From Candidatus Competibacteraceae bacterium (GTDB lineage Bacteria; Bacteroidota; Bacteroidia; CAIKAF01): a stretch of 34,746 nucleotides of DNA. Shown here piece by piece: positions 1 through 34,746 of the stretch. Both the position numbers and the translations under genes were made by a program. The notes under the pieces are model-generated. The model was not told the DNA's origin and did not search any database. It was given only the letters and a program-made list of their open reading frames with translations. Position 1 is the first letter of the stretch; the number at the start of each line of letters is the position of its first letter. The stretch spans positions 1 through 34,746 of the forward strand of contig JACSSC010000040.1 of NCBI GenBank assembly GCA_014879445.1, written 5' to 3'.

Positions 1-1101
1 GATCGTACTTATATAAGCAAAATCAAAACCATAAAGATCATATCTTATACCTGCTCCAAGTGTGAAAAAATTTCTGTTACCGTAAGCGGGATCTTCATAA
101 AAATATCCGCCTCTTAGAGCAATAAGTCTTGGCTTACCATACCAGTATTCAGCACCGACAGATGTCTGAATTGCGTTAAGACCGCCACTCCAAGAAGTAA
201 ACATAGCTTCATAAAAAGGATCCACCGAACCTGGTGTACCGGGCACAAGTATAACACCGTTACTGTCAACAACGTCCGGAGTAGCGAGAGTTCTGTTTAC
301 AAGAAGTTTTGCAAAATCCAGTGTAAGAGTGAGTGTGTTAAATTCAGACTGAACAACATCGTAAGCGACACCTGTTCTTAACTGAAATGGCAATGGATCC
401 GCCTGATCAGCGTCCACATAGGAAATATTTGGACCCATATTAGCGAGCATTGCTCCGAAAGAAAATCTTTTGGTAAATGTTGATTTACCATTCATTGGCT
501 TAAATATAGTTGATAAACCAAAGGCTGCAGAAATACCAGTACCTGTTCCTTTTTCATTACCAACAGTAAAATCATTTGGAGAAAGTCTGCTGTATATAAA
601 AGAACCGGTTACACCACCTGACCAGCCTTTCCCGAGTTCTGTAGCGTATCCAACCTGAAACGCCATTTCGTAAGCTTTATAGTTTCTGTCCGGCTGAGAG
701 TTTCCAAATTCATCAGTAACGATAACTTCACCGATATTAAGATATGTTAAAGAAGCACCTATTGTACCATCAATGCTTTTTATATAAGAACGGCCGGCAA
801 TATAATCATAGAAAAGATCACCTATGTTAAGACCTGAGAGCCATGGCGAGTGAGTAAAATTAATCTCTGTATATTTTTGCTGGTTAGCAAGACCCGCAGG
901 ATTCCAGAACATTGCGGTTGCATCATCTGCTATAGCAGTTCCGGTTTCACCCATCGCACCGAATCTTGAATTGGGTCCGATCAGTAGAAATGGTACCCCT
1001 GTTGACACTGTACTCTGTGAATAAACATCATTCTTAAATGATGAGATCAAAGTTACTAAAACTAAACTAACGCAAAAATATGCGAATGACTTATTGAACA
1101 T
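1..1101 (-). CDS. PorV/PorQ-family outer membrane protein, 3' end missing
   Basis: Reading the minus strand from the ATG at 1101 gives 367 codons without a stop, running off the left edge, so the C-terminus is absent. An N-terminal signal peptide (FAYFCVSLVLVTLISS, ending near YSQ) is followed by the family's N-terminal signature: PFLLIGPNSRFGAMGETG, then DDATAMFWNPAGLA. The rest alternates short beta-rich segments, as expected of a 14-strand barrel. PorV in Bacteroidota is the T9SS shuttle that carries cargo to the attachment complex. The NPAGLA form (rather than NPAKYA) recalls homologues outside core Bacteroidia, such as Ignavibacteria; this is from memory. A purine-rich AGAAGGGAAA lies 8 bp before the ATG, unusual for Bacteroidota. 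Ten of eleven arginine codons are AGA, unlike genes further right. The family call is firm; its belonging to this genome is doubtful (see findings). Confidence 0.8.
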   Translation of the reverse strand, partial: MFNKSFAYFCVSLVLVTLISSFKNDVYSQSTVSTGVPFLLIGPNSRFGAMGETGTAIADDATAMFWNPAGLANQQKYTEINFTHSPWLSGLNIGDLFYDYIAGRSYIKSIDGTIGASLTYLNIGEVIVTDEFGNSQPDRNYKAYEMAFQVGYATELGKGWSGGVTGSFIYSRLSPNDFTVGNEKGTGTGISAAFGLSTIFKPMNGKSTFTKRFSFGAMLANMGPNISYVDADQADPLPFQLRTGVAYDVVQSEFNTLTLTLDFAKLLVNRTLATPDVVDSNGVILVPGTPGSVDPFYEAMFTSWSGGLNAIQTSVGAEYWYGKPRLIALRGGYFYEDPAYGNRNFFTLGAGIRYDLYGFDFAYISTI

Positions 1102-1119
1102 TAAATGATTTCCCTTCTT

Positions 1120-1641
1120 TTATTTTAATTTTGCTAATTTCCCGGTTGAGGTTTTTGAATAATTTCCGTCTGCTTCAAAATACACAATATCATCAATTTT
1201 CAATTGTTTTTTTAAACCTTTTTCAGTAATCCAGATTGATTGATTTAATGTATTTTTCTTGTGTAGATTAATAATTGCATCTGTTTCAACCTTTGAAAGA
1301 TATTTGTTGATAGAGATTTGCAAGTCCTCTTTGCTTGCAGGTTTCATGATATAGTCAATAATTTCTTTTTTGTAAGCATCAAAGGCATACTCTCTATGAG
1401 CGGTAACAAAAATCACTTCAAAGCATCTTGTGTTAAATAAATCTAGAAATTTTACGCCAATCAAGTCAGGCATTTCTATATCTAAAAATACCAAATCAAC
1501 ATCATGGTTGTCTAAAAAAATCTTGGCTTCCGAAATTGAAGTAAATGTTGCTAATGTCTTAATCTGTTTGATAAATTCAAGTTCATATAATAAACTCTTT
1601 ATCGCATTTAATTCATCGTCTATGATAATGCACTTTATCAT
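1120..1641 (-). CDS. LytTR-type response regulator, truncated in its DNA-binding domain
   Basis: The 173-residue product starts with a complete receiver domain: acidic pair D8-D9, phospho-acceptor D54 in VFLDIEMPD, a Thr in FVTAH and the conserved Lys in DYIMKPAS. A LytTR domain begins near residue 133 (IDDIVYFEADGNYSKTS) but stops after about 40 residues (TGKLAKLK then TAA), where the family normally continues for some 60 more, including the part that contacts DNA. The next ATG (PorV-like gene) lies only 18 bp beyond the stop, so no frameshift within this window could restore the domain. A standalone promoter-like box lies upstream and no histidine kinase adjoins. As it stands the protein should be phosphorylatable but not DNA-binding. 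Either the gene is broken or the contig is misjoined here. Confidence 0.75.
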   Translation of the reverse strand: MIKCIIIDDELNAIKSLLYELEFIKQIKTLATFTSISEAKIFLDNHDVDLVFLDIEMPDLIGVKFLDLFNTRCFEVIFVTAHREYAFDAYKKEIIDYIMKPASKEDLQISINKYLSKVETDAIINLHKKNTLNQSIWITEKGLKKQLKIDDIVYFEADGNYSKTSTGKLAKLK

Positions 1642-1707
1642 TTCTTTGAGCTTAATTGATTCTTAATAGGGGGATTAATTTGGCTAATAAGTTTATGCTA
1701 TCAGATA

Positions 1708-1719
1708 CAAATATATTTG
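1708..1719. promoter_or_regulatory. palindromic -7-like box CAAATATATTTG
   Basis: This perfect 12-bp palindrome contains TATATTTG, the Bacteroidota -7 consensus TAnnTTTG, on both strands. On the minus strand it lies about 65 bp upstream of the truncated LytTR regulator and could drive it. No TTTG -33 element sits at the usual 19-20 bp in either direction, so this is a weak candidate. It could equally be a dyad operator. Confidence 0.3.
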
Positions 1720-1773
1720 AATGGTTTTGATTTAACTACACTTAAACGGCAATACGAATTGGGTATAAAAACT

Positions 1774-1815
1774 CCAATGGTACAAAAAATCATACCATCT
1801 GTACAAAAAATTCAT
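1774..1815 (+). promoter_or_regulatory. tandem direct repeat 21 bp apart, possible operator
   Basis: The pattern CCAnnnGTACAAAAAAT(T)CAT occurs at 1774-1793 and again at 1795-1815, a start-to-start step of exactly 21 bp, or two helical turns. It lies 50-90 bp upstream of the surface-protein gene at 1868. A 21-bp step is the arrangement known for LytTR-family sites such as those of AgrA, and a LytTR regulator gene lies just to the left. ATGGTA...TACCAT also forms a short inverted repeat across the first copy. The repeat is seen directly; the link to LytTR binding is inference. Confidence 0.4.
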
Positions 1816-1835
1816 ATTCATTATTTTGTAGCTAT

Positions 1836-1843
1836 TAGTTTTG
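1836..1843 (+). promoter_or_regulatory. putative -7 promoter box TAGTTTTG
   Basis: This matches TAnnTTTG and ends 24 bp before the ATG of the repeat-rich surface protein. No good TTTG -33 element is found at 19-21 bp; the tandem repeat at 1774-1815 occupies that zone, which would suit an activator-dependent promoter. Confidence 0.3.
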
Positions 1844-1867
1844 ATTAAAATCTAAATTGACCTTTAT

Positions 1868-4597
1868 ATGTTTTCTTACATTATCTCGATTCAAGCTCTT
1901 CTGGGCTATAAGATTAAATTTATTTTCATATTGTTATCTTTCATTTGTTTCACGTTTTGTAACATGTATTCACAGAATGTTGGAATAAATGCAACAGGAG
2001 CTATCCCGCATTCATCCGCTGGATTAGATATTAATTTTACAAATAAAGGATTGTTAATCCCAAGGGTTTCATTGGTTCATACCACTTCAAATGCACCAAT
2101 CGGGCCGGGCATAGCTTCCGGTTTGTTGGTTATCAACTCCAGTTATATTAATGATGTTTATCAGGGTTTTTATTATTGGAATGGTACAAAGTGGGTCCGT
2201 TTGATAAACTATGGAGATTCAACCGGAACCGGAAGCGAATGGCTTTTATTGGGAAATTCACAGACCAATCCGGATGTGAACTTTATAGGCACAACCGATA
2301 ATGTTGATTTGAGTTTTAGGCGAAATAATATTAAAGCAGGAAGAATTGGCACTACTAATACTTCGATAGGAGAAAGTGCATTATTAAATTTGTTAACAGG
2401 GCAAAACAACACTGCTTTAGGCAATTCAGCACTTTACTCTAATCAGACTGGATTCAATAATATAGCCATTGGCTCAAGAGCGCTTTATCATTGTACAGCA
2501 AGTGCTAATCTTGCTATTGGAACCCATGCATTATATGCAAACACAACCGGTGAATCAAATGTAGCAGTTGGATATTTTTCCTTGGGCGATAATACAACGG
2601 GATATGAGAATACCGCTTTAGGTAGAGAGGCATTATATAGAAATACAACCGGATATAGAAATGCTTCGTTAGGAACAAACTCATTGTGGAAAAATACAAC
2701 CGGCAATGATAATACAGCTATTGGAGTAAGAGCGTTGCATGAGAACACTACCGGCACAAATAATATTTCAATAGGAACCTCGGCTTTGTTTTATAATCAA
2801 ACAGGATCCCATAATACAGCAATTGGCGTAGAAGCACTGCGTCAAAACACAGCCAGTTACAATTTGGCAATTGGCAATTATGCGTTATTTAATAACACAA
2901 CAGGCATATCCAATACTGCCGTAGGATATCTTTCACTTCAGACAAACACTACCGGATATGAAAATACGGCAATTGGCAGAGAGTCATTAAATCAAAATAG
3001 TACTGGATATAACAATGTTTCTATAGGTTCAAGAGCATTAATGTATAATACCACCGGATTCAACAATGTTTCTATAGGTACAAGATCATTGTGGAAAAAT
3101 ACAACCGGACAATACAACACATCTATTGGTGTATGGTCGCAGTATGAGAATACTACAGGTACAGATAATGTATCATTAGGAACCTCGGCCTTGTTTTATA
3201 ATCAAACAGGATCCCATAATACAGCAATTGGCGTAGAAGCACTACTTAACAACACATCCAGTTACAATTTAGCAATTGGCAATTATGCGTTGTACGGAAA
3301 TACAACAGGCATATCCAATATAGCTGTAGGTATTCTTTCTCTTCAGCAAAACACTACCGGATATGAAAATACGGCAATTGGACAAGAATCATTAAATAAT
3401 AATACAACCGGCTATCTCAATATTTCTATTGGTACAAGATCATTGTGGAAAAATACAACCGGAAATCAGAATACTTCAATAGGTGTAAGGGCATTATATG
3501 AAAATACGACAGGCATTGGCAATTTAGCTATCGGGAATAGGGCATTATATTTTAACGAAACAGGATTTAACAACATGGCTATTGGCCTGGATGCACTATA
3601 CAAAAATACGTCTTCTGCCAATTTAGCAATTGGCAATTATGCATTATACAATAACACAACAGGAGAAACTAATTTAGGGGTTGGATTTTATGCATTAGCA
3701 AATAATTCAGTAGGTAATGATAATGTAGGTATAGGGGAAATGTCGTTGTATTATAATAATACTGGAACATACAACACATCTATGGGCAATATCTCTTTGT
3801 TTAGCAATACTACGGGTCATAGAAATACGGCTGTTGGATATCAGTCGTTATTTTCAAATGTTTCGGGTTTAAACAATGTAGCAATGGGTTGTGATGCACT
3901 AAAAAATAATATAAGTGGAGGCGGTCTTGTAGGAATTGGCAAAGATGCATTGATTAGTAATACTGGAAGTTGGAATACTGCACTAGGTTGTAATACCGGC
4001 TCTAACAATATTACAGGAACAGATAATTTGTATCTTGGATGGAATGCCAATGCTTCAGTTTCGAATTTAAATGATGCAACAGCAATTGGAGAAAGCTCAA
4101 CCGTTAATGCTTCCTATAAAGTTCGAATAGGTAATCCTTCTATTACAGTTATTGAAGGGCAAGTAGCTTATAGTTTTCCTTCTGATGCCAGGTTTAAATT
4201 TGATGTTAATGAGAATGTGCCTGGCCTGGATTTGATTTTAAAACTTAAACCAGTAACTTATAAGTTTGATGTTGGCAAATTTGACCAACATGTAAAAAAG
4301 AATTATTCAGAAACACAAATGCAAGAGGTATTGGAAAAATCGGATTATACAAAGGCAAGTTCAATCACTCATACCGGTTTTCTAGCACAGGATGTTGAAA
4401 AAATTTGTAAAGAATTAAACTACGAATTTGATGGTCTTCATGTACCCGATGCATCTAATGAAACAGATAATTATAGTATTGCTTATTCGCAGTTTATTAT
4501 GCCTTTGGTAAAATCAATTCAAGAATTGTATCAGCAAAATTTGGATTTGATTAGAGAGATAGAAGAATTAAAAGACAGATTGAACAAGGAAAAATAA
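1868..4597 (+). CDS. exported repeat-rich tail-fiber-like protein with S74 intramolecular chaperone domain
   Basis: The 909-residue protein has a long-n-region signal peptide (hydrophobic core FIFILLSFICFTFC, likely cleavage near YSQ). An N-terminal domain follows to about residue 160, then 33 units of 16-17 residues with consensus TAIGxxALxxNTTGxxN (residues about 165-720), resembling the beta-roll head repeats of trimeric adhesins. Near residue 772 the Peptidase_S74 (endosialidase-type chaperone) domain begins with SDARFK, keeping the Ser and the Lys five residues on that serve self-cleavage in phage endosialidases. The end is a coiled coil (QELYQQNLDLIREIEELKDRL). By family knowledge S74 domains promote trimer folding of fibres and are then cleaved off, so this is probably a trimeric surface fibre. 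No T9SS sorting domain is seen, so the route across the outer membrane is unknown. Arg codons are mostly AGA. Confidence 0.85.
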   Translation: MFSYIISIQALLGYKIKFIFILLSFICFTFCNMYSQNVGINATGAIPHSSAGLDINFTNKGLLIPRVSLVHTTSNAPIGPGIASGLLVINSSYINDVYQGFYYWNGTKWVRLINYGDSTGTGSEWLLLGNSQTNPDVNFIGTTDNVDLSFRRNNIKAGRIGTTNTSIGESALLNLLTGQNNTALGNSALYSNQTGFNNIAIGSRALYHCTASANLAIGTHALYANTTGESNVAVGYFSLGDNTTGYENTALGREALYRNTTGYRNASLGTNSLWKNTTGNDNTAIGVRALHENTTGTNNISIGTSALFYNQTGSHNTAIGVEALRQNTASYNLAIGNYALFNNTTGISNTAVGYLSLQTNTTGYENTAIGRESLNQNSTGYNNVSIGSRALMYNTTGFNNVSIGTRSLWKNTTGQYNTSIGVWSQYENTTGTDNVSLGTSALFYNQTGSHNTAIGVEALLNNTSSYNLAIGNYALYGNTTGISNIAVGILSLQQNTTGYENTAIGQESLNNNTTGYLNISIGTRSLWKNTTGNQNTSIGVRALYENTTGIGNLAIGNRALYFNETGFNNMAIGLDALYKNTSSANLAIGNYALYNNTTGETNLGVGFYALANNSVGNDNVGIGEMSLYYNNTGTYNTSMGNISLFSNTTGHRNTAVGYQSLFSNVSGLNNVAMGCDALKNNISGGGLVGIGKDALISNTGSWNTALGCNTGSNNITGTDNLYLGWNANASVSNLNDATAIGESSTVNASYKVRIGNPSITVIEGQVAYSFPSDARFKFDVNENVPGLDLILKLKPVTYKFDVGKFDQHVKKNYSETQMQEVLEKSDYTKASSITHTGFLAQDVEKICKELNYEFDGLHVPDASNETDNYSIAYSQFIMPLVKSIQELYQQNLDLIREIEELKDRLNKEK
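2360..4027 (+). repeat. 33 coding repeats of 48-51 bp nested in four super-repeats of 354-405 bp
   Basis: Units of 17 codons (occasionally 16) run from 2360 to 4027. Seven-unit blocks recur in the same internal order, starting at 2411, 2765, 3170 and 3524, with steps of 354, 405 and 354 bp. The second block has one extra unit. In each block the second unit is the 16-residue variant (TASAN, TASYN, TSSYN, TSSAN) and is followed by a unit beginning LAIG. DNA at 2774-2838 and 3179-3243 differs by a single base, which points to recent duplication. The fourth block and the last three units are degenerate. Confidence 0.9.
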
Positions 4598-4670
4598 TAC
4601 TTGCTAATGTTTAATACAAGACAATCCTAAGCCCAATTAGTTACAAATTATGAACAAACTGATTTATGAT

Positions 4671-4710
4671 TTATCCTAATAGTGATTGAAAATTAATTTT
4701 CTAGGGATAA
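4671..4710. terminator. possible bidirectional terminator between convergent genes
   Basis: Arms TTATCCTA and TAGGGATAA can pair with one bulged G around an inner perfect palindrome, GAAAATTAATTTTC (4688-4701). It lies between the converging ends of the surface-protein and OsmC genes and overlaps the OsmC stop codon. The stem is AT-rich and no strong T-tract follows, so the call is tentative. Confidence 0.3.
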
Positions 4711-5105
4711 ATAAAGTCAACATCAACTACAACATCAGGATGAATACTAAGAGCAACGGGGCATTGTAATCCGGCTTGTTCAATTAGTATTCGGTGAGGA
4801 TGCGATTTTAGGTTTTCGGGCATTTGAATTCGCAATTCGACCCTTCCAATCTTTCTAGGTTGTATGACCATAATTTTTTTGATATCGGCGGTTATTCCTT
4901 CAAACGGTACATTGAGTTTTTGAGCTTCTATCCCCATGATGGTTATCATGCAGGTTGCAAGTGATGTACACATTAGGTCAGTTGGAGAAAAAGATTCACC
5001 CTTGCCATGGTTGTCAATTGGTGCATCTGTTATAATTTTTGCACCAGAATAGTGTGTGGCTTCGCACCGCAAATCCCCCACGTATGAAAGAGTCATTTTA
5101 CTCAT
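4701..5105 (-). CDS. OsmC-family protein
   Basis: The 134-residue protein has the OsmC/Ohr layout. SFSPTDLMCTSLATCMITIMG contains C46 and C52 at the start of the long central helix, and the second family cysteine is C115 in LQCPVALSIHPDV. OsmC-type proteins are cytoplasmic, obligate-dimer, thiol-dependent peroxidases for organic hydroperoxides, but many subfamily members have no tested substrate. The first 12 residues and the DNHGKGESFSP loop fit the OsmC-like rather than the Ohr branch. The gene stands alone on the minus strand behind a near-perfect Bacteroidota promoter (5117-5147) with a leader of only about 8 bases. Family assignment is firm; the exact substrate is not. Confidence 0.9.
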   Translation of the reverse strand: MSKMTLSYVGDLRCEATHYSGAKIITDAPIDNHGKGESFSPTDLMCTSLATCMITIMGIEAQKLNVPFEGITADIKKIMVIQPRKIGRVELRIQMPENLKSHPHRILIEQAGLQCPVALSIHPDVVVDVDFIYP

Positions 5106-5116
5106 GATTTTTTTCT

Positions 5117-5147
5117 CAAATATACAATGGTAGGCGATACAGGCAAA
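5117..5147 (-). promoter_or_regulatory. consensus Bacteroidota promoter of the OsmC gene
   Basis: On the minus strand TTTG (5147-5144) is followed by exactly 19 bp and then TATATTTG (5124-5117), matching the -33 TTTG / -7 TAnnTTTG consensus of Bacteroidota primary sigma promoters. The ATG at 5105 starts 11 bp after the box, so the leader should be only about 8 bases. This is the best promoter match in the window. Confidence 0.75.
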
Positions 5148-5219
5148 AATGTATAACTTTACGAGATAAATGAACCTTTTTTCATGGTTCGTGTATCAAG
5201 CCATCAAATCCCAGACATT

Positions 5220-6401
5220 ATGTCAAAACGACTGTTATATCTTTTATTTATTCTAGTACAGCTCCCCCCTGTTTTAGCACAAACAGAGAAGAATCTTCGC
5301 AAGGAATCAGATAACTCTATGCCCGTGATAGAAGGCAAACAGGAAGAAGCTCAATATTTTTCAGCATTGCCCGTGATGGAGCAGGTTTATCAAAAACAGA
5401 CCACGACCTGGTATCAAAATCAAAAACAGATCTGGGGGCAGAAAGCTGCTGGTCATCAAAAAGATGCAGATGCTTGGTTAAATTATTATAAAGCAGCGCG
5501 ATATGCAGGCGCAGATCAACAGGAATTGAACGATCTCATACAGCAGATGTCGGTAGTTATCCCTGGCACATTCGAATATCATTATGCCAGATATCTTAAC
5601 AGCAATCGTGATTTGTCGTATGCCAAAGATTTGCTCAATGCATATATGTTGCAGCCCAATCGCACGGAGTTGTATAAAGAAATTGCTTTGTATTTTACAT
5701 GGTCGGGCGATCAGGAGAATCTAGAAAAAATTCTGAAGAAATGGAAAAGCGCAGGTGAAATTCCTGATGCGCTTAATCAGTATGCACACAATCTGCTTGC
5801 TACACCTTCGGTTAATGCTTTATTGATAACAGATGGAGAATATGACACGTATCCGTTGTGGATAATGCAACAGGTGGATAAATATAGAACGGATGTAAAG
5901 GTGTTGAATATTTCATTGCTCGATAAAACACAATATCGTACTGATATATTAAAGAAATACGGATTGTCATGTTCGTATGCCGGTAATAATCATGCTAAAA
6001 TCATACAAACATTGCTGCATGAAAATCCCAGTGCCACATTTTATTTTTCATTCACCATTAATACATCAACATTGCAATCCATACAATCTAACTTGTATAA
6101 TGAAGGGCTTGCATATCGCTATGCAAAAGACAAATACAATTCATTGTCAAGATTAGAGCAGAACTGGGAAAAGCAGTTTGAGTTATCATATTTAGATGCA
6201 AAAATCAAAGGGTCAAAAATATTTACTCAGCAAAAAATGCAGGCCTTGTATTTGAATTATGTTGCATCAGGCCTTGAGTTGTATGATTATTACATGACAA
6301 AATCTGAAAAAGATAAGGCGACGCGATTGCTTCAGCGACTTCGAGGGCTGGCAGCACAGCAGTCAAAAGAGTCACTTATTGAGCAATACATTAAACCATA
6401 G
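5220..6401 (+). CDS. exported helical-repeat protein of unknown function, first gene of a sigma-factor operon
   Basis: The start at 5220 is chosen because MSKRLLYLLFILVQLPPVLAQ is a clean signal peptide; the ORF extends 12 codons upstream without one. The mature protein (about 370 residues) is mostly helical, with TPR-like stretches (DAWLNYYKAARYAGADQQELNDL, then a repeat near FEYHYARYLNSNRDL). A middle segment, NALLITDGEYDTYPLWIMQQVDKYRTDVKVLNISLL, recalls the soluble tail of DUF2723 membrane proteins, where a similar phrase about 'time/number of D-T-Y-P-L-W' occurs; here there is no membrane part. The stop is 3 bp before the GTG of the ECF sigma gene, so the three genes 5220-7796 are probably co-transcribed. 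I cannot name a function. A role in the envelope stress sensed by the sigma/anti-sigma pair is inference. Confidence 0.65.
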   Translation: MSKRLLYLLFILVQLPPVLAQTEKNLRKESDNSMPVIEGKQEEAQYFSALPVMEQVYQKQTTTWYQNQKQIWGQKAAGHQKDADAWLNYYKAARYAGADQQELNDLIQQMSVVIPGTFEYHYARYLNSNRDLSYAKDLLNAYMLQPNRTELYKEIALYFTWSGDQENLEKILKKWKSAGEIPDALNQYAHNLLATPSVNALLITDGEYDTYPLWIMQQVDKYRTDVKVLNISLLDKTQYRTDILKKYGLSCSYAGNNHAKIIQTLLHENPSATFYFSFTINTSTLQSIQSNLYNEGLAYRYAKDKYNSLSRLEQNWEKQFELSYLDAKIKGSKIFTQQKMQALYLNYVASGLELYDYYMTKSEKDKATRLLQRLRGLAAQQSKESLIEQYIKP

Positions 6402-6404
6402 CCC

Positions 6405-6986
6405 GTGTTGTTGTTTAAAAATAAAAAGGATCTAACAGACGAGCAACTCATGCAAGGAGTATGTGAAGGTGATGCTGCCTGCTTTGGGATAATCTATGAC
6501 AGATATGCTGACAAGATGATGCGATATTTTTATAGGATGTTGGGTCAGAACGTAACAAGGGCAGAAGATTTTACACAAGATATTTTTACAAAACTTATTG
6601 AAAAACCGAATTTATTTGACACAGGAAAAAAATTCTCAACATGGCTGTACGCTGTTGCATTGAATATGTGCAAAAATGAATATCGTCGGTTAGAAGTGCG
6701 AAGAAATACGCTAAATGAAGAACCCCATCCCAATAAAACGAGAGATATGGACAGCGATAATTTTGTTGACAGGATAGATAAGAAAACATTTTTAAAGATG
6801 CTTGATGTGGAGTTAGGATTACTGGATGAAAAGCATCGAACTACATTTCTACTTCGCTATCAAGAAGAAATGAGCATTAAGGAAATTAGTGAAGTGCTTG
6901 GGATTTCGGAAGGTACAATTAAGTCGCGATTGTTTTATACACTGCGTAAATTAAGTGAAAAATTAAAAGTATTTGATTTAAACTAA
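6405..6986 (+). CDS. ECF-type RNA polymerase sigma factor
   Basis: The 193-residue protein carries sigma region 2 (FGIIYDRYADKMMRYFYRML to AEDFTQDIFTKLIEK, residues about 27-66, then the -10-reading FSTWLYAVALNMCKNEYRR) and region 4 (LDEKHRTTFLLRYQEEMSIKEISEVLGISEGTIKSRLFYTLRKL, a helix-turn-helix). Regions 1.1 and 3 are absent, as usual for the ECF group. The start is GTG at 6405; LTDEQLMQGVCEGD matches the usual family N-terminus, so the internal ATG at 6450 would be too short. It sits 3 bp after the exported protein and 6 bp before the putative anti-sigma gene. Its regulon cannot be read from here. Confidence 0.92.
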   Translation: MLLFKNKKDLTDEQLMQGVCEGDAACFGIIYDRYADKMMRYFYRMLGQNVTRAEDFTQDIFTKLIEKPNLFDTGKKFSTWLYAVALNMCKNEYRRLEVRRNTLNEEPHPNKTRDMDSDNFVDRIDKKTFLKMLDVELGLLDEKHRTTFLLRYQEEMSIKEISEVLGISEGTIKSRLFYTLRKLSEKLKVFDLN

Positions 6987-6992
6987 AATATT

Positions 6993-7796
6993 ATGAAAGA
7001 AGATTTTTACCATATGGATCAATTAGAGCGCTTGATGGAGACCAAAACATTTAATGAGTTAACCGACCAAGAGAAGGAATTTGTGCATATGCATATTGTT
7101 TCAGAATCGGAGTATAATGATATGCGTAATGTTTTGCTGCAGGTAAAACAAGTATTAACTTACGAACGCGAACAAGTGCATGCACCTGTTTCATTAAAGG
7201 AGTCGTTAATAGATAAATTCAATGATGCGAATCCTTCCGTTGGAATGAGAAGACCCAATCGTCAAATTGGGCGTTGGGTTTATTATGTTGCAGCATCTGT
7301 TCTGTTGCTTTTATCGGTTTGGGTGGTGTATGAACAATGGCCTGAGAAAAATGCGCCTCATTTGGCTTTGCATGAAAGGGAAAATCCTGTAAATCATGAA
7401 ATTCCAGTTGCTCCTGAACATAATGAAGTTGTTACCATGGATGCAGAAGAATTACAATTAAAATCTAAAGATGCTGAATTGGTAAGTGGTGAGGCAACAC
7501 ATACAACGGTTTCAGGGATGTCGGATTTGGAGGTAACGGTTAGGGATGAAACAGAATTTGCTTATCGTGAAGATATAGATGACGTCACAACTGCGACCAA
7601 TGCATTGCCAGATTATTCAACACCGATTTTAGAAGAATCTAACAAAGGAGAATCGGAAAAGAAATCTAAAAAATTAGGTCAAGGTGTAGCTCCTTCATCA
7701 AATACCAAATCGGATAAGGATGCTACGTTATCTGTCGCCGAACAATCGGCTGACAAACATTTAATTCGTCAGCAGTTTATATATACAGATTTGTAA
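6993..7796 (+). CDS. putative membrane-bound anti-sigma factor
   Basis: The 267-residue protein has a cytoplasmic N-terminal domain of about 94 residues with acidic and helical character (FNELTDQEKEFVHMHIVSESEYNDM), one membrane segment (residues about 95-113, GRWVYYVAASVLLLLSVWVV) and a low-complexity, acidic, Ser/Thr-rich periplasmic tail. Position directly after an ECF sigma gene (6 bp) together with this topology is the usual arrangement of an anti-sigma factor in Bacteroidota. No zinc-binding HxxxCxxC motif is present, so it is not a ZAS-type anti-sigma factor. It has no recognised catalytic residues. Its last codon is one base from the convergent DUF3467 gene, leaving no room for a terminator. 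The role is inferred from context. Confidence 0.7.
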   Translation: MKEDFYHMDQLERLMETKTFNELTDQEKEFVHMHIVSESEYNDMRNVLLQVKQVLTYEREQVHAPVSLKESLIDKFNDANPSVGMRRPNRQIGRWVYYVAASVLLLLSVWVVYEQWPEKNAPHLALHERENPVNHEIPVAPEHNEVVTMDAEELQLKSKDAELVSGEATHTTVSGMSDLEVTVRDETEFAYREDIDDVTTATNALPDYSTPILEESNKGESEKKSKKLGQGVAPSSNTKSDKDATLSVAEQSADKHLIRQQFIYTDL

Positions 7797-7797
7797 A

Positions 7798-8118
7798 TTA
7801 AGCGTAGCCCTGCTGGCCACCGAAGTTCATAGGGAATGAAGGGCCTGATGGCACATCTGTTTGTTTTATCTCTCCGTTTTGTGCTTCATATTTTGCTATG
7901 TTATCACGAAGTGCAATACTCAGCCGTTTGGCGTGTTCGGGGCTTAGTATGATTCGTGAACGAACACGTGCTTTGGGAACGCCTGGCATTACTGAAATAA
8001 AATCAAGAATAAACTCACTATGTGAATGGGTAATGATGGCCAAATTTGAATATATTCCATCTGCCACTTCTTCGTTAAGCTCAATGTTTATTTGTCCTTG
8101 TTTATTATTATCTTCCAT
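7798..8118 (-). CDS. DUF3467 family protein
   Basis: The start at 8118 is chosen because MEDNNKQGQINIELNEEVADGIYSNLAIITHS is the usual family N-terminus; the ORF reaches further up to 8187 but those residues look untranslated. The 106-residue product has the family core of a beta-strand pair (INIELNEEVADGIYSNLAIITHSHSEFILDF) and a helical part (RSRIILSPEHAKRLSIALRDNIAKYE), ending in a Pro/Gly-rich tail. No signal peptide or membrane segment is visible. DUF3467 proteins are small, widely conserved in Bacteroidota and lack an established role. It converges on the anti-sigma gene with a 1-bp gap, so opposing transcripts must overlap. Confidence 0.85.
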   Translation of the reverse strand: MEDNNKQGQINIELNEEVADGIYSNLAIITHSHSEFILDFISVMPGVPKARVRSRIILSPEHAKRLSIALRDNIAKYEAQNGEIKQTDVPSGPSFPMNFGGQQGYA

Positions 8119-8211
8119 AAGTCGTTGAATTTTCACAAAGATATGAATTTGTTTGGCTATCAAACAACACAAATTTGTTATAATCATATAATCATTTGAG
8201 TTTTTGCTTGC

Positions 8212-8242
8212 TCTGAGTTAAATATATTTTCTTTTACATTTG
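8212..8242 (+). promoter_or_regulatory. likely promoter of the histidine kinase operon
   Basis: TACATTTG (8235-8242) fits the -7 consensus TAnnTTTG. TCTG at 8212-8215, 19 bp upstream, matches three of four bases of the -33 element. The kinase ATG begins 25 bp after the box. Confidence 0.5.
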
Positions 8243-8266
8243 TGAAGAATCCAATTTTCATCCAGT

Positions 8267-10159
8267 ATGTTTAGACGGGTGTTTATGGTTGTTGCTTTAT
8301 TGTTGGTTTCACATGTTTCATTGTGGTCGTTTGATTCGTATGAAAAGTTATCGAAGAAGTATCGAAACACAATGGACTCCTCACAGTTTTATCTGAAAAG
8401 CAATCCCCAGAAGTCATTATCCTATGCGATTAATTCATTGGAGTTTGCTCGTTTGCTTAAGGATGAGGAAAAGTTGTCGGAGTCGTATTTGCAGATGGGA
8501 AAGATTTATCGCATACAGGGCAATCTGAATTTGTCGCAGCAATATTTAATAAAGGCAAAAACATATGGCAGCAAATATGCATTGTATCCTGAGATTCTGA
8601 AGCAGGCAGGTATTACACTCAAGCAACAATCAAGATTTTTTGAGGCGCTTTCATACTATATGGAAGCATTGAAGTGGTATCAAGAAGAAAAAGACGAGAT
8701 AGAAGTTGCGGCTATGTATAATAACATTGGGCGATTATATTTTGCATTGGAAGATTATGACAAAGCCATTGATTATTATCGCAAAACATTGCTAATACAT
8801 AATAGAGAAATGAATTCGATAGCCATATCGTATCATAATATTGGTGCAGTAATGGAGAAAAAATCACAATTCGATTCTGCACTGGTATATTATCAGAAGG
8901 CATTGGGATTATATCAAAAAGGCAATGACAGCGTGCTGATTGCATACGGATTGGCAGCAGTCGGTAATTTAACAGTTGATATGGATTTGGCTCAAATGTA
9001 TCTCATCCAGTCAGTACGCATTCGTGAAAAGCTTGGGCTCAATGCCGATTTATTAGAGTCAAAATATTTTCTTGCCTTGTTGCGTATCCGTCAGAAAAGG
9101 AGAGAAGAAGCCGTATCACTTCTCAAGGATGTGTATGTGTCAGCCGAGCAACAAGGAAAATTTCAATATGCTTATGATGCAGCTAGAAATTTGGCTCCAC
9201 TCATCATGGCCAATGGTGATTATTTGGCTGCTTATACTTTTGAAAAAAAAGCTTCACAGTGGCGTGATTCTTTGTATGTTGAAGAGAAGAGAGTTAAGGA
9301 GTTGGGTTTTGAATATCGCTTACAGATACATGAACAGGAAACAGCCATGAATTTGCTCGAAACGGATAATCGAAATAAGGAACTTGAGATTTTATTACAA
9401 CAATCCGAGATAGATAAAGCCAATCATCAGCGTCGCTTATGGTTTATTTCGGTTATTTCATTGGGTTTAATGATTATCCTTTCACTCATATTTGTATATA
9501 CACAAATTAAAAAATCACGATTGTTGCGATTACAAAATCTAAAAATTGCTGAGCAAAATCGTGAAAACGAATTGCTTTTAAGGGAAGTACATCACCGAGT
9601 AAAGAATAACCTTCATTCTGTCATGAGTTTGTTGCGAATGGAAAAGAGGAAAATGAAAGGTGAAGATGTAGCCCGATTAGCAGAGAATATGGAAAAGCGA
9701 ATCATTAGCATTGCTGATATTCATGATATTTTGTATAATCAAAAAAAATTATCATCTATCTCTTTGAGTCATTATTTTACTTCATTAGCACATCGGGTTA
9801 TTAATTTACATGGAGTAGAAGGTATTACTTTTAAGTGTAAAGGAGAATTTGTAATTAATGATATAGATAGAGCACTAATTTTAGGCCAGCTCTTTACTGA
9901 GTTGGTTATAAATTCGTGTAAGCATGCTTTTATGGATGTTTCTTATCCATCAATTACGGTACATATTAATATGGTTGACAAAAAATTTAAAATGAATTAT
10001 TTCGATAATGGTAAAGGTGTGCAGCATAATTCAAATTCAATAAAAGGTTTTGGCAGCTTGCTGGTTGCTTCTCATGTTCAAAAGTTGAATGCAACTATGC
10101 ATGTGATAGAAAATAGTGGGTATCATTGTGTAATTGAATGTAATGCCTATGACTCGTAA
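8267..10159 (+). CDS. TPR-containing sensor histidine kinase (HisKA_2 type)
   Basis: The 630-residue protein has an N-terminal signal anchor (VFMVVALLLVSHVSLW), then a periplasmic block of TPR repeats (about residues 70-340; clear units at YNNIGRLYFALEDYDKAIDYY and YHNIGAVMEKKSQFDSALVYYQKAL). A coiled coil and one membrane segment (about 391-412) follow, then a HisKA_2 dimerisation domain with the phospho-acceptor in LLREVHHRVKNNLHS (H442/H443). The HATPase_c domain has an N box (ELVINSCKHAF), a G1 box (YFDNGKGV) and a G2 box (GFGSLLV). Such kinases sense through the TPR part; the ligand is unknown. The 3' end overlaps the response regulator at 10143 by 17 bp, so the two are surely co-translated. 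Confident on class. Confidence 0.93.
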   Translation: MFRRVFMVVALLLVSHVSLWSFDSYEKLSKKYRNTMDSSQFYLKSNPQKSLSYAINSLEFARLLKDEEKLSESYLQMGKIYRIQGNLNLSQQYLIKAKTYGSKYALYPEILKQAGITLKQQSRFFEALSYYMEALKWYQEEKDEIEVAAMYNNIGRLYFALEDYDKAIDYYRKTLLIHNREMNSIAISYHNIGAVMEKKSQFDSALVYYQKALGLYQKGNDSVLIAYGLAAVGNLTVDMDLAQMYLIQSVRIREKLGLNADLLESKYFLALLRIRQKRREEAVSLLKDVYVSAEQQGKFQYAYDAARNLAPLIMANGDYLAAYTFEKKASQWRDSLYVEEKRVKELGFEYRLQIHEQETAMNLLETDNRNKELEILLQQSEIDKANHQRRLWFISVISLGLMIILSLIFVYTQIKKSRLLRLQNLKIAEQNRENELLLREVHHRVKNNLHSVMSLLRMEKRKMKGEDVARLAENMEKRIISIADIHDILYNQKKLSSISLSHYFTSLAHRVINLHGVEGITFKCKGEFVINDIDRALILGQLFTELVINSCKHAFMDVSYPSITVHINMVDKKFKMNYFDNGKGVQHNSNSIKGFGSLLVASHVQKLNATMHVIENSGYHCVIECNAYDS

Positions 10160-10853
10160 TGTAATGATTGTGGAAGATGATGTTTTTATCGCAAGCGATT
10201 TGTCAGAAATATTGAAGGAGCTTGGATACGACGTGTTGGCAATTGCCAACAATGTAAAAGATGCCTTATCCTTGGCCAAATTCCATCGCCCCGAACTCAT
10301 TCTAATGGATATTGGTCTTAATGACGTCATAGATGGAGTTCATTTGGCATCAATTCTGAAATCAGAACAACAAATTCCTGTAATTTTTACTACAGCATTT
10401 ACGGATTCCGAAACCCTTGAACGTGTTAAATCCTTATCTCCTTTGGGATATATAGTGAAGCCGTATTCGACGGATATTATCAAAGTAACGGTTGAGCTTG
10501 CTTTTGCTCGAATACATGAAACCATCATATCCAATGCTTCTTCTGAACATGTTTTTATCAACAGCGTACAGGGAATGGTGAGTGTTAATCCCGATGATAT
10601 ATTATACCTTGAGGCATTTGATTATTATGCAAATGTGATTACCGAATCATCCAAAATTTTGGCCAAAATGACACTCAAAGAAGTGCTGGAAACATTATCA
10701 CTTGAATCATTAGTTAGGGTTCATAAATCTTATGCAATAAATATCAAACATATTCAGAGAATTAAAGACAATCAAATACACATTTCCGAACACCGCATAC
10801 CCATAGGCAGGGCATATAAATCTGATCTATTCCAGCGTATTAAAATACTCTAA
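10143..10853 (+). CDS. LytTR response regulator, partner of the upstream kinase
   Basis: Starting at the ATG at 10143 (the second ATG at 10149 is also possible) gives 236 residues. The receiver domain has acidic residues D12-D13 after VMIVE, phospho-acceptor D56 in LILMDIGLND, a Thr in VIFTTAF and the Lys in GYIVKPYS. A full LytTR DNA-binding domain follows from about residue 138, with DDILYLEAFDYYANV, the conserved VRVHKSYAINIKHI and the terminal IPIGRAYKSDLFQRI. It therefore binds DNA as paired direct repeats, by family knowledge. Unlike the truncated relative at 1120-1641 it is complete. The overlap with the kinase gene marks them as a cognate pair. Confidence 0.93.
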   Translation: MPMTRNVMIVEDDVFIASDLSEILKELGYDVLAIANNVKDALSLAKFHRPELILMDIGLNDVIDGVHLASILKSEQQIPVIFTTAFTDSETLERVKSLSPLGYIVKPYSTDIIKVTVELAFARIHETIISNASSEHVFINSVQGMVSVNPDDILYLEAFDYYANVITESSKILAKMTLKEVLETLSLESLVRVHKSYAINIKHIQRIKDNQIHISEHRIPIGRAYKSDLFQRIKIL

Positions 10854-10921
10854 TACAAGAGTCGTTTGCTGAAAATACATGACGTTGACTGATTTTATTT
10901 TTCACGATGCAGTATTGAATT

Positions 10922-10929
10922 TAGTTTTG
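10922..10929 (+). promoter_or_regulatory. putative -7 box TAGTTTTG before the lipoprotein gene
   Basis: This matches TAnnTTTG and lies 23 bp before the ATG at 10953. At 19 bp upstream there is TTTT (10899-10902), a three-of-four match to the -33 element. It is a moderate candidate. Confidence 0.3.
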
Positions 10930-10952
10930 CTTCAACTTTAATACAAAATCAT

Positions 10953-12047
10953 ATGAAAACTAATTTTAAATCAATGCTTATTCTGCTTATTCCGGCCATG
11001 ATACTACACATGTCATGTGGAGGAGGACAAGCCGTTAATAAAACAGAAAATAATCAGTTATCCAAGAAAGTGAGAAATGCAGTTTTGGATCAACATATTG
11101 AAGAATTGGCAGCTTGCGAAATGCAGAATGTAAATTGTGAGGCATATAATAAAACATCGGCATTTGTGCAGGAGCAATGTAAAGATAAGGCACGACGAGA
11201 TTCCATTATTGAAGATTTGTTCGTTATGATTGAGCAAGGCGCTTCGCCTAAAAAGCAAGCAGCTGCCAATGCACTTAATTTTTGGACCGGTTATGGCGAA
11301 AATAATTTTCGTGATAATGCCTCTTACGGGAAAATTGTTTTAGAAGCTTTGTTGAAAGAGAAATTTTCGTCCAATAGTTATGTTGGGTCTTCATTAGGAC
11401 AATTGTTATCAGGATGGTTGAATACTTCGGACAAAGAATTATTTTCTTCGCTTGTGGATGCCATGAAGAGCAAGAATACTGAAAAGCGTGGAAGGAATGA
11501 ACTGATTCGCTTATGCTCAGAAGATGCGATGGATAAACCTGAAGTTTTTGAAGTAATGGTTGGTATTGTAAATGATGTGGATGATGATAAAGATACCCGA
11601 ATTCAAACATTAAATGTGATGTGGCGAGTGAAGAGCGAAGACAGAAAGACAACAGTACGTTCTATTTACGAAAGCATGACCAGTAATCCTGATATTCATA
11701 TTGCAGGTGCTGCCATGAGGGGGTTAGGTTATCTTCAGTCATTTGCCAGCTATGATTTGATAGAAAAAACCCTTACAGATAATAAAAATAATGTAGATTG
11801 GTATAATTATGGAAGTACTACCTTAAATGAACTGCTTCGCAATGTGCCTGATTCGTTAGATAAAAAGCGTGTATTTAATCTTGTAAAAATGCTTATTACA
11901 AATAAAGAAGTAGATGAGTATCAGCGTAGTTTCTATGTTTACACACTTTCGTTGATTGATACGCCTGCATCTAAGTCGTTGATAGGTCAACTCAAAAAGG
12001 GAAATGAAAAGAAAATAGTTGATGAAATCAATCGTGTAGTGAAATAA
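10953..12047 (+). CDS. lipoprotein of unknown function with helical-repeat body
   Basis: The 364-residue product begins with a lipoprotein signal (MLILLIPAMILHMSC, lipidated cysteine C22, followed by GGG). The mature part is alpha-helical and repetitive. Segments such as AAANALNFWTGYGENN, IQTLNVMWRVKSEDRKTTV and AGAAMRGLGYLQSFASYDL look like HEAT-type repeats, a protein-protein scaffold, though no repeat is textbook. No catalytic motif is seen. It lies 99 bp after the response regulator with its own -7-like box, so it may be a separate unit or a target of that regulator. A strong hairpin follows its end. Lipoprotein call firm; function unknown. Confidence 0.8.
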   Translation: MKTNFKSMLILLIPAMILHMSCGGGQAVNKTENNQLSKKVRNAVLDQHIEELAACEMQNVNCEAYNKTSAFVQEQCKDKARRDSIIEDLFVMIEQGASPKKQAAANALNFWTGYGENNFRDNASYGKIVLEALLKEKFSSNSYVGSSLGQLLSGWLNTSDKELFSSLVDAMKSKNTEKRGRNELIRLCSEDAMDKPEVFEVMVGIVNDVDDDKDTRIQTLNVMWRVKSEDRKTTVRSIYESMTSNPDIHIAGAAMRGLGYLQSFASYDLIEKTLTDNKNNVDWYNYGSTTLNELLRNVPDSLDKKRVFNLVKMLITNKEVDEYQRSFYVYTLSLIDTPASKSLIGQLKKGNEKKIVDEINRVVK

Positions 12048-12084
12048 TTTCAGTTTAATAAAATCCTTGTATTCTTCATTTCAT

Positions 12085-12118
12085 AGAAACATCCTGAGGT
12101 TGTGCCTGGGATGTTTCT
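12085..12118. terminator. bidirectional intrinsic terminator
   Basis: Perfect 10-bp arms AGAAACATCC (12085-12094) and GGATGTTTCT (12109-12118) enclose an inner AGG/CCT stem. A T-rich run follows to the right and an A/T-rich stretch lies on the left. It sits between two converging genes; its right arm touches the stop codon of the gene on the minus strand. Confidence 0.75.
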
Positions 12119-12480
12119 TATTTATTATGTATAATTTCAAATTGTGGATTGCGGATATATTTTACAATTTCATTGGCTGATTGAATATTTTTTCCATCGT
12201 TTGCATCATGCAAATATAATAGTCCTGTAACTTTTATTTTTTTTCCTTTTAATGAGTCAGCCTGTTCTGTATTGATGTCGGATAAAGCAATATAATACTC
12301 ATTAATGGCATAACCATATTTGTTAATTACTATGCCATCAAATACTCCAGTAGAATTGATGATTTCCTGCGATTTGAATACGGGCGATGATTTTGAATCA
12401 TCTTTTATTGAAAAATTTTGACATGCTGTGAATGCATATAATGCCATAAAGAAAATACAAGAGAGTTGATAGTTTCTCAT
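12118..12480 (-). CDS. small lipoprotein, function unknown
   Basis: Start at 12480 is chosen because MRNYQLSCIFFMALYAFTAC gives a clean lipoprotein signal with lipobox FTAC (C20) and lies just 2 bp after the stop of the serine hydrolase (TGA-TC-ATG). The 120-residue product has a mature domain of about 100 residues with alternating beta segments (GVFDGIVINKYGYAINEYYIALS, LKGKKIKVTGLLYLHD). The phrase KKIKVTGLL recalls OB-fold-like small exported proteins, but I do not recognise a family. The tight coupling implies co-translation with the hydrolase. Confidence 0.65.
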   Translation of the reverse strand: MRNYQLSCIFFMALYAFTACQNFSIKDDSKSSPVFKSQEIINSTGVFDGIVINKYGYAINEYYIALSDINTEQADSLKGKKIKVTGLLYLHDANDGKNIQSANEIVKYIRNPQFEIIHNK

Positions 12481-12482
12481 GA

Positions 12483-13796
12483 TCAATAGATAATTAATTT
12501 TTGTATGCAATGTTTGTCGTCATCTGAATGGATTGTTACATAGTAAATGCCGGGTTTGAATTTGTTTAATGATATACTGATTGTATGTTGATTTTCCTGT
12601 TTTGCGTATATTAATTGTCCACTTATATTATGCATTTCAATAGATTTGATTTTATACTTTGATTGGATATTAATTGTATGATGGGCGGGATTAGGGAAAA
12701 GTTGGAAATCAAATTTCTCTTGCTCTTCATTGATAGATGAATTACATGCTAAGTCATTTAGATATTCCCATATGGCATCGTTTAGTAAGAATGATACATC
12801 AAGTCCGTCAGGGGTATCTCCCATTCTGAGCCAAACCAGGTTTTGACTAGGTGCAACATTCAAGAACTGTCCGTTTTTCCCAAGTGCGGCAAACGCATCT
12901 AGAGGTGCATGCTGAAAAATCGGACCGCTAAAAACAAATTGAGAGCCAGGTGCCATAAAATGAGATTGACCATTCAGCCACCATAAATAGCCGTAAGATT
13001 TATTGAGATTTTGTGACGAATGAACCATTTGATTATAGTAGTTTGTGTCAGTCATGATAGGGTTTCCATTCCAATTTCCTTTATTCAGAATTAGCAGACC
13101 AAAACGCGCCATGCTTCGTGCATTACTAAAGAAAACATTGTTGTATCCAATACGTAGAAAAGCGCCATTCATCCCAGTTGGTGTTTTGAGTTTTTGGTCG
13201 GTATAAGTATTCAGAGGTAAGCCGGTTGCAATTTGAATTATACTGTCTAATATGGTATAAGGTCCGTTATGATAAGCCCATCGAGTTCCAGCATCGGCTT
13301 TATATATCAAGCAGGTATCGAGCGTACAGTAATGGTCAGCAACACCATCATCCAATCCGGAGGTCATGGTAAGTTGGTGCCAAATGGTAATTTTTTCTTC
13401 TTGTAGCGTGGTGCAATTTGTCCAACCCTGTCCTAAATATTGAGAAGAAGTATCATGTATGTGAAGAAGATTTTCTTGTTGTGCTATCCCTGTCATGAAT
13501 GCGGTAATTGTTTTTCCGGCAGATGCCCAATACCATAGCGAATTTTGTGTAAATGAGCCAAAATATTTTTCGAGTACAATTTTCCCATTTTTTAGCAGGA
13601 TGAATGCTTTGGTATTGTTGTTATTTAAGAATTGGTATAAACTATCAATCTTATATTGACACCATCCTAATGATTGGGGTGAAATGGTATCCCATACAGA
13701 TCCTGTAACAGGTGGAAAATAAAGGCCTTGTGAATGTATTGTAGAAATTTGGAAAATTAATCCAAAGATAAATATTAGTCGTTTCATTTTATTCAT
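12483..13796 (-). CDS. secreted class C beta-lactamase-like serine hydrolase with T9SS sorting domain
   Basis: The start at 13796 (MNKMKRLIFIFG) or the ATG three codons later gives a signal peptide ending near STIHSQ; the longer ORF start at 13814 adds only polar residues. The catalytic core has the serine beta-lactamase/PBP-fold motifs S92-A-G-K95 (SxxK, in WYWASAGKTITAFM) and Y175-H-N177 (YxN), matching the esterase/penicillin-binding-like family (beta-lactamase, Pfam family of that name). The last about 80 residues (FQLFPNPAHHTINIQ... to KLIIY) form a type A T9SS C-terminal sorting domain. The product is therefore predicted to be exported to the cell surface or medium as a peptidase, esterase or amidase; the substrate is not evident. 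It is followed after 2 bp by a lipoprotein gene. Confidence 0.88.
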   Translation of the reverse strand: MNKMKRLIFIFGLIFQISTIHSQGLYFPPVTGSVWDTISPQSLGWCQYKIDSLYQFLNNNNTKAFILLKNGKIVLEKYFGSFTQNSLWYWASAGKTITAFMTGIAQQENLLHIHDTSSQYLGQGWTNCTTLQEEKITIWHQLTMTSGLDDGVADHYCTLDTCLIYKADAGTRWAYHNGPYTILDSIIQIATGLPLNTYTDQKLKTPTGMNGAFLRIGYNNVFFSNARSMARFGLLILNKGNWNGNPIMTDTNYYNQMVHSSQNLNKSYGYLWWLNGQSHFMAPGSQFVFSGPIFQHAPLDAFAALGKNGQFLNVAPSQNLVWLRMGDTPDGLDVSFLLNDAIWEYLNDLACNSSINEEQEKFDFQLFPNPAHHTINIQSKYKIKSIEMHNISGQLIYAKQENQHTISISLNKFKPGIYYVTIHSDDDKHCIQKLIIY

Positions 13797-13977
13797 ATTA
13801 ATATTTCCATTCAATAGTTACCATACCCCAACATAGGGTGTCAATGATATTAATAAATGTATGAATAATATGATTATGATAGTTATTTTAACAAAAAATA
13901 AAATCACAAAATGGCTTGTTATGAGCCGGTATTATATCAATTTTGATTTAAAAGATTCTACTTCTTAAAATCAATCT

Positions 13978-13985
13978 TATATTTG
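13978..13985 (+). promoter_or_regulatory. putative -7 box TATATTTG
   Basis: This is an exact TAnnTTTG match ending 11 bp before the ATG of the six-cysteine secreted protein, the same short-leader spacing as the OsmC promoter. No TTTG lies at 19-21 bp upstream, so it is only half a promoter. The rest of the 200-bp gap upstream (13797-13977) is AT-rich and I see no gene in it. Confidence 0.4.
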
Positions 13986-13996
13986 AAATAAAAAAT

Positions 13997-14392
13997 ATGA
14001 GATCAATATTTCTTTGTTTGTTTCTGATGCTTGGCCCTGTGAGTTTTACATTTAGTCAGTGTGCTATTTACGTTTGTACTGAAACGGGAGCTTGGGCAGC
14101 GTCGTATCAAGATGGAACCCCTCCTTTTCTAAACATGACAGATACGAAAAAGCAAGCGTATGATGAGTGTGTAAAATCCGGTGGAAGAAATTGTACTTTT
14201 TTTTATTCTGCAGAATGTAACAAATGTTGGTGGGCATTTATTATTGGATATGACGATACTTCTTTTAACTACATGGCCAATTATTCTTACATATCTCAGG
14301 AAGATGCTGTAAAAACATTAAAAGAGGCATACAAGGCCAATGGAGGAGTGGGATATTATTCGGCAAAAGTTACTACTTGGTATATGCCTTAG
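13997..14392 (+). CDS. small secreted six-cysteine protein
   Basis: The 131-residue protein has a signal peptide (IFLCLFLMLGPVSFTFSQ) and a mature part of about 110 residues with six cysteines (C22, C27, C58, C66, C74, C77), an even number that suggests three disulfides in the periplasm or outside. The pattern around AIYVCTETGAWAASYQDG and CVKSGGRNCTFFYSAECNKC has a loose likeness to DUF4189, in which a short beta-alpha unit with cysteines is repeated, but the match is weak. It lies between two T9SS cargo genes that point towards and away from it, and has no sorting domain of its own. Function unknown. Confidence 0.7.
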   Translation: MRSIFLCLFLMLGPVSFTFSQCAIYVCTETGAWAASYQDGTPPFLNMTDTKKQAYDECVKSGGRNCTFFYSAECNKCWWAFIIGYDDTSFNYMANYSYISQEDAVKTLKEAYKANGGVGYYSAKVTTWYMP

Positions 14393-14407
14393 ATTTTAGC
14401 ATCCACG

Positions 14408-14428
14408 AATTATTTGAGAATAATTTTT
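14408..14428 (+). terminator. intrinsic terminator after the six-cysteine protein
   Basis: Perfect 7-bp arms AATTATT and AATAATT enclose the loop TGAG and are followed by a T run. It lies 16 bp after the stop of the plus-strand gene and overlaps the 3' end of the convergent BNR-repeat gene. The stem is AT-only, hence modest confidence. Confidence 0.45.
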
Positions 14429-16875
14429 CGAGCATGAATTCTTCTTCCGTTTTGTATAAAATATACAATGTAAACTCCGGGTGCATATATGCTTGGGTTG
14501 ATGGACAGAGATTGACTGATGGAATTTGAAAGTATCGTACGTCCTGCCATATCAGTAATGAGTAATTGATAAGTGGTATTATCAGGAATTATAACCTGAA
14601 TAGGAGTGTGTTGAGAAACAGTAGGGAATATACGAATGGGAGAATTATTTTCATTGGGCAAGTCAAAACCTGTCATAGGGAGATTAGCAACCCAAATACC
14701 ACGACCATGTGTATAGATAAACAAGGTATTATCGCTGTGTCGGAGTCGTATTTGATGAACTGCAACACTTGGGATTCCTGTTTCTAAAGTCCAGTTGACA
14801 CCCCCGTTAATTGAAGTGTATAAACCAAAGTCGGTGGCTGCGGCCATAATATTTTCGTCATAAGGGCTCACTTCAATCCAATTTACAGGCAATCCTTCAG
14901 GCATGTCGCCATGAATGGACTGCCATTGAGGCGATGACGATAAGGCGTCAGTAACTTTCCACACTCTGGGCTGACTGATATAACTGCTAAATGACACATA
15001 AAAAGTAGAAGGATCATTGGGAGAAACAGTAATGTTTGACATAAAGCTCTGAGAAAGCGTAGAAGGAATAGATGAAGAGATATTAATTTCATCACCGGGT
15101 TGAGAATACATTGCATTATTTAATCTTCTGAGTTTGTTTTTGCCACCCACATAAACGGTTGGTGACGCTTCATTGCTGATACCAATGGCATAGAGGTCGG
15201 TAATGGGTTTGGTACATTTTTCCCAAAAATTGGCGCCATCAATAGATCGCCAAAGCCGGTTTCGTGTAACAAAAAATATTTGATCCCCATCCTGCCTGTT
15301 CAATTCAAATGGATTAATAAACCAAACATTATCGTCAATGTTAAAATCATTGTCAGCATCCATTTCGCCCATCACATAATCAAAGAATGGGCTTGCATTT
15401 CCGGTGTTGTATGTCTTCAGAATATGTCCTTCTTGCCAAGAAACATATCCCACATTGGGTGATTGCTGATTGATGGAAGTGAATCCTCCATCACCACCAA
15501 ATATATGAGCAAATGTTGAGGAAGCATTGCTTCCTGATTGTGTACCATTATCTTGAGTACCTCCCCAGCATTTTAATCCTTCAGGGAAATAAGCACCGGT
15601 ATAAAATTGGGTAACATTATATCCATTATTCAGGTTGACGTATGCGATGAATTGGGTGTCGTAATATTTATAGACGCCACCATCATTGCCAATATAAAAT
15701 TGAGCATGATTTGCAGGGTTAAAAACAATGATGTGATAGTCGGCATGTGAGTTTTGGTGTGTTGTCCAACTACTTCCGCCATTCGAAGAATAACCTACGG
15801 TTACGCTGCCAATTACAAGATAATTGGGGTCGCTTGGTTTTACTGCTAATGTTAGGCAGTACCACGGAAAATAAAACCCAATATTAAAAGTGGATGGATT
15901 GCCGGTGGCTACCCAATTGTTACCTCCATCCGTAGTTTTATACAATCCAGTAATATTGTCGCCTGTTGTGTTTTCGTATGTAACATACATAACACTAGGT
16001 ACGCTGTCGCAATAAGCCATTTCGACACGATAAAAGCCAGTGGTTGGCAATCCATTATTGATAGAAGCAAAAGAGCCAGGTGTGCCGTCTGCAGAACGGA
16101 ATAAGCCCTGTCCGCTTACAGCAGCAATAACACTTCCATCTCTGAACACTTCCAGGTCAGTTACTTCAACAGATGGTAAGATATTCTCAAAAGAAGTTCC
16201 ACCATCTGTACTTCTATACAAACCTGCATCACGTGTGGCAACATATACGGTGTGGGTGTCGGTGAAAGAACACATAATTCGCCAGGTATAATCAAAAGCG
16301 GGCAAATCAGTTGCCGGTAATTTTTGAAAAGTAACGCCGTTGTCAGATGATTTATATACGCCATCGCCTGGAATACCGGCACTATTGCCAGCACATTCAC
16401 CTGTGCTGAAGTAAATAATATGAGGTGTAAACGGGTTTTGTGTGATGTAGGTAATGGACAAGTTAGTAGCATCATCATCTACAGGATTCCATGAAGTGCC
16501 GGCATTGGTTGAGATCCATAATCCACCGGAGACGCCACCGGCAAAAAGTCGGTTATGGTTGTTTTTATCAATTAAAAAAGCACGTGTTCGTCCTCCAACA
16601 TTGGAAGGCCCCAATTCTTGAAGGTTGGTTAAATTGCTGCCCGCTTTCTCTATTCTTTTTTGCTGTGTAATTTTAAACAATTCTCTAATTTTGTTGTAAG
16701 GGATTTTACCTTCTTCATCCATTTTCATTTCTATCCATTGCTTCTCCCATCCTGGGTTTCCGGGCCCTCTTCCAAGTTTGAAATTAGGTTTGAAAGATAA
16801 AGGCACAGGAGATTGCCAAATAATAATCATTGCAAAAAACAAAACAATCCCGATGCGCAAACCAATTTTATTCAT
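14410..16875 (-). CDS. exported BNR/sortilin-like repeat protein with T9SS sorting domain
   Basis: The 821-residue product has an N-terminal signal sequence (GIVLFFAMIIIWQ). After an approximately 60-residue N-terminal segment (WEKQWIEMKMDEEGKIPYNKIRELFKI) come many beta-propeller repeats with the BNR/Asp-box pattern, for example GGLWISTNAGTSW, DGVYKSSDNGVTF, AGLYRSTDGGTSF, TGLYKTTDGGNNW and FGLYTSINGGVNW. This is the layout of the large Bacteroidota VPS10/BNR-like proteins. The C-terminal IRIFPTVSQHTPIQVI to HARKIILK is a type A T9SS sorting domain, so it should be displayed or released at the surface. Glycosidase activity is sometimes annotated on such proteins but no catalytic site is visible. 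Substrate unknown. Confidence 0.85.
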   Translation of the reverse strand: MNKIGLRIGIVLFFAMIIIWQSPVPLSFKPNFKLGRGPGNPGWEKQWIEMKMDEEGKIPYNKIRELFKITQQKRIEKAGSNLTNLQELGPSNVGGRTRAFLIDKNNHNRLFAGGVSGGLWISTNAGTSWNPVDDDATNLSITYITQNPFTPHIIYFSTGECAGNSAGIPGDGVYKSSDNGVTFQKLPATDLPAFDYTWRIMCSFTDTHTVYVATRDAGLYRSTDGGTSFENILPSVEVTDLEVFRDGSVIAAVSGQGLFRSADGTPGSFASINNGLPTTGFYRVEMAYCDSVPSVMYVTYENTTGDNITGLYKTTDGGNNWVATGNPSTFNIGFYFPWYCLTLAVKPSDPNYLVIGSVTVGYSSNGGSSWTTHQNSHADYHIIVFNPANHAQFYIGNDGGVYKYYDTQFIAYVNLNNGYNVTQFYTGAYFPEGLKCWGGTQDNGTQSGSNASSTFAHIFGGDGGFTSINQQSPNVGYVSWQEGHILKTYNTGNASPFFDYVMGEMDADNDFNIDDNVWFINPFELNRQDGDQIFFVTRNRLWRSIDGANFWEKCTKPITDLYAIGISNEASPTVYVGGKNKLRRLNNAMYSQPGDEINISSSIPSTLSQSFMSNITVSPNDPSTFYVSFSSYISQPRVWKVTDALSSSPQWQSIHGDMPEGLPVNWIEVSPYDENIMAAATDFGLYTSINGGVNWTLETGIPSVAVHQIRLRHSDNTLFIYTHGRGIWVANLPMTGFDLPNENNSPIRIFPTVSQHTPIQVIIPDNTTYQLLITDMAGRTILSNSISQSLSINPSIYAPGVYIVYFIQNGRRIHARKIILK

Positions 16876-16964
16876 ACTGATTAATTATAATATAAAAGAT
16901 AACAAGAAGTAAAGGTAGTGAAAAATGGGATTTTTGCTTGCAGAATTTAAGATGGGATTCAATT

Positions 16965-18353
16965 TTAATAGCCCAATATTTTCAACATGGACTTATAGCT
17001 TTGCTCTTTGCTAAAGAGTTTAGTGAAGTATTCGCCATTTTCGTCTTTGTCAATGATAACGTGTTTGGGTGCAGGAATAAGACAATGCTGAATACCACCA
17101 TATCCACCAAGCGATTCTTGATAAGCGCCGGTATGGAAAAATCCGAGATATAGTGGTTCACCGGGTTGCAATTTGGGAAGAAATACTTGTCCGATATGAG
17201 CTTCGGCATTGTAGTAGTCCAAGCTATCGCAAGTTAATCCGCCTAAATTGACGCGCTGATATTGGTTTTCCCAGTTATTAATTGCGAGCAGAATGAATCT
17301 TTGTTTTAGCCCCCAGGTGTCGGGTAGGGTAGTGATAAAGGAGCTATCAATCATATACCAAATTTCTGTATCGTTTTGCATTTTTGAATCAAGAACTGAA
17401 TATAACGAAACGCCGCTTTCGCCCACAGTGAATGAGCCAAACTCAGTAAACAAATTGGGCTCTTCTACACCATTTTCATTGCAAATTACTTTGATTTGCT
17501 GCACAATTTCGTTTACGATATACTCATAATCAAACTCAAAAGCCAGTGAGTTTTTGATGGGCAATCCACCACCGATATTTAATGAATCTAGCTCGGGACA
17601 TATTTTTTTTAATTCACAATACACATTAAGACATTTTGACAATTCGCTCCAGTAATATACCGTATCGCGAATTCCGGTATTTATGAAGAAATGCAGCATT
17701 TTTACTTGAAATTTTTTATTGCCTTTAATTTTGTATTGATAAAAAGGAACGATGTCTTTATAACGAATACCAAGGCGGGATGTGTAAAATTCAAAATTGG
17801 GTTCTTCTTCAGAGGCAATGCGAAGTCCAATTTTCATGGGATGTTTAGTGTGTTTATCAAAATATGCCAATTCGTTTGTATTGTCGAGTATAGGGATGAT
17901 ATTGAACCCTTCGTTGGCAAACCTTGTTATTTGCTGCATGTAGGCATCGCGTTTAAATCCATTGCAGACAATAAATTTTGATTTATCAATCAATCCTTTG
18001 GCATATAATTCACGAAGAATTTCCATGTCGTAATGCGAAGATGTTTCAACATGTACATCATTTTTTAGCACCTCTTCCATCACAAAACTGAAGTGAGAGC
18101 TTTTAGTACAGTAGCAATAGGTGTATGAACCTTGATAATCGGCCTTTGCCATTGCCACTTTAAACATTATCTTTGCCTTTTGAATCTGGTCGCTAATTTT
18201 GGGTAGATATGTAAGTTTGAGCGGTGTGCCATATTGTTTGATAATCTCCATCATAGGGATGTCGTGCCAGTATAACTCACCATCTTCTACCCGAAATCCT
18301 TCTTGAGGAAACTCAAAAGTTTGTTTGATCAGGTCTTCATAATGTACTTTCAT
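16965..18353 (-). CDS. speA: biosynthetic arginine decarboxylase, fold-type III PLP enzyme
   Basis: The 462-residue product decarboxylates arginine to agmatine, the first step of the agmatine route to putrescine. It matches the long Bacteroidota arginine decarboxylase family from the first residues (VHYEDLIKQTFEFPQEGF). The PLP lysine is K84 in YCYCTKSSHFSF of the alanine-racemase-like barrel. The phosphate-binding glycines are in SLNIGGGLP, and the C-terminal active-site cysteine is in CDSLDYY, followed by FHTGAYQESLGGYGG. The length is shorter than E. coli SpeA (about 650) but normal for this branch. It is divergent from arginase, 120 bp away, across a pair of direct repeats. The diaminopimelate-decarboxylase-related alternative is less likely. 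The symbol is given for function by family. Confidence 0.88.
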   Translation of the reverse strand: MKVHYEDLIKQTFEFPQEGFRVEDGELYWHDIPMMEIIKQYGTPLKLTYLPKISDQIQKAKIMFKVAMAKADYQGSYTYCYCTKSSHFSFVMEEVLKNDVHVETSSHYDMEILRELYAKGLIDKSKFIVCNGFKRDAYMQQITRFANEGFNIIPILDNTNELAYFDKHTKHPMKIGLRIASEEEPNFEFYTSRLGIRYKDIVPFYQYKIKGNKKFQVKMLHFFINTGIRDTVYYWSELSKCLNVYCELKKICPELDSLNIGGGLPIKNSLAFEFDYEYIVNEIVQQIKVICNENGVEEPNLFTEFGSFTVGESGVSLYSVLDSKMQNDTEIWYMIDSSFITTLPDTWGLKQRFILLAINNWENQYQRVNLGGLTCDSLDYYNAEAHIGQVFLPKLQPGEPLYLGFFHTGAYQESLGGYGGIQHCLIPAPKHVIIDKDENGEYFTKLFSKEQSYKSMLKILGY

Positions 18354-18424
18354 GTCAACAGGTTAAGTAGTTTGAGAAATAAATTTTAACAAATATCCAT
18401 CAAATCTTTTAAATAAATGCAATC

Positions 18425-18465
18425 TAACTAACTTAAATCATAAAAAAATAACATAACTAACTAAG
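18425..18465. repeat. direct repeats TAACTAACT in the arginine divergent region
   Basis: TAACTAACT occurs at 18425-18433 and again at 18454-18462 (29 bp apart) in the 120-bp region between the divergent arginine decarboxylase and arginase genes, each followed by a TTA or AAG. No TAnnTTTG promoter box is evident for either gene. They could be operator half-sites controlling both promoters. I cannot say which regulator binds. Confidence 0.35.
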
Positions 18466-18473
18466 TTGGATTT

Positions 18474-19553
18474 ATGAAATCTATCAAATTAATTGAAGTG
18501 CGTTCAGAGCTTGGAGCGGGTACTCGAGGAGCCAGTTTAGGCATTGAGGCACTTAAGCTGGCCTCACTTGAATATGGTTCATATTTCTTTGGCAAGTATA
18601 AAAGCAAAGAGATTCGCGACAATTCCCGCTTACTATTTAAAAACCCTGTAAGAACATATGCGAAGCGCATCAGGGGTGTGATTAAGATATTTGAGAGGCA
18701 GGCCAAAGCCGTTTCGGATGAAATCAAAGCCGGTAGGATTCCTATTGTTATTTCCGGGGATCATAGTAGTGCCGGTGGAACCATTGCCGGCGTAAAAATG
18801 GCATATCCTAAAAGTAAAATCGGCGTTATTTGGATTGATGCTCATGCAGACCTCCATTCGCCTTACACTACACCATCCGGGAATATTCACGGGATGCCGT
18901 TGGCCTCTGCTTTAGGAATAGATTTTCAGGATAAGCCCAAAAATCCGGTGAAAGGCGATACCGTACCATTTTGGGATGTGCTCAAAAATGTGGGAGGAAT
19001 TTGTCCCAAAATTACACCCGATAATTTAGTTTTTGTGGGTTTGCGTGATATGGAAACAGAGGAAATACAATACATACGTAAGCATAAAGTCAAAATTGTA
19101 AAAATACCACAAATACATAAGGGAAAGATTAAGGAGATATGCAATGATATATTGACTTATTTAGGTGGTTGTGATTACCTTTATGTTTCTTTTGATATTG
19201 ATTCGCTAGATAGCAGTGTGGTGAAAGGAACCGGTACCCCTGTACCCAATGGGCTGACTGTTAAAGAAGCAAAAAAACTGCTCACTGGAATTCTAAAGGA
19301 TCCACGTGTATGTTGTTTTGAAATTACAGAAATTAATCCATTGCTTGATGCAGAGAATCGTACGGCTTCGCGTGTTTTTCCTATATTCAGAGATGCGGTT
19401 AATGCTATCGAAAAGCGATTGAAAAAAGCCCAACTTGAGAAACGAATGGCAGAAAAAATTACAAAATCAGTTAGTCAGGTAAAACCTGCATTTCCTGTGG
19501 TTGAAAAAAAATCTAACCGGTTGATAGCCAAAAAAACTTCCAGTAAGAAATGA
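18474..19553 (+). CDS. arginase, with lysine-rich C-terminal tail
   Basis: The 359-residue ureohydrolase hydrolyses arginine to ornithine and urea. Manganese ligands are visible as H97 in GDHS (residues 95-98), D122-H124-D126 in DAHADLH, and D241/D243 in SFDIDSLD. The stretch TTPSGNIHGMP (S135-G-N137, H139) is the arginase loop that holds the amino-acid end of arginine and is missing from agmatinases, so I prefer arginase over agmatinase. The last about 45 residues (after FRDAVNAIEKR) are Lys-rich and unlike the catalytic core. The stop overlaps the argS start as ATGA, making an arginase-argS operon. Formimidoylglutamase is the other family to exclude. Confidence 0.85.
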   Translation: MKSIKLIEVRSELGAGTRGASLGIEALKLASLEYGSYFFGKYKSKEIRDNSRLLFKNPVRTYAKRIRGVIKIFERQAKAVSDEIKAGRIPIVISGDHSSAGGTIAGVKMAYPKSKIGVIWIDAHADLHSPYTTPSGNIHGMPLASALGIDFQDKPKNPVKGDTVPFWDVLKNVGGICPKITPDNLVFVGLRDMETEEIQYIRKHKVKIVKIPQIHKGKIKEICNDILTYLGGCDYLYVSFDIDSLDSSVVKGTGTPVPNGLTVKEAKKLLTGILKDPRVCCFEITEINPLLDAENRTASRVFPIFRDAVNAIEKRLKKAQLEKRMAEKITKSVSQVKPAFPVVEKKSNRLIAKKTSSKK

Positions 19554-21352
19554 ATATAATGTTAGAATTATCTCAGCGAGCAGCAGCATGGTTGTCTGGC
19601 CTCAAGCCAGAAACAGTAATTAGGCCTGAGGAAGTACAGATAAAGCTTACTCCCGCTGAGTTTGACGGTGATTATACTTTGGTGCTTTTTCCATTCGCCA
19701 AAAAATTGGGTTTGGCGCCCGATGTTTTGGGTCATCAACTTGGCAACTATCTCTGTCAAGCCAATTCATCATTTGCAGGTTTTAATGTGGTGAAGGGATT
19801 TCTTAATTTTAATTTGACACATTCGTATTGGAAAGAAAAGCTATCTCTACTTTGCGCAGATAAAGCTTGGGGGATGAAGCCCGCCGGCAGTCATCCCGAA
19901 TCGGTCATGCTTGAATACCCATCGCCCAATACAAATAAACCATTGCATTTGGGTCATCTTAGGAATGTTTTTTTGGGATATTCTCTTTGTAGAATCTTGC
20001 AAGCCAATGGTCATAAGGTGATACAGGTTTGTTTATATAACGACCGAGGAACAAATATATCCAAATCCATGTTGGCATATCTTAAAAGTGAAGATAAGCA
20101 AACGCCTGCATCTTTGGCAATTAAAGGTGATAAGTTGGTGGGTGATTATTATGTTAAGTATAATGAATTAAGCAAAACTATCCATGAAGAATTGATTTCA
20201 AAGGGTATGACACCCGAATCGGCAAAACAGCAAAATCCTCTTGAAAATGAAATTGCCGATATGACAGTTAGGTGGGAAGCAGGAGACCCAGAAATTCGTG
20301 AATTATGGCGAACCATGAACAGTTGGTTTTATGAAGGGGTGCAACAAACCTATTCACAACTTGGATTGGCTTTCGATAAATTATATTATGAGTCGGATGT
20401 ATATAATATTGGGCGGGAAACCGTGAAGGATGGATTAGATAAGGGTGTTTTTTTTCAAAAAGAAGATGGTTCTGTATGGATTGACCTGACGGATGTGGGG
20501 CTTGATCAAAAATTAGTACTGCGAAGCAATGGTACAACTGTTTACATTACACAAGATATCGCATTGGCATACCAAAAGCAACATGATTTTGATTTTCAAC
20601 ATTCGATCTATGTAGTAGGAAACGAACAGGATTATCATTTCAAGGTTTTGTTTGAAATTCTGAAACGACTTGGAATGAAATGTTCTGAGCACCTATTTCA
20701 TCTCTCTTATGGCATGGTTGAATTACCTTCGGGTAAGATGAAAAGTCGAGAAGGTACTGTAGTGGATGCTGATGATCTGATAGAAGAAGTGGTTGGTATT
20801 GCTCGTCAGATGTCGAATGAACAAGGAAAATTAGCTGAGTTGAATTCTGAAGAGAGGGAAAATATCTATCACCAAATTGGTATTGGGGCATTACGTTATT
20901 TTATTCTCAAGGTAGATCCTCGCAAGAAAATGATATTTAACCCAAAGGAATCAATTGATTTTAATGGCAACACGGGACCATTTATTCAATACACACATGC
21001 ACGCATATGCTCAGTACTTCGACAAGCCGAAGCCCATGAAATGCATATTGTCGGACATGTTGAAGAATTTGAAGATTATTCACCTGTTAAAGCTGAAATT
21101 TCATTGATTCGTAAGTTAGATTATTTCCCGAATATTGTGCAGGAAGCTGCACACCAGTATAGCCCGGCGCTGATTGCTAATTATGTATATGAAATTGCAT
21201 CTGATTACAGCTCTTATTATCATGATTATAGCATACTGAAAGAGCCGTCTTCAGCAGGCCGCATATTTCGTCTATCACTTTCATCTCTGGCACGTCAGGT
21301 GATTGCTCATTCATTATATATGCTCGGAATATCGGCTCCCGAGCGCATGTAA
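19550..21352 (+). CDS. argS: arginyl-tRNA synthetase
   Basis: The 600-residue class I synthetase charges tRNA-Arg. The N-terminal tRNA-binding region leads to the HIGH motif as HLGH (residues 133-136, in SPNTNKPLHLGHLRN). The KMSKS motif is GKMKSREGT, with the Arg variant common in ArgRS. The DALR anticodon domain covers the C-terminal third (from about YTHARICSVLRQ to ISAPERM). The start at 19550 overlaps the arginase stop (ATGA); the ATG at 19559 is the alternative. Length is normal for bacteria. Context next to arginase and arginine decarboxylase is arginine-centred, though a role in sensing is inference. Confidence 0.96.
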   Translation: MNIMLELSQRAAAWLSGLKPETVIRPEEVQIKLTPAEFDGDYTLVLFPFAKKLGLAPDVLGHQLGNYLCQANSSFAGFNVVKGFLNFNLTHSYWKEKLSLLCADKAWGMKPAGSHPESVMLEYPSPNTNKPLHLGHLRNVFLGYSLCRILQANGHKVIQVCLYNDRGTNISKSMLAYLKSEDKQTPASLAIKGDKLVGDYYVKYNELSKTIHEELISKGMTPESAKQQNPLENEIADMTVRWEAGDPEIRELWRTMNSWFYEGVQQTYSQLGLAFDKLYYESDVYNIGRETVKDGLDKGVFFQKEDGSVWIDLTDVGLDQKLVLRSNGTTVYITQDIALAYQKQHDFDFQHSIYVVGNEQDYHFKVLFEILKRLGMKCSEHLFHLSYGMVELPSGKMKSREGTVVDADDLIEEVVGIARQMSNEQGKLAELNSEERENIYHQIGIGALRYFILKVDPRKKMIFNPKESIDFNGNTGPFIQYTHARICSVLRQAEAHEMHIVGHVEEFEDYSPVKAEISLIRKLDYFPNIVQEAAHQYSPALIANYVYEIASDYSSYYHDYSILKEPSSAGRIFRLSLSSLARQVIAHSLYMLGISAPERM

Positions 21353-21383
21353 TCTATTCTGCCGAAATTTCAATCTCTTTGCA

Positions 21384-21391
21384 TACATTTG
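21384..21391 (+). promoter_or_regulatory. putative -7 box TACATTTG of recN
   Basis: An exact TAnnTTTG match ends 10 bp before the recN ATG, the same tight spacing as the OsmC promoter. Upstream TCTG (21358-21361) is 22 bp away and only a partial -33 match. It probably lets recN be expressed apart from argS. Confidence 0.4.
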
Positions 21392-21401
21392 TACTTAGCA
21401 A

Positions 21402-23057
21402 ATGCTTACCCGACTTACCATACAAAACTATGCACTCATTCGTGAAGTTTCGATTGATTTCGGACCCGGATTAAATATAATTACGGGCGAAACAGGTGCT
21501 GGCAAATCTATATTATTAGGTGCACTCGGATTGATTGCCGGTAATCGTGCAGACACATCTGTGCTTTCTTCTTCTGTCGAAAAATGTATCGTGGAAGGAT
21601 TTTTTAACGTAGCTTTTTTAAACATACGTCATTTTTTTGATTCAAACGAACTCGATTACGACGACACTTGTATTGTGAGAAGAGAGATTTTACCTAACGG
21701 TAAATCGAGAGCTTTTATTAATGATTCGCCTGTTTCATTGCCCATTCTCCGCACGCTCTCCGATATGCTTATTGATATTCATTCACAACATCAAACTCTA
21801 TTGTTGAGGAGCAACGACTTTCAGCTACAGCTCGTTGATAGTTTTGCAGATAATCGTTTAGAGTTGGAGAAATTATATAAGCAATACAGTAACTGGAAAA
21901 AACTTACAGACGAACTCAATCAATATATTGCTAACAGAGAAAGAAGTATTAGCGAACAGGATTATATTCGTTTTCAGTTTGAAGAACTTCAAAAGGCCAT
22001 GATAACAGTTGGCGAAGAGGAACATGCCGAGCAAGAACTTGCTGCATTGGCTCATAGTGAAGAGCTTAAAGCATGGTTTGATAATACTTTGCATATCATG
22101 ACGGATGATGAAAATAGTATAATGAGCAAAATGTCTTACATCAGGCAAACCTCACAAAAACCAGCGTCATGGCATCCGCAGCTTACAATATTACTCGATC
22201 AACTGAACAATATTTCTGTTGAGATAAAAGAATGGGTGCGAAGTGTTTTACAACTGTCAAATACCATTGAACCCAATCCTGAAAGATTACGCATCATTGA
22301 AGAACGATTGAACTTGCTTCACACACTTATGAAGAAGCACAAAGTTGATTCAACTGCTCAATTAATAACCTTACAATCGGAATGGGAAACAAAACTGCAA
22401 GCAATTGAATCAGGAGAAGAGCAAGAAAATCTATTACGTAAAGTAGTGCAGGAGCAATATGCAGAGATGGATAAGTTGTGTGAATTAATTAGTCAAAAGC
22501 GAATTTATGCGGCAGCACTTATTCAAAAAAATGCCATTGATTTGTTATCACAGCTTGGACTTAAAGATGCGAATATGCATGTTCAGATTGAACCCAAGTC
22601 AAACATAACTTCACAAGGAAGGGATATGGTGAGATTTTTGTTTTCTGCAAATCAAGGTATGCCGTTACAGGATTTGGGGAAAATTGCTTCAGGTGGAGAG
22701 GTTTCACGATTGATGCTGGCTTTTAAAGCCATGCTCTCTGATAAAATCAATCTGCCAACCATTCTTTTTGATGAGATAGATACAGGCGTTTCGGGGGGCA
22801 TGGCTGATAAAATTGGACAGTTGATGAAACAGATGTCAAATACCAGACAATTAGTTGTGATAACTCATCTACCACAAATGGCATCTAAAGGTGAATTTCA
22901 TTTCAAGGTAATAAAGGAAAGTAAAAATGGCAGCACCCAAACCTATCTACTACTTTTGAACCATTCGCAGCGTATTGAAGAAATTGCCCGTTTACTTAGT
23001 GGTGCGTCAATTACTGATGCTGCATTGAAAAATGCCATTGAAATGCTTAAGTCATGA
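21402..23057 (+). CDS. recN: DNA repair protein RecN
   Basis: The 551-residue SMC-like ATPase acts in double-strand break repair. Walker A is GETGAGKS (residues 29-36) within LNIITGETGAGKSILLGALGLI. A long central coiled coil (about residues 160-380) follows, then the ABC signature ASGGEVSRLMLAFK and Walker B TILFDEIDTGVSGG. The H-loop is in VVITHLPQMAS. Domain order and length are those of bacterial RecN. It starts 49 bp after argS behind its own -7-like box, and is followed 49 bp later by fabI. There is no sign of truncation. Confidence 0.96.
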   Translation: MLTRLTIQNYALIREVSIDFGPGLNIITGETGAGKSILLGALGLIAGNRADTSVLSSSVEKCIVEGFFNVAFLNIRHFFDSNELDYDDTCIVRREILPNGKSRAFINDSPVSLPILRTLSDMLIDIHSQHQTLLLRSNDFQLQLVDSFADNRLELEKLYKQYSNWKKLTDELNQYIANRERSISEQDYIRFQFEELQKAMITVGEEEHAEQELAALAHSEELKAWFDNTLHIMTDDENSIMSKMSYIRQTSQKPASWHPQLTILLDQLNNISVEIKEWVRSVLQLSNTIEPNPERLRIIEERLNLLHTLMKKHKVDSTAQLITLQSEWETKLQAIESGEEQENLLRKVVQEQYAEMDKLCELISQKRIYAAALIQKNAIDLLSQLGLKDANMHVQIEPKSNITSQGRDMVRFLFSANQGMPLQDLGKIASGGEVSRLMLAFKAMLSDKINLPTILFDEIDTGVSGGMADKIGQLMKQMSNTRQLVVITHLPQMASKGEFHFKVIKESKNGSTQTYLLLLNHSQRIEEIARLLSGASITDAALKNAIEMLKS

Positions 23058-23106
23058 TTTTGTAGAGATAAAAAAATTTTATTTATTCGCTTAAAATATC
23101 AGTACT

Positions 23107-23913
23107 ATGAAAGGAATACTGGAGGGGAAAATAGGAATTATTACCGGGGCTTTGGATGAGAACTCCATTGCATGGAAAGTGGCAGAACAATGCCATGCTC
23201 AGGGTGCCCGATTTATTTTATCTAATGCACCCGTTGCTTTGCGAATGGGTAAAATTAATGAGTTGGCAGAGCAATGCAATACTGAGGTCGTTTCTGCAGA
23301 TGCTTCTGTTGAAAGTGACTGGGAAAATTTATTTCATCATGCCATGAATAAGTATGGAGGGAAAGTGGATTTTGTGTTGCATAGCATCGGCATGTCGCCC
23401 AATGTTCGTAAAGGAAGACATTATACGGATTTGAATTATGATTGGTTTTTGAAATCATTGGATATTTCTGCTCTTTCTTTTCACAAGATGTTACAAACAG
23501 CTCAGAAACTAGACGCTATCAGCGAATGGGGTAGTGTGTTGGCTTTATCATATATAGCTGCTCAACGCACATTTCCTGATTACAATGATATGGCTGAGGC
23601 AAAAGCGCTTTTGGAATCTATTGCTCGTAGCTATGGTTATCACTATGGTGTAGCCAAAAAAGTTAGAATTAACACCATCTCTCAGTCACCAACCCGAACT
23701 ACTGCAGGTACAGGCGTAGGGAAGTTTGATATATTCTTTGATTATGCGAACCGCATGTCTCCATTGGGTAATGCTTCGGCTGATGATTGTGCTAAGTTTT
23801 GTGCAGTTATGTTTTCGGATTTTGCTCGTATGATTACCATGCAAAACATCTATCATGATGGAGGTTTCAGCAGCGTTGGTATCAGTGCTTCTGTAGTTGA
23901 TAATTTTAAATAG
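23107..23913 (+). CDS. fabI: enoyl-[acyl-carrier-protein] reductase, NADH type
   Basis: The 268-residue short-chain dehydrogenase performs the last step of each fatty-acid elongation cycle. The nucleotide motif is ITGALDENSIAWKVAEQC, the FabI form with a long insertion between the glycines. Catalytic residues are Y149 and Y159 with K166; the spacings of 10 and 7 equal those of E. coli FabI Y146, Y156 and K163. VLHSIG and INTISQSPTRT (motif before the substrate loop) agree. It is the FabI isozyme, the target of triclosan-type inhibitors. An intrinsic-terminator-like hairpin follows. Good family match and normal length. Confidence 0.95.
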   Translation: MKGILEGKIGIITGALDENSIAWKVAEQCHAQGARFILSNAPVALRMGKINELAEQCNTEVVSADASVESDWENLFHHAMNKYGGKVDFVLHSIGMSPNVRKGRHYTDLNYDWFLKSLDISALSFHKMLQTAQKLDAISEWGSVLALSYIAAQRTFPDYNDMAEAKALLESIARSYGYHYGVAKKVRINTISQSPTRTTAGTGVGKFDIFFDYANRMSPLGNASADDCAKFCAVMFSDFARMITMQNIYHDGGFSSVGISASVVDNFK

Positions 23914-23934
23914 TTCTTTTTATTCAATCCAATC

Positions 23935-23960
23935 CGCCGTTTGGCGCTAATTCTTTTTTT
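23935..23960 (+). terminator. probable intrinsic terminator after fabI
   Basis: A short GC stem, CGCC-GTTT-GGCG (23935-23946), is followed after seven bases by a run of seven Ts (23954-23960). The stem is only 4 bp but all GC. It lies 22 bp after the fabI stop and before the gene at 24014. Confidence 0.45.
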
Positions 23961-24013
23961 ACTCCCCAGAATTGAAAATTGAACACGTGCCTAAATTAAA
24001 TAAATGATTGCTT

Positions 24014-25798
24014 ATGGCACATTCTTTTCACATTCCCGTTATGGGAACCAGCTACACCATTGATACACCCATTAAGGTGGCACACTTGGGTATTGATTCT
24101 GTTATATCATTAAGTGATGATGTATTGATGGAAAAACTCCGAAAAATGTATTGTAAATGGTTTGAAATGCCTTATGCGGAGATATCTTCCAATACTGATC
24201 ATTCACGCTCCAAGCGAATTACGGCCTATCTCGATACTATACACAGCATTGCCACACGAAAATTTGAGAGTTTATGCAATTCTATACACGAAAGTAAAGA
24301 GGAAATCAAAAAGTATATGTCGCTATTGCCTGATACATCTTCTCTTAAACAGCGTCTGTATGCATATCTATCTGTGCCTTCATCAGATGCAGAAGTACAA
24401 AAGAAAATTTCCGATGCACTTATTATGGGTAGAATAGGAGTGAATATAATGACGAAAGTGGATAGAGAAAATTATCGTCATGGCAAGGTGTTGCCTATTG
24501 AATATAACGATGCACATGCTGCCCTTCTTGGATTTGCTAACAGCAGATTGCATGGCCCAGTTATTTTTTCAGCCGGACTGAACCCTCGCTTGTATAATTT
24601 TATTGAGACCCTACCCGGTTTCATGCCCGACGAAAACGGATATGTGGCTAAGCAGATTGTATTAAAGGTGAGTGATTATCGTTCGGCGTGGATACAGGGT
24701 AAATATTTGGCTAAAAAAGGGCTTTGGGTTTCTGCTTTTAAAATTGAATCAGGGTTAAATTGTGGTGGCCATGCTTTTGCTACTGATGGTTTTTTAATGG
24801 GTCCGATTCTTCATGAGCTTTTTAAGAAGAAAGATGAATTGCAGAAGGAAATGTATGCATTATATAAAGCAGCCCTTATTAAGAAAGGAATTCCATTACC
24901 TGAAAAGAATCCCACATTTCGGTTAATGGCACAAGGTGGTGTGGGAACAGCGGATGAACATCAGTTGTTGCTGAACCATTATCACTTATCATCTGTGGGC
25001 TGGGGATCCCCTTTCTTGCTGGTACCAGAAGCTACTACAGTAGATCGGGATACCATACATAAATTGGCGGCAGCCGGCCCTGACGATTTATATCTGAGTT
25101 ATATATCTCCACTCGGCATACCGTTTAATAATTTACGAGGCAATACAAAGGACATTGAAAAACAAGAACGTATTGATGCCGGCAATCCGGGTAGTAAATG
25201 CCCTAGAAAATATCTCGCTTTTGATAAAACCTACGATGATAAAGGTATTTGCTCTGCTTCTACAAAATATCAGCATATTAAGATACAGGAATTAAATGAT
25301 AAATCACTATCAGTAGAAGATTATCAAAAAGCATATCATAATATTACCGAAAAGGCATGTATTTGTACAGGATTAAGTGTATCAGCCCTGTTACATTATC
25401 ATCTGAATCATCGCATTGAAGGAAATGGAGTTACCGTTTGCCCGGGTCCCAACATTCAATGGTTTACACGTGAAGCTTCTTTGGAAGAAATGACAGGTCA
25501 TATATACGGTCGCAATAATTTGATTAACGACAGCAATCGACCACACATGTTCATTAATGAACTTGCTTTGTATGTTCGCTATTTAAAAGAGAATATTGTA
25601 GTTAAATGTAATGCAGATGAAATTGATGCAAAGTATGTTCATTCTTTTATTGATAATCTGAATCAAGGTATCCAGTACTATCATGATTTATATGTAGAAC
25701 TTTCCAATACAGAACATGCCCTGCCTGTCGAATTCCCGTTACAATTAGATAATTACAGTAACCTGATTAAACAGGTACAATCCGATATATCTGCATGA
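24014..25798 (+). CDS. conserved Bacteroidota protein of unknown function, cysteine-rich, possible barrel
   Basis: The ATG at 24014 is chosen; the upstream TTG at 24008 adds two residues. The 594-residue soluble protein has no signal peptide or membrane segment and belongs to a large family I remember as hypothetical across Bacteroidota. Its most striking parts are GLNCGGHAFATDGFLMGPIL (residues 247-266, C250), QGGVGTADE (307-315) and WGSPFLLVPEATTVD, whose glycine-rich turns resemble phosphate- or flavin-binding loops in beta/alpha barrels. A later cysteine set is C396 (GSKCPRK), C413 (GICSAS), C449 and C451 (ACICTGL) and C476 (VCPGPN), which could bind an iron-sulfur cluster or zinc. A flavin/Fe-S oxidoreductase is one guess; I cannot establish it. 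Monocistronic by position between the fabI terminator and purK. Confidence 0.7.
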   Translation: MAHSFHIPVMGTSYTIDTPIKVAHLGIDSVISLSDDVLMEKLRKMYCKWFEMPYAEISSNTDHSRSKRITAYLDTIHSIATRKFESLCNSIHESKEEIKKYMSLLPDTSSLKQRLYAYLSVPSSDAEVQKKISDALIMGRIGVNIMTKVDRENYRHGKVLPIEYNDAHAALLGFANSRLHGPVIFSAGLNPRLYNFIETLPGFMPDENGYVAKQIVLKVSDYRSAWIQGKYLAKKGLWVSAFKIESGLNCGGHAFATDGFLMGPILHELFKKKDELQKEMYALYKAALIKKGIPLPEKNPTFRLMAQGGVGTADEHQLLLNHYHLSSVGWGSPFLLVPEATTVDRDTIHKLAAAGPDDLYLSYISPLGIPFNNLRGNTKDIEKQERIDAGNPGSKCPRKYLAFDKTYDDKGICSASTKYQHIKIQELNDKSLSVEDYQKAYHNITEKACICTGLSVSALLHYHLNHRIEGNGVTVCPGPNIQWFTREASLEEMTGHIYGRNNLINDSNRPHMFINELALYVRYLKENIVVKCNADEIDAKYVHSFIDNLNQGIQYYHDLYVELSNTEHALPVEFPLQLDNYSNLIKQVQSDISA

Positions 25799-25818
25799 TG
25801 CATGACAGAGTATAATCG

Positions 25819-26970
25819 TTAAATGGATTTAACTTTCAATGTATTCAAAACTTTTTTTGCTTGGAATTGTACTTCTTCAATTGTGGGTGCCAATAATGTA
25901 ACATGCCCCATTTTTCTATATGGCTTGGTCTGTTTTTTTCCATATAAGTGAACAAAAGCCCCTTTGATACGAAGTGTTTCTTTCAATCCTTCATAATGTG
26001 GTATCCCCGTAAAATCTTTTTCTCCGGTAATATTTACCATAGCTGCAGGCGATAATGCATCTGTATCTGCCAATGGAAGATTGCAGATAGCCCGTAAATG
26101 TTGTTCGTATTGGCTGCAAAGATTAGCTTCGATGGTATGATGGCCTGAGTTATGAGGGCGTGGGGCAATTTCGTTTACCCAAATTTCTCCTTGCTGTGTA
26201 TAAAATAATTCAACGGCTAATATTCCGACCATTTCTAAAGCTTCAATAATTTTTTTTGCCCAGTCAGCAGCTTGTTGTTCAATGTGAGCCGGTATTCCGG
26301 CAGGAGAGAAGAGAAACTGAACCATGTTGCTTTCCGGATTGAAAGACATGTTTACCAATGGAAATGTTTTGATTTCACCATTCGAATTACGGGCTACAAT
26401 GACAGATAATTCAGTAATCAGATCAGCCATTTCCTCTATCACGGATGGAGCATCAAAAGCATTAATAATTGATTCCTTATTCCTTAATTTTTTTACACCA
26501 TAACCGTCGTATCCGCCCTTTCTGATTTTTTGAAAGCAAGGGAACGAAATGCCACAGTTATTAATTTCATCGATTTTCTGAACTAATGCATAGGGAGCAG
26601 TAGGGATCTGGTGTTGTTTGTAAAATTCTTTCTGTGCTCCTTTATCTTTAATGATTTTTAATACAGCAGGTTGTGGAAAAACTTGTACACCTTCTTTTTC
26701 GAGTTGTTCTAATGCATCTACATTTACATCTTCAAACTCGATAGTGACAATATCCTTGTTTTTCCCAAAGGCATAAACGCTTTCATAATCTCTAAAATCG
26801 GCATTAATAAATTCGTGTGTGAGATGAGCGCATGGGGCATCAAATGAAGGGTCAAGTACGGCAATATGCAAGTTCCAGTTGATGGCTTCCTGTATCAGCA
26901 TTCGGCCTAATTGCCCGCCCCCCAATAACCCGATATTGAGTTGTTGTATGTCTTTTACTTTATGGTTCAT
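25819..26970 (-). CDS. purK: 5-(carboxyamino)imidazole ribonucleotide synthase
   Basis: The 383-residue ATP-grasp enzyme joins bicarbonate to AIR in purine synthesis (N5-CAIR). It begins with the typical PurK loop GLLGGGQLGRML (residues about 14-25). Central motifs include the ATP-grasp lysine segment KIRKGGYDGYGVKKL and the PurK-specific VNEIAPRPHNSGHHTIEA. Its C-terminal part contains HLYGKKQTKPYRKMGHVTLL. It lies 18 bp after pdxA on the same strand, itself overlapping an aminopeptidase gene, so these three form a probable operon. The partner purE is not in the window. Length and motifs are normal. Confidence 0.96.
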   Translation of the reverse strand: MNHKVKDIQQLNIGLLGGGQLGRMLIQEAINWNLHIAVLDPSFDAPCAHLTHEFINADFRDYESVYAFGKNKDIVTIEFEDVNVDALEQLEKEGVQVFPQPAVLKIIKDKGAQKEFYKQHQIPTAPYALVQKIDEINNCGISFPCFQKIRKGGYDGYGVKKLRNKESIINAFDAPSVIEEMADLITELSVIVARNSNGEIKTFPLVNMSFNPESNMVQFLFSPAGIPAHIEQQAADWAKKIIEALEMVGILAVELFYTQQGEIWVNEIAPRPHNSGHHTIEANLCSQYEQHLRAICNLPLADTDALSPAAMVNITGEKDFTGIPHYEGLKETLRIKGAFVHLYGKKQTKPYRKMGHVTLLAPTIEEVQFQAKKVLNTLKVKSI

Positions 26971-26988
26971 GCATGCAATCTATCAATC

Positions 26989-28086
26989 TTATTCTGTATC
27001 AGGCAATGCTTCGTCGTCCTGTCCTTCTGTCAATTCTGTACTTAGATTCTTAAGTTTGTTTTTGGCAAAATGGACATTTGCCTTTCGTGTTCTGTATATA
27101 TCAATGGCTGAATATATGGCATTACGAAATGATTCTTCAGATGCTAGATTTTTTCCTGCTAAATCAAAAGCCGGCCCGTGGTCAGGCGAAGTTCTAATGA
27201 TATCAAGCCCTGCTGTATAATTGATGCCGGCCATGCCTGTTATTGTTTTGAAAGGAATGAGCCCCTGATCGTGATACATTGCAAGAATGGCGTCGTAATG
27301 AACGTAATTGCCCGAAGCAAAAAATCCGTCAGCTGCAAAAGGTCCTATGGCAATGATGCCTGATTCAAATGCTTTTTGAATGGCCGGTTGGATGATGTCA
27401 GTTTCTTCATTGCCAAACTTACCCTGATCGCCGGCGTGTGGATTAACTGATAATACGGCAATTTTAGGTCGGTTGATAGAAAAATCGAGACGAAGCGTTT
27501 TGTCAACAATCTGAATCTTTTCAATTAGTCCATCAATGGAGAGTTGTGATGGTACTTCTTTTAATCCTAAATGGCCGGTTGCTAAAGCAATGCGAACATT
27601 ATCTCCAATCATTAGCATAATAGATTTTCCTTTGCTTTTGGCTGCTAAGAATTCTGTATGACCGGGATAATTGAATCCCACTTCAGATAAATGCGATTTG
27701 TCAATAGGGGCAGTAACGAGCGCATGTAGTACGCCTGATGTTAAGTCCTGTGTTGCTTTTTCTAATGAAAGTACCGCATATTTTGCGCCTGCGACATTAG
27801 AAATACCAGGTTCAATTTTTGCCTCTTCTTCCCAACAGTTTATAATGTTGAGACGTTTGGATAATGCTTGCGATGGATTATTTATGGTTTGATAATTGAG
27901 TTGCTCTGCATTGAGGTTTTTCTTGTAATAGGATATGATTCGCGAAGATCCAAATATGATTGGAATGCAGGTTTCCATCATCAGTGGGTCTGAAAATATT
28001 TTCACAATCAATTCTGGGCCAACTCCATTTATGTCACCCATTGTTATGCCTACTCTTATGAGTTCGGCTTCGTTTTCGTGTTTCAT
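26989..28086 (-). CDS. pdxA: 4-hydroxythreonine-4-phosphate dehydrogenase
   Basis: The start at 28086 (MKHENEAELIRVGITMGDIN) matches family N-termini; a longer in-frame reading to 28212 lies inside the aminopeptidase gene and is rejected. The 365-residue enzyme works in the DXP-dependent pyridoxal-phosphate pathway. Metal ligands H172 (ATGHLGL), H217 (NPHAGD) and H272 (MYHDQG) have the same 45- and 55-residue spacing as E. coli PdxA H166, H211 and H266. GHTE (H143) and SPDHGPAFDLAGKN are also present. Its ATG overlaps the TGA of the aminopeptidase gene (ATGA), indicating translational coupling. The C-terminus has a short acidic tail (EGQDDEALPDTE). Confidence 0.95.
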   Translation of the reverse strand: MKHENEAELIRVGITMGDINGVGPELIVKIFSDPLMMETCIPIIFGSSRIISYYKKNLNAEQLNYQTINNPSQALSKRLNIINCWEEEAKIEPGISNVAGAKYAVLSLEKATQDLTSGVLHALVTAPIDKSHLSEVGFNYPGHTEFLAAKSKGKSIMLMIGDNVRIALATGHLGLKEVPSQLSIDGLIEKIQIVDKTLRLDFSINRPKIAVLSVNPHAGDQGKFGNEETDIIQPAIQKAFESGIIAIGPFAADGFFASGNYVHYDAILAMYHDQGLIPFKTITGMAGINYTAGLDIIRTSPDHGPAFDLAGKNLASEESFRNAIYSAIDIYRTRKANVHFAKNKLKNLSTELTEGQDDEALPDTE

Positions 28087-29528
28087 TTTTTTCTTTTGAT
28101 TTTTTGTTTGATAAACGAAATCATCAAACGCGTTCCTGCACCGGTTCCAATAGCAGTTCGATAATGTTGGTTTCGGTCGGATAGCGCATTCGATAAATCC
28201 AAATGAATCCATGGATAAGTAACAAAATGCTCTAAGAATTTTCCAGCAGTTATGGCACCGGCTAAAGGACCTCCAATATTTTTTATGTCAGCAATGGGTG
28301 ATTTTATCATTTCGTTATACTCGTCCCACAAGGGGAAACGAACAATGCGCTCATACACTTCCCACCCTGATTTTTGTAATAGTTCGAAATCTTCTTCAGC
28401 GTCTTTGGCTAATCCCACTATTCCCAACTCGCCTATGGCAGCAACTGCGGCTCCGGTTAGTGTGGCCATATCTATTACCAGCGATGGCTTGTATCGTGCA
28501 GCATAGTGCAAGGCATCAGCTAAGATTAATCTTCCTTCTGCATCTGTATTTAATACCTCAACGGTTTTCCCATTGCTCATCGTAAGTATATCGCCTGGTA
28601 CAATCGAACGGTTACCGATGCGATTATCTGTAGCAGGAATCAATCCAATTACATGATAGTTTAATTTGCTTTTGGCGATAGCATACAGAACGCCTGTTAC
28701 AGCGGCAGCACCGGCCATGTCGCCTTTCATTTTTTCCATTCCCTGACTGGTTTTTAAACTGCTTCCCCCGGTATCATAAACCACTCCTTTTCCTACCAAT
28801 ATCAACGGATTTTTATTAATCGCATTTTTTGGCTTCCATTCCAATATGTTGAAAGTAGGTGGCTCCACACTGCCTTTGTTTACTCCCAATAGACCTCCCA
28901 TTTTTAAGCTCTCAATCTTCTTTTTGGTAAGATATTCAAAATGGAATCCCGCTTCCTTTGATACACGTTGTATCTCTTTGCTTAGTTGTGTCGCGGTTAA
29001 GTACTGCACGGGCTCATTTACTAAATCGCGTGAAATGAAAGTGCCAAGTATTGAATGAAGCAAATCCGTCATCTCTTTTTTATCGAATGAGCCACTGATA
29101 TAACATGTGTGAATGGTACGCCTTTGTTTTTTGTCGGAAAAGTATTTGTCGAAAGTATAACTGCTTAGTGCGATCCCCTCTACTATGGCCATAAGCAATG
29201 TGTTGTCTTTACAAAGGTTGTGAACGGCAATGGTATCTTGCTTGTTGGATTTTACATGTTGCACAATCCGACTACCGTTTATTCTTATTTTTTCAATTAA
29301 AGAGTCGGTTGGGCTTGCAGGGCATACTACAATCCAAATGCATGATTTATATCGGTTAATTAAAATAGGTTCAGGGGCTGTTTTTGCAGCTTCTGATTGT
29401 TTGTGAACAAATGCAGCTTCTTCCTTGTTTAATCCTGATTTTATCAAAAAATCTGTTTTGGTATTTGGAACGAGCCAAACTTGTGTAGTGTTGGCCGGTG
29501 ATTGTTTAAATATAAATTGGAATCGCAT
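28083..29528 (-). CDS. leucyl aminopeptidase, peptidase family M17
   Basis: The 481-residue cytoplasmic metallo-aminopeptidase has the M17 catalytic half: VGKGVVYDTGG (K247, D252), KGDMAG (D270) and the signature NTDAEGRL (residues 327-334), in which D and E bind the two zinc ions. The N-terminal domain (residues 1-160) is variable in the family. The usual VGKGVTFDSGG reads VVYDTGG, a mild substitution that keeps the ligand. It removes N-terminal residues and may recycle peptides. It ends in an ATGA overlap with pdxA and lies 63 bp after the membrane protein gene on the same strand, with a -7-like box in that gap. Confidence 0.93.
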   Translation of the reverse strand: MRFQFIFKQSPANTTQVWLVPNTKTDFLIKSGLNKEEAAFVHKQSEAAKTAPEPILINRYKSCIWIVVCPASPTDSLIEKIRINGSRIVQHVKSNKQDTIAVHNLCKDNTLLMAIVEGIALSSYTFDKYFSDKKQRRTIHTCYISGSFDKKEMTDLLHSILGTFISRDLVNEPVQYLTATQLSKEIQRVSKEAGFHFEYLTKKKIESLKMGGLLGVNKGSVEPPTFNILEWKPKNAINKNPLILVGKGVVYDTGGSSLKTSQGMEKMKGDMAGAAAVTGVLYAIAKSKLNYHVIGLIPATDNRIGNRSIVPGDILTMSNGKTVEVLNTDAEGRLILADALHYAARYKPSLVIDMATLTGAAVAAIGELGIVGLAKDAEEDFELLQKSGWEVYERIVRFPLWDEYNEMIKSPIADIKNIGGPLAGAITAGKFLEHFVTYPWIHLDLSNALSDRNQHYRTAIGTGAGTRLMISFIKQKIKRKK

Positions 29529-29546
29529 AATTTTGAAATTAATCTA

Positions 29547-29554
29547 CAAAAATA
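29547..29554 (-). promoter_or_regulatory. putative -7 box TATTTTTG for the M17-pdxA-purK operon
   Basis: On the minus strand TATTTTTG matches TAnnTTTG and ends 18 bp before the ATG at 29528. I see no TTTG at 19-21 bp upstream, so it is a weak candidate for an operon promoter. Confidence 0.3.
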
Positions 29555-29591
29555 GGAATAATACCGATTATAGGCATATAATGACTTTGTT

Positions 29592-31862
29592 CTATGGCAT
29601 ACAAGGAATAATATGCGTATTGTATGAAAATTTATTCGCATTGCTATGTCTCTGAATCATAATGCTACCTGCTTTTCTAACCCATAAATCGTCCACTAGA
29701 AAATTTAGGTTCATAAAATCATATGCGGTTAGCACTATTTCATACCTATGAGATGGGTTCAACTCAAAAACACATTCAGTATAACTCCAGTTTTGATTTA
29801 CAACTTCACTTCTGGCTGGATTAGAAAAGGTTACCCATCCCTTAAATACATTTTGATTATCATACTCTTGTATAATAAAGCATCCATTCACGGCATTTTC
29901 CATTTGATTGTATATCCAACAAGAGGCAACAAATGTGCCTGTTTCCTGCGTTCCTGGCTCAATGGTGTAAAGTAGATTTGCGTCACCTCTTCTGGTCTTA
30001 AATGCACCTTGTCCTTGGTGAGCAATAGGTGATGCATGGTCTTCGAAGCCGGAATAAAATACGTTACCATTATCAATTATCTCCCAACCGGAATAGCGAA
30101 TCATGGTGTCGCATGCACTGTGTGTAGTCCAGTCAGAGATGGCTAATTGATAAAGCGAGAATTCGCCTGATTGATGTATGGGAACGGATCTGTTAATGAC
30201 GGATTGCTCAACAATTGAAACTTGTTTAGTGTGTGCTAATAATAGAATGGACTGTTGATTGGGAAGATGATGTATGATAGGGTTTTCATAAAATGGAAGA
30301 TTAACGGCGGTACGCATGATTTCTGTTTCTGTTTCTGATGGGCGTATCAAAATGCCTCCCATTATGGGCAATTGCGTATGCCATGATAACTGGTATGACG
30401 CCATCATAGATTCGTATGAGAATGGAGAAGAAAATCGAAAACTTCCTTCTAAGGATAAAGGTAATGACAATATAGCTTGTGATTTTTGGTTGTGATGATA
30501 AACAGAAGCCATTTCTTTCCAATAGGTATCATTATTGCCATAAGTGGCATAAAAATTATCGGTGGATGTAAGCTTTTTTGCTAAATCACGATTTGCTAAA
30601 CCGGCATCTACAAATCCATAAATCAGAATAATTTGAGACAGCGCATAAGGTATTTTTTGTCCTAATTGAATGGCGTCTTTTATCCATACATAAAAAAGAT
30701 AACAGGAAATTATCGCAAATACATTGTAAAATGGCCAAGCAAATCTTCCTAAAAATCTAAATTGCCTGGCAGGAGTAATCCAATCGTACAAAAACGCCAT
30801 TTTGGACAGGCCGAATAATCCAGTTGCTAATAATAAAAGGATGCCGGATGAAATCAGGAGGGGATAAAAGTTTTTCTTAATTGAAATAATGCTGTCTTTC
30901 AAACGGATAACCTTAAAGGCACCTAGTGTCATGCAAGCTATAAAGAAAAAAGGGATGAAAGCAGGATCGAAATAATCAGGTTGTTCTTTGTGAATAATAT
31001 GAGTTAGCCAATTGCCGGTTAGTCCGGTAGGTTGAATTAACCATTCGTAAATGGCAAGATAATGTTCGCCATATCCACCCGGGCTTTGATTTCGGTTTGT
31101 ATGTGTGTCGGTTAGGTAAAGTGTGATGAGAAATATTCCAGCAGGGATGATTATACTTGCCAAACCTATTGCTATGGATTTGATACGGTTACTATGTGTA
31201 AAAAAGGCATATATGCACCACGTAAGTCCTGAAAATATTGAAACAATTAATCCCAAATAAGGATGTGTGAAAAATGCTAAGGTGGCAACGAAGACGGAGA
31301 GGATACCATATCCTTTTTTGGATGTATGAATAAATTTTACAAAAGCCCAAAGTATTGATGGAATCATCCATAATGCAGCCAACGAAAAGTTTCCGGCCAT
31401 CTTGCCCCATTGGGGTGAAAGAAATACAATAAGTAATGAAAATATAACTGAATACCCAATGGATATTCTCCATTCTCGAAATAATTGGTAAAGAAAAAAA
31501 TATGCGATAATCAGCATGGATAAATGCAGGAGGTTGAAACAGGCAATTGTGTATGGCGATAGGAACGGAAGAACCATAAAAAGCAAGCGACCGGTAAGTA
31601 ATAAGAGTGGATTGGCATCCAAATAAAAAACATGTTCACCGAATGGATAATTGAGATATTCAAACTGGAATACATTCTGATTGTGATGCACATACATCAT
31701 GAAGACATAATAAGCGCGTTGCCCATCATTGCCTGCATCCATCAAAAAATCGTTGGGATGAAAGAACAATTCAGGATAGAGTGTAAGTACTAACAAAAAG
31801 GCAGGAACCCAAGATAATAACCAATTCCATTTCCCTCCGAATGTTGTTTGATTAATAGTCAT
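29592..31862 (-). CDS. multi-spanning membrane protein, GT-C glycosyltransferase-like, with C-terminal beta-sandwich
   Basis: The ATG at 31862 is chosen because earlier in-frame codons would cross the divergent gene at 31924. The 756-residue protein has about ten or more hydrophobic segments over residues 15-450 (e.g. LLSWVPAFLLVLTLY, IIAYFFLYQLF, ILLLLATGLFGL). The first external loop has LNYPFGEHVFYLDANPLLLL, like the acidic, proline-rich loop of GT-C lipid-linked sugar transferases and DUF6311-type proteins. The catalytic Asp cannot be assigned surely. The last about 180 residues (GNVFYSGFEDHASPIAHQGQGAFKT to LNFLVDDLWVRKAG) look like a carbohydrate-binding jelly roll. It may transfer sugars from a polyprenyl donor; this is inference. 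Confidence 0.65.
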   Translation of the reverse strand: MTINQTTFGGKWNWLLSWVPAFLLVLTLYPELFFHPNDFLMDAGNDGQRAYYVFMMYVHHNQNVFQFEYLNYPFGEHVFYLDANPLLLLTGRLLFMVLPFLSPYTIACFNLLHLSMLIIAYFFLYQLFREWRISIGYSVIFSLLIVFLSPQWGKMAGNFSLAALWMIPSILWAFVKFIHTSKKGYGILSVFVATLAFFTHPYLGLIVSIFSGLTWCIYAFFTHSNRIKSIAIGLASIIIPAGIFLITLYLTDTHTNRNQSPGGYGEHYLAIYEWLIQPTGLTGNWLTHIIHKEQPDYFDPAFIPFFFIACMTLGAFKVIRLKDSIISIKKNFYPLLISSGILLLLATGLFGLSKMAFLYDWITPARQFRFLGRFAWPFYNVFAIISCYLFYVWIKDAIQLGQKIPYALSQIILIYGFVDAGLANRDLAKKLTSTDNFYATYGNNDTYWKEMASVYHHNQKSQAILSLPLSLEGSFRFSSPFSYESMMASYQLSWHTQLPIMGGILIRPSETETEIMRTAVNLPFYENPIIHHLPNQQSILLLAHTKQVSIVEQSVINRSVPIHQSGEFSLYQLAISDWTTHSACDTMIRYSGWEIIDNGNVFYSGFEDHASPIAHQGQGAFKTRRGDANLLYTIEPGTQETGTFVASCWIYNQMENAVNGCFIIQEYDNQNVFKGWVTFSNPARSEVVNQNWSYTECVFELNPSHRYEIVLTAYDFMNLNFLVDDLWVRKAGSIMIQRHSNANKFSYNTHIIPCMP

Positions 31863-31911
31863 CTGTTTATAAATCGGAACCAAGATAGAAAAATACAACC
31901 ATATCGGTTTG

Positions 31912-31919
31912 TAAATTTG
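31912..31919 (+). promoter_or_regulatory. putative -7 box TAAATTTG directly before an ATG
   Basis: TAAATTTG fits TAnnTTTG and ends only 4 bp before the ATG at 31924. If it is a true -7 element the transcript would begin at or near the start codon (leaderless). No TTTG lies at 19-21 bp upstream. Alternatively it is coincidence. Confidence 0.35.
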
Positions 31920-31923
31920 CAAC

Positions 31924-32841
31924 ATGAAGTATTTGATTTTTTTCATGGGATGCTTTGCATCAGGGGGGGTGTTGGCACAAAAAAACACATCTGAGGATTA
32001 TATTCGCCTGTATAAAGATGCTGCCATTGAAAATATGAAGTTGAAAAAAATTCCGGCTAGTATCACACTAGCTCAGGGCATTTTGGAGTCGGGAAATGGG
32101 AATAGCGATTTGGCGGTTAATGCAAATAATCATTTTGGAATTAAATGTCACAACGGATGGACAGGCGAATCGTATTATAAAGATGATGATGCCCCTAATG
32201 AGTGTTTTAGAAAGTATAAATCTGTATTGGATTCGTATAAAGATCATGCTGATTTTCTCACATCACGCGATCGCTATAAGTCACTCTTTTCGCTTGAAAT
32301 TACAGATTATAAAGGATGGGCAAAAGGGTTAAAAGCTGCCGGTTATGCCACAAGTGCAACTTATGCTGATAAACTCATTGAACTTATTGAGCGATATAAA
32401 TTGCATGAATATGATGTAACTTCTGAAATCAAGACCAAACCCTATAATACTACCACATTGCCTGATCAGATTCAACCCAACCAGCAAGGAACCGGATTGG
32501 TTTTTTTTGTAAACGGGTTGCGTGCAGTTAAAGTGAGTAAAGGTCAAACTAAAGTTGGAATGGCTGCTGATTTCGGTATTAAACTTCTACATCTTCAAAA
32601 GTATAATGAGCTGGGTGATTCGGATGAATTATATGAGAACCAATTGATTTTTCTTGAACCCAAACGGGGTTCTGCTGAGTCGGGAAAAGATTTTCATATT
32701 GTAAAGCAGGGTGAAACTTTTTACAGTATTGCACAGATGTATGGTATCTGGGTGAAAGATTTGCTTAAAAAAAATAAAAAAGGATTGGGAAGTACACTTG
32801 AACCGGGCGAACGAATTTATTTGCGAAAAAACAGGCCTTAA
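31924..32841 (+). CDS. exported GH73-type N-acetylglucosaminidase with LysM domain
   Basis: The 305-residue protein starts with a signal peptide (LIFFMGCFASGGVLAQ), then a glucosaminidase domain (about residues 25-175). The general acid is probably E55 in TLAQGILESGNGNSDLA, followed by the family's NHFGIKC, TGESYYKDDD and KGWAKGLKAAGYATS. A linker (180-255) leads to a C-terminal LysM domain (about 258-303: FHIVKQGETFYSIAQMYGI to LEPGERIYL), which binds peptidoglycan. It probably trims peptidoglycan during growth or separation. It is divergent from the GT-C-like gene and convergent with the small protein at 32855. Family is secure; physiological role is inferred. Confidence 0.92.
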   Translation: MKYLIFFMGCFASGGVLAQKNTSEDYIRLYKDAAIENMKLKKIPASITLAQGILESGNGNSDLAVNANNHFGIKCHNGWTGESYYKDDDAPNECFRKYKSVLDSYKDHADFLTSRDRYKSLFSLEITDYKGWAKGLKAAGYATSATYADKLIELIERYKLHEYDVTSEIKTKPYNTTTLPDQIQPNQQGTGLVFFVNGLRAVKVSKGQTKVGMAADFGIKLLHLQKYNELGDSDELYENQLIFLEPKRGSAESGKDFHIVKQGETFYSIAQMYGIWVKDLLKKNKKGLGSTLEPGERIYLRKNRP

Positions 32842-32854
32842 TTTTTCTTGTTTT

Positions 32855-33103
32855 CTAAATTTCCAAACATCCATTCAATACTTTCATCACAAAAATACCT
32901 TTTCCATATACAGTAAATGATGTTTCCATTTCCTGTTGTAAGGCAGGCATTAAAACACTTATTTCACCTCTGAGATGCGTACTTGTGGCATTGGTTCGCA
33001 TGGTAATGTCTGTATGCTCTTTCATTCTATTAATGAAGTCCATGATGGGCTCTTCGTAGTCGTCAGCAAGTGGATAATGGCTTATTTCTATTGTTATTAT
33101 CAT
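32855..33103 (-). CDS. small YkoF/MTH1187-like protein, thiamine-binding family
   Basis: The 82-residue protein reads MIITIEISHYPLADDYEEPI... then TMRTNATSTHLRGE, SFTVYGKGIFVMKVLNGCLEI. The pattern of an initial beta strand with YPL, a helix, then THLRGE resembles the ferredoxin-like MTH1187/YkoF superfamily, whose better-known members bind thiamine or hydroxymethylpyrimidine. No signal peptide or membrane segment. It lies 17 bp downstream of the E1 fusion gene on the same strand, so it is probably co-transcribed with a thiamine-diphosphate enzyme. The family call is from memory of the sequence pattern and binding is not shown. Confidence 0.6.
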   Translation of the reverse strand: MIITIEISHYPLADDYEEPIMDFINRMKEHTDITMRTNATSTHLRGEISVLMPALQQEMETSFTVYGKGIFVMKVLNGCLEI

Positions 33104-33120
33104 ATAAGATTTGTGATAAA

Positions 33121-34712
33121 TTAATATGCTATTAGTTGTTTGAGTTGAATTGCAAATCGATCACGTGGCAAGAAATTCCACTCTAATGATGAAGTAAAGG
33201 GAACGGGTGTGTCGAGTGAAGCAGATCGTATGACAGGTGCATCCAGCCATGCAAAACATTCTTGCTGAATTAGTGCCACTAGTTCAGCTCCAAACCCACC
33301 TGTATAAGTGTCTTCATGCAAGATAATGGCCTTTCCGGTTTTTTTTACCGATTCGAAAATTAAATTTGTATCAAGTGGTATTAATGTTCGCAAATCAATA
33401 AGATCTGCACTTATTTCTGGTTGATGTTTTAGTGTTTCTAAAGCCCAATGTACTCCCAAACCATAGGTTATGATGCTCACATCATTTCCCGTAATGACAC
33501 GGTTTGCTTTTCCGGGTTCAATGCGGTAATTACCTGTTGGTACAGCGCCTTGAATGCTTCTATACAATGCTTTGTGCTCAAAAAACATTACTGGATTCGG
33601 GTCGGAAATCGCCGAAAGTAGTAATCCTTTGGCATCTGACGGAAAGGCAGGATAAAATACCTTCAGCCCTGGAACGTGCGTAAACCACGCTTCATTTGAT
33701 TGTGAATGAAAGGGTCCAGCTCCCACACCGGCGCCTGTTGGCATACGTATTACAACATCTGCCTGTTGCCCCCAACGATAATGAATTTTAGCCAAATTAT
33801 TTACGATTGGATTGAATCCTGACGAAACAAAGTCGGCAAATTGCATTTCAACCATCGCTTTGTGCTTCTTAATAGATAGACCAAGAGCAGCTCCAATTAT
33901 GGCCGATTCGCAAAGAGGCGTATTGCGAACTCGATCCTTGCCATATCGTTCAACAAAACCTTCAGTAACTTTAAAAACACCTCCATATTCTGCTATATCC
34001 TGACCCATTAATATCAATTCGGCATGCTCTTTCATGGCTTCATTCAGGGCATCAGAAATGGCATCTACAAAACGCATTTCACGACTTTCTGAAGGGATGG
34101 TTGTGTGAAATTGTGGCGATGGGGCATATACGTCTTTCAGCTCATATTCTGTGTTAGGTATCACATCGGGCTCGGCAAATACGCTTTCAACGCCTTTGTC
34201 AATTTCTGATTTGATTTCTGCTCGTATGACGTCCATACGCTCTGCAGATAATAGATTATTTTTTTTTAGGTGTTGCTCATAATTTTTGATGGGGTCTTTT
34301 TTCTCCCATTCGTTAAAGAGTTCCTTCGGAACGTACTTTGTCCCCGACGCTTCCTCATGTCCTCTCATTCTGAAGGTAATACATTCAATCATAACCGGAC
34401 GCGGATGCTGACGAATATCTTCTGCAATGCGTGAAACGGTTTTATATACTTCTACTATATTATTTCCATCAATGATGTGCGCTTCCATTCCATACCCCGG
34501 TGCTTTATCAGCAATGTTTTTGCAACGAAATTGTTCTTTGCTTGGCGTTGATAGTCCATATCCATTTGATTCAACTAAAAAAATAACGGGCAGATTCCAT
34601 ACGGCAGCCACATTCAATGATTCATGAAAATCACCTTCACTTGTACCACCATCGCCGGTAACAACTAGTGTAACTTTTTTTTCGTTACGCAGTTTTGAAG
34701 CCAGTGCAATTC
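33121..34712 (-). CDS. 2-oxoacid dehydrogenase E1 component, fused alpha and beta subunits, 5' end missing
   Basis: The reading frame is open from the right end of genomic sequence to the stop at 33121, about 530 codons; the true start is beyond the adapter. The alpha part is entered at GIALASKL and has the thiamine-diphosphate motif GDGGTSEGDFHESLNVAA to ESNGYG. The beta subunit begins near EMRFVDAISDALNEAMKEH, with QDIAEYGGVFKVTEGF, ESAIIGAALG and MPTGAGVGAGPFHSQS. Fused alpha-beta E1 proteins of about 650-690 residues are known across Bacteroidota and act in branched-chain or pyruvate dehydrogenase complexes; the substrate is not decidable here. The ATG at 34617 is internal. The E2 and E3 genes are not in the window. 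Confidence 0.9.
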
Positions 34713-34746
34713 CTGTCTCTTATACACATCTCCGAGCCCACGAGAC
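34713..34746. other. Nextera/Tn5 sequencing adapter, not genomic
   Basis: The final 34 bases begin with the 19-base Tn5 mosaic end CTGTCTCTTATACACATCT and continue with CCGAGCCCACGAGAC, the Nextera read-2 adapter tail. This is library-preparation sequence left on the contig end. It introduces an in-frame stop on the minus strand and so makes the E1 gene look as if it starts at 34617. Genomic sequence ends at 34712. Confidence 0.97.

Follow-up and report, generated by a model that had tools for sequence, protein, structure and literature searches.

The gene at positions 24,014 to 25,798 of the window (the whole 34,746-nucleotide stretch of DNA analysed here) belongs to a protein family that is well conserved, yet unnamed in the curated libraries searched, and that is a variant of the FabX/nitronate monooxygenase (NMO) design. 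The assignment of its fold to the FMN barrels of the nitronate-monooxygenase class is well supported by structure prediction, and an Fe-S cluster in the protein is plausible. The reading we favour, at close to an even call, is that the family enzymes are FabX-like and serve unsaturated fatty-acid synthesis at low oxygen, with an FMN barrel and a [4Fe-4S] subdomain. The grounds for this reading are the predicted fold class, the invariant residues, and the regulatory and gene-neighbour context, from which we infer the cofactors, substrate, reaction and physiological role.

Gene, protein and conserved residues

The open reading frame starts with an ATG at 24,014 and its stop codon ends at 25,798 (594 codons, ORF check on the window). 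An in-frame TTG six bases upstream is an alternative start, which would give 596 residues. The preliminary description of this DNA had named the motifs GLNCGGHAF and QGGVGTADE and five late cysteines in this frame; all are present, the cysteines at the positions it gave, and the reading frame was confirmed. The features of the gene and of its upstream neighbour are listed below.

23107..23913, + strand: FabI-like enoyl-ACP reductase, neighbour (PF13561, E 1e-59), 100 bases upstream of the family gene
24014..25798, + strand: gene of the FabX-like, predicted flavin/iron-sulfur family, without a library model, 594 aa
24119..24418, + strand: mostly helical insert after the first barrel strands, residues 36-135 (model secondary structure)
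24677..24718, + strand: conserved basic helix, residues 222-235, with R223, K230, K234 and K235 (conservation)
24752..24778, + strand: GLNCGGHAF, residues 247-255, invariant except L248 and A254 (each 50/51)
24932..24958, + strand: QGGVGTADE, residues 307-315, FMN-barrel glycine motif (alignment conservation)
25046..25513, + strand: barrel end and cysteine-rich region, residues 345-500, inside the FabX-aligned span, which ends at FabX residue 363
25199..25201, + strand: C396, candidate Fe-S ligand, invariant 51/51
25250..25252, + strand: C413, candidate Fe-S ligand, invariant 51/51
25358..25360, + strand: C449, candidate Fe-S ligand, invariant 51/51
25364..25366, + strand: C451, candidate Fe-S ligand, invariant 51/51
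25439..25441, + strand: C476 in the invariant CPGPN, candidate Fe-S ligand, invariant 51/51
25547..25792, + strand: C-terminal helices, residues 512-593, past the FabX match (model secondary structure)

The window protein was aligned with 50 relatives that are 41-52% identical to it (51 sequences in total). It has cysteines at positions 47, 88, 250, 396, 413, 449, 451, 476 and 532, of which C250, C396, C413, C449, C451 and C476 were invariant in 51/51 sequences. Position 47 was Cys in 21/51, and C88 and C532 were each Cys in fewer than 10 of the 51, leaving the sixth late cysteine, C532, without conservation. Also invariant in all 51 were E245, N249, the GGH at 251-253, Q307, the GG at 308-309, G311, E315, W330, P333 and the CPGPN at 476-480. 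The GC content and third-position GC of the family gene were close to those of its neighbours in the window, so that composition gives no hint of a foreign origin.

Distribution of the family

A scan of genome contigs yielded 38 family loci, whose record titles named Flavobacteriaceae, Crocinitomicaceae, Saprospiraceae, Bacteroidales, Cytophagales, Ignavibacteria and, once, Chlorobi. In the relatives set (60 genomes) the gene was present in 17, the window's genome counted; the 15 further members of the window's taxonomic family in that set, three of them of the same genus, gave no match. Across the phylum sample the gene was found in 96 of 247 genomes and 61 of 122 genera, about two fifths of the genomes, which bears out the earlier claim of conservation across Bacteroidota, with a patchy distribution. 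The copy number in these 247 genomes was nearly always one. One genome (G206) has two intact copies, and the copy of another (G077) carries a stop. Plasmid-borne relatives were looked for and gave no match.

A few irregular copies were observed. Genome G149 has an intact copy and, elsewhere in the genome, a second one in pieces with stop codons (C1:4371170-4372874). The gene is broken between two frames in loci L035 (7950-9819) and L032 (4828-6625), for which assembly error and gene decay are both possible.

Sequence searches

Searches of the window protein against Pfam, NCBIfam and PADLOC gave no real match, and the PDB did not recognise it by sequence or by profile. The preliminary description knew of no function for the family, and this holds for the libraries searched (Pfam, NCBIfam, PADLOC, and the PDB by sequence and profile). 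A literature search by titles and abstract openings found nothing about the family. The NMO family PF03060 gave no match in the window protein at the Pfam gathering cut-off, and was absent among the 25 Pfam families listed for the 51 aligned members. The matches in that 51-member scan were scattered and weak, many of them to coiled-coil-like models; the best, to apolipoprotein, had an E of 5e-4 in four members. We read these weak coiled-coil and apolipoprotein matches as chance matches of helices.

The more specific comparisons were similar. The window protein was not over the NCBIfam cut-off for the PfaD model TIGR02814, and a PfaD search of 148 genomes listed, in the window's genome, other genes only and not the family gene. 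Neither phmmer nor the profile search brought up a FabX chain among PDB sequence matches with E as high as 10. In the family loci scanned for it, no open reading frame longer than 280 aa had both GGH and CX3CX3CX(8-14)C. When the family alignment was compared by hhalign with 29 NMO/FabK-type proteins of the fetched genomes, the match was weak (probability 2%, P 0.023), with a short stretch pairing AQGGVGT with AAGGIAD and VGWGSPF with VQIGTAF. Because this profile match is weak, the kinship with FabX and NMO proteins rests on structure prediction and motifs, not on sequence statistics.

Predicted fold and comparison with FabX

The preliminary description had suggested structure prediction with fold comparison, and both were run. 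AlphaFold2 on the 51-sequence alignment gave a model with an FMN-type barrel (pLDDT 89.8, pTM 0.90); a model of the C-terminal 250 residues, folded alone without the alignment, had a pLDDT of 36 and was discarded. In VIA-align, ranks 1 to 5 were five FabX entries, the top match being Helicobacter pylori FabX (7e1q; Z 28.8, rmsd 3.0 A, 326 residues aligned) with model residues 1-500 on FabX residues 15-363. Behind them came FabK (Z 23.7), PfaD (23.3), fatty-acid-synthase (22.5) and nitronate monooxygenases (about 20). Foldseek against the PDB returned the DfnA and MlnA enoyl reductase domains, PfaD, FabX, FabK and nitronate monooxygenases with E from 6e-10 upwards. The PfaD-type entries had E of 2e-9 to 9e-9, and TM-scores were modest (for FabX 9lt5, 0.41 when scaled to the query and 0.63 when scaled to the target length). 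A flavin barrel with an iron-sulfur cluster had been proposed earlier, with a likeness to nitronate-oxidase or glutamate synthase enzymes. The barrel and the nitronate-oxidase likeness are supported by the predicted fold, and the cluster is plausible; the best match, FabX, has just this pair of cofactors, FMN and [4Fe-4S]. Glutamate synthase-like entries were absent among the matches listed (50 each) by Foldseek and VIA-align.

In the published account of FabX (PMC8626469), the enzyme is described as an FMN barrel of the NMO family and an acyl-ACP dehydrogenase/isomerase that converts decanoyl-ACP to cis-3-decenoyl-ACP, its flavin being reoxidised by O2. Catalysis begins at H182, and two electrons are split between FMN and a [4Fe-4S] cluster bound by the C-terminal subdomain 267-363 via C300, C304, C308 and C320 (PMC8626469). 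Acyl carrier protein (ACP) sits on helix alpha7 at K152, I156, K159, R160 and R164, and R164A lowers activity about 80-fold (PMC8626469). The family resembles FabX (HP0773, PDB 7e1q) in the barrel over the 326 aligned residues, in the GGH motif with its catalytic His (H253 corresponding to H182 and to the catalytic His of FabK and NMO proteins), and in a cysteine-rich C-terminal extension inside the aligned range. By hand count, the basic helix may also correspond to the ACP-binding one.

Counted by hand from the catalytic His, FabX K152, I156, K159 and R164 fall on R223, I227, K230 and K235, on the assumption of a gap-free stretch up to that His. Position 223 was R in 50/51 sequences, position 227 was I in 45 and V in 6, position 230 was K or R in 49/51, and position 235 was K or R in 51/51, while FabX R160 falls by the same count on residue 231, where the family has F, Y, I or L. 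A shift by one is possible, since E245 lies eight residues before the His here and E175 seven before it in FabX; in that case K234 (50/51) would replace K235, and K230 would take the place of R160.

The family also differs from FabX in several respects. Sequence homology between the two was not detectable, and FabX has about 366 residues compared with 594 here, the family carrying in addition a helical insert and helices at its C-terminus. Just ahead of GGH the family has Cys and FabX has Ser (S179 in the published numbering). The cysteine spacing is CX3CX3CX11C in FabX and C396-x16-C413-x35-C449-x-C451-x24-C476 in the family, with five invariant cysteines, which argues for a different ligand set; an Fe-S cluster with a spacing other than that of FabX is possible. 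Because neither this spacing nor detectable sequence homology agrees with FabX, we did not file the family as FabX.

Other members of the fold class share less with the family. FabK and nitronate monooxygenases (PF03060) have the FMN barrel and the GGH and GG(I/V) motifs in common with it, but the Pfam and NCBIfam models miss it and its profile match to the 29 proteins is weak, as given above. PfaD and the trans-acting enoyl reductases (TIGR02814; 4z9r, 4cw5) are alike in fold (Foldseek E about 1e-9), but TIGR02814 misses the family and a polyketide-synthase gene is absent among its named recurrent neighbours. The gonococcal protein NGO1024, which we take to be the one called UfaA, is compared here by its proposed role. 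This FabX homologue of Neisseria gonorrhoeae is proposed to make unsaturated fatty acids free of O2, with an electron acceptor given as unknown (PMC11300592).

Gene neighbourhoods

A gene-neighbour survey, also suggested by the preliminary description, was carried out on 134 loci besides the window (38 + 16 + 80), of which 101 extend 6 kb or more to each side; RIC, NadA, Rrf2, HemN and nos genes recurred. Neighbour names were taken from one representative per family. Within 6 kb of the family gene, NadA was found at 15 loci, the Fe-S repair protein RIC at 15 and an Rrf2 regulator at 13. NadB was listed at 15 loci; the copy at L102, with only 23% identity, resembles succinate dehydrogenase, which leaves 14. 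The loci with nadA or nadB as neighbours include Flavobacteriaceae, Crocinitomicaceae and a Bacteroidales locus. An ABC ATPase that we presume to be NosF followed at 11 loci, an unnamed 290-aa protein at 10, an M16 peptidase at 10, a second M16 peptidase at 9 and a heavy-metal P-type ATPase at 9. HemN, TnaA and two further families were each found at 8 loci; NosD, a protein that is presumably NosY-like, and other families at 7. NosZ was found at 5 loci, as was a protein scoring below its NCBIfam cut-off that we take to be NirK-like, and the oxygen-independent ribonucleotide reductases were rare (NrdJ 3, NrdD 1).

By arithmetic, chance would place a single-copy gene of a genome of about 4 Mb within 6 kb at only about 0.5 of the 134 loci. 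One close group (for example L132, L133, L147, L148, L154, L158, L159) accounts for several of the families seen 7 or 8 times, which therefore carry little weight. When the family proteins were grouped at 75% identity (89 groups), RIC was a neighbour in 9 groups, NadA in 8, Rrf2 in 8, HemN in 5 and NosZ in 5. At least one of NadA, NadB, RIC, Rrf2, NosD/Y/Z, NirK-like, HemN, NrdJ and NrdD lay within 6 kb at 38 of the 134 loci, so that most loci are without any of them.

The window copy sits among housekeeping genes, behind the FabI-like gene. A FabI-like homologue (E 1e-10) was absent from all of the 134 other loci; a conserved FabI partnership was therefore rejected, the arrangement being one of the window only (0/134). 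Elsewhere in the window's genome, on contig 16 (L111 4061-7864), Rrf2, RIC, nadA and nadB lie together in one direction and apart from the family gene, and a NosZ is found on a third contig.

The two M16 peptidase genes (10 and 9 of the 134 loci) precede the family gene in L013, L020, L036 and others, in records of Ignavibacteria or unclassified Bacteroidota/Bacteroidetes.

Co-occurrence across genomes

Co-occurrence with five genes was compared in the 247 genomes. The raw p values ignore kinship, and the stratified test covers 134 genomes, those of the 15 taxonomic families that have members with and without the gene. RIC showed the strongest association of the five, with 64/96 positive and 26/151 negative genomes over the cut-off (p 4e-15) and an odds ratio of 8.3 when stratified by family (p 2.5e-5). 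NosZ was over the cut-off in 46/96 against 39/151 genomes (p 6e-4; stratified odds ratio 2.4, p 0.04). NadA showed no association (76/96 vs 123/151, p 0.74), and NrdD none as a co-occurring marker (7/96 vs 10/151, p 1). Neither RIC nor NosZ was over the cut-off in 25 of the 96 positive genomes.

The desaturase PF00487 was found in 74/96 positive and 71/151 negative genomes (p 3e-6), an association that was gone within families (p 0.53). A complementary distribution with desaturases was thus not seen. No PF00487 desaturase was shown in the window's genome.

Candidate upstream operator

We first looked before the family gene for the canonical FNR box TTGA-N6-TCAA, which showed no enrichment (1/52 regions vs 0.95 expected), and for a CRP box, which was not found. 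An open palindrome scan gave ATGAC-N4-GTCAT and the core TGA-N6-TCA, which matches CRP/FNR-family operators in core and spacing. After dereplication, 112 of 132 upstream regions were kept (two loci were too short upstream); the controls were 1510 upstream regions belonging to other genes predicted in these loci. The core was present in 38/112 regions compared with 204/1510 controls (p 1.3e-7). Since it had emerged after a failed first guess, we scanned 960 combinations of three-base palindrome and spacer as a control, among which it ranked best, the next best having p 8e-4; TGA/TCA with 14 other spacers reached p 0.07 at best.

The 42 sites have an extended consensus of about AAAYATGAY-N4-RTCATRTTT, stronger than in the controls, and 35 of them are placed 66 to 146 bases upstream of the start. 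AACCTGA-N6-TCAGGTT, which contains the core, stands 86-89 bases upstream in the promoters of the seven loci named above, all of one group, and in 0/1510 control regions. TGA-N6-TCA was absent before the window's own family gene, and no convincing operator was seen before the Rrf2-RIC-nadAB genes of its genome.

Proposed role

The FabX-like fold, catalytic motif, basic helix, cysteines, neighbours and operator fit the replacement of an oxygen-dependent lipid step. By analogy with FabX, an acyl chain on acyl carrier protein would dock at the basic helix (R223, K230, K234/K235), and H253 would remove the C2 proton, with FMN taking the rest. An Fe-S cluster with four of C396, C413, C449, C451 and C476 as ligands could take up one electron. 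The trans-2 product would isomerise to cis-3, and elongation would then give the unsaturated fatty acid. Such an enzyme may be used at low oxygen or in N-oxide respiration, where oxygen-dependent desaturases fail, and may often be controlled by a CRP/FNR-type regulator.

A more specific proposal is tentative, and we rate it as short of an even chance: the family has diverged from FabX too far for sequence searches to reach it and makes unsaturated fatty acids free of O2 in Bacteroidota and Ignavibacteria, its Fe-S subdomain of new arrangement passing electrons to a carrier other than O2, as part of a CRP/FNR-controlled oxygen-independent set (hemN, nadAB, nrdJ/nrdD) for denitrification. Counting against the FabX-like, low-oxygen role are the different cysteine spacing, the failure of sequence searches to reach FabX, the positive genomes and loci that have none of the companion genes, the lack of association with NadA or NrdD, the desaturase distribution and the missing enrichment of the canonical FNR box. 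Recurrent neighbours with no evident oxygen link (M16 peptidases, the 290-aa protein, the P-type ATPase) are also about as frequent, and the window copy has neither the operator nor low-oxygen neighbours. If the FabX-like role is true, it would show how many Bacteroidota hold their membranes fluid without O2, an O2-dependent desaturase being replaced as hemN, nadAB and nrdJ/nrdD replace other O2-dependent steps. The family would then be a second case of the FMN and Fe-S design known from FabX, and the electron acceptor standing in for oxygen could be found in it.

Alternative explanations

The main rival to FabX-like lipid synthesis, because RIC is the strongest companion, is an FMN/Fe-S enzyme of nitrosative stress that would remove nitro, nitronate or N-oxide compounds or aid Fe-S repair with RIC, with no part in lipid synthesis. 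Of the five genes, RIC had the strongest association, and it is a close neighbour (6 kb or less) at 15/134 loci; Rrf2 regulators and nos genes recur as neighbours, and nitronate monooxygenases belong to the fold class. However, FabX with its Fe-S domain outranks the nitronate monooxygenases (Z 28.8 vs about 20), the basic ACP-type helix is conserved, and the hemN, nadAB and nrdJ/nrdD neighbours suggest oxygen-independent biosynthesis rather than detoxification; we regard this explanation as unlikely. An FMN/Fe-S enzyme of some other reaction, sharing only the fold of FabX, is improbable in our view: structural similarity does not give the substrate, sequence homology to FabX went undetected, and the family departs from FabX in its helical insert, its C-terminal helices and its five cysteines against four, but the catalytic-His motif is conserved and so is the basic helix, at what by hand count may be the FabX positions.

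A reading as an enoyl-ACP reductase of FabK or PfaD type, working in the reducing direction, is favoured by the fold that these enzymes have in common with the family (Z about 23, and Foldseek E of 2e-9 to 9e-9 with PfaD-type entries) and by the FabI-like gene next to the window gene. The window's genome, however, already has that FabI-like reductase and NMO-family proteins, among them one with FabK as its best PDB match, and NCBIfam, including TIGR02814 (PfaD), misses the family protein; we consider this reading quite improbable. A dedicated enzyme of aspartate-route NAD synthesis, acting with NadA and NadB, was suggested by nadA within 6 kb at 15/134 loci and nadB at 14, and by NadA in 16 of the 17 positive genomes of the first sample (60 genomes). 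NadB is kept in all 17, although in G048 it falls slightly short of the cut-off. As a main role it was largely refuted by the 247-genome count, in which 20 of the 96 positive genomes are without NadA (76/96 vs 123/151, p 0.74), and it is very improbable.

Other genes of the window

A glucosaminidase/LysM gene lies at 31924-32841 of the window, 6 kb from the family gene; three of the 134 other loci (L001 6731-7768, L144, L157) have a homologue of it, 43-50% identical, no more than 2.4 kb upstream of their family gene. Four sizeable window reading frames had no Pfam match at E 1e-5, namely 29592-31988, 5184-6401, 6993-7796 and 10953-12047. An ornithine/arginine decarboxylase-type gene (16965-18353, - strand) is divergent from an arginase-family gene (18474-19553, + strand), and the two are likely a polyamine pair.
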